Position numbers and translations under genes: made by a program. From an unicellular cyanobacterium SU3 (GTDB lineage: Bacteria; Cyanobacteriota; Cyanobacteriia; Cyanobacteriales; Microcystaceae): DNA of 53,934 bases. This document shows positions 1-53,934 of this stretch, in pieces; within the stretch, counting starts at the first letter, position 1; every line of letters starts with the position of its first letter. The stretch spans positions 1-53,934 of the forward strand of contig NETF01000170.1 in assembly GCA_002172675.1 (NCBI GenBank), in the 5' to 3' direction. The notes below the pieces were generated by a model. The model made no database searches and was not told where the DNA came from. It saw only the letters and a list, made by a program, of their open reading frames with translations.

Positions 1-71
1 ACCAACTGGTTTTTTGACAGTTGGTGTAGCTCCTCTAAATTTAATGGTTGCCCTGACCGCTTTTGACTCAT
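1..71 (-). CDS. IS66-type transposase, N-terminus only (partial)
   Basis: The frame starts at an ATG complementary to 69-71 and runs off the window edge. The visible 23 or so residues begin MSQKRSGQPLNLEELHQLS, a hydrophilic leader with an LxxEEL segment like the N-terminus of cyanobacterial IS66-type transposases, which precedes their coiled-coil region. It lies wholly inside the partial insertion sequence ending at 127. With so few residues the family assignment is tentative; being the start of a transposase fits the terminal repeat and the broken neighbour. Confidence 0.5.
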   Translation of the reverse strand, partial: MSQKRSGQPLNLEELHQLSKNQL

Positions 72-127
72 ACCGTTACTTTAACGCAGTCATCTGTTTT
101 GTCAAATCCTGCTACCTGAATCCTTAC
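1..127 (-). mobile_element. IS66-like insertion sequence, one end only
   Basis: The segment reads out of the window on the minus strand. Its outer end, read from 127 downward, starts GTAAGGATTCAGGTAGC; IS66-family terminal repeats commonly begin with GTAA. The Uma2 reading frame starts abruptly right after this end, and a transposase-like start codon lies about 55 bases inside. IS66 elements usually make 8-bp target duplications; the first 8 bases outside the end are ACATCATG (128-135), whose partner copy would lie beyond the window. The family is inferred from end and N-terminus only. Confidence 0.6.
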
Positions 128-482
128 ACATCATGGGGTAGAAGAATATTATATTTATGACCCCGATAAAATTGATTTACAAGGATGGTTAAGGAATAAT
201 GGAGAGTTAAGCGTTATTGAAGAAATGAAAGGTTGGGTAAGTCCTAGACTGGGAATAAAGTTTGAATTAACTACAGAAACTTTAGAGATTTTTCGACCCG
301 ATGGAGATAAGTTTTTAACCTTTGTTGAATTAGGAAAATTGAGAGAAATTGAAACAAAAAGAGCAGATGATGAACAACAAAGGGCAAATGAATTACAAGA
401 ACAATTACAACAAGAACAAGAACAAAGAAAACGATTAGAAAATAAATTAAGAGAATTAGGAATTGATCTTAATGATGTTTAA
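128..482 (+). pseudogene. Uma2-family endonuclease, C-terminal part, cut by the IS
   Basis: The open frame begins directly at the IS end with HHGVEEYYIYDPD, which matches the middle of Uma2 (DUF820) proteins (usually a Tyr-rich motif 'GVxEYxxxDP'). It continues through the domain end and a Glu/Gln-rich coiled coil (residues corresponding to 340-470) to the stop at 480-482. The N-terminal half, with the first catalytic acidic residues of the PD-(D/E)XK fold, is missing. The ATG at 225 is internal to the domain and not a real start. An intact paralogue lies at 17416-18189. Confidence 0.8.
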
Positions 483-621
483 ATTGTCACTAGAGATAAC
501 AGTAAGAAATTACTTATCTTTTTTCAATCAATTTATGTCATTTAATTTAGAATCTCTTTCGATACGTTCTTGAATCGCTTTTTTCATAATGTTAATATTT
601 TCTTCAATAGGAATCCCATCT
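483..621. other. Degenerate intergenic stretch
   Basis: No intact gene is visible. A minus-strand frame ending at the stop 528-530 reads IKDGIPIEENINIMKKAIQE and could be the tail of another decayed gene, but I do not recognise it and it overlaps the PEP-CTERM remnant in another frame. Confidence 0.3.
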
Positions 622-807
622 TTAATTATAATAGTTGAACATTGCTAACTTGCGCTTAAATGCACAACCAAAAGTGATCACAGTTCCTGCACCTAAAATA
701 GTTAAAGGTTCGGGAACAGGACTAACATTAATGTTATCAAACTGATGAAATGGAGAATTTTGAGTCCAACTAACAGAAGCTAAGATTATTCTGGTTGATA
801 TCGGTTC
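622..807 (-). pseudogene. PEP-CTERM sorting-signal protein, 3' remnant
   Basis: Read on the minus strand, the frame ends with the sequence VPEPLTILGAGTVI, then a hydrophobic stretch and a basic KRK, then stop TAA at 622-624. This is the canonical PEP-CTERM tripartite tail (PEP motif, transmembrane helix, basic end) that directs exported proteins to exosortase. The upstream residues FDNINVSPV are typical of the strand just before this tail. The frame closes at a stop at 808-810, so only about 60 codons of the 3' end remain and no start is present. It is a relic of a once complete secreted protein gene. Confidence 0.75.
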
Positions 808-1044
808 TCATGACGAAGTTTACTAGATTGCCAGCAGTGCATATAAATAAAATTTTGTCAAGATAAAGAATAATGAAGATAGAAAGGATACATTTTGTTA
901 CAAATGTACTCAGAAAGCCCGAAACAGTTTAATCTAGATGCTGATTAACTTTTTAACAAACATCTGGTTTTAATCAAGATGTTGCGAACATCTGAACTCC
1001 TCTATCGGAGTAGATTAGCAATTTTTTTCATGGGAGATAGTTGA

Positions 1045-3744
<2,700 letters not shown>

Positions 3745-3782
3745 TTTAATTTAATCATTCCCTGAAATTTTGATGACACAAG

Positions 3783-3806
3783 GCGCGAGCGATCGCGTCT
3801 TTTTTT
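3783..3806 (+). terminator. Rho-independent terminator of apcE built on a HIP1 site
   Basis: The stem CGCGA (3784-3788) pairs with TCGCG (3793-3797) across a GCGA loop, followed by seven T (3800-3806). The stem and loop include the HIP1 octamer GCGATCGC (3789-3796). The T tract overlaps the stop codon of the convergent GNAT gene. Confidence 0.7.
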
Positions 3807-5049
3807 ACTCTTGATCTATTTTTTCTGAACAATCCGACGAGTTATTATCATCTTTAGGACGGTAGTGTTGAGGATTTATTTTATTTTTTTCTGCAAGATT
3901 GACTGATTTTTTAGCCCAGGAAAAACGAGTAGGAATAGGGGTACGAGGAACAGCTTGTAATCCCTGTAGCATTTCTGATAAATGCAGTCCTTCGGGTTTA
4001 GTTTCTCTGAGTTTATGCCAAACAGAACGAGACATAAGTAAAGTCCGTTCTATGGGATTTGCCCCTAATTTTTCTAGGTATTCTTCCCGTTCGTGTTGAT
4101 AATCTGCTGAGACTAATTCTAAATTTTGACTAGGGTACTTTTGGACAATTTGGGCCATTTGCCCCAGTAACTTTGGATAAAGCCAAGTATAGGCAGGATG
4201 AACGATTAACTGTGCTTGATGGGGTTGAGAACCATCTTTAGAAAGGGTTAATTTGAAATAGCCAATAGCTGCTTTTCTTTGGGGTTCAAAAACGTAGCCC
4301 TGTGCCACTTCTTTTTCATTAAACCATTGTTGCCATTTTGAACATAACCCTGCGAAAAAACGAGTTTTAAAATCCTGTGGATTGCGATCAAAAACTTGCC
4401 GAAGCAAAGGAGGCATAGAAACACAATCTAGCTGATATAACAAGTGAGCGTCAGCATTACTAACGGGTAGTAAATTGGGTAACTCTGTATTTTGTTGAGC
4501 GAGGGTTTGTAATAATTGTGAGTCTAATAACCAATAGGTTAATTGAGCTAAGGGTTGAAAGCCATTTTGACGATATAAAGCAAGGGTATTTTTTTCATTA
4601 ATATTAACTTCTAACACCCAAGTTCTAGCTTCCCAAACCGTTTCTAAACAATAACGCAAGAGTTGGGAACCCACCCCTTTAGGATTGGTTAATAAATCTG
4701 CTTCTCCTTCACCACAAGCAACCATCACCCTTTCTACTCGCCAGGTACTACGGACTCGATTGAAAGGAGAAATATGAATAAACCCTTTTAGTTTATTGTC
4801 ACATCCTTGGGGTAGCTCAGCCACATAAACACGAAAATGGTTTTGGAAGGTGTTGGGAAACCAGCTAAGAAACTTGAGGAGTCCAAACCAACGCCGAACT
4901 TGTTGCAGTTGTTCTTGAAAAGAGGCTGAATTTTTAGCCATCTGGTTAGTTTGACTCGTCATAGCTTCTAACCAGTCAATGTCCCGATATTGGACGGGAC
5001 GAACTAACACTTTAGGAGAATTATCAGAAGATACTGTCATGAATCGCAC
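3805..5049 (-). CDS. GNAT-family N-acetyltransferase-like protein, 414 aa
   Basis: The N-terminal half is a GNAT acetyltransferase fold. The acetyl-CoA loop is 'GVGSQLL' at about 125-131, and the family's C-terminal strand pattern 'NxxALxLYRxxGF' lies at about 152-163. The remaining ~240 residues resemble a second, weaker GNAT-like half, so a tandem-GNAT arrangement is possible (inference). The substrate is unknown. The start could be the first Met or Met4; both are close together. It converges on apcE and shares its terminator region. No operon partner is evident. Confidence 0.7.
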   Translation of the reverse strand: MRFMTVSSDNSPKVLVRPVQYRDIDWLEAMTSQTNQMAKNSASFQEQLQQVRRWFGLLKFLSWFPNTFQNHFRVYVAELPQGCDNKLKGFIHISPFNRVRSTWRVERVMVACGEGEADLLTNPKGVGSQLLRYCLETVWEARTWVLEVNINEKNTLALYRQNGFQPLAQLTYWLLDSQLLQTLAQQNTELPNLLPVSNADAHLLYQLDCVSMPPLLRQVFDRNPQDFKTRFFAGLCSKWQQWFNEKEVAQGYVFEPQRKAAIGYFKLTLSKDGSQPHQAQLIVHPAYTWLYPKLLGQMAQIVQKYPSQNLELVSADYQHEREEYLEKLGANPIERTLLMSRSVWHKLRETKPEGLHLSEMLQGLQAVPRTPIPTRFSWAKKSVNLAEKNKINPQHYRPKDDNNSSDCSEKIDQE

Positions 5050-5296
5050 TGGGAAGAAGGTCGCCTATTATCTATCTTAACCATTTTTAGGAATTTCTTG
5101 TTACAGTTATCTGGATCAGTCTTGGTTAAGTCTTTAAAAACTTCTCTTGACCTTTAGGATTGATTGGGTTTGAATATAGGATATTAGGTATCAATATATG
5201 AGTTAGCCAAGATACTTTGATAATTACCAGCCAGTAGCCTCTAAAATTGCTAAATTATAAATTTGTTTACTTTATCTTAATTTTAATTATCAGGAT

Positions 5297-6547
5297 ATGC
5301 ACATCCTTATTTACTCGTATAACTATCATCCCGAACCCATTGGTATTGCCCCTTTAATGACAGAGTTAGCCGAAGGGTTAGTTAAGAAGGGACATACAGT
5401 GCGAGTGGTTACAGCCATGCCCTGGTATCCTAATAGTGAAATTTCTCCAGAGTATCGCGGTAAATTATATTTAACTGAAAATCGTAATGGGGTCAGAATT
5501 CAACGAAGTTTTGTCTGGATTTCTCGTAAGAGAAATTTCAAAAATCGGGCTTTATTTGAGATTAGTTTTGTTATTTTAAGTTTTTTCCAGTTTTTAAATG
5601 GTTCGCGTCCTGATGTTATCTTTTTAACCATTCCTGGTTTACCTGTCTGTGTTCCGGCTGCCATTCTCAGTTGGTTATACCGAACCCCCATTGTGTTGAA
5701 TTTACAAGACATTTTACCGGATGCGGCTGTTCATGTGGGACTCATTCGCAATCCAAAAATGATTCGATTGTTTACATGGTTGGAAAATTTTGCTTATAAA
5801 ACAGCTACCAAAATCAGTGTTATTAGTGATGGATTTACAGAAAATCTGTTAGAAAAAAAAGTTCCTAAAGAAAAAATTATAGAAATTCCTAATTGGGTAG
5901 ATGTCAACTTTATCAAACCCCTAGTTCAAGAAACCAATTACTTTCGCCAAGAAAATAATTTAGAAGGCAAATTTGTTGTTCTTTATTCAGGAAATATTGC
6001 CCTAACTCAACCTTTAGAAGTTTTAATCGATGCAGCGGTTAAATTAAATCATCTTGAGGATATAGCTTTTGTCATTGTTGGAAAAGAAGAAGCTCTAGAA
6101 AGATTAGAAACATATTGTCAGCGCAAAAAAGCAACAAATGTCATTTTAAGACCCTTTCAACCGAGAAAAAAATTACCCGAAATGTTAGCGGCATCTAATG
6201 TCTGTATGGTGATGCAAAAGCATAACGTTATTTCTTTTAATATGCCTTCTAAAATTCAGGTATTATTAGCTAGTGGAAAGGCTATTATTGCTTCAGTTCC
6301 TGCCAATGGAACTGCAGCAAGGGCAATTGAAAAAAGTGGTGGGGGTTTGGTGGTTCCCCCAGAAGATTCTGAAGCATTAGCCTTAGCAATAAAACATTTA
6401 TACTCAAATCCACAAATAGTTAAATCCTTAGGAGAAAAAGGTCGAGAATATGCTAAAGAGGTATATGATTTTGAACCTATTTTAGAGAGATACGAAAAAC
6501 TATTATTGTCAATGAAAAAGCCAATCAAAAAACGAAAGAAGTTATGA
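5297..6547 (+). CDS. WcaI-type glycosyltransferase, GT4 family
   Basis: The N-terminus 'YHPEPIGIAPLMTELAEGL' followed by 'VVTAMPWYP' is characteristic of the WcaI-like branch of GT4 glycosyltransferases, which add sugars to exopolysaccharide repeat units at the cytoplasmic face of the membrane. The C-terminal Rossmann half has the donor-binding region 'YSGNIALTQPLEVLIDAA' and the segment 'MPSKIQVLLASGKAIIAS' where the nucleotide-sugar contacts lie. It has 416 residues, normal for the family, and ends in a short Lys-rich tail. The next gene downstream is a convergent sulfotransferase-like gene, so the pair may decorate a surface polysaccharide. The exact sugar is not predictable. Confidence 0.88.
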   Translation: MHILIYSYNYHPEPIGIAPLMTELAEGLVKKGHTVRVVTAMPWYPNSEISPEYRGKLYLTENRNGVRIQRSFVWISRKRNFKNRALFEISFVILSFFQFLNGSRPDVIFLTIPGLPVCVPAAILSWLYRTPIVLNLQDILPDAAVHVGLIRNPKMIRLFTWLENFAYKTATKISVISDGFTENLLEKKVPKEKIIEIPNWVDVNFIKPLVQETNYFRQENNLEGKFVVLYSGNIALTQPLEVLIDAAVKLNHLEDIAFVIVGKEEALERLETYCQRKKATNVILRPFQPRKKLPEMLAASNVCMVMQKHNVISFNMPSKIQVLLASGKAIIASVPANGTAARAIEKSGGGLVVPPEDSEALALAIKHLYSNPQIVKSLGEKGREYAKEVYDFEPILERYEKLLLSMKKPIKKRKKL

Positions 6548-6594
6548 TCTTATTTCTTAAACTGGTTGGGTTGATCATAGCAAAATAAATTTAA

Positions 6595-7440
6595 TTATAG
6601 CAATGAACCAAATATTTCTTCTGAGAGTTCATTTAATTCTGAGTTAGCACGAATTTTGATCATGATGGGATGATCCATAAAGGCTTTATACCGATTTAAA
6701 ACCCCCATAGAACTAGCTTTATGATTATAGTTTATTTTATCAAAAGAACTTCCGTTACCAAAATTAGGAACTACCTCAATTCCAGCATCGGTAAAAACTA
6801 AGCCTAACTGTTCGCATATTTTTTGCCGATAATCTTTATTTTTAAACCAATTGTTATAATTAATGGTAACCTTATTTTTAAGGTAATTAGATAACCCCAA
6901 ATATTCTTTCGCATTTTCTATCCAGATGTTCACTACGGAATCTAGACTATGTAGTTTTTCACCTTTCTTAATTAAACTCGAAAATGTATTATATGGATCT
7001 CTTAAAATTAGAACATCAAATTTAAACTCGCTTTTACCTAAAAAATTCTCCCTATTTTTTTCAAATTGTTCACTTACAATTTTACTTAGAGGATAATGTT
7101 CATAACTATAAATAAGTAAAGATTTTCCTTCATAGTTTCGGAGATTTTTTCTATTTAGTTCTGCTCGTTCTCTTCCATAGAAATACTCACATTTTGGATT
7201 AAGCAAAAACTTAATAAATCTTCTGTATTTAATTAAATTTTGATGATACACTAAGGGATTAATTCCAGAAATTTGAGCTTTTGAAAAGCTTTTATAAGGA
7301 TTGATATCCCTATCAACTTTAATGTTGTTTAAAAAAACAAATGGATTATTATTTTGCTTAATAATCCAATTAATAATGGCATGATTTCCACTACGTCGTA
7401 AACCAAAACATCTAATTTCTTTGTAGTTTGTAAAGTTCAT
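6595..7440 (-). CDS. Sulfotransferase-like P-loop protein
   Basis: The N-terminal 'CFGLRRSGNHAIINWI' (about 11-26) matches the 5'-phosphosulfate loop of PAPS-dependent sulfotransferases, with Gly and Asn in place of the more common Thr-Ser pair. 'LILRDPYNTFSSL' (about 144-156) has the Arg and Ser of the 3'-phosphate site (R147, S154). The length of 281 residues is usual for bacterial carbohydrate sulfotransferases. Such enzymes transfer sulfate from PAPS to a glycan or lipid; the acceptor here is unknown. The gene is AT-rich compared with apcE and its neighbours, consistent with horizontally acquired surface-glycan genes (inference). Confidence 0.7.
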   Translation of the reverse strand: MNFTNYKEIRCFGLRRSGNHAIINWIIKQNNNPFVFLNNIKVDRDINPYKSFSKAQISGINPLVYHQNLIKYRRFIKFLLNPKCEYFYGRERAELNRKNLRNYEGKSLLIYSYEHYPLSKIVSEQFEKNRENFLGKSEFKFDVLILRDPYNTFSSLIKKGEKLHSLDSVVNIWIENAKEYLGLSNYLKNKVTINYNNWFKNKDYRQKICEQLGLVFTDAGIEVVPNFGNGSSFDKINYNHKASSMGVLNRYKAFMDHPIMIKIRANSELNELSEEIFGSLL

Positions 7441-7589
7441 ATCTAAGTTCTCAAGTAAAAAATAAATCTGGTTTGATATTATTACGATAAAGACTCAAGA
7501 ATTATATTTACAACATAAAAAAGTAACATCCTTTAGGGTTTATAAGTAGATTAGTTCTTTTAGTTCTTATTGATAAAACTTACTTTTTA

Positions 7590-8273
7590 TCATTTTTGAC
7601 TATTGTGAGCCTCTTTTTCAAGCTCTTTTTTAGGAAACTGACGACGACGACTATACCAAGTCCCTCCCCCGACTAAAATTCCTGTTAAAGCTAAGGATAA
7701 TAATAAGGGCATAATATCCCCTTGAGAAAGGGATTGAAAACCGGCACCCATCATGACAAAGGGTAAAATACCAGGTAAAGTGCCGATTGTGGTTCCGACA
7801 AAATAATCCCGAAATCTAATAGAAGTCAGTCCAGCAGCAAAGTTGACAACACCATAGGGAATAATGGGCATTAAACGAATGGCTATCATATAAAATAAGC
7901 CACCATGATACATTTCTCCGTCAATGGCTTCCCATTTTCCTGCTAGTTTACGACTCATATAGTCTCGGCCAATGGTACGAGTAAAAAGAAAAGCCATAAC
8001 TGCAGCTAATAAAGCAGCAAGGGTAGTCCAAAGGGTTCCCCACCAAATACCAAATAAGACACCCCCCGTTAAGTTAAGAGGGGTAGAAGGCAAGATAAAT
8101 AGGGTGGCAATGGTATAGAGAATCATATAGAGAATGGGGGCCCAAATGCCCATTTCTGCTAACCAAACTTGTAGTTTTTCGGGGTCAAGTTCCCGTAAAA
8201 GGACAATACCAATAATGGTTACGGCAATACAAAAGACGAGTAAGAGGATAATTCCTGATTTTTGTTTGGACAC
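7590..8273 (-). CDS. TVP38/TMEM64 (DedA-superfamily) membrane protein
   Basis: This is a polytopic inner-membrane protein of the SNARE-associated/VTT domain family. A first helix lies at about 7-25. The conserved core 'LYTIATLFILPSTPLNLTGGVLFG' is near 52-75, and the re-entrant motif 'RLMPIIPYGVVNFAAGLTSIRFRDYFVGT' is near 133-161. The tail is basic and cytoplasmic. DedA-superfamily members have been linked to lipid translocation; the role of TVP38 types in cyanobacteria is not settled. The stop of this gene is about 150 bp after the start of the sulfotransferase-like gene; it shares strand with mntP upstream, 52 bp away, so the two may be cotranscribed. Confidence 0.88.
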   Translation of the reverse strand: MSKQKSGIILLLVFCIAVTIIGIVLLRELDPEKLQVWLAEMGIWAPILYMILYTIATLFILPSTPLNLTGGVLFGIWWGTLWTTLAALLAAVMAFLFTRTIGRDYMSRKLAGKWEAIDGEMYHGGLFYMIAIRLMPIIPYGVVNFAAGLTSIRFRDYFVGTTIGTLPGILPFVMMGAGFQSLSQGDIMPLLLSLALTGILVGGGTWYSRRRQFPKKELEKEAHNSQK

Positions 8274-8325
8274 TGGACTCAGTTTCCTAGCGACACTTTT
8301 AAGTCCCTAGAGTATCATAAGATGC

Positions 8326-8892
8326 TTAAATTCGTTTAATTAAGTCTTCAAGTAAAATTTTACTCCCGATTAAAATTAGGGTTAAACCGCCAATCATTTC
8401 AATTTTCTGATTAAAAATACCACCAAATTTATGACCGACAAACACGCCGATAAATGATAAGAAAAATGTAATTAAACCGATGATAGTACAAGGTAAGAAA
8501 ATAGAGGTTTTTAATAAAGATAGGCCTAAACCGGCTGCTAAAGCATCAATACTGGTGGCGACGGCTAAGGCAAATAAGGTATAAGTATCTAAAGGATTAA
8601 ATTTTTCTTCTTCATCCATATCCTTATAAGCTTCATAAATCATTTTACTACCAATACCGAATAACAAAATAAAGGCAATCCAATGATCAATATTAATCAT
8701 AAATTCTCTAAAAGATAAACCCGTTAACCAACCAATCAAGGGCATAATAGCTTGGAAGATACCAAAAAATAAAGCTATTTTTAGGGCTTTATTAAATTTT
8801 ATTCTTTGAATCACAAAACCACTACTCAAAGAGACAGCAAAGGCATCAGCAGCCAGCCCTAATCCTAAAAAAGTTACGTTAACTAATTCCAT
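8326..8892 (-). CDS. mntP: Manganese efflux pump MntP
   Basis: The 188-residue protein has six predicted membrane helices in two three-helix halves. Each half carries a conserved acidic motif: 'GLGLAADAFAVSLSSGF' at about 10-26 and 'ALAVATSIDALAAGLGLS' at about 108-125. The Asp residues in these motifs are implicated in Mn2+ export in the MntP (YebN) family. Mn export matters in cyanobacteria because photosystem II needs a high Mn quota. I looked for a yybP-ykoY Mn riboswitch upstream (as in E. coli mntP) and saw none. It likely heads an operon with the TVP38 gene. Confidence 0.92.
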   Translation of the reverse strand: MELVNVTFLGLGLAADAFAVSLSSGFVIQRIKFNKALKIALFFGIFQAIMPLIGWLTGLSFREFMINIDHWIAFILLFGIGSKMIYEAYKDMDEEEKFNPLDTYTLFALAVATSIDALAAGLGLSLLKTSIFLPCTIIGLITFFLSFIGVFVGHKFGGIFNQKIEMIGGLTLILIGSKILLEDLIKRI

Positions 8893-9103
8893 TATCTAAT
8901 TGTTGAAAGCTTACAAACTTCTATACTATAGCTGGTTTTGGTAATTTAAACTGTCATATTTTTTTCATGCTTTTTTCATATTTATTTCATTTTTAATCAG
9001 CTAGATAATTAAACAGACTTTTAAAAATTAATATATTATTTCTTCAATCATAATAACTTTTATAAGTTCGTGATTTTTTATCTGAAATATCTTAATTAGC
9101 CAC

Positions 9104-9150
9104 TAAAAGATAATGTTTTTCATCAACAATTCTTGTTGTTTTATCTTTTA
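9104..9150. repeat. AT-rich nested hairpin in the mntP/methyltransferase gap
   Basis: The 308-bp gap 8893-9200 has no gene. It contains a perfect 10-bp inverted repeat, TAAAAGATAA (9104-9113) and TTATCTTTTA (9141-9150), enclosing a second 6-bp one, CAACAA (9124-9129) and TTGTTG (9133-9138). There is no following T tract on either strand, so it is not a typical terminator; it may be an mRNA 3' end structure for the methyltransferase operon. Confidence 0.4.
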
Positions 9151-9200
9151 AAATTAATTCAAAAATTGCAATAATAATTCTACTATATATACGAAATTTT

Positions 9201-10487
9201 TCATGTTTCTTTTCTACTATCTTTTGTTCTAATTCTTTTACCAATAATATCAGGACTTACATTACAATATTGGGCTGCTTGGGTCATATTAAAGCTTAAT
9301 AAGTCTTCATTTTTTAATTCATATTTTTTTCTTGGTTTAACGGGTGAAATTTCAAGAACTTTGATAATTTCTTGAGCAACTGCTTTTGCTAATAAGGGGG
9401 GAACTGAATTACCAATTTGTCGAAATCCATGCCATTTTGTTACATGAAATCGAAACCAATCAGGGTATGAATGGAGTCTGGCAGCTTCTCTAACAGTGAT
9501 ACATCTAGGGGTAAACGGATGAATAGGACGAGGAGATGTATAGGCCCCGCGATTACTAGGAGTACCTGCTCTTAAAGTATTACATAAACCATCAGGATTC
9601 AACTTTAAAAATCGACTAATAGGTTCGATTTTTCCTGGGATAGTCTGATTAAATCTATCTATAGATTTTTGTGTGTGTTTGGTTCTCAAACTAGCCGTTA
9701 ACAGGGTTTTATTATAGTTTCTTGGATAAGAATAATCATCAATTACATTAGATAAATTTTTAAGTTTTTTAACATAATGACTCGGTTGTGAATAGTCAGC
9801 TATAACCCAATCTCGATAGTTTAATTCAGGATAATGATTAACTTCTGGTAAGTCTTGAATAGCGTCTTTTACCGTTGGACTTTGGGGAAGCAATAAGTTA
9901 TCTTCTGGATAATATTTAGTTCTAATATTAGGATAGTTGGGTAATTTTAATCCTTTTTTGCTTCCTATTAAAAAGAGTCTTTTTCTCAGTTGGGGAACTC
10001 CATAATTAGCAGCATTTAAAATTTCATACTCTGTTTGAACTTGATAGTTATTGTTAGCAAATTCGTCAAAAATTTCTTGTAAAGAGTTTTGATGTTTACC
10101 AATAGCTATCCCTGGAACATTTTCCATGACAAAGTATTTCGGTTCTAACTCTAATACTAAGCGAATAAAATGCTTAACTAAAGAATTACGATTATCTTCT
10201 AAACTACGTTTTCCCATTAAGGAAAAACCCTGACAAGGTGGACCCCCAAAAACCACGTCAATGGGTTTATTTTTAATAGTTGATAACTCTCTAATCTCTT
10301 TAGCAGTTATCATGGTTACTGAAGCACAAATAGTTGTCCAAAAAGGAAAATTATAATGATGAATAATACAGTGAACCGGATCAATTTCTATAGAAGCTAA
10401 AACATCAAAACCCGCTTGTTCAAATCCTAGCGTCATACCCCCAACGCCGGCAAATAAATCGACAGCAATTGGGCGTTTTTGAGTCAT
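9201..10487 (-). CDS. DNA (cytosine-5) methyltransferase, orphan
   Basis: The protein transfers a methyl group from S-adenosylmethionine to C5 of cytosine in DNA. Motif I 'DLFAGVGGMTLGF' binds SAM (10-22). Motif IV 'GGPPCQGFS' carries the catalytic Cys85, motif VI 'ENVPG' is at 122-126, and motif X 'FRQIGNSVPP' is at 355-364. The region between about 190 and 330 is the target-recognition part. A short C-terminal tail 'MTQAAQYCNVSPDIIGKRI' looks helix-turn-helix-like. No restriction endonuclease gene is adjacent; the upstream partner is exonuclease III, 21 bp away on the same strand. Orphan cyanobacterial m5C enzymes of this size include those that methylate CGATCG, the HIP1 core; that specificity here is inference. 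Confidence 0.93.
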   Translation of the reverse strand: MTQKRPIAVDLFAGVGGMTLGFEQAGFDVLASIEIDPVHCIIHHYNFPFWTTICASVTMITAKEIRELSTIKNKPIDVVFGGPPCQGFSLMGKRSLEDNRNSLVKHFIRLVLELEPKYFVMENVPGIAIGKHQNSLQEIFDEFANNNYQVQTEYEILNAANYGVPQLRKRLFLIGSKKGLKLPNYPNIRTKYYPEDNLLLPQSPTVKDAIQDLPEVNHYPELNYRDWVIADYSQPSHYVKKLKNLSNVIDDYSYPRNYNKTLLTASLRTKHTQKSIDRFNQTIPGKIEPISRFLKLNPDGLCNTLRAGTPSNRGAYTSPRPIHPFTPRCITVREAARLHSYPDWFRFHVTKWHGFRQIGNSVPPLLAKAVAQEIIKVLEISPVKPRKKYELKNEDLLSFNMTQAAQYCNVSPDIIGKRIRTKDSRKET

Positions 10488-10508
10488 ATTTTTATGAGTT
10501 ACTTTAAC

Positions 10509-11297
10509 TTATATTTCAAGAATAACTGGCGTATGATCGCTTGGTCTTTCTTGTTTCCTGGGTTCTATATCTATTGTACAATTAATTGCTTTTTCATACA
10601 ATTTATTGGTAAGATAAAGATGGTCAATTCGCCAGCCTCGATTCCGTTGAAATCCTCCTGCTCGATAATCCCACCAGCTAAAATGTCCTCCTTCTGTAGT
10701 GAATTTTCTAAAAGCATCTTTTAAGCCAATTTCTAATATATTTTTTAAAGCTTCTCTTTCTAAAGGCGAAGACATAATATGATTTTCTTTACCCTTAGAA
10801 TTGTAAATGTCTTTATCTTCTAAGGCAATATTGAAATCTCCACAAATACAGAGTTGATGAGATTCTTTTTTAGTTAATTTATATAAATAAGCTTTTAAAA
10901 CTTGAAACCATTGTAACTTATATTCATATTTTTCACTACCAACGGCTGCACCGTTAGGAACATATAAATTAATAATACGAATGCCATTAATTACTCCTGA
11001 AATAACCCTTTTTTGTTCATCAAACTGTTGGGCAATTTCTTCTCCAACGATAGGGGTAAATCCGGTTATCATATCTGTCATGGGTTGACGGCTAAAAATA
11101 GCGACACCATTATAAGCTTTTTGTCCATAAATATAAACATTGTAGCCCAATTCTTCAAAAGGTTCCCTCGGAAAATCTTTATCAATTACTTTTGTTTCTT
11201 GTAAACAGAGAACATCAATAACATTATTATTTAACCAGTCGATAACATGAGGTTTTCTAGTCCGAACCGAATTAACATTCCAAGTAGCAATTTTCAT
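10509..11297 (-). CDS. xth: Exodeoxyribonuclease III
   Basis: This is an AP endonuclease and 3'-5' exonuclease of the endonuclease/exonuclease/phosphatase fold that acts in base-excision repair. 'MKIATWNVNSVRTR' holds the metal-site Asn7. 'DVLCLQETK' holds Glu34. 'NLYVPNG' and 'CICGDFNIA' hold the Tyr and Asp-Asn catalytic positions. 'RGWRIDHLYLT' and 'ERPSDHTPVILEI' hold the Asp-His pair at the end. At 262 residues it is full length. It is the first gene of a two-gene operon with the methyltransferase, which would couple a DNA-modifying enzyme and a repair enzyme that handles damage at modified cytosines (inference). Confidence 0.95.
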   Translation of the reverse strand: MKIATWNVNSVRTRKPHVIDWLNNNVIDVLCLQETKVIDKDFPREPFEELGYNVYIYGQKAYNGVAIFSRQPMTDMITGFTPIVGEEIAQQFDEQKRVISGVINGIRIINLYVPNGAAVGSEKYEYKLQWFQVLKAYLYKLTKKESHQLCICGDFNIALEDKDIYNSKGKENHIMSSPLEREALKNILEIGLKDAFRKFTTEGGHFSWWDYRAGGFQRNRGWRIDHLYLTNKLYEKAINCTIDIEPRKQERPSDHTPVILEI

Positions 11298-11402
11298 CTT
11301 TTGTGAATCAATTTAGACCAATAATATTACAAAAAGAACAGCTAACAGTGGATAGTTAAAATGATAACCATTCACTGATAACTGTTTACTGAATAACTGA
11401 AA

Positions 11403-12644
11403 TTAACCTGCATTCGCTAACACAGAGTTACCGGTTAAAAATTCGATGGCAGCTTCATATTGTAAATCATCTTTTGTGCCAATTTGTTGATAGGAAATCG
11501 GATCTTGAGAAACCACTTTATCCGGTTGAATTCCTAACTTATGAATATCACTATGACTGGGGGTTTCATATTTAGCCACGGTAATGGCTAAACCTGCACC
11601 ATCAGGTAACTCAAATAAAGATTGAATTAACCCCTTACCAAAGGTTTTTTCTCCAACTAAAATAGCCCTTCCATTGTCTTGTAACGCACCGGCTAAAATC
11701 TCACTGGCACTAGCCGTTCCTTGATTAACTAATAGCACTAAAGGATCGTCAGTTAATGCAGTTCCTGATGCAGTAAAACTGTCTTGCACCCCTTGACGAT
11801 TAACAGTATAAACAATGGTTCCTTGATTCATCCATAACCGAGCAACTTGTATCCCTGCTTGCAAAAGTCCCCCCGGATTATTTCTAAGGTCTAAAATGTA
11901 ACCTTCTGCTCCTTCTTTTTCTAAATTATTGATAGCTTCGGCCATTTCTTGGGCTGCATTAGCACTGAATTGATTCAAACGAATATAACCAACGGGAAAC
12001 TTAGGGGTGGGTTGATTTAAACTAGCAGTAACTGGACTTAAAGAAATGCGATCGCGAACAATTTTCACATCCCGCACCTCCGATTCTTTTTGATAGGGTG
12101 AAATTGTCAAAGAAACGGTCGTCCCCCTCGGTCCACGCATTTTTGTGGCTGCTTCATCGAGTGTCATCGTGGTGGTATCGACATCATCAATTCTCAAGAT
12201 GCGATCGCGGGCTTTGATCCCCACGGCTTCGGCTGGAGATCCTTCTATGGGGGCGACCACTTCCAAGTTACCCGTGTCAGGATTAATATTAATTTGTAAG
12301 CCCACCCCTGACAATTCTCCGGCGGTACTAACTTGTAAATTATGATACTGTTCAGGTCTTAATAAACGGGTAAACGGTTCATCAAGACTGGCTAACATTT
12401 CCTCAATGGTATCGTAGGTTTCTTCGCGATCGTCTAAAGGACGTTTTAATAAATCTTGTCTTAATAACCACCAATTTTGATGATTGAAACTATCATCTAA
12501 ATAAGATTGATTAACTAATCGCCACGACTGCAAAAGTAGCTTTTGATTTTCTGTAAAAGCATTAGCATTGGGAGTCCAAGCAAAAAAATTGAACAAAAGG
12601 GAAAAAATAACAAGAAGAGTTACCCAAAATGCACGTTTTCTCAT
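11403..12644 (-). CDS. ctpA: Carboxyl-terminal processing protease, S41 family
   Basis: CtpA-type proteases cut the C-terminal extension of the D1 precursor in the thylakoid lumen so that the Mn cluster can assemble. I chose the ATG at 12642-12644 because it starts a classical signal peptide: MRKR, then a hydrophobic run and cleavage after 'NANA'. A longer frame reaches 12686. A PDZ domain covers about 85-190 ('GELSGVGLQI'). The Ser-Lys dyad is Ser312 in 'GTASASEILAGA' and Lys337 in 'TFGKGLIQ'. Cyanobacteria encode CtpA, CtpB and CtpC; which paralogue this is cannot be settled by eye, though the length and lumenal signal favour CtpA. Confidence 0.9.
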   Translation of the reverse strand: MRKRAFWVTLLVIFSLLFNFFAWTPNANAFTENQKLLLQSWRLVNQSYLDDSFNHQNWWLLRQDLLKRPLDDREETYDTIEEMLASLDEPFTRLLRPEQYHNLQVSTAGELSGVGLQININPDTGNLEVVAPIEGSPAEAVGIKARDRILRIDDVDTTTMTLDEAATKMRGPRGTTVSLTISPYQKESEVRDVKIVRDRISLSPVTASLNQPTPKFPVGYIRLNQFSANAAQEMAEAINNLEKEGAEGYILDLRNNPGGLLQAGIQVARLWMNQGTIVYTVNRQGVQDSFTASGTALTDDPLVLLVNQGTASASEILAGALQDNGRAILVGEKTFGKGLIQSLFELPDGAGLAITVAKYETPSHSDIHKLGIQPDKVVSQDPISYQQIGTKDDLQYEAAIEFLTGNSVLANAG

Positions 12645-12769
12645 GAGACAAACTAAAATGTGAATGGTGTTGATTGCCTTAAGCAATTAATGAGTCTATT
12701 TCTATTGTGCCGAAATTCTAGCAAATTGACAGGTGTCTTGGGAATAGTTCATCGTGTAGGGGCTGAATT

Positions 12770-14908
12770 TTATTTTTTATGACTGCCATCAGTTAATAAC
12801 CACACTGCCATTTTACCTTGGCCGGGAATGTCAATTTCTCCCATCCTAGAAAACTGATAAAATTCCTGTAGGGGTTCATATAAATTTTGACTAATTAGAA
12901 TAGAATTGGGTTGACCTTCTACAGAATTTACAATCATCAGAAAACGAGCTACTTTAGCTGTATTACCAATTATATTATAAATAAATTTTTGTTTACCTAA
13001 TAATCCTCCGATGACTTCTCCTGAATAGATTCCAATGCGAATCTCAAATTTTAGATGTTTTTCTTGACTAAATGCTCGCACAATTCTCAACATTTCTAGT
13101 CCTAATTCTATCACTGCTTTATCTCGATCTAATCGTGGCACAAATAATCCACTCGCAGCTAAATAAGAAGTTCCTATGGTGCTAATTTTTTCTACATCAT
13201 GGCGTTGCGCTGCATCATCAAAGGCACTAATAATATCGTTTAAAAGTCCCACTGCTTCCTCTGCACTCATCAGATCACATTGTTCATCAAACCCGACAAT
13301 ATTTGCTGATAATACAGTTACATGGGGAAATTTATCGGCAATTTTTTCTTCTCCTTGTTTCAATCGTTTAACAATGGGTGCTGGTAAGGTTTTTAAGAGT
13401 AGTGCATCGTTTTTTCTAATCTGTTCTTCTAGGGCTTTTTTTTCTTCATCAATAGTTCTAGCCATCTTATTAAATGCTCCTGCAAGTTGACAGAATTCAT
13501 CATCGGAAGGGACAGTTACAACAACATTATTTTGTCCTGATGTGATTTTTTTTGCTCCTGAAATTAAGCGATAAATTGGCATTACTAAACGACGGGAAAG
13601 AAACAAGGATAAAATAGTAACAATGGGAACTAAAATGGCACTGGTTACTAATACTCTTTTTCCAAAAACTTGTATGGGTTCAAAGGCTTCACTAACATAA
13701 ATTTTTGATAGAATTACCCAATCTAAACTATCCATTAATTTTAAAGGAGCATAAGCTACTAAAGAAGAAACACCCCGATAATCGTCTAAAATCCCTAGTC
13801 CTTCGTCTCCTTTTAACGCCTTCTCAATAGAATTAGTTTTAATTTCTTGTAATAAAATTGGGCTATTATTTTCTTTTATTCTTTCGATAATTCTATCAGA
13901 TATGTTTTGTTTTTTTAGTTCTTTAAAATAATCGTCGGGATTTTCAACTAAGAAACGAGATTGAGAACGCATTAAATAATCTGAACCCACTAAAATAGTT
14001 TCTCCTGTTTTTCCTAATCCATCTTGTTTCCATTGAAAATTACCTGTCATAATACGATTAATTTCATCAACAGGTAACTGAAGTAAGAGAATTCCTACTA
14101 AATTTGACTGTCGAAAAATAGGACTACCGATAAAAGCTACAGGTTGACCGTAACTAGGACGAAAAGAGGTAAAATCTATCACGTCAAAGGCTCCTCTTTC
14201 TCGATTGTTTTGTAAGGTTTCAAATAGATTAGCTGCCCCACTATAAGCATAAGGGCCATCTTTGAAGCTCGTGGCAAAACCAGTGTCTTTATGCACACTA
14301 TAGACAATATTTCCTGTTTCACTATCGACTAAAAATAAGTTTTTATAATCAAATCTTGTGGTTATTGATCGAAAAAATTTATGAAAATTTTGATGTATTT
14401 CACTGTACTGACTCCCATCTTTGGCCATGTCTAAATGACTTTTATTATCAACATCATAGGGATTTTTGACTAAATAGTGATATTGGAGATACCGAGCAGT
14501 GTTTTCTTTGGGAAAGTAAGTTAAAACCGTTGGATTTCCATCCACATTCATTTGCAAACGAGGAATAAATTCTTTTTCATAAAATCGCCACAGATCAGAA
14601 ATCATATCCCCAGAAACTTCCTCACTTTCTACCTCATTAAAACTATCGGTAAAAGATTCCATCGCTTCAATAACAGTGGGATCTTCTGCTAAAGTAATGG
14701 CATGATTTTGAACATAATTAAAGTAAGATTGAACTTGTCTTGCTCTAGAGTTTCTTAATTCGGTAATTTGATAATATATATTTTGTAAAATAGCTTCTTT
14801 ACCACTGGTATAACCAACATAACTGATGACTAAAATAGATGCAATGCTAACAGCCAGTAACATTAACATCAGTTTTGATTGAATACTTAATCGGCTAACA
14901 AATTTCAT
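12770..14908 (-). CDS. Membrane receptor with Cache, HAMP and degenerate class III cyclase domain
   Basis: Order of parts: TM1 at about 13-33; a large extracytoplasmic dCache sensor at about 40-400; TM2 at about 416-438; HAMP at about 440-495; a short coiled coil; then a class III nucleotidyl cyclase fold at about 525-685. The fold is clear ('EEAVGLLNDIISAFD', 'IRIGIYSGEVIGGLLG'). However, both metal-binding Asp are replaced: Asn536 in 'SANIVGF' and Thr580 in 'STIGTSYL'. The transition-state Asn and Arg positions are Lys652 and Phe656. It therefore should not make cAMP or cGMP and more likely acts as a pseudoenzyme or partner. It is transcribed alone, upstream of ctpA. Confidence 0.85.
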   Translation of the reverse strand: MKFVSRLSIQSKLMLMLLAVSIASILVISYVGYTSGKEAILQNIYYQITELRNSRARQVQSYFNYVQNHAITLAEDPTVIEAMESFTDSFNEVESEEVSGDMISDLWRFYEKEFIPRLQMNVDGNPTVLTYFPKENTARYLQYHYLVKNPYDVDNKSHLDMAKDGSQYSEIHQNFHKFFRSITTRFDYKNLFLVDSETGNIVYSVHKDTGFATSFKDGPYAYSGAANLFETLQNNRERGAFDVIDFTSFRPSYGQPVAFIGSPIFRQSNLVGILLLQLPVDEINRIMTGNFQWKQDGLGKTGETILVGSDYLMRSQSRFLVENPDDYFKELKKQNISDRIIERIKENNSPILLQEIKTNSIEKALKGDEGLGILDDYRGVSSLVAYAPLKLMDSLDWVILSKIYVSEAFEPIQVFGKRVLVTSAILVPIVTILSLFLSRRLVMPIYRLISGAKKITSGQNNVVVTVPSDDEFCQLAGAFNKMARTIDEEKKALEEQIRKNDALLLKTLPAPIVKRLKQGEEKIADKFPHVTVLSANIVGFDEQCDLMSAEEAVGLLNDIISAFDDAAQRHDVEKISTIGTSYLAASGLFVPRLDRDKAVIELGLEMLRIVRAFSQEKHLKFEIRIGIYSGEVIGGLLGKQKFIYNIIGNTAKVARFLMIVNSVEGQPNSILISQNLYEPLQEFYQFSRMGEIDIPGQGKMAVWLLTDGSHKK

Positions 14909-15077
14909 TTAGTTTTTGTTTGATGAGTCCCTCTACTGTTTAGGTTAACTTAGACATCTCTCCTTAACCTTAAAACTTTGGTGAAACTTTATTTTTATTT
15001 ATTATTTGTCGTCGACAATCGGCATTAAATATTCTTAAAACAATATAGAATTAAACACAAAATGAGCATTTTTTTGA

Positions 15078-15083
15078 TATAAT
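15078..15083 (+). promoter_or_regulatory. Putative -10 box of glyQ
   Basis: A perfect TATAAT lies about 47 bases before the glyQ start in an AT-rich leader. I see no good -35 box at the expected distance. A purine-rich AAGGGAAG about 15 bases before the start could be the ribosome binding site. Confidence 0.35.
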
Positions 15084-15129
15084 CAACAAAGTTAAACTAA
15101 AAAATTAACATAAGGGAAGTCAAAAAGAA

Positions 15130-16005
15130 GTGTCAATTAATTTTCAGGAAATTATTGCCAAACTTAACGAATTTTGGAGCGAGCGCGGTTGTTTAATTGT
15201 ACAGCCCTACGATACGGAAAAAGGGGCAGGCACCATGAGTCCCCATACTTTTTTGAGGGCGATCGGGCCTGAACCCTGGGCAGTTGCCTATGTTGAACCC
15301 TGTCGCCGTCCCACCGATGGCCGTTATGGAGAAAATCCTAACCGATTTCAACATTATTTTCAATATCAAGTATTAATTAAACCGTCCCCTGATAACATTC
15401 AAGAAATCTATTTAGACTCATTACGAGCATTAGGCATTAAACCAGAAGATCATGACGTTCGTTTTGTAGAAGATAACTGGGAATCTCCGACTTTAGGTGC
15501 TTGGGGTGTGGGTTGGGAAGTGTGGTTAGATGGCATGGAAATTACGCAATTTACTTACTTTCAGCAATGTGGAGGAATTGATTGTCGTCCAGTTTCTATT
15601 GAGATTACCTATGGTTTAGAAAGATTGGCAATGTATCTGCAAGAAGTAGAAGCTATTACTAAAATTCAATGGAATGATCAGATCAATTATGGCGATATTT
15701 TCTTACAAAGTGAAGTAGAACAATGCACCTATAATTTTGAAGCCTCTGATGCAGATTTATTGTTCAAATTGTTTGCTTTATACGAACAAGAAGCCAAACA
15801 ATTGATTAATCGAGGGTTAGTTTATCCTGGTTTAGATTATGTTTTGAAATGCTCTCATTCTTTCAACTTATTAGATGCAAGGGGAGTGATTGCTGTAGCA
15901 GAAAGAACTCGTTATATTGGTCGTATTCGTAATTTAGCCAGAGAAGTCGCTAACTTATATTTACAACAACGGGAACGATTAAATTTCCCTTTACAAAAGT
16001 CTTAA
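15130..16005 (+). CDS. glyQ: Glycyl-tRNA synthetase alpha subunit
   Basis: GlyQ is the catalytic subunit of the bacterial heterotetrameric glycyl-tRNA synthetase. It activates glycine and, with GlyS, charges tRNA-Gly in the cytoplasm. The start is a GTG. The sequence is full length at 291 residues and strongly conserved, including '[19 protein letters not shown]' at about 36-54, '[15 protein letters not shown]' and '[18 protein letters not shown]'. The beta-subunit gene is not in the window, as usual in cyanobacteria where the two are unlinked. Its stop codon overlaps the end of the convergent broken Uma2 gene by a few bases. Confidence 0.98.
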
Positions 16006-16687
16006 TCAAACTCTGGAGCCCAGATTTCAGCGACAGGAAACTCCCAACCTGGAAGGATTTCTGGTACAGTAAAACTATCTCCATCATGAAGAATTATTGT
16101 TTTTTTACTGAGACGATACACTTCTATAATACGTTGTCTAGGATCAACTAAAACCCCAACGGTTGTCCCTAAACTTAAAAACTCTTCTATCTTTTCTCTC
16201 AGCTTTTTTAAACTATCCCTCTTCTGTCAGACTCCGCAAAATGGGGGTCTAACCCTGATTCTCTCGTTAGGTGTCGTTGGCTGTAATGACGGAAATTCGT
16301 CAGAATTTCGGAAAGTGACAGAAGAGGGATATCATTTTTTGATTTTACTTCAAAGATTAAATCGGGGACAACTTCAGCATAATTTTCTGTGGTGCGTTTC
16401 AATTTTTCTGCTTTAATAAAAGAAGCATCTGGCGCACGCAAATCAGAATTCGGTAAAATAAAACCAGCACTTGATCCGATAACTCTGCCTAACTTTCTCG
16501 GACGTACCCAGTTACCTAAAAGTCTAGCGATTTCTGTGCCTACTTCTTCAGATTCTAATCCAGAAGGACCCATAATAACAATATCTCCTTCTACTAATTC
16601 TATTTGATAGTCAGGATAGTCAGATTGGACAGTTTCTAAATCTTGTATGGTAAAGCTACTCATTTCTATATCTCTTCTTTGCATCAA
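16002..16687 (-). pseudogene. Uma2-family endonuclease interrupted by a MITE
   Basis: The gene runs on the minus strand from a start near 16687 (or the Met nine codons in) to a stop at 16002-16004. The first part (about 120 codons) reads to 'PDLIFEVKSKND', the catalytic strand of the PD-(D/E)XK Uma2 fold. A 116-bp insertion then changes frame and adds an early stop at 16208. After it the domain resumes: 'SLKKLREKIEEFLSLG' through '[17 protein letters not shown]'. Removing 16216-16331 and leaving one TA restores a single continuous frame of about 190 codons, which proves that the two pieces were one gene. The product is presumably inactive. Confidence 0.92.
16216..16331. mobile_element. 116-bp MITE with TA target duplication
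   Basis: The ends are inverted repeats: TATCCCTCTTCTGTCA at 16214-16229 and its exact complement at 16316-16331. The terminal TA on each side is the duplicated target, as for IS630/Tc1-mariner type elements. No protein is encoded, so transposition must have used a transposase elsewhere in the genome. The interior has a smaller palindrome around GACGGAAATTCGTC. The boundaries are fixed by the restored Uma2 frame. Confidence 0.88.
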
Positions 16688-16714
16688 TGCTTGTAATTAT
16701 AACAATAATTGTTA

Positions 16715-17344
16715 TTAAGCATTAATAATATTTCCTAACTCTTTCAATAGTTCAAGCACTAAACAAAGGTCATTCTTAGGGTTAAATAGGGAAAATAGTT
16801 GAGACGTTTTATAAAGAATATTAGAGGAGTGAACTGCTTTCAAAAATAAAAACTCACTACCGTTACAAATCATGCCAAAAGTGGGTTTATCTACCGTTGG
16901 GTTAGCTATCATATAAGCTAATGCTTGGGGAATAGCAGTTGTAACAGAAAAATCACTGCGTTTTGATTCAATGACTAATAACCATAAGCGATTTTTAATA
17001 ACTAAAACATCAATCCGCCCTTTGATAATTAAACCTTCGTCTTCTGTTTTAATTTCTATACTGCTTTCTGTTTCAATACGGAAGGGTGACTGATAGAAAC
17101 CAGCTAAGTCTAATAATGGGGAAATAACCACCATTTTTACACTATTTTCTAATAGGGGTGGATCTTCAAGTAAGGATAAAAAATTGCTTTTAACTCTATC
17201 TAGTGCTTTTTGTTCTTCTTGTGTTATGGATAAGTTTAAGATATTACACTCAGGAAAGAATGAATCATCTTGAGATAATTTTAAGCCAAAATTTTCTTTA
17301 AGCTGTTTTAAAGTAACTTGATGAGGTTGAATAGTTTGTATCAT
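16715..17344 (-). CDS. HsdR-N-like PD-(D/E)XK nuclease-fold protein, stand-alone
   Basis: The 209-residue protein resembles the N-terminal nuclease domain of type I restriction R subunits (HsdR_N). The key run is 'GRIDVLVIKNRLWLLVIESKR', with Asp112 and Glu126-x-Lys128 forming the D...ExK active-site pattern. It ends with 'QALAYMIANP' and 'FGMICNGSEFLFLKA', also typical of this domain. It lacks the helicase part of HsdR and no HsdM or HsdS genes are nearby, so it is not a working type I system. Such orphan proteins are common in cyanobacteria; their function is not established. It lies just upstream of the interrupted Uma2 gene on the same strand. Confidence 0.75.
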   Translation of the reverse strand: MIQTIQPHQVTLKQLKENFGLKLSQDDSFFPECNILNLSITQEEQKALDRVKSNFLSLLEDPPLLENSVKMVVISPLLDLAGFYQSPFRIETESSIEIKTEDEGLIIKGRIDVLVIKNRLWLLVIESKRSDFSVTTAIPQALAYMIANPTVDKPTFGMICNGSEFLFLKAVHSSNILYKTSQLFSLFNPKNDLCLVLELLKELGNIINA

Positions 17345-17415
17345 ATATTTATGTTTTGTTTACAACCAGTCTGTTAATATAGTCTAAAAAAACTAAACAA
17401 ATTTTCTTTCGTAAC

Positions 17416-18189
17416 ATGACTTCTGTTACAAATACATCCTATGACATTAAATGGGAAAAATTACCCGATGATTTTATCTTACCTGATGACCCCGTGGACA
17501 ATATTCATCAACCTGCTTTAGCAGCAGCCTTAACTGATAGTTTAGAAGTTGCGGGCAAACTTTCTGATACTACCGTCACAACCACCAATTACGGTATCTG
17601 CGCCACAATAAATGGCAAAATTGTCGTAAAAGCCCCTGACTGGGCTTATATACCTCATATTCGTGTGTCTCAAGCGGAAATTGATCGTAGCTACACCCCC
17701 CAACTTCAAGGGGAACCACCTCTTATTGTCATGGAATTTCTCTCAGATCCCAATGGTCACCAATATTCTAATAAACCCACTTATCCCCCTGGAAAATGGT
17801 TCTTTTACGAGAAAATTCTCAAGGTTCCTCACTATATTATTTTTGAACCCTACAGTGGGTTAATTGAACATTATCAACTTGATGAATCTGAGGGATATAA
17901 AATACAATCTAGCAATGAAACTGGACGTTATTATATTCCTCAATTACAGCTTTATTTAGGGCTTTGGGAAGGGACTAGAGAACAACGTAAAGGCTATTGG
18001 TTGCGCTGGTGGAATGAAGCTGAAGAATTATTACTCTGGGGTTCAGAATTAGCTATTCAGGAACATCAAAAGGCTGAAGTTGAAAAACAAAAAGCTGAAA
18101 CTGAAAGACAGAAAGCTGAAGTTGAAAGGCAAAAAGCTGAACGTTTAGCTGCACAATTAAGGGCTGCTGGTATCGAACCTGAATTATAA
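17416..18189 (+). CDS. Uma2-family (DUF820) putative restriction endonuclease, intact
   Basis: This is the only intact Uma2 gene of the window. The fold is of the PD-(D/E)XK nuclease type. 'VKAPDWAYIP' (about 75-84) and 'PPLIVMEFLSDPNG' (about 98-111) form the Asp and Glu positions, and 'FYEKILKVPHYIIFEPYSGLIEHY' is the conserved Tyr-rich middle. The C-terminal 45 residues are a heptad-like coiled coil, 'EHQKAEVEKQKAETERQKAE' and onward. Uma2 proteins occur in dozens of copies per cyanobacterial genome; their cellular role is unknown. It is divergent from the HsdR-N-like gene, about 70 bp away. Confidence 0.85.
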   Translation: MTSVTNTSYDIKWEKLPDDFILPDDPVDNIHQPALAAALTDSLEVAGKLSDTTVTTTNYGICATINGKIVVKAPDWAYIPHIRVSQAEIDRSYTPQLQGEPPLIVMEFLSDPNGHQYSNKPTYPPGKWFFYEKILKVPHYIIFEPYSGLIEHYQLDESEGYKIQSSNETGRYYIPQLQLYLGLWEGTREQRKGYWLRWWNEAEELLLWGSELAIQEHQKAEVEKQKAETERQKAEVERQKAERLAAQLRAAGIEPEL

Positions 18190-18540
18190 CTAAACTGTCA
18201 TTGTAAAGAGGCATAACTTTTACAGAGCCTTAATTTAAGACTTAATTCTGCCTTCAAAGCAATCTATATCACTAGGCATTATACTTAAGAGGTTCATCAG
18301 ATTGCTTCGGGGAATTTTCAGTGACAATTTAAGGTTAATCTTGGTTTTTCCCTAGCAGTGACAATCGTTTACATTTACACGAAGTTATACATAAAAACTA
18401 ACACAACTCTTGAATATTTTTGATACAAAGGTAATATCATTTAATTTTCCTGTGAGGATTGATCTCATGTCAGCCATAGCGAAACTTATCAGTCGTCATA
18501 GACTGCATCTTCAGGATTATCCGAAACTTTCTTAAAAGAA
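18190..18540. other. Gene-free AT-rich spacer
   Basis: I see no intact gene, RNA or convincing promoter here. A short frame starting at 18468 (MSAIAKLISRHRLHLQDY) stops after 22 codons and may be part of the decayed antitoxin region that follows. Confidence 0.4.
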
Positions 18541-18682
18541 GATTCTGACAGTTGCTGTAAGGCTAATATAAGAGCTTGCATCTCCTGATTGTTGGCTTAA
18601 TTTACAACGGGCTAATGACCTTTATGCTGTTCTTAAAAAAGAACAAGATGAAATTGAAAAAATTAAACCTTTATCTTTATAG
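18541..18682 (+). pseudogene. HigA-type antitoxin, 3' remnant
   Basis: The frame ending at TAG 18680-18682 reads ELASPDCWLNLQRANDLY and then a charged helix. The 'WLNLQ' block after a helix-turn-helix is typical of the XRE-family HigA antitoxins. Just upstream, 'ILTVAVRLI' continues the similarity but a stop at 18569-18571 breaks the frame. No start and no HigB toxin gene are present, so the module is dead. The assignment rests on a short motif. Confidence 0.55.
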
Positions 18683-18747
18683 TTTTTATAACGCAAAAAA
18701 ACAGCTTTTGAGAAAACGATAACGGTTCATGTTTCTTAATATAGGGA

Positions 18748-18784
18748 TCAAAAAAGAGGTAAACTTAAAATAGCTTACCTCTTC
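18748..18784 (-). terminator. Rho-independent terminator of trxA
   Basis: On the minus strand a perfect 9-bp stem, AAGAGGTAA (complement of 18775-18783) with TTACCTCTT (complement of 18754-18762), has a 12-base loop and is followed by a run of T (complement of 18750-18755). It lies about 30 bp after the trxA stop. Confidence 0.85.
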
Positions 18785-18811
18785 TGATGCAGTCTTGATT
18801 TTTATCAAAAC

Positions 18812-19135
18812 TTAAAGATATTTTTCTAAGGTAGAAGCGAGGGTTGTTTTGGGAACAGCACCGACTACCATATCCACTCGTTGACCTCCCTTGAAAATCA
18901 TTAAAGTGGGGATACTACGAATGCCGTATTGACTAGCAGTGTTAGGATTTTCATCCGTATTAAGTTTGACAACCTTAACCTGACCTGCGTATTGTTCGGC
19001 TATTTCCTCTACAACGGGAGCGACCATACGACAAGGACCACACCAAGGCGCCCAAAAATCCACAAGAACGGGAACCTCGCTCTCTAAAACATCTGCTTTA
19101 AAACTACCATCTGTAACTTGAGCTGCAGCTGACAT
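18812..19135 (-). CDS. trxA: Thioredoxin, m-type
   Basis: This 107-residue thioredoxin has the active site WCGPC (31-35, Cys32 and Cys35) within '[16 protein letters not shown]', and the cis-Pro segment '[13 protein letters not shown]' at about 72-84. It passes electrons from ferredoxin- or NADPH-thioredoxin reductase to Calvin-cycle enzymes, peroxiredoxins and regulators. It stands alone between a clear terminator downstream and the Yfr1 RNA upstream on the same strand. The trxA-yfr1 neighbourhood is known from other cyanobacteria. Confidence 0.97.
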
Positions 19136-19246
19136 ATTATGAATTCCTTTGATTGCTCATGTTTATCTAGAATACTCTAGAATTCTACCATACTAAAAAC
19201 TCTCTAGATTTTCACAAGTATTTACGTGGGGTGAGGTTCTGTCCCA

Positions 19247-19318
19247 TAAGAAACCGCCCGAACAAAAATGTCGGGCGGAGTGTGGTGTGAGGAGTGAACG
19301 GAAACATTTGTCTCCGCT
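19247..19318 (-). ncRNA. yfr1: Yfr1 small regulatory RNA
   Basis: On the minus strand, from about 19318, a 5' hairpin (CGGAGACA...TGTTTCCG, 19299-19316) is followed by a single-stranded stretch with the diagnostic motif ACTCCTCACAC (19285-19295). A strong terminator hairpin follows: CCGCCCGA/TCGGGCGG, 19254-19278, then T-rich. This matches the known Yfr1 plan of about 55-70 nt with two stem-loops around an unpaired motif, which base-pairs near ribosome sites of porin-type mRNAs in Prochlorococcus. The location next to trxA agrees with other cyanobacteria. A TACAAT box is placed correctly upstream. Confidence 0.9.
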
Positions 19319-19324
19319 TTCTCT

Positions 19325-19330
19325 ATTGTA
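19325..19330 (-). promoter_or_regulatory. -10 box of yfr1
   Basis: TACAAT on the minus strand ends seven bases before the first stem base of Yfr1, which gives a start near 19317-19318. No strong -35 box is apparent. Confidence 0.6.
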
Positions 19331-19587
19331 AGGGAGAATTTGCATTTTGATTCATTAAATTTGCCAAGATGAGAAATTTTTTTTTTGCTTAATGTGTTAA
19401 GCTAAGTAGTTATACTTGATATCGGCTTTCAAGGAGCGTTTCTCAACATCTTGCTTAAATTCAGCCGAAGACTAGGATAAATAGGGTTAAACTGCCTCTC
19501 TAATTCGTCTGAAGATAATGTTATTTATGGAATGGTAGAGGATAAGATCAATATAGTTCAGGTATGTCACCCTTATTGTAAAGTTTT

Positions 19588-21906
19588 ATGACGGCTTCTG
19601 TTAATTTCCTTTCTCAACTTAATCCTTCACAACGTATTGCTGTTGAACATTTCTGTGGTCCCCTTTTAGTGGTTGCGGGGGCAGGTTCAGGCAAAACTCG
19701 CGCTCTCACTTATAGAATTGCACACCTGATTACTCATCATCAAGTTGATCCTGAGTCAATTCTAGCAGTCACTTTTACCAATAAGGCCGCTAGAGAGATG
19801 AAAGATAGACTTGAACGGTTATTTGCCCAAGAAATGGCTTTAAAACAGCAGGGTCAACCGTTTAATTCCCTCTCAGAATATGATCAAAAACGGTTACTGT
19901 CTCACGTTTATAAGAAAACCACTAAAAAGTTATGGATTGGTACGTTTCATAGTTTATGCGCTAGAATTCTTCGCTACGATATTAATAAATATCAAGATGA
20001 AAGAAAGCGGAAATGGGAGCGTAATTTTTCCATTTTCGATGAATCTGATGTACAAAGTTTAGTTAAAAATATTGTTCTCAAACAGTTTAATTTAGACGAT
20101 AAAAAATTTAATCCTCGTAATGTTCGTTATACCATCAGTAATGCCAAAAATTTAGGATTGTCTCCTGACGCTTATTTGAAAGAAAATTCCTATGCAAAAG
20201 GTCGTATAATTGCCGAAGTTTATGAAGAATATCAAAATCAATTAGCTGCTAATAATGCCCTAGATTTTGATGACTTGATTTTAATTCCTGTTCGTTTATT
20301 TCAACAAAATGAGTCAATATTAGGTTATTGGCATTCTCAATTTAAACATATTTTAGTAGACGAATATCAAGATACTAACCAAATTCAATATCAATTAATT
20401 CAATTATTAACGACTAATGGAGAAACAAAAAAAAGTGAATGGAATTGGCAAAACCGCTCTATTTTTGTGGTAGGAGATGCGGATCAATCCATTTATAGTT
20501 TTCGCATGGCAGACTTTACCATTTTACTCAATTTTCAATCGGACTTTGGAGATGGTTTGCCGGATGAAGATACCAGAACCATGGTTAAATTAGAGGAAAA
20601 TTATCGCTCAACGGAAACAATTTTACAAGCAGCCAATCAACTCATTGAAAATAATAGTCAACGCATTGATAAAATTTTGCGTCCCACTAGAGGAGAAGGA
20701 GAAGAAATTTACTGTTATAAAGCAGAAGATGAGCGCATAGAATCGGATTTTGTGATTAGTAAAATTCAAGAATTAGTGGAAACTAACCCAGAATTAAATT
20801 GGGGAGATTTCGCCCTATTGTATCGGGTTAATGCTCAATCTCGACCCTTTGAAGATAACTTAATTCGTAACAATATTCCTTATACTATTGTCGGCGGATT
20901 TAAGTTTTATGACCGTCAAGAAATTAAAGATTCTCTTGCCTATTTACGCTTAATTGTTAATCCGTTTGATACTGTTAGTTTACTCAGAGTTATTAATTCT
21001 CCCCGTCGAGGAATTGGTAAAACCTCTGTTGATTCTTTACTGAAAGCAGCCCAAGAATTAGAAATCCCTCTATGGGAAATTATCAGTGACGAAACATCCG
21101 TTAAAACCTTAGCCGGAAGAGCCGCTAAATCAGTTAATAAGTTCGCTACAATAATAAAAGAATTACAAGGAAAATTGAAAGACCTTTCTGCGACTGAACT
21201 GTTTGATCAAGTGATGGAACAATCAGGTTATGTAGATGAGCTTAAACAAAAAGGAACAGAAGAAGCCGACAATAGACTCGAAAATATTTATGAATTATAC
21301 AGTGCGATCGCTCAATATCAAGAAGATAGTGAAGACACCAGTTTACAAGGTTATTTAACCAATGCCTCTCTTGCTTCGGATTTAGATAACCTGGATGAAG
21401 GACAAGAAAAAGTATCGTTAATGACCTTACACTCTGCCAAAGGGTTAGAATTTCCTATTGTCTTTTTAGTGGGATTAGAACAAGGAACTCTACCCCACAT
21501 TCGCAGTTTAAATGATCCTTTGTCCTTAGAAGAAGAACGAAGATTATGTTATGTCGGTATTACTCGAGCCCAAGAACAACTATTTATTACCCACGCTAGA
21601 GAACGTTATGTTTGGGGGTCAAAAGAAATGAAAACCCCTTCACAATTTTTACAAGAAATACCCCAAGATTTAATCAACAGTAATATTCGCCCAACTATCA
21701 AAAAAATTTACAAGAAAAAACCGGCTTCTAGTCAAAATAATACCAAATGGTCAGTCGGCGATCGCGTTATTCATCATAGTTTTGGAGAAGGGGAAATTAC
21801 TCATGTCTTAGGCTCAGGAAAAAAAACCAATTTAGCAATTAAATTTGCAGGACTCGGTCGCAAAATTGTTGACCCAAGAACCAACTCCATTACTAAAATT
21901 GAATAA
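19588..21906 (+). CDS. pcrA: ATP-dependent DNA helicase PcrA/UvrD
   Basis: This superfamily 1A 3'-5' helicase works in repair, replication-fork restart and removal of RecA. 'GAGSGKTRALTYRIAHL' holds the Walker A (31-37), 'AVTFTNKAAREMK' is motif Ia, 'ILVDEYQDTN' is motif II, and 'VVGDADQSIYSFRMAD' is motif III. 'VKLEENYRSTETIL' is motif IV, 'VSLMTLHSAKGLEFPIVFLVGLEQGTLPH' is motif V, and 'EEERRLCYVGITRAQEQLF' is motif VI. At 772 residues it is full length, and the C-terminal Tudor-like end 'WSVGDRVIHHSFGEGEITHV', which in PcrA binds RNA polymerase, is present. It is divergent from yfr1 and trxA across a 270-bp spacer. Confidence 0.95.
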   Translation: MTASVNFLSQLNPSQRIAVEHFCGPLLVVAGAGSGKTRALTYRIAHLITHHQVDPESILAVTFTNKAAREMKDRLERLFAQEMALKQQGQPFNSLSEYDQKRLLSHVYKKTTKKLWIGTFHSLCARILRYDINKYQDERKRKWERNFSIFDESDVQSLVKNIVLKQFNLDDKKFNPRNVRYTISNAKNLGLSPDAYLKENSYAKGRIIAEVYEEYQNQLAANNALDFDDLILIPVRLFQQNESILGYWHSQFKHILVDEYQDTNQIQYQLIQLLTTNGETKKSEWNWQNRSIFVVGDADQSIYSFRMADFTILLNFQSDFGDGLPDEDTRTMVKLEENYRSTETILQAANQLIENNSQRIDKILRPTRGEGEEIYCYKAEDERIESDFVISKIQELVETNPELNWGDFALLYRVNAQSRPFEDNLIRNNIPYTIVGGFKFYDRQEIKDSLAYLRLIVNPFDTVSLLRVINSPRRGIGKTSVDSLLKAAQELEIPLWEIISDETSVKTLAGRAAKSVNKFATIIKELQGKLKDLSATELFDQVMEQSGYVDELKQKGTEEADNRLENIYELYSAIAQYQEDSEDTSLQGYLTNASLASDLDNLDEGQEKVSLMTLHSAKGLEFPIVFLVGLEQGTLPHIRSLNDPLSLEEERRLCYVGITRAQEQLFITHARERYVWGSKEMKTPSQFLQEIPQDLINSNIRPTIKKIYKKKPASSQNNTKWSVGDRVIHHSFGEGEITHVLGSGKKTNLAIKFAGLGRKIVDPRTNSITKIE

Positions 21907-22068
21907 CATTAGCACCCAGGATAGACGCTTTAACCAGTGACCTATGTCTGAAGTCAGACTCCATATTCAAGTATTTATCACTCTAGAGTGACGTGATTTT
22001 CTTGATTAGTTTTTAGACTGAGATCACAATCTCAAAAGCAACAATGACTAAAAATTAAGAGGACAACT

Positions 22069-22302
22069 ATGACTTCAGCAACTGATAAAAGCCAATGCAC
22101 TACAGGAACAAACAACGAAGTTTATGACTTAGTTAGCGTTGTGTATCATGCTCTAGAAGGAGCAGTTACCTATGACCAATATATCGAGGATGCTAAGTCT
22201 GCAGGTGATAACGAATTAGCTTCTTTCTTTGAGGAATTAAAAGACAATAATTGTCAGATGGCTAATAAAGCTAAGTCTTTGCTAAAAAGTCGCATGGACT
22301 AA
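22069..22302 (+). CDS. Small conserved ferritin-like helical protein, 77 aa
   Basis: I do not recognise a named family. The protein is mostly two amphipathic helices: 'EVYDLVSVVYHALEGAVTYDQYIEDAKSAGDNELASFF' and then 'EELKDNNCQMANKAKSLL'. The pattern of His and Glu with an aromatic, 'YHALEGAVTYDQY', is like half of a ferritin or rubrerythrin-type bundle, but no full metal site can be demonstrated. It has no signal or membrane segment, so it should be cytosolic. A good AGAGGAC lies about 8 bases before the ATG. Its neighbours are stress-related (a DUF2267 relic and HdeD), which suggests a stress role (inference). Confidence 0.7.
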   Translation: MTSATDKSQCTTGTNNEVYDLVSVVYHALEGAVTYDQYIEDAKSAGDNELASFFEELKDNNCQMANKAKSLLKSRMD

Positions 22303-22309
22303 GCATTAA

Positions 22310-22429
22310 GATGTACTCAAAGAAGCAATTAGTCCGGGTGAAATTGAGGATATTCGCTCTCAACTACCCAATGAATACTTATCCCTATTCGAGTTGGGCA
22401 GCGAAGGAAGATTAGAAGTTAATTCATAG
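22310..22429 (+). pseudogene. DUF2267-family protein, 3' remnant
   Basis: The frame opens after a stop at 22307-22309 and reads DVLKEAISPGEIEDIRSQLP, then NEYLSLFELG, to the stop at 22427-22429. This is the typical end of DUF2267 proteins ('GExxDxxxQLPxxYxxLF'). There is no start codon or N-terminal helical part, so only about 39 codons remain directly behind the 77-aa gene. A deletion that fused the two loci is a simple explanation. Confidence 0.65.
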
Positions 22430-22495
22430 AAATCAATGAGCTATTAGTAGGTGGATGTGGGGAGTAAATAAGTAAATTGCAAAGGGGTTAAATCA

Positions 22496-23083
22496 ATGAA
22501 ACCAAACTCTAACAGGCGATTGAGAATGGGGACTTTGCTGGCTCGTAATTGGTGGACGGTGGCCTTTCGGGGCGTTATTGCCTTGCTATTTGGCATCGCC
22601 ATCTTTGCCTGGCCAGGGGTTACGTTGGCAGTTCTAGTCGGTCTTTTTGGCTTTTTTGCGTTAATCGGTGGGCTTTTATTATTAGTAGCAGCCCTAAAAC
22701 AACGTCATACTGATGAACCTTGGGGGCTACTCTTGCTAGAAGGACTATTAAGCATCGCCATCGGTATCGCCGTGTTTGCCTGGCCTAGCATGACGGGATT
22801 ATTCTTAGTTTATTTAATTGCTGCTTGGGCAATTATGTCAGGAATTTTTGAGCTAATAGCGGCCATTCAACTGCGACGGCAAATCAGAAATGAATGGCTA
22901 TTAATCGTAGCTGCTATTGCTTCTCTTCTGTTTGGTTTTCTCTTGGCATTCTGGCCGGTAGCAGGTGCATTAGCAATTATGTGGATAATCGGAGCTTATG
23001 CCCTTATTTTCGGCATACTTTTCTTAATTCTTGCCTTTCGATTACGAAATTGGAACCGAAGAGAGTCGCAACCATCGATTTAG
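22496..23083 (+). CDS. HdeD-family (DUF308) membrane protein
   Basis: The 195-residue protein has six hydrophobic segments arranged as three repeated hairpins, each with a Trp-Pro turn: 'IAIFAWPGVTLAVLVGLFG', 'IAVFAWPSMTGLFLVYLIAAWA', 'LLAFWPVAGALAIMWIIGAYA'. This pattern defines the HdeD family; E. coli HdeD supports acid resistance at high cell density. Its mechanism is unknown. The N-terminus is basic and cytoplasmic. It is followed 12 bp later by the gutted SDR gene. Confidence 0.88.
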   Translation: MKPNSNRRLRMGTLLARNWWTVAFRGVIALLFGIAIFAWPGVTLAVLVGLFGFFALIGGLLLLVAALKQRHTDEPWGLLLLEGLLSIAIGIAVFAWPSMTGLFLVYLIAAWAIMSGIFELIAAIQLRRQIRNEWLLIVAAIASLLFGFLLAFWPVAGALAIMWIIGAYALIFGILFLILAFRLRNWNRRESQPSI

Positions 23084-23095
23084 GGGTCTAGAATT

Positions 23096-23622
23096 ATGAA
23101 TCGAGTGAAAGATGCAGAATACTGGCATCTTGATGTGTCCCAAGAATCACAAGTTCAACAGGTTTTTACTGAAGTTGAGGACAAGTGGGGTAAAGTAGAT
23201 GTTTTGGTTAATAATGCGGGAATCTCTGGGGTTGATAAACCTACCCATGAAATCACTGCTCAAGAGTGGAACAAATTGATGGTCATTAATGTTAATAGGG
23301 TTTTCTTTTGCACTAAATACGCAATCCCCATGATGATGAAACTGAGTAGTGGCAGTATTATTAATCTCTCTTCTATGCTAAAGACAAAATTCGGGTTAAT
23401 TCTGTTCATCCCGGTTTTATTTGGACACCATTGGTTGAAGACTATCTTAAACAACAAGGGGATGTAGAATCAGGGCGCAAAAAACTCGATAATTTACATC
23501 CTATCGGCCACGTTGGCAAACCAGAAGATATTGCCTACGGAATTCTCTATCGAGCTAGTGATGAATCCAAATTTGTCACGGGAGCAGAGTTAGTTATTGA
23601 CGGAGGTTATACGGCTCGATAA
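23096..23622 (+). pseudogene. Short-chain dehydrogenase/reductase, N-truncated and internally deleted
   Basis: Two pieces of one SDR gene are visible in different frames. The first has 'VDVLVNNAGISG' (NNAG, about 39-42), then 'NVNRVFFCTKYAIPMMM' and 'GSIINLSS'. At about 23370-23374 the sequence jumps to 'YAKDKIRVNSVHPGFIWTP' in another frame and continues to the usual end 'KFVTGAELVIDGGYTAR'. Missing are the N-terminal TGxxxGIG cofactor loop and the middle segment with the catalytic YxxxK. That means an N-terminal loss plus an internal deletion of roughly 100 bp or more with frameshift. The product cannot be a working oxidoreductase. Confidence 0.92.
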
Positions 23623-23684
23623 ATACTGATAACTGATAAACTAATCAACAAGTAGATCCCCTTATTATTCAAGAGTTTACTACC

Positions 23685-24173
23685 TTGTCTTCTTCCCAAG
23701 AGTCTAACCAACTACCCCCTACCACTGCTATCGCCCCCAAAACTCCCCTCAAAGCAACCACAGAAAAGTGGTTTGAGTATTCTGTTAAAGTACAACCTCA
23801 TCATACCGACTATGGAGGGGTTGTTTGGCATGGGACCTATTTAACCTGGATGGAAACAGCCAGAGGGGAATATTTAGAGTCAATGGGCATTAATTTTGCC
23901 GAATTAGTGAAACTAGGATGCGATATCAATGTGGTAGAAACCTATTTACGCTACCACAAAGGACTTCGGTTAGGAGACATCGCTCTTGTTAAAACTCGTA
24001 TGATCGAAATGACGGGGGTTCGGATGCACTTCGACTATCGAATCGAATCAAGCGATCGCCAACAAGTTTATGTGACGGGAAAAATAACCTTAGTGGCCGT
24101 TGATCGTAAAAAAGGAAAAATTATGCGTCAACTTCCTCCTGCTGTTAAAGATATACTGGTCAAGTTACTATAA
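23685..24173 (+). CDS. Acyl-CoA thioesterase, 4HBT hot-dog family
   Basis: The protein has a single hot-dog domain of the 4-hydroxybenzoyl-CoA thioesterase (YbgC/FadM-like) type. 'VQPHHTDYGGVVWHGTYLTWMETARGEYLESMG' has the Asp-x-x-x-x-Val-x-x signature with the catalytic Asp (about residue 42). A 25-residue Pro/Thr-rich leader precedes the fold. The likely start is TTG at 23685, since no ATG is found before the domain. Substrates of such cyanobacterial enzymes range from fatty acyl-CoA to aromatic acyl-CoA and cannot be told here. It ends 28 bp before the first GT4 gene and may be cotranscribed with it. Confidence 0.8.
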   Translation: MSSSQESNQLPPTTAIAPKTPLKATTEKWFEYSVKVQPHHTDYGGVVWHGTYLTWMETARGEYLESMGINFAELVKLGCDINVVETYLRYHKGLRLGDIALVKTRMIEMTGVRMHFDYRIESSDRQQVYVTGKITLVAVDRKKGKIMRQLPPAVKDILVKLL

Positions 24174-24201
24174 TCTTCAGATTCCTTTTATCGTCAACGG
24201 T

Positions 24202-25428
24202 ATGACCATCAAAAGCTTATTTATTACCAAAGAAGTCCCCATTCCCATCAAAGGAGGGGTTTCCTTACGAAACTGGCAAAATATGAATGTGATGATGAAA
24301 TTCGGCCCAGTAGCGGTTTTTTCTGCGGCCAACTGGACACCGAACTATCACACTTTGCCAGGGGTTGAGGTTTGGAAACATTACAATGTTGACGACACGA
24401 GAACCAAATGGGAAGAGTTAGAACGGCGTTTATGGTGGTTACGGCCTATCGGAGATCCCGATGCAGACTGGCCCTATTGTCGGTTTACTGCTCAAAAATT
24501 AGCCGAACTCATGGCAGAATTTAAACCGGATCTAGTCATCCTTGAACAAGTTTGGTTATATCGTTATTTATCGGTCGTCAAACAGTTTTCTTGCTATATT
24601 ATCTTTGATAACCATAACATTGAAGCCCATTTGGCAGCCCAACCGGATCGATCGCAAGAAAGCATTAGAAGTCAAATAAAAGCTAAAATTCAAACTTCCC
24701 ATTTAAGAGGAATGGAAAAAAAGTTGACTGATCAAGTGGATCAAGTTTGGCTATGTAGTGAAGATGATGTGCAACTCTGTCAACAAATGTATGGTAAACA
24801 AACCCCTCTTTATGTGATTCCCAATGGGGTTAATATTGATAACTATGCCAAAGGGTTTAACAACCAATACGAACCAGTAGAAAAAGTTAAAAATAAAGAA
24901 CGTACTATCCTATTTTTAGGACAACTATCCTATTATCCTAATAAAATTGCTGCTGAATTATTAATTGACGAAATTTATCCTAAAATCAAACAAAATTATC
25001 CCGACTGTCAATTACTATTAGTGGGACGAACCCCCACCCCAAAAATGTTAGCAGTAGCTGAAAAAGATCCCGATATTATTGTTACTGGAAGCGTTCGAGA
25101 GGTACAACCTTATGTTGCTGCTGCTAGTATGATGGTTGTCCCTTTATTACACGGAGGTGGAACTCGCTTAAAATTATTAGAATCCTTTGCCTCCGGTTGC
25201 CCTGTTATTAGTACCACAAAAGGGGCAGAAGGGTTAGATGCAATTGATGGAAAACACTTATTAATTAGAAATACCATTGAGGAAATAATCGAAGGTATAG
25301 AAAAACTTTGGGCAGAACCTTCTTTAAGATTAGAATTACGAAACAATGCCTATGAATTAGTCAAACAGGAATATTCTTGGGAAGCAACTTATAAGCGAGT
25401 TCAAACAGCTATCAAGAATTTTTTATAA
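24202..25428 (+). CDS. GT4-family glycosyltransferase (first of a tandem pair)
   Basis: I set the start at the ATG 24202, which begins MTIKSLFITKEVPIPIKGG; the longer frame to 24100 would overlap the thioesterase. The N-terminal acceptor half has 'GVSLRNWQNMNVMMKFG' and 'IIFDNHNIEAHL'. The C-terminal donor half has 'ILFLGQLSYYPNKIAAELL' and the nucleotide-sugar motif 'HGGGTRLKLLESFASGCPVIS', with the Glu pair of GT4 enzymes. It is about 409 residues, normal length. The next gene is a close paralogue of equal layout. They may act in sequence on one polysaccharide. The sugar and acceptor are unknown. Confidence 0.88.
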   Translation: MTIKSLFITKEVPIPIKGGVSLRNWQNMNVMMKFGPVAVFSAANWTPNYHTLPGVEVWKHYNVDDTRTKWEELERRLWWLRPIGDPDADWPYCRFTAQKLAELMAEFKPDLVILEQVWLYRYLSVVKQFSCYIIFDNHNIEAHLAAQPDRSQESIRSQIKAKIQTSHLRGMEKKLTDQVDQVWLCSEDDVQLCQQMYGKQTPLYVIPNGVNIDNYAKGFNNQYEPVEKVKNKERTILFLGQLSYYPNKIAAELLIDEIYPKIKQNYPDCQLLLVGRTPTPKMLAVAEKDPDIIVTGSVREVQPYVAAASMMVVPLLHGGGTRLKLLESFASGCPVISTTKGAEGLDAIDGKHLLIRNTIEEIIEGIEKLWAEPSLRLELRNNAYELVKQEYSWEATYKRVQTAIKNFL

Positions 25429-25451
25429 TTATATTATTAGTTAATAATCTG

Positions 25452-26663
25452 ATGATTAAATCTAAAATTAAAACTCTATTTGTAACTCGATATCTTCCTT
25501 ATCCTCCCTTAGGAGGGGCTGCTTTAAGGAATTGGCAGAATATTAATATAATGAGAAAGTATGGATCTGTATCAATTGTGTCCATTGGTTCAGATCAAGC
25601 GGATCAAGTAGAATTACCGGGAATTGAGTTTTGGGATCATTTTGTTGTTAATAAATCTATAGATTCTTGGGAAAAGTATAGACGTAAATTCTGGCCAATT
25701 CGCCGGTTTGGTTATCCAGATGTTGATAAAGTTTATCAGAAAAATATACTTAATCAATTAAAAAATAGTTTAACTAAATTTCAGCCTGATATTGTTATTA
25801 TTGAAGAATTATGGACATATAATTATTTAAAAATAATTCAACAATTTCCTTGTAAAATAATTTTAGATGATCATAATATAGAAGCAGATTTACTTGAACA
25901 AAATTATGGTAAATTGAAACTAAAAGTTCCACGACTAAAAGCCATAGAAAAAAGCTTTATCCAGCAAGTTGATCAAGTTTGGGTTTGTAGTGAAGATGAT
26001 AAAAAACTGTTAAATAAATTATACGGAAAGAGTACCGATGCTTACTCAATTCCTAATACAATTAATATTAATGATTATCATAATATTTATCAAGGAAAAG
26101 AAGATTACCCTAGTTATTTAAACCCCACAAACCATAATATTCTATTTTTAGGACAATATAATTATCCTCCTAATGCGATCGCAGCTAAAATATTAATCGA
26201 AAAAATTTATCCTCAAGTCAAACAACAATATCCTGATACTAAACTATTATTAGTAGGGCGTAATTCTAATAGTAAAATGCGCCAAGCATCTCAACAAGAT
26301 CCCGATATCATTGTAACCGGAAGTGTCCCAGATGTTCGTCCGTATTTAGCAGCAGCAAGTCTCATGGTTGTTCCCTTACAAACAGGAGGAGGAACTCGTT
26401 TAAAAATATTAGAAGCATTAGCATCCGGTTGTCCTATTATTAGTACCGCTAAAGGCGCAGAAGGAATCCAAAGTGAAGATAGAGTCCATCTCCTTATTAA
26501 AGAAACCCCTGAAGATATTATCAAAGGAATAGTTGAAATTTGGACAAATTCATCGCTAAAAATTTCTTTAAAAGAAAAAGGGTTTCAATTAGTTAAATCT
26601 CAATATTCTTGGGAAGCAATTACACCTAATATTGAAAAAGTAATCTTTAAATTATTGAATTAG
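25452..26663 (+). CDS. GT4-family glycosyltransferase (second of a tandem pair)
   Basis: It follows its paralogue by 23 bp on the same strand and repeats the same landmarks: 'LFVTRYLPYPPLGGAALRNWQNINIMRKYG', 'IILDDHNIEADLL', 'QQVDQVWVCSEDDKKL' and 'TGGGTRLKILEALASGCPIIS'. The two proteins are alike over their whole length but clearly diverged, so this is an old tandem duplication. It is more AT-rich in third positions than the first copy. Both are cytoplasmic glycosyltransferases using nucleotide-sugar donors. Confidence 0.88.
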   Translation: MIKSKIKTLFVTRYLPYPPLGGAALRNWQNINIMRKYGSVSIVSIGSDQADQVELPGIEFWDHFVVNKSIDSWEKYRRKFWPIRRFGYPDVDKVYQKNILNQLKNSLTKFQPDIVIIEELWTYNYLKIIQQFPCKIILDDHNIEADLLEQNYGKLKLKVPRLKAIEKSFIQQVDQVWVCSEDDKKLLNKLYGKSTDAYSIPNTININDYHNIYQGKEDYPSYLNPTNHNILFLGQYNYPPNAIAAKILIEKIYPQVKQQYPDTKLLLVGRNSNSKMRQASQQDPDIIVTGSVPDVRPYLAAASLMVVPLQTGGGTRLKILEALASGCPIISTAKGAEGIQSEDRVHLLIKETPEDIIKGIVEIWTNSSLKISLKEKGFQLVKSQYSWEAITPNIEKVIFKLLN

Positions 26664-26797
26664 TTAGTATAGTTACTATAGTTTAATGACTTCATATTTT
26701 ATGAAATCTAAGATATCTGATAGGGTTAAACTCATACTTTTAATTAATAATAATTATAATATGATTTAAAATACTTAGTTACTAGAACTATAAATCA

Positions 26798-27640
26798 TTA
26801 TTTAGCTTTTGTAAAGACATTTAGTTTTTTAAAAATTCCTGATAAAATTTCATCAGGATGTCTCTCAAAGTATTGAACTTTACTCCATAGGTTTTGTAAC
26901 CAATAACGTTTAACTTGAATTTGTAATTTTTCCCTAGGAGATAATTGTTGATAATACTTATTAAATAAATTGCTCATTCTTTTTTCGCCCTGTCCACTTT
27001 CTCGATCATTAAAAGTCTTTGTCCCTTCAATATCTCGATAATTTCCCCAAAGTTCATCTTGATAATAAACCTTAGCTTTTTGCACAACTCTAAATAAAAA
27101 ATCCACATCCATTGTGTAATGATCTTCAATATCATATAAACCAATTTCATCATGTAAAGACTTATGATAAAAATAAGCAGAGGGATTAATCGGATGAGGA
27201 TTGATTGACCAACCTAATAATAGTTCTGTTAACTTTAATTTTTGAGGTTTATTAATAAACTTCACTTTGCCATTTTCATCCCAAACCTTACAGTTACCCA
27301 CCAAAAAACTATTATTAGGTAAAGTTTTAAAAATGTCTAATACTCGATTTAAAACATGAGGCTGGTAATAATCATCAACATTCAAAATAGCAATAATCTC
27401 ACCTTTAGCAAGATTAATCCCTTTATTCATAGCATCAGATTGACCTTGATCAGCTTCAGAAATCCAACGAAGATGAGGGTAGTTTTCAGCATATTGTTTA
27501 ATAATTCCAACCGTCTTATCTTTAGATCCTCCATCCACAATAATATGTTCAACATCCGAACAATTTTGTTCAATAACAACCTGAATACAAGATTCAATAA
27601 AAGCTTCACCGTTATAAACAGGAGTGATAACAGTAATCAT
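26798..27640 (-). CDS. GT2-family glycosyltransferase
   Basis: This is an inverting GT-A fold transferase. 'MITVITPVYNGEAFIESCI' opens the nucleotide-binding fold, 'HIIVDGGSKDKTV' is the UDP-contact region, and 'GEIIAILNVDDYYQP' holds the metal-binding DxD-like Asp89-Asp90. The acceptor-side helix 'HYTMDVDFLFRVVQKAKV' contains the catalytic-base-like Asp. It has 280 residues without membrane helices. It converges with the GT4 pair and probably belongs to the same glycan cluster; the glycan is unknown. Confidence 0.88.
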   Translation of the reverse strand: MITVITPVYNGEAFIESCIQVVIEQNCSDVEHIIVDGGSKDKTVGIIKQYAENYPHLRWISEADQGQSDAMNKGINLAKGEIIAILNVDDYYQPHVLNRVLDIFKTLPNNSFLVGNCKVWDENGKVKFINKPQKLKLTELLLGWSINPHPINPSAYFYHKSLHDEIGLYDIEDHYTMDVDFLFRVVQKAKVYYQDELWGNYRDIEGTKTFNDRESGQGEKRMSNLFNKYYQQLSPREKLQIQVKRYWLQNLWSKVQYFERHPDEILSGIFKKLNVFTKAK

Positions 27641-27817
27641 AGTTAATTCAAGATAAATTCTAACTTATTTTAACAGAATTGTAGCAAAACTTCTTATCTC
27701 ATATAAATACCCCAAGCTGAATAACCATGATAGTAAAAAAAGGGAATAGAGAAGAAGAATTGAACCTTCTCCTCTTCACTTCATTACCGAGGCTTTTATC
27801 TCGGAGGCAAAAGTTAT

Positions 27818-27959
27818 AAGGCAAAAGGCAAGAGCTTTTCTAATCCCTTATCTCTTCGGTTTAAAGCGGAGTTTTTCTTGCACGGAATTGGTTTAGGAGA
27901 GGTAGCAATCCTCTTCTTTAACCATTGACTTTTGCTTGTTACCTATTGCCTTTTACCTT
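27818..27959. repeat. Imperfect inverted repeat in a 326-bp gene-free spacer
   Basis: The spacer 27641-27966 has no gene. AAGGCAAAAGGCAA (27818-27831) is the near complement of TTGCCTTTTACCTT (27946-27959), with one mismatch. These could be ends of a 142-bp MITE relic; the interior carries no frame. Small hairpins also lie nearby (CCGAG/CTCGG at about 27787-27804). Confidence 0.4.
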
Positions 27960-27966
27960 GACTAAT

Positions 27967-28800
27967 TCAACAAGAGACTAACGTAATAACAGTTAATTCC
28001 GGAGGACAGAAAAACCGTCCCGGAAAATAAGTCCCTAAACCCCGATTAACATAGAGTTGGTTTCCTCCAATATGATGCCATCCTTGATGCCATTGCCAAT
28101 TTTTGAGAATTCCAGAACAATGATTAATATAAGGGAGACAATCGTGTAATTTACGAGGAATATGCTCACGAACTTGCTGAAGTAACATTAAACCCGGACC
28201 AAAACCAGGGATAACAATTTGACCTCCGTGGGTATGCCCTGATAATTGTAGATCAACACGCCACCGTTGTAGAAGACTAGCCGTATCAGGGTTATGGGAT
28301 AAAACTAAACGAGGTTGAGACTCACCCAGTTGAGACATAATCGGTTCAGGGTTAAACTCTCCTGACCATAAATCGGCTAATCCTATTATGGGTAAATTAT
28401 CCTCGAAAGGGCTGACAATTTCATTGCAGAGAACTTTAATACCCACCTCGGTTAAAGCTTCTGTAACTTTTGGTTTACCCTGACGAGACAAAACGTCATG
28501 ATTCCCCAAAACAGCATAAGTTCCGACTCTACTTTGCAATAATTTTAATTTAGGGGCTAAACTATAAATTGTGTTGGCTTCATTAGTAATGTAGTCCCCT
28601 GTAAGTACGACTAGATCAGGTTGCTCTTGATTACTTAAGGTAATCGCGTGAGTGAGTAATTCCGAAGATAAACAAAGTCCATCATCATGCAAATCCGAAA
28701 GTTGCACGATTTTTGTTCCTTCTAGGAGAGAGGATAAATCCTTTATGGGGATAGTTAACCTTTCTACCCTCAAAGGTTCGCTTAAAAGAGGAGCAAGCAT
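27967..28800 (-). CDS. Metallophosphoesterase, YaeI/calcineurin-like
   Basis: The metal-site motifs of calcineurin-like phosphoesterases are all present in order: 'VQLSDLHDDG' (DxH), 'LVVLTGDYITNE' (GDxx), 'YAVLGNHDVL' (GNHD), 'LVLSHNP' and 'LQLSGHTHGGQIV' (GHxH). These bind two metal ions. The family includes YaeI and related periplasmic or membrane-associated UDP-2,3-diacylglucosamine-type or phosphodiester hydrolases; which substrate applies is unknown. It has 277 residues and no clear signal peptide. It is divergent from the universal stress gene across about 210 bp. Confidence 0.88.
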   Translation of the reverse strand: MLAPLLSEPLRVERLTIPIKDLSSLLEGTKIVQLSDLHDDGLCLSSELLTHAITLSNQEQPDLVVLTGDYITNEANTIYSLAPKLKLLQSRVGTYAVLGNHDVLSRQGKPKVTEALTEVGIKVLCNEIVSPFEDNLPIIGLADLWSGEFNPEPIMSQLGESQPRLVLSHNPDTASLLQRWRVDLQLSGHTHGGQIVIPGFGPGLMLLQQVREHIPRKLHDCLPYINHCSGILKNWQWHQGWHHIGGNQLYVNRGLGTYFPGRFFCPPELTVITLVSC

Positions 28801-29013
28801 GGTTTAATAGAGTGTGTGATGAGTAATCTTACTTCTCACCATAGCTAGAGATTAAAACAAACCCTTAAATTTGCGGTATTTTTATAAGGTTTATCGTTAA
28901 GAATATCTACTTAATAATCACATCTTAACGTCAATGTTTTCTCAAAGTTAATTCGGATTATTTTATTCTAAGAATAGAAAAAACAGATTCTAATTGATTG
29001 GACTAACATCAAT

Positions 29014-29889
29014 ATGTTTCAAAATTGCTTGATTTGTACGGATTTTAAAGATGGTCTCTATCGTTTAGTGGACTTTGTTCCTAGCTTAGTTAAGAATGGC
29101 CTTAAACGAATTATATTTCTTCATAGCATCTCTGTATGGGAAGATGAAAGAATAGCTAAAGTCGACCAAGAAAAAATTGCTCAAGCCAAAGAACGTCTTG
29201 CCCCTGCCTTAGATAACGTTCCCGATGGCATAGAAGTCAAAATAGAAGTGCTTTCAGGAACAGTCAAAGATTGTGTTCTACAACTGATTGAAACCTATGA
29301 TATAGACGTTGTTTTCACAGGGATGCCCGTTCGCAATGCCCTCGAAACCAAAATTTTTGGCAGTCATACCCTAGACTTAGCCCCCGCAACAACCACCCCT
29401 TTAATGGTAATTCGCCCTCAACTTATTTCTACTTACACCTACGAAGAATTAAGTCTACGCACAAAACATTTCTGGCGTTACTTATTGGTTCCTTATAACG
29501 ATGGCGACTCAGCCCAATATCTCCTCGAAAGAATCAAACAAATGGCTCAAAATCAACCCGATGGGTGTTTTGAGGAATGTTTATTATTATGGGTTATTGA
29601 TGGTGGCCGTTCTCAAGAATTAAGTAACTATCATCTACAACAGGCACAAGACAAATTAAATCAAGTTCAACAAGAACTGGAAACCCTTAATTTGAAAGTA
29701 ACCACAGAGATACGTCAAGGAGACCCCTTAGAAGAAATTTTAGACACAGCCATTTATTATGATATTAGTGCGATCGCTACAGCTTGTCAGTATCGTTCTA
29801 ATTTCCTAGCCTGGACAGCCCCTAGTTTAGCTAATGATATTCTAAGCAATAGCTGGTTTCCTGTTTTATTTTTCTCTCCAGAGAAATAA
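29014..29889 (+). CDS. Tandem universal stress protein
   Basis: Two UspA-like halves of about 145 residues each are visible. The first starts 'MFQNCLICTDFKDGLYRLVDF' and ends in 'GSHTLDLAPATTTPLMVIRP'. The second starts 'WRYLLVPYNDGDSAQYLLERI' and ends in 'APSLANDILSNSWFPVLFF'. The first half's 'GSHTLDLAPATTTPLMV' resembles the ATP-binding glycine loop (G-x2-G-x9-GST) only partly, so ATP binding is uncertain. Such proteins are cytoplasmic and rise under starvation and stress. It converges on the kinase gene 17 bp away. Confidence 0.82.
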   Translation: MFQNCLICTDFKDGLYRLVDFVPSLVKNGLKRIIFLHSISVWEDERIAKVDQEKIAQAKERLAPALDNVPDGIEVKIEVLSGTVKDCVLQLIETYDIDVVFTGMPVRNALETKIFGSHTLDLAPATTTPLMVIRPQLISTYTYEELSLRTKHFWRYLLVPYNDGDSAQYLLERIKQMAQNQPDGCFEECLLLWVIDGGRSQELSNYHLQQAQDKLNQVQQELETLNLKVTTEIRQGDPLEEILDTAIYYDISAIATACQYRSNFLAWTAPSLANDILSNSWFPVLFFSPEK

Positions 29890-29906
29890 CATCAGAGCTA
29901 TAATCA

Positions 29907-31454
29907 CTAAACATGAGACCCATTGCGAGAAGTTGTATAAGCAGTCTTCAGCTTATTCTCAATAGTCGGTTTAAGCTTCTCAAATTCTTGTTTTAACATC
30001 CGCTTAGTAATTTGAGGCTTACCCCCTCGCAACAGTTGACTTTTATCAGCCCATTCCTGTAAATTTTGGCATTGATTAGGGGCAATCGTCGTCGTCACAA
30101 CGTGCTGACAGGCCTTGCCTTTCTCTAAGGCAAAAAATAAAATCCAATAAGAGCCAGACTCTCCTAATAAACGAGCAAACCGTTGACCAGACGAACTTTT
30201 AAGATCGAGATAACACGGTAACCATCTCGGCCCATGTTCACGATGATAGAGTACCGTAATCCACAAAATCATGGGATGAGGACTGGTGATAAAAACAAAT
30301 TGATTGTAACGAATACTCGAAAGACGATTGACAATATCTTGTTCATTAAGCATCACCCAAAGACTAGCAAAATTACCTTCTGGGGCGCGGATGATGTGAG
30401 GAAAGACAATTTTTTGCTGAGGTTTGTCTTCAGGCCAAAACATCTTTAAGCAAATATCATCCCCTTTCGGACAAGTTTTTCTGAAAGTGGATTTACTCGA
30501 CTTAGTAGATTTATTAATCCCTTGTTTAGGATTAGCGACTAAAGTTTCTTGTTGAGATTCCGATTGAGAAGGTTCTAATTTTTCTAGACTCTTGAGAATT
30601 TCTGTAACGGTTTGTGGCCTATCATTGGGAGCTTTGGCCAGACATTGGAAAATAAGACTTTTTAACCCTGATGGTAGATGAATCTTAGGAGAAATAGGCT
30701 TAGGAGCAGCATAATGATGAGCTTCATACCACGCTCCAAAAGAAGAATTTTCTGGGAAGATGGGCATTTCTCCTGTTAGCATTTCATACATCATCACTCC
30801 CAGACTGTAGATGTCAGAACGACGATCAAGCTCTTTACCTTCAATTTGTTCTGGGGAACAATACGCTAAAGTCCCCATAAATGACTGGGTTTGAGCTTCC
30901 CCTGATTGAATTAATTTAGCAATCCCAAAATCTAAAACTTTAACTAACTCACCTAAGGCCGGATCCTGAACCAAAAAAACATTACTCGGTTTAATATCTC
31001 GGTGAATAATAGGACACATTTCCCCTTCAAACATAATGCCTTTATGGGCGCATTCGAGACCAAAACAAATTTGCCGAGTGATCTTTAAAAATCTTGATAA
31101 AGGTAAAGGGCGAAATTTGATCACTTCACTAAGACTTTCCCCTTTGAGAAATTCCATGACATAAAAGGGGATTTCTTTCTCATCTACACCATAATCTCGC
31201 ACTCGTACAATATGATTACTTTTTTCCCCTAACAATGCAGAAACTGTGGCTTCTCGTTCAAACCGCTCTCGCATTTTACTATTGAGTAACGCCTGAGATA
31301 AAAATTTCACCGCAACGGTGACACCACCTAGCAGTTTATCTTCAGCACGATAGACTTGACCCATCGCACCACTGCCAGCAATATCGACGAGTTGATAGCG
31401 GTTTGCCAATAAACGACGTTGATGAGTTTCTTTCATGGTAACTGGGGGATTCAT
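29907..31454 (-). CDS. Serine/threonine protein kinase with unknown C-terminal domain
   Basis: The Hanks-type kinase domain spans about 20-290. The Gly loop is 'IAGSGAMGQVYRAEDK' (25-40), the ATP Lys is K50, the catalytic loop is 'HRDIKPSN' with Asp153, and 'DFGIAK' is at 175-180, followed by 'GTLAYCSPEQIEG'. These are intact, so it should be active. A Ser/Lys-rich linker leads to a C-terminal domain of about 170 residues ('ASLWVMLNEQDIVNRL', 'GPRWLPCYLDLKSSSGQRFARLL'), which I do not recognise. There is no membrane helix, unlike many Pkn kinases. The start may be Met1 or Met7. The neighbour upstream, on the same strand, is the unknown 147-aa protein. Confidence 0.9.
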   Translation of the reverse strand: MNPPVTMKETHQRRLLANRYQLVDIAGSGAMGQVYRAEDKLLGGVTVAVKFLSQALLNSKMRERFEREATVSALLGEKSNHIVRVRDYGVDEKEIPFYVMEFLKGESLSEVIKFRPLPLSRFLKITRQICFGLECAHKGIMFEGEMCPIIHRDIKPSNVFLVQDPALGELVKVLDFGIAKLIQSGEAQTQSFMGTLAYCSPEQIEGKELDRRSDIYSLGVMMYEMLTGEMPIFPENSSFGAWYEAHHYAAPKPISPKIHLPSGLKSLIFQCLAKAPNDRPQTVTEILKSLEKLEPSQSESQQETLVANPKQGINKSTKSSKSTFRKTCPKGDDICLKMFWPEDKPQQKIVFPHIIRAPEGNFASLWVMLNEQDIVNRLSSIRYNQFVFITSPHPMILWITVLYHREHGPRWLPCYLDLKSSSGQRFARLLGESGSYWILFFALEKGKACQHVVTTTIAPNQCQNLQEWADKSQLLRGGKPQITKRMLKQEFEKLKPTIENKLKTAYTTSRNGSHV

Positions 31455-31530
31455 AATAGTTCATTAATGGTCGGATATGAATAAAAAATTAAGGCTTAGG
31501 AACAATAAAGTTGAGAATAGAAAATAACAA

Positions 31531-31974
31531 TCATAATTGACGTTCAAAGATAGCTTCCATGGTGCTAGTGAGGTAATGGCCACTGAGTAAACCCCCAGAG
31601 AAATGATAGGTATTGTTGTTAAGACGGTAAAAGGTTTCAAAACCACTGCGTCTTTGGCGATCGCCTAAGACCCAATAACGTTGAATAATCGAGTCAGGTC
31701 CTATCCATCCTTCCCCTTCTACTTTCCCTAAAACGCTCTGCTGAAGAACATAGGTATATTCTCGTTCTTCTCCACTGAGATGACCTCGATATTGAAAAGC
31801 AATTTCGGGGCGCTCGCTTCGGGGAAATACCAATTTAGTCACCATAGTGAACCAATTATCATTACTCCAAGCTACGAGACTCTTACCTTTGACAGGTTGG
31901 GGCATTTCATTGCGTTCGAGCCAATTTCCCTCAATTGTCCAGCGTCCGGCTTCCATTAAAAAGCTATGAGCCAA
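31531..31974 (-). CDS. Conserved cyanobacterial protein of unknown function, 147 aa
   Basis: I do not recognise a named family. The sequence is rich in beta strands with many aromatic residues ('AGRWTIEGNWLER', 'WSNDNWFTMVTKLVF', 'IQRYWVLGDRQRRSGFETFYRL'), suggesting a small beta-barrel such as a calycin-like fold. No signal peptide or membrane helix is present. It precedes the kinase gene by about 75 bp on the same strand, so a shared transcript is possible. Confidence 0.6.
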   Translation of the reverse strand: MAHSFLMEAGRWTIEGNWLERNEMPQPVKGKSLVAWSNDNWFTMVTKLVFPRSERPEIAFQYRGHLSGEEREYTYVLQQSVLGKVEGEGWIGPDSIIQRYWVLGDRQRRSGFETFYRLNNNTYHFSGGLLSGHYLTSTMEAIFERQL

Positions 31975-32249
31975 GATACCACTCCTTAATCTCTTTAACT
32001 ATAAAATTTAAGATCCTAGGTGGGACAAAGTTAGAGTTCAAGTCAGACATTACTCTGCCCTTCGGGTAGACTTCGTCTGTCCACTGACTCATTATTGAGA
32101 AACGGGTGTGCTTTCCTTTTTATACTCTGACTCTTATCACTCTTAGGTTTCTCTCCTTTAGATTTCCCTAACTTCACAGAAAACTAACAGGTCTTTATAT
32201 TTTTTAGTCAGCATTCAGTGTTCAGCAGTTCCGATAGTGAAGTTCCGGC

Positions 32250-32378
32250 TAAGTAGATAGGTGTAATTAAATATAAAACAAAAAAGTCCGTAGTGAAGGC
32301 TTTAGCTTTGATTCTGACTCGTTTTCAGGTCTTAAAGGACTCACTACAAACTTGTGTTTATTTTTGCCTACCTACTTA
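32250..32378. mobile_element. MITE-like element with imperfect inverted ends
   Basis: The 448-bp spacer 31975-32422 has no gene. It contains TAAGTAGATAGG at 32250-32261 and its near complement CCTACCTACTTA at 32367-32378. Inside, GTAGTGAAGGCTTTA and TTAAAGGACTCACTAC form a second inverted pair. The whole folds into a long hairpin of 129 bp without coding capacity, as non-autonomous elements do. Confidence 0.5.
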
Positions 32379-32422
32379 AGCGCGAACAAGGTTATAGGAA
32401 TATAACTGAATGCTTACATTTT

Positions 32423-33574
32423 TTAGCTATCAAGAGGAAGATGAATATCCCCCAGTAACCTTGCTTCTTTGGCTCCAGTTACCTGGGGTAAATTCCCTGG
32501 AATTTGGCTGACATATCGCCAATAGGCTAAGATGGCAAAAGCGATCGCTTCTTTAAAATCACTGTTCATTCCCACTTCGTCTGTGGTTTTCACTTTAGTC
32601 GTAGAAGGCCAATAAGATTTAATTCGTTCTTTTAAGTAAAAATTATGAGAGCCTCCACCGCATAATAAAATTTCATCAATGGGGTATTTTAAAAATTGCT
32701 GATAACTATGAGCCATTGAAGCAGCCGTCAATTCTGTTAAAGTCGCTAAAAAATCGGTTTCTGATAAATTATAAGTTTGTGCGTCTTGCCAACATTGTTG
32801 TAAATAGGCTTCCCCAAATAATTCTCTTCCTGTTGATTTGGGAGGAGTTTGTTGAAAAAAATCTTGAGCTAACCATTGTTCAATTAAAGACAAATTTGGC
32901 TTTCCTTGGGCTGCCCAGTCTCCATTGTTATCGTAAGTTCTTTCCCCGTTAGTCAATTGTTTAACCGCTAAATCAATTAACATATTTCCAGGACCCGTAT
33001 CCCACCCCACAATCCTATTTTCCCAGTTTTCTTGCTCTTTGGGCGGTAAATAGGTAAAGTTGCCAATGCCTCCTAGATTCTGTATACATCGATGATGTTT
33101 AGGATGACTTAATAGATAAGCATCGATTTTAGAGACTAAAGGTGCGCCTTGTCCGCCAGCAGCTATATCAGCTACTCGAAAATTATTAACCGTAGGAATT
33201 CCTGTTAAATTGGCAATTATTTCACCTCTGCCTAATTGGAGAGTATAACCTAATTTTCCGTTCAGAGGAGGACGATGGTAAATTGTTTGTCCATGAGAAC
33301 CAATTAATGCTATTGTGGAATGCTCTTGTTTAATTCTACGAACGGCTTCTACAAAACATAGGGCAATTTCTTCATCTAATTTAGCTATTTCTTCAATGGA
33401 TAGGGGTTGTCCATCAGCCACTTCTAAAATAGTTTGTCTTAATTTTTCTGGATAATAATGATTAATTCCAGACAATAGTTCAATCTCTAAATTAACGTTT
33501 TCTCCTGTAATTTTTACCAGTGCAACATCGATACTGTCCACAGAGGTACCACTCATTAATCCCAGACAATACAT
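32423..33574 (-). CDS. anmK: Anhydro-N-acetylmuramic acid kinase
   Basis: AnmK phosphorylates and opens 1,6-anhydro-MurNAc released by lytic transglycosylases, returning it to MurNAc-6-phosphate for peptidoglycan recycling. 'MYCLGLMSGTSVDSIDVALV' is the conserved N-terminal phosphate loop with the DGxD-like Asp, 'IGSHGQTIYHRPP' and 'GQGAPLVSKIDAYL' are family signatures, and 'VGWDTGPGNMLIDL' is the sugar-binding stretch. It is full length at 383 residues and cytoplasmic. Confidence 0.95.
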   Translation of the reverse strand: MYCLGLMSGTSVDSIDVALVKITGENVNLEIELLSGINHYYPEKLRQTILEVADGQPLSIEEIAKLDEEIALCFVEAVRRIKQEHSTIALIGSHGQTIYHRPPLNGKLGYTLQLGRGEIIANLTGIPTVNNFRVADIAAGGQGAPLVSKIDAYLLSHPKHHRCIQNLGGIGNFTYLPPKEQENWENRIVGWDTGPGNMLIDLAVKQLTNGERTYDNNGDWAAQGKPNLSLIEQWLAQDFFQQTPPKSTGRELFGEAYLQQCWQDAQTYNLSETDFLATLTELTAASMAHSYQQFLKYPIDEILLCGGGSHNFYLKERIKSYWPSTTKVKTTDEVGMNSDFKEAIAFAILAYWRYVSQIPGNLPQVTGAKEARLLGDIHLPLDS

Positions 33575-33727
33575 ATTTATGTCCTATTTAATTTTGAGCA
33601 ATTTTTAGTTATAGTTATTAAGGTCAAAGCTTTTATTGTAACACCTCTAGACTTATGGTATCTAGGGGTTTATGATTTAGGTAAAATTAATCAGATCAAC
33701 CACAAAAAACTATTGGGAAACGTTAAA

Positions 33728-34480
33728 ATGTCTGTCCCTGAAGAACTCACTACTGAGGTCTCACAACCCATTGAATCCGAAGAAACTTCAACCGCCAATG
33801 CTGAAGTTGAGGAAAACTCTTTTCTTTTTCAAGCCATTGGAACCCTCAAAGGGAAACCAGAACAAGATGAAGAGGGTAACTTTTTCATTCGTTTAGGGGG
33901 AAAACGCTATAAATTATTTATTGCGGGTTATCGCTATCAAGCCTGGCTGAAGCAGATGTCCGCTAACCCCGACCAAACCTTATTTTTGCGAGTATATCCC
34001 AAATGTTTAATGATTCCTCGCAAAGATCCTCAAATTTACTTTCAAGTTGCTGCTTGGGAAGAAGAAAACCCTTGGGAAGAAGACCCAGGAATGTTTAAAT
34101 TTAGAGGGGTTTGGCAATTTGTGCCTCAAGTACGAACCCCAGTTATTTCAGTTTATCGTAATCAAAATGCTAATGATCCTAAAGGTAAATTTAAAGCTTC
34201 TCATCTTCCTGTGTTGATGAGGCGAGACGACGAAGCTAAACCCTTTCGCTTTAATCCTAAAATAGCCAAAGAAGACTTACCTCCTCGTTGGTTTGTTCAA
34301 GGTAATTTTAAATTTATACCGTCTCGTAACTGTTGGGGATGGGACAAAGACTTAGAACCCCCCACCAAGAAAATTCCAAGATATAAAAAACCAGTTAAAG
34401 CAACGACTGATGGTAAGTTACCCCCGAAAAAACCCACTAGAAAAATCGAGAAACCTAAAAAGCCTCAATCAGAAGATTAA
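33728..34480 (+). CDS. Conserved cyanobacterial protein with OB-like core, about 250 aa
   Basis: I do not recognise a named family. I start at the ATG 33728, not the TTG 15 bases earlier. The first ~35 residues are acidic and disordered. The central part ('FLFQAIGTLKGKPEQDEEGNFFIRLGGKRYKLFIAG') is strand-rich. 'WEEENPWEEDPGMFKFRGVWQFVPQ' is followed by 'PPRWFVQGNFKFIPSRNCWGWDKD'. Both halves share a 'KFxGxWQFxP' type motif, so the protein may be two related beta-barrel repeats. The tail is Lys/Pro-rich. It lies 75 bp before recR on the same strand. Confidence 0.6.
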   Translation: MSVPEELTTEVSQPIESEETSTANAEVEENSFLFQAIGTLKGKPEQDEEGNFFIRLGGKRYKLFIAGYRYQAWLKQMSANPDQTLFLRVYPKCLMIPRKDPQIYFQVAAWEEENPWEEDPGMFKFRGVWQFVPQVRTPVISVYRNQNANDPKGKFKASHLPVLMRRDDEAKPFRFNPKIAKEDLPPRWFVQGNFKFIPSRNCWGWDKDLEPPTKKIPRYKKPVKATTDGKLPPKKPTRKIEKPKKPQSED

Positions 34481-34555
34481 AGCCTTGAATCATTGTTTTG
34501 CTTGACGATAATTGTTCTCTAACCTTAATTTTATCTATAAACTGTCTAATTAAAT

Positions 34556-35164
34556 TTGGAGAAAAACCCTATATATACACCTCCTTTAGCCCGCTTAATT
34601 GAACAACTACAAAGGTTGCCAGGGGTAGGGCCGAAAACAGCCCAACGCCTCGCCTTACATATTCTCAAACGCCCTGATAATGAAATTCAAGCCCTCGCTA
34701 AAGCTTTAATTGATGCTAAAAAGCGCGTTGGGTTATGCAAAGTCTGTTTTCATTTTTCTGAACAACCCATTTGTGATATCTGTCGTAACCCTAACCGTGA
34801 TTCTCAAACGGTGTGCGTGGTAGCAGATTCCCGTGATGTGATTGCTTTAGAAAAAACCAGAGAATATCGAGGAAAATATCATGTTTTAGGAGGGGTTATG
34901 TCTCCTATGGATGGTATTGGCCCTGAACAACTCTATATTCAACCGTTAGTGAGACGAGTGACACAAGAGGGAGTCAAAGAAATTATTTTAGCCATTAGTC
35001 CCACCGTCGAAGGTGAAACCACGACGTTATATATAGGTCAACTGCTCAAACCCTTTACCAAAGTGACTCGTATTGCCTTTGGTTTACCGATGGGAGGTGA
35101 CTTGGAATATGCCGATGAAGTCACCTTAGCCAGAGCGTTAGAAGGAAGACGAGAATTAGAATGA
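34556..35164 (+). CDS. recR: Recombination mediator RecR
   Basis: RecR works with RecO and RecF to load RecA on gapped single-stranded DNA. '[27 protein letters not shown]' is the N-terminal helix-hairpin-helix. '[18 protein letters not shown]' is the four-Cys zinc site at about 62-79, followed by the Toprim domain ('[16 protein letters not shown]', about 89-104, with the acidic residues) and '[15 protein letters not shown]'. It is full length. The start is a TTG: no ATG or GTG precedes the conserved part, and GGAG lies inside the first codons. It overlaps the next gene by four bases (ATGA), so translation is coupled. Confidence 0.96.
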
Positions 35165-35613
35165 CCGAATTGCCTAGAGAATATCGTTTACGTCAAGCAA
35201 CCTCCCAGGATATGGGGGTAATTCGCTGGTTAGTGCTTAAGGAATTTCTTGATCCAACCCAGTTGCGATCGCAACAATTTTGGGTTATAGAATTAAAAGG
35301 GCAAATTATTGCTTGTGGTCAATTGAGGACTTTTGCCCAAGCTCAAGAATTAGGGAGTATTGTTGTTCAAAAATCCTATCGCAACCAAGGATTAGGGACT
35401 TATGTAACGCAACATCTCATAGACATAAGTAATTATCCACTTTATTTGGAATGTTTAGGGAATCAACTAAAAAATTTTTATCAACGCATAGGATTTGTTG
35501 AGGTGGATTTTGAGACAATTTCCCCCGAATTACAGCAAAAATTTAGGGTAACTTCCACCCTTGCTAATTGGCTCCGACTCCCATTATATATCATGGTTTT
35601 GAAAAAAAAATGA
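35161..35613 (+). CDS. GNAT-family N-acetyltransferase
   Basis: This small acetyltransferase of 150 residues has the standard motifs: '[19 protein letters not shown]' for the first helix, '[21 protein letters not shown]' with the acetyl-CoA loop Q/RxxGxG/A (about 78-85), and '[14 protein letters not shown]' as motif B. Its start codon overlaps the recR stop (ATGA). The acceptor is unknown. Confidence 0.85.
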
Positions 35614-35888
35614 GTGAGAAACATTATTCTTCATAATTTCCTATCTACCGACCAAAATCAAAGATGACGACGACTACAAGGCATCTTCTAGACCAGCAAT
35701 AATTTTTCAAGCTTTTTGTTATTTTTACTTACAATTTGGGAATAGTATAAATAGCGGATCACCACTCAGATATTTTCTGTTACTTATTATCTCTATTAAA
35801 AATTGCTAGAGACTCTCAAGATTAGATTTAACCCTTGAAGTCATTAGTTTTTCTTAAGTAGGGACTTAATTCTGCTATCAATATTTAC

Positions 35889-38330
35889 ATGATAATTTAT
35901 AGGGTAGGTTATATGGACAGCCAGCAAAACAATGAATCTAATTTCATTACTTCAAATAATGGTCATGCTAATAATGAAACTGAGCTTAGTCATGATCAAA
36001 AAGAAACAGAGAAAATAATTATTAGTGGCTATTCCCAAGTTAATGATTATCAATCTAATAGTAATGATGGCTCAGAAAATGAGAATAACTTAAACCTAAG
36101 TAGTAAAAAGCCACCTTTTTGGCAACGATTTAATTTAAAAACAAAAGCGACTTTATTAGCAATTGCTCTTGGTACTGTTCCTGTTCTAGCCATTGGCGGG
36201 ATTAATTACAATTTAACTAATAATTCTTTAACGAAACAAGAATTAAAGTATCAAAAAACAAGGGCTGTTACTATTAGTAATGATCTGATGAATTTTGCCA
36301 AAACTAATTATCAACAAGTTATTGATTTATCTAATCTACCTATTCTATCTAATCCTGAACTTTTCCAATCACTGACAAAACAAGAAAAAGAGAAAGCCTT
36401 AGAAAACTTTCTTAAAAATGGAATTAATAGTATTGTTGTAATCGATGCTAAAACAGGAAAAACTCTTTTAGAAGGTAGAGAAAAAGATAGAGAAGAAACG
36501 ATTCCTGATTATAGCGAGATTGATTATTGGCAAGAAGTTGTTAAAACAAAAGAACCCGTTATCAATCCTTTGCGGATATCAAAAGCAAATAATTTATCTT
36601 CATTTTTCGTAGCTGCTCCAGTCTTTCATAACAAAACAGGAGAACTGCTTTATGTTATTCGTACGAGAACTGATGCTAGTTACATTGATAATTTAATTCG
36701 CTCCAGCATTAAAAGTCGGTCTAAAGAAGTCGGCGATCAAGATGACCCCAAATACTTAGTCGCTGATAATAATAATAAAATATTTGTTTCTGAAAATCCC
36801 GAAGAAATTGATCAAGAGATTAAGCAATTTTTTCCTGAATTTTCAACCTTAAAAACCGATAAAAAAACAGAAGTCACTTTTGATGTTAGTACCATTGACC
36901 AAGAAAAATATCTGGTTGCTTATTCCCCCCTACAAAATATTGACGGTTTACCCACTCAAGACTGGAGTATTATCGTAGCCGATAAAGTGAGTACAGCCTT
37001 TGCACCCCAACGCTATCTATTATTAACCTTTACAGTAGGAACCTTATTAACAGCTTTAGGGGTTGCTCTACTGGCAGCCTATTTAGCCAACCGATTTACC
37101 AAACCTATTATCAATGCAGCCCAAGCCGTTGAACAAATTGGAGAGGGAGAATTAGACACCCGTCTTGAAGTAAAAGGAAACGATGAACTTGCTAAATTAG
37201 GGTCTAATATCAATCGCATGGTTCAACAAATTCAGACCCTATTAGTTGAACAAGAAGAAGCCACCCGTCAGCGATTAGAAGCCCAACAAGATAGTCAACA
37301 ACAACAATTAATCGCTGAACAAGAACGACAACAACAACAACAACTGCAAAACGAATTAATACGCTTGTTAAGTGATATTGAAGAAGCTACCAACGGTAAC
37401 TTAACCGTTCGGGCTGAAATTTCTGATGGACAAATTGGTATTGTAGCTGACTTTTTCAACGCCATTATTGAAAATTTACGAGACATTGTTACCCAAGTAA
37501 AACAAACTACCCAACAAGTGAACTCATCATTGAGTGGGGATGAAAAATCTATCCAAGAATTAGCTCAACAATCTCAACAACAAGCCCAACAAATTCAACA
37601 AGTCTTGAACTCCGTTGAAGCTATGGCTCAATCTATTCAACAAGTTTCAGCCAATGCTCAAGCAGCAGCCCAAGCAGCTAGAGAGTCTTCCCAAACTGCC
37701 GAATTGAGTGGAGACGCGATGGATAATACCGTTAATAGTATTCTCCAATTACGGGATACTGTTGGGGAAACCACCAAGAAAGTTAAACGACTAGGGGAAT
37801 CATCCCAACAAATTTCTAAAGTCATTTCCTTAATTAACCAAATTGCCCTACAAACTAACTTACTCGCCATTAATGCCAGTATTGAAGCAGCCCGCGCAGG
37901 AGAAGAAGGACGAGGTTTTGCCGTGGTAGCTGAAGAAGTCGGGCAGTTAGCAGCCCAGTCAGCAGCAGCGACTAAAGAAATTGAGAAAATTGTCGAAACC
38001 ATTCAACGGGAAACCTCCGCAGTGGTTGAAGCCATGGAAGTCGGTACCGCCCAAGTCGTAGAAGGAACTAACTTAGCCGAAACTACCAAAGAAAGCCTAG
38101 GAAAAATTGTAATCGCTTCTCGTCAAATCGATGAACTTTTGCAATCTATTTCTCAAACAACCGTATCCCAAGCCGATACCTCTAAATCAGTTACCCAATT
38201 AATGGAAGAAGTCGCCCAAGTCTCCCAGACAACTTCTGATTCTTCTACTGAAGTGTCCCATTCCTTACAAAAAACAGCCCAAATGGCAGATCAATTACAA
38301 AAATCCGTTGATACCTTCAAACTGAGTTAG
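35889..38330 (+). CDS. Methyl-accepting chemotaxis protein, PilJ-like
   Basis: Layout: an Asn/Ser-rich cytoplasmic head (1-80), TM1 at about 90-112, a dCache-type sensor at about 115-375, TM2 at about 377-397, HAMP at about 398-450, and a Gln-rich coiled coil at about 455-490. A second HAMP-like helix follows, then the signalling domain at about 560-813. The conserved hairpin tip is '[40 protein letters not shown]'. Such receptors pass stimulus state to a CheA kinase; the next gene is one. The start may be Met1 or Met9. Sensor specificity is unknown; motility or phototaxis is likely because the following proteins are of the tax/pil type. Confidence 0.92.
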
Positions 38331-38369
38331 ACAACATGAAGGACACCAATAACAGTTAGGAAGGACACC

Positions 38370-41300
38370 ATGACACAGGATAAAGAAAAACAAGTCAGGC
38401 TACAATTTCTCACAGAGGCTCAGGACTATTTAAACACCCTCGAATCAGGTTTATTGGGGTTAGGCACTCATGGCATTAACCGTCAAGAAATCGATCGCCT
38501 ATTAAGGGCTGCCCATTCCATTAAAGGGGGGGCAGCGATGATGGGTTTTCAAACCCTCTCAGAGATAGCTCATCGGTTAGAAGATTTCTTCAAAGTTCTC
38601 AAAGCAGGGAAAAATGATAACCTTGATGAACAGCTAGAGGGGCTATTTTTGAGCAGTTTGGATCGTCTACGACAAATTGCCCAATGGAACCGTCAAGACA
38701 TTGAGATTGACCCCACTTGGTTAGAAAAAGAGGTTAATCCTCTCATCGATGCCCTCTATCAACGTTTAGGTGATCCTCAACCCGAAGATGCTGTTACCCT
38801 TCTCTCAGAAGAAGCCGAGCAAGACATGGTGGTACTCATGTTTGAGTCGGAAGTCGAAGGGTGTTTACAACGGTTAGAGTCGGTGTTTGCTGATCCTCAA
38901 CAACCTTGTTTAAGAGAAGAATTTTTAATTGCAGCACAAGAATTAGAAGGGTTGGGGCAAATGTTAGAATTGCCCGCCTTTTCAGCCCTGTGTCAGTCTA
39001 TTATTGAAGGCATCGAAACATATTCCCAAGAGTTGCCAGCGATCGCTAATTTAGCCCTACAAGCATGGCGAAGATCCCATGCTATGGTAATGGTTGGACA
39101 ACGGGAAACGATGCCCACAGCACTTGATTTATCGGGTTTGAGGGTTCGAGAGTCATCAGAAATTTGGGAAGATGAATTCCATGAGTTGGATGATTCTCCT
39201 TTATCCTTTGGAATTCCTTCTAATACAGACTTCTCATCCTCATTGAACGAGGGATTAATTCAGTTTAGTGATATGTCCTTTGAGGTTAACGCAGCCTTGG
39301 AGTTAGAAGAACAAGGGGAACCCTCTGAGATTATTATGACTTCAGATACCTTAAAGTCTTATGTCACCACTCAAGAATTTGCCCAAGAAGCCCAAGACTT
39401 TTTAGCCGACTTAAATGACTTAACTTCTCAAACTTCAGAGGATTTTATTATCACCCCTTCTTCTACTGAGACAGAAGAGGACAACGAACCCGATACCATT
39501 CGCGTTCGGGTGCAACAATTAGAAACTTTGAGCGATCGCTTTGGAGAACTGACCATTGAACGAAACGGCTTAAATTTACAGATTAAACGCTTTCGTCATC
39601 TCATTGAATTATTGAGCGATCGCGTTCAAACCCTAGAACAATCCAATCAACGGTTACGCCATAATTATGATCAGATAATACCTCGAATTCATACTAAGGA
39701 GCCAGCTTTAGTCGAAGGGAAACCAGAATCTATCAATACACTCCTAGAAACGTTTGATTCATTGGAAATGGATCGTTATGGCGATACTCATCTTGTGTCC
39801 CAAGAGATTATGGATACGGTGGTACAACTCCAAGAAGTCACCAACGATCTACAACTGAATTTAGAGGAGACGGAAAGTTCTTCCCGGGCTTTTTCTCGAA
39901 CCTCTCAATTAATGCAGAACACCATTACTCAACTGCGAATGCGTCCTATTTCTGATGTGGTGGGACGGTTTCCTAGGGCGTTACGCGCCATGGAAGTGCA
40001 ATATGGGAAACCGGTCAATTTCAAGATTAAAGGGGGTGGAACGTTACTCGAACGTACCGTATTAGAAGCCCTCAATGATCCTTTATTACATCTATTACGT
40101 AACGCCTTTGATCACGGTATTGAATCCCCAGAGGTTCGTCAAGCTATGGGAAAACCCCCCACAGGAACCATTTCTATTACAGCAGGGTATCGCGGTAATA
40201 AAACGGTAATTACCCTACAAGATGATGGGGCTGGCATTAATCTAGAGAAAATTGGCCTCAAAGCCTTAGAAATGGGATTACAAGAAGCGGATATTCAGCA
40301 GGCTAGCCATCAAGACTTATTAGACCTGATTTTTGAACCTGGGTTTAGTACCGCATCCCAAGTAACGGACTTATCAGGCCGTGGGGTCGGAATGGATGTG
40401 GTTCGCACCAATTTACGTCAAATTCAGGGGGATATTCATGTTAATACCCAACCTGACAAGGGGACAACCTTTACCATTACCGTTCCTTTTACCCTTTCAG
40501 TGGTGCGGGTCTTATTGGTAGAAAGTGCCGAAATGTTATTGGCTTTTCCCCATACTGTCATCGAAGAAATTGTCCCTCTTCATCCTGAAATGTTAATTAC
40601 CGGTGGGGGTCAAGAGATGATTCACTGGGATGGATCTTTGGTTCCTCTAATTCGTTTAAAAGAATGGTTTGATTTTGTGCGATCGCCTCAGATGATTTCT
40701 ACTGATGTTACTCCTATCATTAATCAATCGACGGTTTTAATGATTTCTCAGGGTAATCATTATGTAGCCATTGAAATTGATCGTTACTGGGGAGAACAAG
40801 AAGTGGCCATTCGCCAAGTTGAAGGGAATGTCGGACTTCCAAAAGGGTTTGGGGGTTGCACCATTTTAGGAGATGGTCGAGTGGTTCCTCTGGTGGATGT
40901 GATGGCATTATTACAATGGCTGAATGATGATCCAACACAATCTTCTTTTACCCCAAAATTGTCCCCAACTATTAATGATTTAGACGCACAATTTATAGAC
41001 CATGAGGCTAAAACTATCATGATAGTAGAAGACTCCATTAATGTGCGTCGTTTTGTAGCATTAACCCTCGAAAAAGCGGGTTATCGTGTCGAACAAGCTA
41101 AAGATGGTCAAGATGCTTTAGAAAAATTACAAGGGGGTTTAGGGACAACTGTTCAATTAGTTATTAGCGATATTGAAATGCCCCGTCTTGATGGTTATGG
41201 CTTACTCTCTCATCTCAAATCTGATCCTATTTTTCAATCTTTACCTGTGATTATGTTAACGTCTCGTAGTGGCGATAAACATCGTCAGTTAGCCATGAAT

Positions 41301-41381
41301 TTAGGGGCTTCTGGCTATTTTTCTAAGCCATTTAAAGAAAGTAATTTATTAACGACTATTCAACAGTTAATTAAACCTTAA
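38370..41381 (+). CDS. CheA-type hybrid histidine kinase with receiver domain
   Basis: An N-terminal Hpt domain has His49 in 'LRAAHSIKGGAAMMGF'. A second Hpt-like helical region (about 150-250) reads 'IAAQELEGLGQMLELPAF' and lacks the His. After an acidic linker come P3 dimerisation helices (from about 380), the ATPase ('LLHLLRNAFDHGIESP', 'QDDGAGINLEKIG', 'LSGRGVGMDVVRTNL') and a CheW-like domain. A C-terminal receiver has 'LVISDIEMPRLDGY' with Asp934 and 'SKPF' with Lys986. The hybrid receiver can serve as an internal phosphate sink. This is the PilL-like architecture of the cyanobacterial type IV pili/phototaxis systems. It sits 40 bp after the receptor gene. Confidence 0.95.
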   Translation: MTQDKEKQVRLQFLTEAQDYLNTLESGLLGLGTHGINRQEIDRLLRAAHSIKGGAAMMGFQTLSEIAHRLEDFFKVLKAGKNDNLDEQLEGLFLSSLDRLRQIAQWNRQDIEIDPTWLEKEVNPLIDALYQRLGDPQPEDAVTLLSEEAEQDMVVLMFESEVEGCLQRLESVFADPQQPCLREEFLIAAQELEGLGQMLELPAFSALCQSIIEGIETYSQELPAIANLALQAWRRSHAMVMVGQRETMPTALDLSGLRVRESSEIWEDEFHELDDSPLSFGIPSNTDFSSSLNEGLIQFSDMSFEVNAALELEEQGEPSEIIMTSDTLKSYVTTQEFAQEAQDFLADLNDLTSQTSEDFIITPSSTETEEDNEPDTIRVRVQQLETLSDRFGELTIERNGLNLQIKRFRHLIELLSDRVQTLEQSNQRLRHNYDQIIPRIHTKEPALVEGKPESINTLLETFDSLEMDRYGDTHLVSQEIMDTVVQLQEVTNDLQLNLEETESSSRAFSRTSQLMQNTITQLRMRPISDVVGRFPRALRAMEVQYGKPVNFKIKGGGTLLERTVLEALNDPLLHLLRNAFDHGIESPEVRQAMGKPPTGTISITAGYRGNKTVITLQDDGAGINLEKIGLKALEMGLQEADIQQASHQDLLDLIFEPGFSTASQVTDLSGRGVGMDVVRTNLRQIQGDIHVNTQPDKGTTFTITVPFTLSVVRVLLVESAEMLLAFPHTVIEEIVPLHPEMLITGGGQEMIHWDGSLVPLIRLKEWFDFVRSPQMISTDVTPIINQSTVLMISQGNHYVAIEIDRYWGEQEVAIRQVEGNVGLPKGFGGCTILGDGRVVPLVDVMALLQWLNDDPTQSSFTPKLSPTINDLDAQFIDHEAKTIMIVEDSINVRRFVALTLEKAGYRVEQAKDGQDALEKLQGGLGTTVQLVISDIEMPRLDGYGLLSHLKSDPIFQSLPVIMLTSRSGDKHRQLAMNLGASGYFSKPFKESNLLTTIQQLIKP

Positions 41382-41403
41382 TTCATTTTTATCATTATCC
41401 ATT

Positions 41404-41931
41404 ATGACTCTTTATTCTCATCGTCTTTCCCGTCGTTCATCAGGTAAAGTAAGCCAAAATACACAACAAATGATTACTTTTCTTTTAGGGGAAGAATGGT
41501 TTGCTTTACCCATTGATACTATTCAAAAAGTGGTACAATTAGGTAAAATGTATGGTGATCCTCAAAGAAAAGGTGTTAGTTTAACTCATTATCAAGGTGA
41601 AGAATTATTAGTTATTGACGTAGCTCGTCGTATTTTCGATATAGAAATGCTTTCCTCTTCTCAAAACACAGAGCAAACTCGTTTTTTACTAATTATTCAC
41701 AATAAAAATAATGAAATAATTGGATTACCCATTGACTCACCTCCCTCTATTCTGAGAGTTTCTGAATCAGCTTTTATTCCTTTACCCAATATTTATTTAA
41801 CTCAAGGGAATATTCATTGCATTAGTTCTATTCTCATTCAAGTTAATGAGCAAAACTCTTTCTTTTTATTAGATATTCCTCAGTTAATGTCAGTGACCAG
41901 TAACCCGTTACCTGCTACCCATTCATGTTAA
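41404..41931 (+). CDS. CheW-like coupling protein
   Basis: The 175-residue protein is the third gene of the chemosensory operon, 22 bp after the CheA-type gene. 'MITFLLGEEWFALPIDTIQKVVQLGKMYGDP' begins the CheW fold, 'HYQGEELLVIDVARRIF' continues it, and 'IGLPIDSPPSILRVSESAFIPLP' is the second sub-domain. CheW proteins join receptors to the kinase. A basic, Ser-rich leader of about 20 residues precedes the domain, which is longer than usual. Confidence 0.85.
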   Translation: MTLYSHRLSRRSSGKVSQNTQQMITFLLGEEWFALPIDTIQKVVQLGKMYGDPQRKGVSLTHYQGEELLVIDVARRIFDIEMLSSSQNTEQTRFLLIIHNKNNEIIGLPIDSPPSILRVSESAFIPLPNIYLTQGNIHCISSILIQVNEQNSFFLLDIPQLMSVTSNPLPATHSC

Positions 41932-42063
41932 TAGACTGGTCGAAATTCCCGTCGAAGACCCGTAAAGCACCCGCACCTAAAATGTGAGCATTTCTTTAAG
42001 AATTTATAGGTGGGAACTTCTTTCAACATTCAGGTTAAAAGAAGGCTTATGTTTCCGATTTGA
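41932..42063. other. Spacer between the CheW-like gene and the tRNA
   Basis: No gene is supported. A minus-strand frame (41932-42010) contains 'RCGCFTGLRREFRPVY' and looks like a decayed end of some protein, but I cannot place it. Confidence 0.25.
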
Positions 42064-42135
42064 CTGGGGTGCTAGGATTCGAACCTAGGAATGGCGAGAC
42101 CAAAACCCGCTGCCTTACCGCTTGGCTACACCCCA
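42064..42135 (-). tRNA. trnQ: tRNA-Gln (UUG)
   Basis: Read on the minus strand the acceptor stem is TGGGGTG paired with CACCCCA, discriminator G. The anticodon stem GCGGG/CTCGC holds the loop TTTTGGT, giving anticodon TTG. The T arm is CCTAG GTTCGAATC CTAG. The 3' CCA is not encoded, as is common in cyanobacteria. The 72 bases match Gln tRNAs. It lies antisense to the operons on both sides. Confidence 0.95.
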
Positions 42136-42413
42136 ATATTCATTATTGCCTCTGTAATTATAACAATAGGCATCGGTGGTTTGTCAAGTATTTTTTTATC
42201 TTTGAAGCGTAAGACCCTCATGTCCCCCATCATTTCTGAAAATTAGTAATTATTGTTAACTTTCCCTCTTTAGATAGATGTAATAAAGAAAAATTTTCCA
42301 ATTGTACATAAATATCTATCATCTGAACGATTTTTTCCTCTGTCTAAATCGTTATATTAATATATGTTTTACAAAACTTAATAAAGCAAAAACGATAGAT
42401 AGTTGAATTAAGA

Positions 42414-42986
42414 ATGAGGCATTTATTCAAACAAAAACCTTACCCTATAAAACAAATAGCTTTTAGTCTTTTAAGCGCGACTTTGCTCTTTTGTGCAGGT
42501 TGCGGTTCTCAGCAAACTCAGGCCAGTGATGGATCTGAACAACCCTTAAAAACCGTAGGATGGATAGAAAAAGGGAGTATTGTTGGCTTAGACGAACCCT
42601 TAGAGTTTAAACTAGATACAGGAGCCACCACAACCTCTATTAACGCTGAAGTTCTTAGTAAACCTTATAATGAAACCGAAGCCGGTGGGATGATCAAATT
42701 CCGTTTTATTGATGGAGATGAGACAAGCGCAGTATTTGAACGTCCTATTACTCGTTGGGTGAAAATTAAAGACGGTGAAGGGGGTCATTTTCGTCGTCCG
42801 GTGGTTGAGATGAAACTATGTATTGCAGGCCGATGGGTAGAAGAAGAGGTTAACCTAGCTGATCGCGATCAATTTAATTATTCTGTTTTAATAGGGCGTA
42901 ATATGCTCAAAAAAGGTAATTTAGCCATTGATTCTAATCAAAAATTCACCAACAAGTCTGAATGTAAAGGACAGGAGGTGGAATAA
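42414..42986 (+). CDS. Retropepsin-like aspartic protease, lipoprotein (RimK-associated)
   Basis: The protein has a signal peptide with a hydrophobic run and a lipobox ending 'FCAGC' (Cys30), so it should be lipid-anchored outside the plasma membrane. The core is a single retropepsin half: 'LEFKLDTGATTTSINAEVL' carries Asp68-Thr-Gly, the aspartic protease motif. The C-terminal 'YSVLIGRNMLKKGNLAIDS' is the flap-closing strand seen in this family (once called 'ATP-dependent Zn protease', a misnomer). Retropepsins work as dimers. It is the first gene of a set with a UUP1-type membrane protein and an ATP-grasp ligase; its stop overlaps the next start by one base (TAATG). Confidence 0.85.
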   Translation: MRHLFKQKPYPIKQIAFSLLSATLLFCAGCGSQQTQASDGSEQPLKTVGWIEKGSIVGLDEPLEFKLDTGATTTSINAEVLSKPYNETEAGGMIKFRFIDGDETSAVFERPITRWVKIKDGEGGHFRRPVVEMKLCIAGRWVEEEVNLADRDQFNYSVLIGRNMLKKGNLAIDSNQKFTNKSECKGQEVE

Positions 42987-44620
42987 TGAATCGCACGGTA
43001 CGTACTGTTATTTTAGCTCTTTTTCTTTGCGCTATTTCTTTAACTATATTTTTGCATAAAGTTATTTCTTCAGATATTCCTTTATTTCCCGATCAAACTT
43101 ACCAGAGTTGGTATGTTGAAACTAAAGTTTTTATTGACTCAGAACGGTCTTTACTGTCTTCAGAAGAAGAACTTCCCGATCTGATCGAAGTTCAATTACC
43201 GCAATTTTCATCCCGTTATCGCCTCATTGATGAGGATTTTATCAATGATGGTTATGAGAGAGAAATCGAAACCAGAAAGCCTTTTAATAATCGTGTTGCA
43301 GTCTTTAATAACACAGGAATTATAGGAAGCAAAACCTTATTTTATCGTACAATTATTGATGAAAAAGGGTTTTCTGATGATTCAAATCCCACAGATGAAC
43401 CCGTATCTATTACCGGTCGTCGCTTAGTTAATCAACAGTTTAATGAGTTTAGTGAAGATCGAGCGGAAATTTTAGAAGAATTGATGGAAAATGCCCCCGA
43501 TGGTGCCATTGACTCCCTCTTAAGAGAAGCCAAAAGCCGATCAAGCGATCGCCTTACCTTAGCACAAGCGGTGTATGAACTGGCTTTGCGAACAGATGAT
43601 ATTCGCATTCAAACCTTAATCGAAACCCTTAATGTAGATGATTCAGCACCGAAAATTGCTGTATTTCTCTTAAAAAGGGCGCAAGTGCCTGCTAGGGTAG
43701 GCAATGGTATTAAATTAACCAAAGAAGAAGTCTATTCAACGGATTTTATTCAATGGTTAGAAGTGCAACAAGAAAATAGCGATCGCTGGTTAGCTTTCGA
43801 TTCGGTTAATCTCAGTTTCACTGAAGAAACCCCCTATTTAACCTGGTGGTATGGTTCCCAAGATCCTATGACTGTCACGGGTTCAGGGGATGTGCGTTTA
43901 GAAGTATTGGTACGTCCCAACACGGATGAGGGGTTAACTCAAGCAATTTGGCAAGAAAGAGCTAGTTTTGACCCATTTTTAAACTATTCTTTACTAAAAC
44001 TTCCCCTCACCACTCAAAGAGTATTTCAGGTATTGGTATTAGTTCCCATCGGTGCGTTAATTATTGCCCTGTTACATCAAGTGATTGGTATTCCCACCTT
44101 TGGCACCTTTACCCCTATTTTAATCGCCCTATCCTTTAGAGAAACCGGGTTAATGGTAGGTATTCCCCTATTTATTCTTGTTGTTGCTTTAGGGTTACTT
44201 ATTCGGGCTGGATTAAACTATTTACAGTTATTGATTGTCCCCCGTTTGGCTTCTATTTTAACCGCTACCGTGTTAATTATGGGTGCATTAGCGGTGATAA
44301 TGGAACATTTCAACATTAACCTTGGCCTGTCTATTTCCCTATTCCCCATTGTTATTTTAGCCATGACCATCGAACGGGCTGCAGTAATGTGGGAAGAAGA
44401 AGGAGCAAAAAATGTGATTATTTCAGGGTTAGGTAGTGTTTTTGTGGCAACTATTGGCTATTTCTGTACTATTAATGATTACGTACAGCATATTGCCTTT
44501 GCTTTTCCTGAATTATTGTTAATGGTATTAGCGGTCAATATCCTTCTAGGACGCTATAACGGCTATAAATTAACCGAATATCTAAGGTTTCGTGCCTTAC
44601 AACAGCAAATGAGTCAGTAA
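42986..44620 (+). CDS. UUP1-family membrane protein: inactive transglutaminase plus 7TM
   Basis: An N-terminal helix (about 7-25) leads to an extracytoplasmic domain of about 320 residues. This domain resembles a transglutaminase/cysteine protease fold ('SSDRLTLAQAVYELALRTDD', 'AVFLLKRAQVPARVGNGIKL') in which the usual catalytic Cys is absent at the helix start. Seven transmembrane helices then follow from about 345 to 520 ('VLVLVPIGALIIALLHQVIG', 'PTFGTFTPILIALSF' and onward). UUP1 proteins keep company with RimK-like ligases and retropepsins. A role in presenting or exporting a ligated peptide is an inference from that company. Confidence 0.85.
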   Translation: MNRTVRTVILALFLCAISLTIFLHKVISSDIPLFPDQTYQSWYVETKVFIDSERSLLSSEEELPDLIEVQLPQFSSRYRLIDEDFINDGYEREIETRKPFNNRVAVFNNTGIIGSKTLFYRTIIDEKGFSDDSNPTDEPVSITGRRLVNQQFNEFSEDRAEILEELMENAPDGAIDSLLREAKSRSSDRLTLAQAVYELALRTDDIRIQTLIETLNVDDSAPKIAVFLLKRAQVPARVGNGIKLTKEEVYSTDFIQWLEVQQENSDRWLAFDSVNLSFTEETPYLTWWYGSQDPMTVTGSGDVRLEVLVRPNTDEGLTQAIWQERASFDPFLNYSLLKLPLTTQRVFQVLVLVPIGALIIALLHQVIGIPTFGTFTPILIALSFRETGLMVGIPLFILVVALGLLIRAGLNYLQLLIVPRLASILTATVLIMGALAVIMEHFNINLGLSISLFPIVILAMTIERAAVMWEEEGAKNVIISGLGSVFVATIGYFCTINDYVQHIAFAFPELLLMVLAVNILLGRYNGYKLTEYLRFRALQQQMSQ

Positions 44621-44627
44621 CCAGTAA

Positions 44628-44648
44628 GGGTTTAATATTATTAAACCC
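44628..44648 (+). other. Intercistronic hairpin
   Basis: GGGTTTAA (44628-44635) and TTAAACCC (44641-44648) form a perfect 8-bp stem with loop TATTA, in the 70-bp gap between the UUP1-type gene and the ligase gene. It has no T tract, so it more likely tunes expression or mRNA stability within the operon than ends it. Confidence 0.5.
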
Positions 44649-44690
44649 CCACACCCTACAAAACTATTGTTATCATCATTCATAATCATC

Positions 44691-45659
44691 ATGTTGCCTT
44701 TTTTATTTAATAAAAAATCAGGAATTTTAGGAATTAATTCCCGTAACCTTGATTATTTATTTCCTAATAATCCCCGACGACTCTATCGCTATGCAGATAG
44801 TAAGTTAGAAACAAAAAAAATTGCTCAACGGTTAGGGGTAAGTATCCCTGAAACCTATGGAGTGATTCACTTTCAAAACGAAGTTAAAAAACTAGCCGAT
44901 ATTGTTAGAAAAGCCTCTTCTTTTGTGGTTAAACCAGCCAAAGGAAGCGGAGGAGATGGCATCGTTGTCATTAAAGATACCACCGAAGACGGTTATCTTA
45001 AAAGTAGTGGAAAACTCCTTAAACCCCACGATCTCCACTATCATATTCATAATATTCTCAGTGGAATGTTCTCCCTATCAGGACAAAAAGATAAGGCTAT
45101 TCTTGAATATGCAGTTAAGTTTGATCCTATCTTTGCAGAGGTAGCTTATCAAGGGGTTCCTGATATTCGTCTCATTGTCTATCAAGGGGTTCCCGTTATG
45201 GCCATGTTACGCTTACCCACCCGGTCCTCTGATGGGAAAGCAAACCTTCACCGTGGGGGGGTTGGGGTTGGTATCGACTTGGGAACAGGGAAAACCTTTA
45301 CAGGGATTCAAAATAACCGCTATATTAGTCAACACCCGGAAACCGGTAGTCCCTTAAAAGGGTTATCTATTCCTCACTGGAAACGATTATTAGAAATGTC
45401 GGCTGCTTTGGGGAATGAGACAGAGTTCGGTTATTTGGGAGTTGATTTTGTTCTCGATGAGAATAAAGGGCCGTTATTATTAGAGATGAATGCACGACCA
45501 GGGTTATCCATTCAAATTGCTAACCAAACAGGACTTATCCCACGGTTAGAGTTAATTAATGATTGTTTGCCAAAATTATCAACAACTCAAGAAAAAATTG
45601 AGTTTGCTCAAGATTCTTTTAGTTTAGCATCTCGTGAACCCGTATTGTCTGTGAGATGA
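44691..45659 (+). CDS. RimK-like ATP-grasp ligase (alpha-L-glutamate ligase-like)
   Basis: I use the ATG at 44691, which begins MLPFLFNKKSGILGINSRNLDYL; the frame extends to 44667 by TTG. The ATP-grasp core has 'FVVKPAKGSGGDGIVVI' (ATP-binding loop), 'ILEYAVK', 'RLIVYQGVPVMAMLRLPT' and the metal-site end 'GYLGVDFVLDENKGPLLLEMNARPGLSIQIAN', with the typical Glu-Asn pair. RimK-related enzymes add glutamate or similar residues to a carboxylate by an acyl-phosphate. It is the last gene of the three-gene set and is followed by a terminator. It is cytosolic and the acceptor is unknown. Confidence 0.85.
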   Translation: MLPFLFNKKSGILGINSRNLDYLFPNNPRRLYRYADSKLETKKIAQRLGVSIPETYGVIHFQNEVKKLADIVRKASSFVVKPAKGSGGDGIVVIKDTTEDGYLKSSGKLLKPHDLHYHIHNILSGMFSLSGQKDKAILEYAVKFDPIFAEVAYQGVPDIRLIVYQGVPVMAMLRLPTRSSDGKANLHRGGVGVGIDLGTGKTFTGIQNNRYISQHPETGSPLKGLSIPHWKRLLEMSAALGNETEFGYLGVDFVLDENKGPLLLEMNARPGLSIQIANQTGLIPRLELINDCLPKLSTTQEKIEFAQDSFSLASREPVLSVR

Positions 45660-45709
45660 GTGGATATTATGCTAATTAATAAATTATGAATTGTCAATTC
45701 AGGTTGTGA

Positions 45710-45735
45710 GGAAGGCTTTTAAATCTTCCTTTTTT
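45710..45735 (+). terminator. Rho-independent terminator of the retropepsin-UUP1-ligase operon
   Basis: GGAAG (45710-45714) pairs with CTTCC (45725-45729) around a 10-base loop, followed by six T (45730-45735). It lies about 50 bp after the ligase stop. Confidence 0.75.
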
Positions 45736-45865
45736 AGCTTTTCTTTGACAAAGTTTTCTTGTTCGATAGTAAGAATAATTGACATAGTTGTAATCCCTGT
45801 TTTTCGCCTTCTTCCATAGCATATACCATCGACAAGATTAAATCTTCACCCCTAAATTTAGTTAT
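45734..45865 (-). pseudogene. Unassigned decayed coding fragment
   Basis: A minus-strand frame opens after a stop near 45866 and reads 'KFRGEDLILSMVYAMEEGEK' before stopping at 45734-45736. The charged, Gly-containing end resembles the tail of Rpn-type (recombination-promoting nuclease) proteins, but this is weak. A second frame at 45701-45787 reads 'MSIILTIEQENFVKEKLKK', like the start of a ParD-type antitoxin. I cannot decide between them. The rest of the 337-bp gap to 45996 shows nothing clear. Confidence 0.25.
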
Positions 45866-45996
45866 AGTCTATTAAGACTTTGTTAAGCCCTTGGAGATCA
45901 ATTATTTGCAAAATGCAAAATTATCTCCCAGAATTGTCAACTATCCACTACAATAGAAAAAACAGATGAGTAAATGTACTATCACAATAAATACTT

Positions 45997-46269
45997 ATGA
46001 CCAGTGCTAAGTTTCAAAACCCTGTGTCTCTTTCTGGCCGAGAAATGCAAATTGTCGATCTCGTCTCCACTGGTTTGACTAATCTTGAAATTGCCCAGAA
46101 ACTTGAGATTAGTAAGCGTACCGTTGATAATCATATCAGCAACATTTTGACGAAAACCAAAACAGAAAATCGGGTAGAATTAGTTCGCTGGGCGTTGCAA
46201 TGGGGTAAAGTTTGCCTCGATGATGTTAATTGTTGTCTCCTTCCTTCTAATAGCGACGTTGCATCCTAA
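45997..46269 (+). CDS. pedR: Small LuxR-type redox-responsive regulator
   Basis: The 90-residue protein is little more than a LuxR helix-turn-helix: 'LSGREMQIVDLVSTGLTNLEIAQKLEISKRTVDNHISNILTKT'. It ends with a short tail holding Cys73, Cys79 and Cys80. This matches PedR (Ssl0564 in Synechocystis), which senses photosynthetic electron transport through thioredoxin-linked disulfide formation and controls light-response genes. The same size and the tail Cys support the name. The gene starts a two-gene arrangement: the downstream lipoprotein frame begins inside its 3' end. Confidence 0.85.
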   Translation: MTSAKFQNPVSLSGREMQIVDLVSTGLTNLEIAQKLEISKRTVDNHISNILTKTKTENRVELVRWALQWGKVCLDDVNCCLLPSNSDVAS

Positions 46270-46819
46270 ACGGTTGAGTGGTTACATCAAGCTTTTAAGT
46301 AGCAGTATTATTCTTAGTTTAGTCGGTTGTACTAATTCAGGATTTATCACGCCTCCCGTTCAACCTTTAGGAAATAGTTTAAATACGCGAGCGTCCGAAC
46401 AGTATCCCCGCTTTTCTTACGAGGGTAGATATTTGATCTTTGCCTCTGACCGTCAAGGAAAGCGTAGCGTATGGCTATACGACCAAACGAATGGCCGTTT
46501 GTTACCTTTGCCTGGATTGAATCAGCCTGGCACCATCCAAGATCAACCTGATATTAGTGCTGACGGACGTTACATCGTTTATGTTTCCGAACAAGAAGGA
46601 AAACAAGATATTTTTGTTTATGATCGCCAAACGTCACGGGCTAATAATATTACTAAAAATATACTAGGAGAAGTGCGCCATCCCACCATTAGCGGAAATG
46701 GCCGCTTAATTGCCTTTGAGTCTAACCGTTCAGGACAATGGGATATTATTATTTATGATCGCGGTTTAAATACGCCTTTATCCCTTCCCTCTCAGTCGGA
46801 TATAGAACCTCAAAATTAG
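46220..46819 (+). CDS. TolB-like beta-propeller lipoprotein (short)
   Basis: Three PD40/TolB-type repeats are visible: 'YPRFSYEGRYLIFASDRQGKRSVWLYDQT', 'QPDISADGRYIVYVSEQEGKQDIFVYDRQ' and 'HPTISGNGRLIAFESNRSGQWDIIIYDRG'. A hydrophobic leader with a lipobox, 'ILSLVGC', is found near residue 37. The start is uncertain: ATG 46220 overlaps pedR by 50 bases, but TTG at 46259 would place the basic 'HPKRLSG' of the signal peptide at the front, which looks more natural. It is shorter than TolB (about 430 residues), so it is a stand-alone propeller fragment. It probably sits in the outer membrane or periplasm. Confidence 0.8.
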   Translation: MMLIVVSFLLIATLHPKRLSGYIKLLSSSIILSLVGCTNSGFITPPVQPLGNSLNTRASEQYPRFSYEGRYLIFASDRQGKRSVWLYDQTNGRLLPLPGLNQPGTIQDQPDISADGRYIVYVSEQEGKQDIFVYDRQTSRANNITKNILGEVRHPTISGNGRLIAFESNRSGQWDIIIYDRGLNTPLSLPSQSDIEPQN

Positions 46820-46907
46820 TATTAAACCGTAAGATGGGCAAGTGTTCAAGAAGCTATCTTAATTTATCAAATAATTAAAAACTTTGCTCACCTTACAAAC
46901 ATTAATT

Positions 46908-48005
46908 TTACAATTCCACTTCTTTTCCTGATGAAAGTTTTGAAAAAGGATTATAAAATAGACTACCAGTTTGGGGTGGTAAGGTGGGATCACCGATAAT
47001 TTCTGTTATCCCTTTAATCACTCCCGTTAAAGGAATAGCCAGAATCACTCCTAATAAACCACCAATTTTTGCCCCCAATAATAAAGCAATAAAAATCATC
47101 ACTGGGGGAAGTCCGGTTAAATTCCCCATAATTCTCGGCGCAATTAAATTATCTTTAACTTGTTGAATAATAACGGCAGTAATTAATACTTGAACCGCTA
47201 ACCACCAATTAATAAACGTCAAAATGATAGTAACTGTTCCAATACCTAATGTTGCCCCAATAAAGGGTAAAATCTCCATTACCCCAATGAACACAGCAAA
47301 GAGAAGAAAAAAGGGAATTCCTAACAGTCGAAAGGCAATGGTTAAGCTAACCGCCATAAATAAACCTAAGATTAATTGGCCGGTTAAAAATCGTTGTAAA
47401 TTCTTTTCTAATGTAGTGGTTAAAACGTCCCGAATTTGAGGAGAGAAAAAGTTTACTATACTTTTCCAAATTTTTTCTCCATCTAATAACATATAAAAAG
47501 AAATAACAATAACAACAATTAAATCGATAAACCAGTTAAAGGTTCCTACGACTAATCCGAAACCAGTAGAAGCAATATCTTTTGTTTGTGCTTCAATTTT
47601 ACTTAATATTTGAGAAGCCAAAAACTCAAGGTCAATGGGTAAATTTTTAGTATTAATTAGTGCTTGTAATGTCACTAATTGTTGTTCTCCTTCCTCTAAT
47701 AAACTTGGCAATTTAGTAATTAACTGTTTTCCTTGGTTAACCACAGGAGGAAGTAAAGTAATTCCCAAGAAAATAACAATCAAAATGGCTCCTAAATAAA
47801 CCAATGTCGCAGCTAAAGAACGCGGTAAAACAGTTTTTAAACCTCGTACAGGATAATTTAATAAAAAAGCAATTAAAGAAGCAGTTAAAATCAAACTAAT
47901 TAAGCCACCAATATAACTTAAAGTTTTAATGGTTAACCAACCTGTAACTAATATCAGTAACCAAGTAACTAGAATTTTTTGAGGACGGGAAAACCAAGAA
48001 TTCAT
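46908..48005 (-). CDS. AI-2E family transporter (PerM-like)
   Basis: The permease of 365 residues has about eight membrane segments. An N-terminal pair ('TLSYIGGLISLILTASLIAFLLNYPV') is followed by an amphipathic middle ('ATLEKNLQRFLTGQLILGLFMAV') and the family's conserved C-terminal run, 'IPFFLLFAVFIGVMEILPFIGATLGIG'. It ends with 'GGLLGVILAIPLTGVIKGI'. The family was named for TqsA/YdgG, but in cyanobacteria its cargo is unknown. It lies downstream of the DnaE-C gene by 31 bp on the same strand. Confidence 0.9.
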   Translation of the reverse strand: MNSWFSRPQKILVTWLLILVTGWLTIKTLSYIGGLISLILTASLIAFLLNYPVRGLKTVLPRSLAATLVYLGAILIVIFLGITLLPPVVNQGKQLITKLPSLLEEGEQQLVTLQALINTKNLPIDLEFLASQILSKIEAQTKDIASTGFGLVVGTFNWFIDLIVVIVISFYMLLDGEKIWKSIVNFFSPQIRDVLTTTLEKNLQRFLTGQLILGLFMAVSLTIAFRLLGIPFFLLFAVFIGVMEILPFIGATLGIGTVTIILTFINWWLAVQVLITAVIIQQVKDNLIAPRIMGNLTGLPPVMIFIALLLGAKIGGLLGVILAIPLTGVIKGITEIIGDPTLPPQTGSLFYNPFSKLSSGKEVEL

Positions 48006-48036
48006 GAGTTCGTTTTAATCATGGACAACAAAAAGT

Positions 48037-49395
48037 TTATGAGGATAAATCACTAACTAAAGGGGTAGGATAAGCATTAAAATGAGCCTTTCTGAGAGCC
48101 TCGACCACTGATTGATCATTTTGTACCCAATAATCTTGTCCTAAGCGAATTAACTGGCGATTTTCTCCGCTTCCGATAATAGCAATAACAGGAACTTTTG
48201 CTTTATTTTTATCTCCAGAATGTTCTTGAAGAATTCCTTTTAAACTATGATAAGAAACTTGATTCATTGCTTGTTCCAGACTCAAGTTTACCATCACCAT
48301 TCTCACCGTTTCTACGGGTTCGGCATCTTCAACAATTAACTGAACTTTATCATCTCGATAATCAACTTTTCCCCAAACAATGAGGCGGGAATCTTCAACT
48401 AAAATCTCTCGAATTCTTTTATAAGCTTCAGGAAAACAAACCCCTTCTACCTGCGCTGAACCATCTTCTAAGACTAAAAAAGCCATGGGATCTCCTTTTT
48501 TTGTCGTGTATTGTTTAACTTCATTAGCCATAACAACAGCACTCACTTTTGTCCTTGCTTTCTGCTCTGCCATTTCATTTAAGTTGATGGGAGATAAAAT
48601 TTTAGCAGCTTTTTTGACCGCCGTTAACGGGTGTTCAGACACATAAAAACCGAGATGTTCTTTTTCTAATTTTAATTTATCTTGTAATGAATAATCTTCT
48701 ACAGGAGAAGCACTGGGAGCGTGTTTAAAATCAGTATTTGATTCTGTTGTTTCCGTATCATTACCGCTCATTAGGTCAAAAATATTTAACTGTCCACTTT
48801 CTTTTTCTTTTGTTCTTTTTTGCGCCCAAGGAACAACTAATTCTAAATCATTAATTAATTGTTTGCGATTGGGATTAATGGCATCAAAGGCTCCGGCATA
48901 AACTAAGGTTTCTAATGCCCTTTTATTAACAGAACGTAAATCAACCCGACAGCAAAAATCTGCTAAAGATTCAAATGCGCCTTCTGCTTCTTCCCTTGCT
49001 TTTAAAATGTTATCAATTGCTCCTTCTCCTAAATTTCTAACCGCCGAAAAACCAAAAAGAATTTGTGTTCCTACAGGGGTAAAATCTTTTTGTGAGCGAT
49101 TGATATCGGGGGGTAAAACATCAATGCCCATTTTTTGGCAGTTTTCCCGATATTTTTCAACTTTATCTTGATTATCGCTACTGGCGGTTAATAAAGCCGT
49201 CATGTATTCAACAGGATAATTAGCCTTTAAATAAGCCGTTTGATAGGTGACATAAGCATAGGCAGTAGAGTGAGATTTATTGAAACAATTAGAGGCAATT
49301 GAGCTATTACCTAACAAAAAATTATGATCCTTTTCCACACCAATATCATAGACTTTTTGCACTCCTAATGACTGACGACCAATAATTTTAACCAT
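48037..49395 (-). CDS. dnaE-C: DNA polymerase III alpha subunit, C-terminal half (DnaE-C)
   Basis: The protein has a 36-residue C-intein followed by the DnaE C-extein beginning Cys37-Phe-Asn. The extein has '[28 protein letters not shown]' and '[15 protein letters not shown]', the helix-hairpin-helix (about 125-210), and the OB domain '[35 protein letters not shown]' (about 280-315). In cyanobacteria dnaE is encoded in two unlinked genes whose products are joined by protein trans-splicing, giving the replicative polymerase subunit. The N-terminal half must be elsewhere. The length of 452 residues is normal for DnaE-C. Confidence 0.97.
49288..49395 (-). other. C-terminal split-intein fragment (DnaE Int-C)
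   Basis: The first 36 codons are the intein: it begins '[20 protein letters not shown]', contains '[10 protein letters not shown]', and ends 'IASN' with the splice-site Asn36, directly before the extein Cys37. It resembles the well-known Synechocystis and Nostoc DnaE Int-C. All residues needed at the junction are present. Confidence 0.95.
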
Positions 49396-49446
49396 AATGT
49401 TTTAACTAATGATATTCTATGAAAAGTTAGCAAACTCAGCAAAAAA

Positions 49447-50421
49447 ATGGACTTAGCTATTGTAATTATTAACTATAAAACCCCTCAACTGGTGATAGAC
49501 TGTTTACAATCGCTGCAACCCCAGATAGATAGCTCCCGTCATCGGGTGATGTTAGTAGATAATGACTCTGGGGATGATTCTGTCCCTATTTTAGAACAAG
49601 CCATTAAAGATTATCACTGGGAATCTTGGGTAAAATTAATTTCTTCTCCCGTTAATGGTGGGTTTTCTGCGGGTAACAATATTGGCATCAAAGCGGTTAG
49701 AGCGAAAGCCTACTTACTCTTGAATAGTGATACCATTGTTAGGCCAGAGGCAATCGCTACTTTAGAAACGGCTTTAGACAAGCATCCTGAAGCTGGTTTA
49801 ATTAGTCCTCGTCTCGAATGGCCTGATGAAACCCCACAAATTAGCTGTTTTCGCTATCACTCCCCTGTCAGTCAGTTTATCGATGGTGCGGCCACTGGTC
49901 CCGTTACCAAGCTTCTCAATGCTTATGATGTCCCCATACCTGTCAAGGATACCCCTTTTGAACCCCAGTGGACTAGCTTTGCTTGTGTGTTAATTCGACA
50001 AGAGGTTATTGAACAAATCGGGTTGATGGATGAAGGCTATTTTATGTATTTTGATGATGTGGACTACTGTCGTCGCGCGAGAAAGGACGGATGGACGGTT
50101 CTCCATTGGCCTGATGCTAGGGTGGTTCATCTACGAGGGGGAAGTGGTTCGGTTAAATCAGAAGTCGCAGCCCGTCAGCGTCCCCGTCCTTACCTCTATG
50201 CGTCCCGTTCTCGCTATTTTGCTAAATTTTACGGCAGTTTTGGCCTGTGGGTTACTAATGTTTGTTGGTTATTGGGACGGAGTATTGCTTGGATGCGAGA
50301 ATTGGTTAACAATAAACAACCTCATACTTGTGAATACCAAGAACAAGATATTTGGACGAATTGGAAAGAACCTTTTAAATTGCCTATTTTACCTGCTAGT
50401 AATCATGAAAAAACTGCCTAA
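49447..50421 (+). CDS. GT2-family glycosyltransferase (rhamnosyltransferase-like)
   Basis: This is an inverting GT-A enzyme. 'DLAIVIINYKTPQLVIDCLQSL' opens the fold, and 'VNGGFSAGNNIGIKAV' (69-84) precedes the metal-binding 'LLLNSDTIV' with Ser94-Asp95. 'MDEGYFMYFDDVDYCRRARKDGWTVLHWPDARVVHLRG' is the acceptor-binding and catalytic-base region typical of the rhamnosyltransferase group. Its last 17 bases overlap the start of the sulfotransferase gene, so the two are translationally coupled and probably modify the same glycan. Confidence 0.9.
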   Translation: MDLAIVIINYKTPQLVIDCLQSLQPQIDSSRHRVMLVDNDSGDDSVPILEQAIKDYHWESWVKLISSPVNGGFSAGNNIGIKAVRAKAYLLLNSDTIVRPEAIATLETALDKHPEAGLISPRLEWPDETPQISCFRYHSPVSQFIDGAATGPVTKLLNAYDVPIPVKDTPFEPQWTSFACVLIRQEVIEQIGLMDEGYFMYFDDVDYCRRARKDGWTVLHWPDARVVHLRGGSGSVKSEVAARQRPRPYLYASRSRYFAKFYGSFGLWVTNVCWLLGRSIAWMRELVNNKQPHTCEYQEQDIWTNWKEPFKLPILPASNHEKTA

Positions 50422-51286
50422 TTTTATTATTATCGGTGCCATGAAATGCGCGACCAGTTCCCTCCATGAACAATTACATCAACAACCAGGAATTTTTATG
50501 AGTGAACTGAAAGAACCTAATTTTTTTAGTAATGATGAAGAATATAGTAAAGGGTTAAACTGGTATTTATCCCATTTTGAACCAGCTAATATTGATGATT
50601 TAATCGGAGAATCTAGCACCCATTATACTAAATTACCCACTTATCCCCACACCATTGAACGACTACAAAAACATCTCCCTGATGCTAAGTTTATTTATGT
50701 TATGCGTCATCCCGTTAATCGGTTAGTTTCTCAATATATTCATGAATGGAGTCAAAGGGTTATTTCTGAAGAGATTAATGAAAGTCTTGATCATCATCCC
50801 GAATTAATTGAATATAGTTTATATACGAAACAATTACAACCCTATTTTGATGCGTTTGGACAAGACAGAGTATTACCGATTTTTTTTGAGAGAATGTTAA
50901 CGACTCCTCAAACAGAATTAGAAAAAATTTGTCACTTTATTGGCTATACAAACCGACCCCAATGGGATGAGGAATTAAATGCAAGTAATGTCTCCAATCA
51001 ACGAATGATTAAAAGTGGTTGGCGAGATGCTATTGTAGAAGCACCAGGGTTAAAACAGTTACGACGTTTATTAATTCCTAAAAGCTTCCGAACTTGGGTA
51101 AGAAGTCTCTGGACAATTAAGAAAAAACCTGAGTTGGCCCCCGAAAATATTGAGAAACTTAAGGAAATTTTTGATCAAGATTTAGAGGTTTTAGGAAGTT
51201 GGTTAGGAGTTGAATTAACTTGTGATAATTTTCAAGAAACGGTCAAAAATTCATCCTTAAATTGGGTTAATACAACTCGTATTTAA
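50405..51286 (+). CDS. PAPS-dependent sulfotransferase
   Basis: I place the start at ATG 50405, which gives the canonical N-terminus 'MKKLPNFIIIGAMKCATSSL' with the 5'-phosphosulfate loop (11-19, Lys14). 'FIYVMRHPVNRLVSQYIHEW' is the 3'-phosphate site (Arg101, Ser109). The length of 294 residues matches bacterial sulfotransferases. It overlaps the 3' end of the GT2 gene, so sulfation of the sugar that GT2 adds is a reasonable inference. Its 3' end overlaps the convergent RNA methyltransferase gene by 20 bases. The Golgi-type relatives act on glycans. Confidence 0.9.
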   Translation: MKKLPNFIIIGAMKCATSSLHEQLHQQPGIFMSELKEPNFFSNDEEYSKGLNWYLSHFEPANIDDLIGESSTHYTKLPTYPHTIERLQKHLPDAKFIYVMRHPVNRLVSQYIHEWSQRVISEEINESLDHHPELIEYSLYTKQLQPYFDAFGQDRVLPIFFERMLTTPQTELEKICHFIGYTNRPQWDEELNASNVSNQRMIKSGWRDAIVEAPGLKQLRRLLIPKSFRTWVRSLWTIKKKPELAPENIEKLKEIFDQDLEVLGSWLGVELTCDNFQETVKNSSLNWVNTTRI

Positions 51287-52394
51287 GCAAGGTGCAAGGT
51301 AAAGAACCATTATAAATAGGAATACGTCCAGAGGTTCTTAAACCAATTTTTTTGGTTAATTCTTTATTTCCACTTAAAACGTAAGCTGTCCATCCTTTAA
51401 AACGCTGTTTAAATACATCGCCTAATAACTTATATAATGCTCCTAATTCCTGGGAGGTACCTAACCGTTTACCATAGGGAGGATTACAAATAATAATACC
51501 ATGATCGGTGGGGGGTTCAATATTTTCTAAAGCAACTTGACTTAATTTTAAATGATGGTCAAGGTCACATTTTCTAGCATTAATGGTTGCTTGTTGTACC
51601 ATTTCAAAGTTTTCATCACTGCCAAAAATAGGTGCATCTAATTCATTTTTTTGTTGCTGAATAGCATCCTCTATTATTTCATCACATAAAGCTGCATCAA
51701 AGTTTGGCCACTGTTCAAAATTAAAATTATTTCTCGATAAACCTGGCGCAATATTTAAGCTTTTAAAAGCAGCCTCAATGGGTAAAATTCCTGACCCACA
51801 CATGGGGTCTAAAAAAGGAATATCAGGTGTCCAGTTTGCCATCTCTAAGAGTGCAGCAGCTAAGCTTTCTTTTAGCGGTGCAACTCCCATTGCTGGCCGA
51901 TATCCTCTACGGTGTAAACTGTCTCCTGAACTGTCTAAACTAATAATACATTCATCTTCATAAATATGGGCATTGATTAAAATATCGGGGTTTTTAACAT
52001 CAATATTTGAGCGACTATTGTAGCGATCGCGTTGTTGATCAACAATAGCATTTTTTATCTGTAAGGCTGTAAAATGAGTATGATTTAAGTGTTGATTTTT
52101 GCCTGTACAATTAACGGCAAAAGTTTGGTCAATTTTTATATAGTCAGACCAATCTATTTTTTTGACATTTTTGTATAATTCTTCTGCATTTTTACTTTTT
52201 ATAGTATTAATGGGAACTAAAACTCGAAAGATAATTCTTGACCAGATATTAACTTTATATAATAAGGCTTGATCTCCTTCAAAATAGACCCCAGTAAAGT
52301 CAGGAGTAACGTTTTTTGCTCCTAATTTTTCTAACTCTTTAGCAGCAATTTCTTCTAAACCTCTAGCAACCGTAGCAAAATATTGATTAGTCAT
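51267..52394 (-). CDS. THUMP-domain RNA guanine-N2 methyltransferase (RlmL-type)
   Basis: An N-terminal THUMP domain (about 1-160, 'ARGLEEIAAKELEKLGAKNV' and 'INAHIYEDECIISLDSSGDSLHRRGYR') binds RNA. The Rossmann methyltransferase half has 'FLDPMCGSGILPIEAAF' (SAM motif I) and 'IIICNPPYGKRLG' (NPPY, motif IV), which methylates exocyclic N2 of guanine in RNA. The substrate is probably 23S rRNA as for RlmL, but tRNA (Trm14-like) cannot be excluded. It has 375 residues, about the N-terminal half length of the fused E. coli RlmKL, as normal in cyanobacteria. Confidence 0.88.
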   Translation of the reverse strand: MTNQYFATVARGLEEIAAKELEKLGAKNVTPDFTGVYFEGDQALLYKVNIWSRIIFRVLVPINTIKSKNAEELYKNVKKIDWSDYIKIDQTFAVNCTGKNQHLNHTHFTALQIKNAIVDQQRDRYNSRSNIDVKNPDILINAHIYEDECIISLDSSGDSLHRRGYRPAMGVAPLKESLAAALLEMANWTPDIPFLDPMCGSGILPIEAAFKSLNIAPGLSRNNFNFEQWPNFDAALCDEIIEDAIQQQKNELDAPIFGSDENFEMVQQATINARKCDLDHHLKLSQVALENIEPPTDHGIIICNPPYGKRLGTSQELGALYKLLGDVFKQRFKGWTAYVLSGNKELTKKIGLRTSGRIPIYNGSLPCTLLKYELY

Positions 52395-52405
52395 TATTTT
52401 TCTTT

Positions 52406-52735
52406 TTATGTAAGATTATCTAAATCATTTTTTGTTAAGGGGTTTTGTGAGCTATGACGAATATATAAAATATAAACGGTATCTTCTCGAATTGTAAAAA
52501 GAACCCGATAAATATTTTTAGTTTTTCCATCAAGCAGTTGTCTAACATCTTCTGAAAAAATATCATTTTCTATAGCGAAAGCACAACGTTGAGGCATTTC
52601 TTGTAGTGTGGCAATTTTATTCATTAATCCTTTAAACCACTCATCAGCAAATACTTCATTGACCTTTCGATACCAATTATACGCTTTTTCTATTTCTCCT
52701 TCCGCAATAAAAGTGATTTTCACTTTAAATGCCAT
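52406..52735 (-). CDS. RelE/ParE-family toxin
   Basis: I use the ATG at 52733-52735; a longer frame starts at 52768. The fold begins 'MAFKVKITFIAEGEIEKAYNWYRKV' and ends with the strand pair 'NIYRVLFTIREDTVYILYIRHSSQNPL', typical of ParE/RelE toxins. The first gene of the pair, the antitoxin, lies upstream and overlaps by 11 bases, the standard module layout. ParE members poison gyrase and RelE members cleave mRNA at the ribosome; which applies is not decided by the sequence. Confidence 0.85.
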   Translation of the reverse strand: MAFKVKITFIAEGEIEKAYNWYRKVNEVFADEWFKGLMNKIATLQEMPQRCAFAIENDIFSEDVRQLLDGKTKNIYRVLFTIREDTVYILYIRHSSQNPLTKNDLDNLT

Positions 52736-52982
52736 ATTTTTTGTGCATTTCTTCAATGAAATCCTCAATAGAACGAGTTTTTCCTGCGTCTAGTTCTTCA
52801 AAACCTTTTTGAATACCTGCAATCGTTTCTAAGTAATCTATAAACTGTTTTAATTTAGTTGAATCAATTGTGTTAGGATCTAAGAAAGTAACAAGAACTT
52901 GTGAGCGATCGTTAATATCTTGGGGAAGTTCACTCAGTTGTATTTTTCCATTTTGGTAAATTCCTTCGATAGTTTTTAACAT
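52725..52982 (-). CDS. Antitoxin, AF2212/DUF104-like
   Basis: The 85-residue antitoxin precedes and overlaps the toxin gene. The N-terminal strands 'TIEGIYQNGKIQLSELPQDINDRSQVLVTFL' resemble the DUF104/AF2212-type DNA-binding beta domain. The C-terminal helix 'TRSIEDFIEEMHKKYGI' should wrap around the toxin. Antitoxins of this kind repress their own operon. A repeat with an inverted structure lies just upstream. Confidence 0.75.
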   Translation of the reverse strand: MLKTIEGIYQNGKIQLSELPQDINDRSQVLVTFLDPNTIDSTKLKQFIDYLETIAGIQKGFEELDAGKTRSIEDFIEEMHKKYGI

Positions 52983-53056
52983 AGCTTTCTCTTTAAAGTT
53001 TTTTACTTAACCGTAGTAGACTGACACGACTAATTTTATATATTAAATTTGATGGA

Positions 53057-53098
53057 GTGCAAGCATCTTGCTTGCTATCGAGTAAGCAGGATGCTCAC
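53057..53098. repeat. Imperfect palindromic repeat (REP-like)
   Basis: GTGCAAGCATCTTGCTTGC on the left is nearly complementary to TAAGCAGGATGCTCAC on the right, with spacer ATCGAG. The 'GCAAGCATC' words are a familiar interspersed palindrome type in cyanobacterial spacers. It lies between the toxin-antitoxin operon and the unknown membrane protein gene. Confidence 0.5.
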
Positions 53099-53185
53099 AT
53101 TCCTATTACTTGATTTTAGTTGATACAATGAACTACAATTTAATACTATCTTAGCACATTATTTTGATTAAAAAATAAACTCTTT

Positions 53186-53836
53186 CTAATTATTTTGATT
53201 TTCAGGCGTTTTCTGTCTGACGCGTATTTGTTCAATTAAGATATAAATTTCATCTAAAAATTCACTTCCTAACTTAGCTAATCTTCTTTTATCTTTACGG
53301 ATATAATTTTTTAACCAATCACTCAAAAATTCAGAACTACAATATTCATCAATTTCTGTCTCTTCCGTTGAGTACAATAAAATTGACCGTTCTAATATTA
53401 CAGCAAATTCTGTTAACAGTTTTTCTGAGTCTTGATTAGAAATAATTAGATTTTTCTCACGACTATAAATAATCAGTCGTTTGCAAAATGTTTCATTTTT
53501 ATACCATTTGATTAAATTCAAGACATCTTCAGCTATAAGACTATCTGGACGATGTTTCTTTGTGACCCATTTTCTCCATTTAATTAAATCTGGAATCAAT
53601 TTTTTCAAGAATTTAAAAGTCGGTATTAAAATCATAATTAAACAACTGGCTAAATAAATGAGAATTAGTATTTCTATAGCTAATTTATTATCTGGATTTT
53701 TCGCAAACCATGATATACTCTGAAAAAATCCTATACTTGTCAAAATCACTAAATATGTCCAAAAACTACCTAAAATAATTCTGCATATTTTTAACGATCT
53801 CCTATAATAGACATCTCCATAATTTAATAAAATCAA
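53186..53836 (-). CDS. Unknown membrane protein, 216 aa
   Basis: I do not recognise a family. Two transmembrane helices are clear, at about 20-40 ('IILGSFWTYLVILTSIGFF') and 52-75 ('IEILILIYLASCLIMILI'). They are followed by a basic cytoplasmic domain of about 140 residues rich in helices. The start is uncertain: the only start codon near is TTG at 53836, but the frame stays open upstream to about 53908 without an ATG. The gene is very AT-rich, more than the housekeeping genes. It may be cut at its 5' end by the transposase-bearing element that begins nearby. Confidence 0.5.
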   Translation of the reverse strand: MILLNYGDVYYRRSLKICRIILGSFWTYLVILTSIGFFQSISWFAKNPDNKLAIEILILIYLASCLIMILIPTFKFLKKLIPDLIKWRKWVTKKHRPDSLIAEDVLNLIKWYKNETFCKRLIIYSREKNLIISNQDSEKLLTEFAVILERSILLYSTEETEIDEYCSSEFLSDWLKNYIRKDKRRLAKLGSEFLDEIYILIEQIRVRQKTPENQNN

Positions 53837-53877
53837 GAAATATAGTATAATAAAATGAATAATTAGTTCAAAAAAGA

Positions 53878-53934
53878 ATGGAAACTTACACTTGGAGCTA
53901 TCTAAAAAAATATCCTAAACAAACCAAAAGATTA
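53878..53934 (+). CDS. Transposase N-terminus (partial), IS5-like
   Basis: An ATG at 53878 opens a frame reading METYTWSYLKKYPKQTKRL and leaves the window. The 'YLKKYPKQTKRLLG' type start is seen in cyanobacterial transposases of the IS5/IS4-like DDE group. AAAGAATGG context gives a weak ribosome site. Only 19 codons are visible, so the family is tentative. Confidence 0.5.
   Translation, partial: METYTWSYLKKYPKQTKRL

Follow-up and report, generated by a model that had tools for sequence, protein, structure and literature searches.

An rloABC-type operon in a unicellular cyanobacterium and a natural fusion of its membrane protein and ligase in another

The rloA-rloB-rloC genes of Pseudomonas aeruginosa were described in 2025: rlo mutants have cell-shape and cell-wall-antibiotic phenotypes, deletion of rloB or rloC rescues growth of a triple rloA mutant, and RloA cleaves runs of at least eight glutamates; 8E and 10E are cut, whereas 6E and shorter runs are left intact (PMC12239564). 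In Pseudomonas the rlo system affects osmotic tolerance, biofilm and sensitivity to cell-wall drugs. We found no report of the rlo product itself.

Several known systems resemble it in part. The RimB-RimK pair (RimABK, ribosomal S6 glutamylation) likewise joins a retropepsin to a poly-alpha-Glu ligase, with ligase triad and fold shared, whereas RimB is cytosolic, with neither signal nor disulfide Cys (PMC12239564). Unlike the rlo trio, the RimB-RimK pair has no membrane partner. Poly-gamma-glutamate is made and moved by the amide ligase and membrane partner of PgsBCA and trimmed by a hydrolase, but PgsB does not belong to the RimK-type ATP-grasp enzymes, the linkage is gamma and there is no 7TM_transglut protein. 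The cyanobacterial amino-acid polymer enzyme CphA1 (cyanophycin synthetase) also has a RimK-like ATP-grasp domain; it is a soluble multidomain enzyme whose storage polymer is made in the cytosol, and unlike the trio it has neither a membrane nor a protease partner.

Here we analysed a window of 53,934 nucleotides from the unicellular cyanobacterium SU3 (contig NETF01000170.1). By protein families and gene order, its trio is an rloABC-type operon in the broad sense, with PF05618, PF14400 plus PF14402, and PF14397/TIGR02291 adjacent in the order A-B-C. An undescribed system it is not, having been published as rloABC in 2025 (PMC12239564). The rlo system is already known; its presence in this cyanobacterium and a natural fusion in another may help to explain its working. 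Cyanobacteria are a second, phylogenetically distant setting.

Organization of the cassette and its proteins

The cassette and its surroundings contain the following features:

42414-42986, + strand: RloA-like gene, 190 aa, retropepsin
42986-44620, + strand: RloB-like gene, 544 aa, inactive-transglutaminase/7TM protein
43073..44005, + strand: transglutaminase-fold domain of RloB, lacking the catalytic Cys and predicted to lie outside the membrane
44006..44617, + strand: 7TM part of RloB (PF14402)
44628-44648, + strand: palindrome in the RloB-RloC gap, from folding and shuffle test
44691-45659, + strand: RloC-like gene, 322 aa, RimK-like ATP-grasp ligase
45708-45731, + strand: terminator-like hairpin with T-run (element 45708..45738), closing the trio
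42062..42136, - strand: tRNA-Gln(TTG) adjoining the cassette

RloA and RloB overlap by one base (stop TAA 42984-42986, ATG 42986-42988). The open reading frame listing starts the RloC-like gene at TTG 44667, but ATG 44691 matches the starts of relatives better and sets the RloB-RloC gap at exactly 70 bp. The original prediction of three same-strand genes with a one-base overlap, a 70-bp gap holding a hairpin and a terminator-like end was correct in its coordinates, its operon claim is supported, and profile matches bear out the three families named.

The gap hairpin had a z of -2.33 (3 of 200 shuffles equally good) and the terminator-like hairpin, within its flanks, a z of -0.66, no unusual stability. 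The palindrome was not found in the RloB-RloC gaps of four cyanobacterial relatives and has matches at three other places in the same genome; in loci L008, L009, L119 and L121 the gap is only 3-6 bp. We rejected the hairpin as a shared regulator, since it is private to this locus and palindrome-like pieces occur elsewhere in the genome.

The RloA-like protein matches PF05618 (7.6e-24), has a signal segment and scores below the RimB model NF052261 (28.2/200 bits); a separate RimB-like gene without signal segment lies elsewhere in the same genome (G000:C72:34667-35068). It also lies below the narrow NCBIfam cut-offs for RloA3 (98.9/210 bits), RloA2 (75.8/250) and RloA1 (64.2/280), as the RloB-like protein does for RloB (269.4/900 bits), so that the window proteins, unlike those of P. 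aeruginosa, are not filed under these families.

Judged by reading the sequence, the N-terminus is hydrophobic and forms a lipoprotein-like signal segment with Cys30 (42501-42503), and from this segment and its disulfide Cys pair the protein is predicted to be secreted. Its naming as a lipoprotein is probable, with the reservation that residue -3 of the lipobox is Cys and hence not strict; we take this Cys to break the PROSITE lipoprotein rule. In all five main-clade cyanobacterial RloA proteins the signal ends with Cys, in contrast to P. aeruginosa, and in neither of the two from G507 and G420.

The catalytic Asp is D68 of DTGA (42615-42617). The glutamate-contact residues K66, R114, R128 and R151 correspond to K46, R92, R114 and R137 of P. 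aeruginosa RloA, and the conserved disulfide pair is matched by Cys136 and Cys184. Window residues were numbered by hand, and the P. aeruginosa numbers (PMC12239564) were placed on chain 9g58 by counting from its DTG Asp; this chain has basic residues at all given numbers. Across 74 aligned relatives (P. aeruginosa numbers), D48, R114 and R137 occur in 74/74 and R92 in 63/74, position K46 is K in 60 and R in 14, and the disulfide Cys1 and Cys2 are found in 62/74 and 50/74; the window protein keeps every one of these scored residues. Its flap lacks about 8 residues relative to 9g58, and in the alignment with the PDB chains R99 and K109, flap contacts of Pseudomonas RloA that are described as non-conserved (PMC12239564), fall in a gap.

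The RloB-like protein matches PF14402 (2.8e-88) and PF14400 (5.1e-22) and consists of an N-terminal TM helix, a transglutaminase-fold domain (residues ~30-340) and a 7TM domain (~343-526). A whole-protein Foldseek search gave 3isr as best match for the transglutaminase fold (8.2e-08) and no convincing solved relative for the 7TM part, so the label 'exporter' is drawn from topology and context. No transglutaminase Cys was found in 84/84 non-fused RloB rows within the stretch aligned to residues 218-290 and the 25 preceding columns, and on this alignment the domain is catalytically dead. Within the 7TM part, G373, T374, F375, R407, R420, E463 and R534 are invariant in 52 rows; the arginines R407, R420 and R534 would suit an acidic cargo.

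The RloC-like protein matches PF14397 (1.9e-85) and passes TIGR02291, alpha-L-glutamate ligase-like, with 399.6 bits against a cut-off of 314.2. Its D252 (45444-45446), E265 (45483-45485) and N267 (45489-45491), presumably the ATP-grasp metal/ATP triad, align with RimK positions 248/260/262 and are invariant in 42/42 rows, so the triad of the window ligase is intact. Among solved structures, Foldseek places RimK (4iwx, 6.7e-11; 5zk6; 5zct; TM ~0.5) and ArgX (3vpb) nearest, with cyanophycin synthetase 7wae also among the fold matches; judging from the nearest structures, the substrate is most likely L-glutamate. The trio shares with rlo of P. aeruginosa and Gammaproteobacteria the three families, their order and strand, a secreted retropepsin with main contacts and disulfide Cys, an inactive transglutaminase plus 7TM protein and an ATP-grasp ligase, in a cyanobacterial instead of a Pseudomonas host. 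Counted against the model given below are the flap contacts R99/K109 in a gap, the missed narrow NCBIfam cut-offs and the 7TM part with no convincing solved relative.

Gene order, co-occurrence and the fused protein

Gene order was examined in 84 loci, 80 of them database loci found through RloB as the best of the matches listed. Among these matches, RloB and RloC are adjacent in the same order in 84/84 loci and RloA precedes them in 74/84, which is more than chance would give. Five of the ten loci without RloA in front, among the matches listed, are truncated at the end of a contig; the other five have room upstream yet carry none, which is counted against the model below. Three of these five genomes lack any PF05618 match; one of the three is an isolate, Steroidobacter gossypii.

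RloB and RloC were found in the same two of 386 genomes of a phylum-wide sample, so that 7TM protein and ligase share their phylogenetic profile; such a coincidence has a chance of 1 in 74,305, assuming independent genomes, which genomes are not. All six RloB-bearing genomes of the order sample have RloC next to RloB or fused to it.

The fusion occurs in the cyanobacterium G438, where a single 682-aa protein has PF14402 (7.1e-40) followed by PF14397 (7.8e-75) and no transglutaminase domain. It argues for physical coupling of ligation and the membrane step, offers a single protein for testing that coupling, and may help show how the rlo system works. DUF3541 adjoins it and occurs nowhere else in the ORF set. 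The fusion forms a very long branch in the RloB tree, and its placement there means nothing. The only PF05618 gene of G438 lacks a signal segment and precedes a RimK-like ORF, and is therefore RimB-like; the genome seems to have no secreted RloA. This apparent absence, and the presence of the fusion in only one of 14 genomes in its family, are likewise counted against the model.

That the three genes stand together by chance and do unrelated jobs has next to no probability, had no evidence in its favour and is in our view already refuted: the order A-B-C in 74/84 and B-C in 84/84 loci among the matches listed speaks against it, as do the existence of a fused 7TM-ligase protein and the genetic suppression published for Pseudomonas rlo (PMC12239564). 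Gene order and fusion sufficed to reject the three as mere neighbours.

A fourth conserved partner gene was sought among flanking ORFs of at least 150 aa in the 84 loci of the matches listed, and none was found in groups of at least 6 loci. The big groups (17-40 loci) consist of ORFs that run antisense to RloB or RloC. Those of 6-9 loci are shadow ORFs, or neighbours within Legionella or Thioalkalivibrio/Ectothiorhodospira, or a 7-locus set sharing a gene that we take to be UbiH-like.

Model for the trio and its alternatives

On balance we lean towards a model in which RloC makes an oligo- or poly-alpha-glutamate, RloB receives or exports it, and RloA trims it outside. RloC, a RimK-like cytosolic ATP-grasp enzyme, would add L-glutamates by alpha-amide bonds to a free chain or a carrier. 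RloB, with RloC at the membrane, would receive the acidic product through its dead transglutaminase domain as peptide-binding receiver and carry it across or present it outside. RloA, probably an envelope-anchored lipoprotein, would cut the chains there and limit their amount or length, which by analogy with P. aeruginosa may help the envelope survive low-osmolarity stress. That RloC makes and RloB moves polyglutamate, like all roles in cyanobacteria, is what we infer. The originally predicted scheme of cytosolic ligation, handling by the 7TM protein and trimming outside agrees with published rlo genetics and biochemistry (PMC12239564) and stands here as a proposal.

RloC could instead glutamylate an envelope precursor or lipid-linked carrier, e.g. 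a peptidoglycan precursor, which RloB presents or flips and from which RloA removes the glutamates outside. The cell-shape and cell-wall-antibiotic phenotypes of P. aeruginosa mutants (PMC12239564) would fit, and the ATP-grasp relative ArgX (3vpb) acts on a carrier protein. We nevertheless consider this rather unlikely, since RloA requires about eight consecutive Glu in vitro (PMC12239564), which argues for long chains, and no conserved fourth gene for a carrier stands beside the trio among groups of at least 6 loci.

Less probable still is that RloC modifies RloB or another membrane protein, with RloB a regulated receptor or signalling protein and not a transporter. RimK modifies a protein tail, and the non-catalytic binding domain of RloB is predicted to lie outside, its C-terminus inside, next to RloC. 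However, a secreted RloA, which published genetics place in the same process, could not reach a tail that is modified in the cytosol, and the fusion drops the transglutaminase domain yet keeps 7TM part and ligase.

The model of polyglutamate synthesis and export has a further-reaching form, which we put forward as a tentative and rather doubtful one: RloB-RloC would be a new class of membrane-coupled peptide synthase-exporter, with a RimK-type ligase to which the 7TM part is docked or fused and poly-alpha-glutamate pushed out during synthesis, RloA as length controller, the three genes as a self-contained cassette and the transglutaminase-less fusion as minimal core.

Rarity and origin in cyanobacteria

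The trio was found in 2/386 genomes phylum-wide, 6/388 of the order and 0/8 congeners, and PF14402 had no match in any of the eight congeners (79-99% complete), so a typically cyanobacterial system is not supported. In four pairwise locus comparisons only the ~3-kb cassette was common, and in the RloC tree the window protein stands beside alphaproteobacterial MAGs; on these grounds the trio was probably acquired laterally by this cyanobacterium. The occurrence of a bare three-gene cassette in unlike surroundings also points to the trio by itself as the functional unit. The RloC tree puts cyanobacteria in three spots, but a single clade of the main cyanobacterial group with G507/G420 was not rejected in a test that excluded the fusion row and the outgroup (AU p 0.132), so we do not claim several transfers or separate cyanobacterial origins.

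The block 42063-42196/42199 holding tRNA-Gln(TTG) is matched in 8/8 congeners, and a cheW-like neighbour gene adjoins it in two of them (G597, G626). In the congener pieces the match on the upstream side extends to 42196-42199, and the downstream one starts at 45716 in G597 and at 45873-46009 in the others, with the downstream G635 match stopping at a contig end; between the flank matches, the pieces fetched from the eight congeners contain no match of at least 60 bases. A clean empty site was not obtained, as all eight congeners have the two flanks on separate contigs, which points to a rearrangement-prone junction and not to a demonstrated simple insertion.

The rarity of the trio and the missing PF14402 matches in 8/8 congeners would also suit a trio of little function, carried as a passenger that is decaying or has recently arrived, a reading to which we give slightly less credence than to a receptor role of RloB. 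RloB is indeed broken in two of seven cyanobacterial trio loci examined, by a frame break in Chlorogloeopsis and by an internal loss with transposase-like interruption in Atlanticothrix. Against this, all frames of the window are open with catalytic and main contact residues intact, and both loci with a broken RloB keep RloA and RloC open.

Gene content of the operon and its published counterpart

The three consecutive genes first noticed in the window are borne out as open reading frames, for which Pfam and NCBIfam are concordant on all three families and TIGR02291 exceeds its cut-off:

42414-42986, forward strand: RloA-like gene (open reading frame; PF05618 match)
42986-44620, forward strand: RloB-like gene (open reading frame; PF14400 and PF14402 matches)
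ATG 44691 preferred, open reading frame listed from TTG 44667, forward strand: RloC-like gene (PF14397, TIGR02291)

As first noticed, the RloA-like and RloB-like genes have one base in common (TAATG), and the gap between RloB and RloC amounts to 70 bp if RloC starts at ATG 44691, a start supported by the relative at the cyanobacterial locus L008, which begins at the corresponding Met. A tRNA-Gln is located 5′ of the trio on the opposite strand, and a terminator-like hairpin, matching the terminator proposed to close the set, was found 3′ of it. The observation is real and its gene-level reading correct, and the system is of an already known kind. The rlo operon of P. aeruginosa is the same system and was named previously (PMC12239564); the window trio almost certainly belongs to the rloABC-type operons, broadly defined. 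Proteobacteria were the source of 96% of the RloB hits in that study (PMC12239564), and the stem "cyanobacter" appears in its main text in one place only, a reference title. Within the full texts searched, Rlo names and family names yielded no recognisable paper on a cyanobacterial rlo copy.

The RloB-RloC gap contains a 21-base palindrome (44628-44648), with similar pieces at three further genomic positions. Elsewhere in the window, a LuxR-type HTH gene and a PD40 beta-propeller-repeat gene overlap by 50 bases (45997-46819), and the DNA of this block was matched in 8/8 genomes of the same genus (congeners). A DnaE C-terminal part (48037-49395) has an intein-like segment at its start, like the split DnaE of cyanobacteria.

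Conserved residues and predicted structures

P. aeruginosa RloA cuts 8E or 10E and leaves 6E or fewer uncut; D48 is its catalytic residue, and K46, R92, R114 and R137 make pseudosymmetric contacts (PMC12239564). The published numbers were assigned to 9g58 with its DTG Asp as the starting point of the count. Alignment with the solved PDB chains 9g58 and 9g59 equated K66, D68, R114, R128 and R151 of the window protein with K46, D48, R92, R114 and R137, respectively. Among 74 RloA relatives, D48, R114 and R137 are kept in all, the K46 position is occupied by K in 60 and R in 14, and R92 is present in 63. The positions of R99 and K109, flap contacts described as not always conserved (PMC12239564), fall into a gap in the window RloA, the flap of which is ~8 residues shorter than that of 9g58. 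The same alignment revealed Cys136 and Cys184 in the window RloA (Cys1 in 62/74 and Cys2 in 50/74 relatives); a disulfide is present in periplasmic RloA forms and absent from RimB (PMC12239564).

The ATP-grasp triad of the ligase is intact, with D252, E265 and N267 of RloC invariant in 42/42 rows. The RloC model (pLDDT 92.7) found its nearest PDB match in RimK, a poly-alpha-L-glutamate synthetase (E 6.7e-11, TM about 0.5). Modelling of RloB (pLDDT 85.8) upheld the transglutaminase-like domain: the predicted outer domain resembles the transglutaminase-fold cysteine protease 3isr (8.2e-08), and no Cys was found over the aligned transglutaminase stretch in 84/84 non-fused rows. In the whole-protein search the three hits that reached E 0.001 were all 3isr chains, hence the 7TM part is without a solved relative in that search.

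Distribution, gene order and likely lateral gain

PF14402 was detected in 2/386 genomes of the phylum sample and 6/388 of the order sample, which overlap and both include the window's genome and G172, and in 0/8 congeners (79-99% complete). TIGR02291 exceeded its cut-off in the identical two of the 386 genomes, giving the 7TM protein and the ligase a shared phylogenetic profile, and matched weakly below it in 11 further genomes. PF05618 occurs in 62/386 genomes; the second copies in the window's genome and G172, the two looked at, are RimB-like. In five cyanobacterial genomes (G266, G272, G348, G372, G378) a PF05618 match lies near a weak C-terminal RimK-type ligase match, both in open frames of equal length (471 or 485 aa), which suggests fused RimB-RimK proteins.

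The conserved gene order was assessed in 84 loci, namely the window, two plasmid records, G172 and the genome scan's best 80 among the matches listed, which are not a census. In this set RloB and RloC are adjacent in 84/84 and RloA precedes them in 74/84, the remaining 10 comprising 5 loci cut by a contig end and 5 without RloA. The A-B-C order was also seen in the genomes G416, G420 and G507. Named cyanobacterial matches among those listed are Chlorogloeopsis fritschii and Atlanticothrix silvestris, to whose trios the window trio is closely akin; this kinship and the gene content mark the window's organism as a cyanobacterium.

Four pairs of cyanobacterial loci compared by blastn (L119/L120, L121/L009, L121/L008, L008/L009) gave as sole match (E 1e-10) one trio-covering block of 3,002-3,114 columns with 71-80% identity. 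In the flanking pieces taken from the eight congeners, similarity to the window runs up to 42196-42199 and resumes at 45716 or beyond; the stretch in between gave no match of >=60 bases. In the RloC tree, five cyanobacterial rows form one clade (branch supports 100/99) adjoining a Rickettsiales MAG (98/90), and the next set (99/94) adds three more alphaproteobacterial MAGs. Lateral gain of the trio from the alphaproteobacterial side is likely, a wording chosen because the sampling favours the window's relatives and the outgroup is very long. As far as searched, this cyanobacterial branch, which is rare, seems mobile and has a lipoprotein-like RloA, is new.

Of the interval between a cheW-like gene and the tRNA-Gln (41935-42042), a part of about 70-100 bases is repeated many times in certain congeners (G607, G624, G635) and has one partial second copy in the window's genome.

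Proposed mechanism, incomplete trios and a 7TM-ligase fusion

In the proposed mechanism, RloC would build or add alpha-linked glutamates in the cytosol, RloB would receive the product and export or present it, and RloA would trim it outside the cell. Trimming is suggested by the specificity shown in Pseudomonas together with the main residues kept in the window. The originally proposed cytosolic ligation, handling by the 7TM protein and outside trimming agree with the published rlo genetics and biochemistry. We infer the RloC step from fold, triad and RloA substrate, and the RloB step from topology, invariant Arg residues and the fusion described below. The mechanism as a whole we regard as slightly favoured. 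In another bacterium, disrupting an inactive-transglutaminase/seven-transmembrane-helix gene altered vesicle production (PMC12096838).

The growth defect of a triple rloA mutant was rescued by deletion of rloB or rloC (PMC12239564). Chlorogloeopsis rloB is split across two frames (L009:3977-5625), possibly by an assembly error, and Atlanticothrix rloB (L011:1-1252, L123:475-1328) lacks an internal part and, at a contig end, is broken off beside an ORF that we read as transposase-like, while rloA and rloC are open in both. These breaks (n=2) suit the published genetics, in that loss of the producer is tolerable. Against this logic run the loci with RloBC and no adjacent RloA, a gammaproteobacterial clade (L025, L048, L062, L063; 99/95 in the RloC tree) plus L076 apart from it; PF05618 had no match in the genomes of three of these five (L025, L048, L062).

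A natural 7TM-ligase fusion, also new as far as searched, is encoded in G438 (L122:7555-9603), uniquely among 14 genomes of its family. Its single 682-aa open frame comprises PF14402 (residues 90-294) followed by PF14397 (378-650), with no transglutaminase-family match. RloA is not adjacent, and the only PF05618 gene of this genome lacks a signal segment and precedes a RimK-like ORF. The fusion fits an RloB whose C-terminus is cytosolic and argues against RloA being strictly required. Downstream of it lie two genes whose products look secreted, one of them carrying a putative Ig domain, together with a DUF3541 gene on the other strand.
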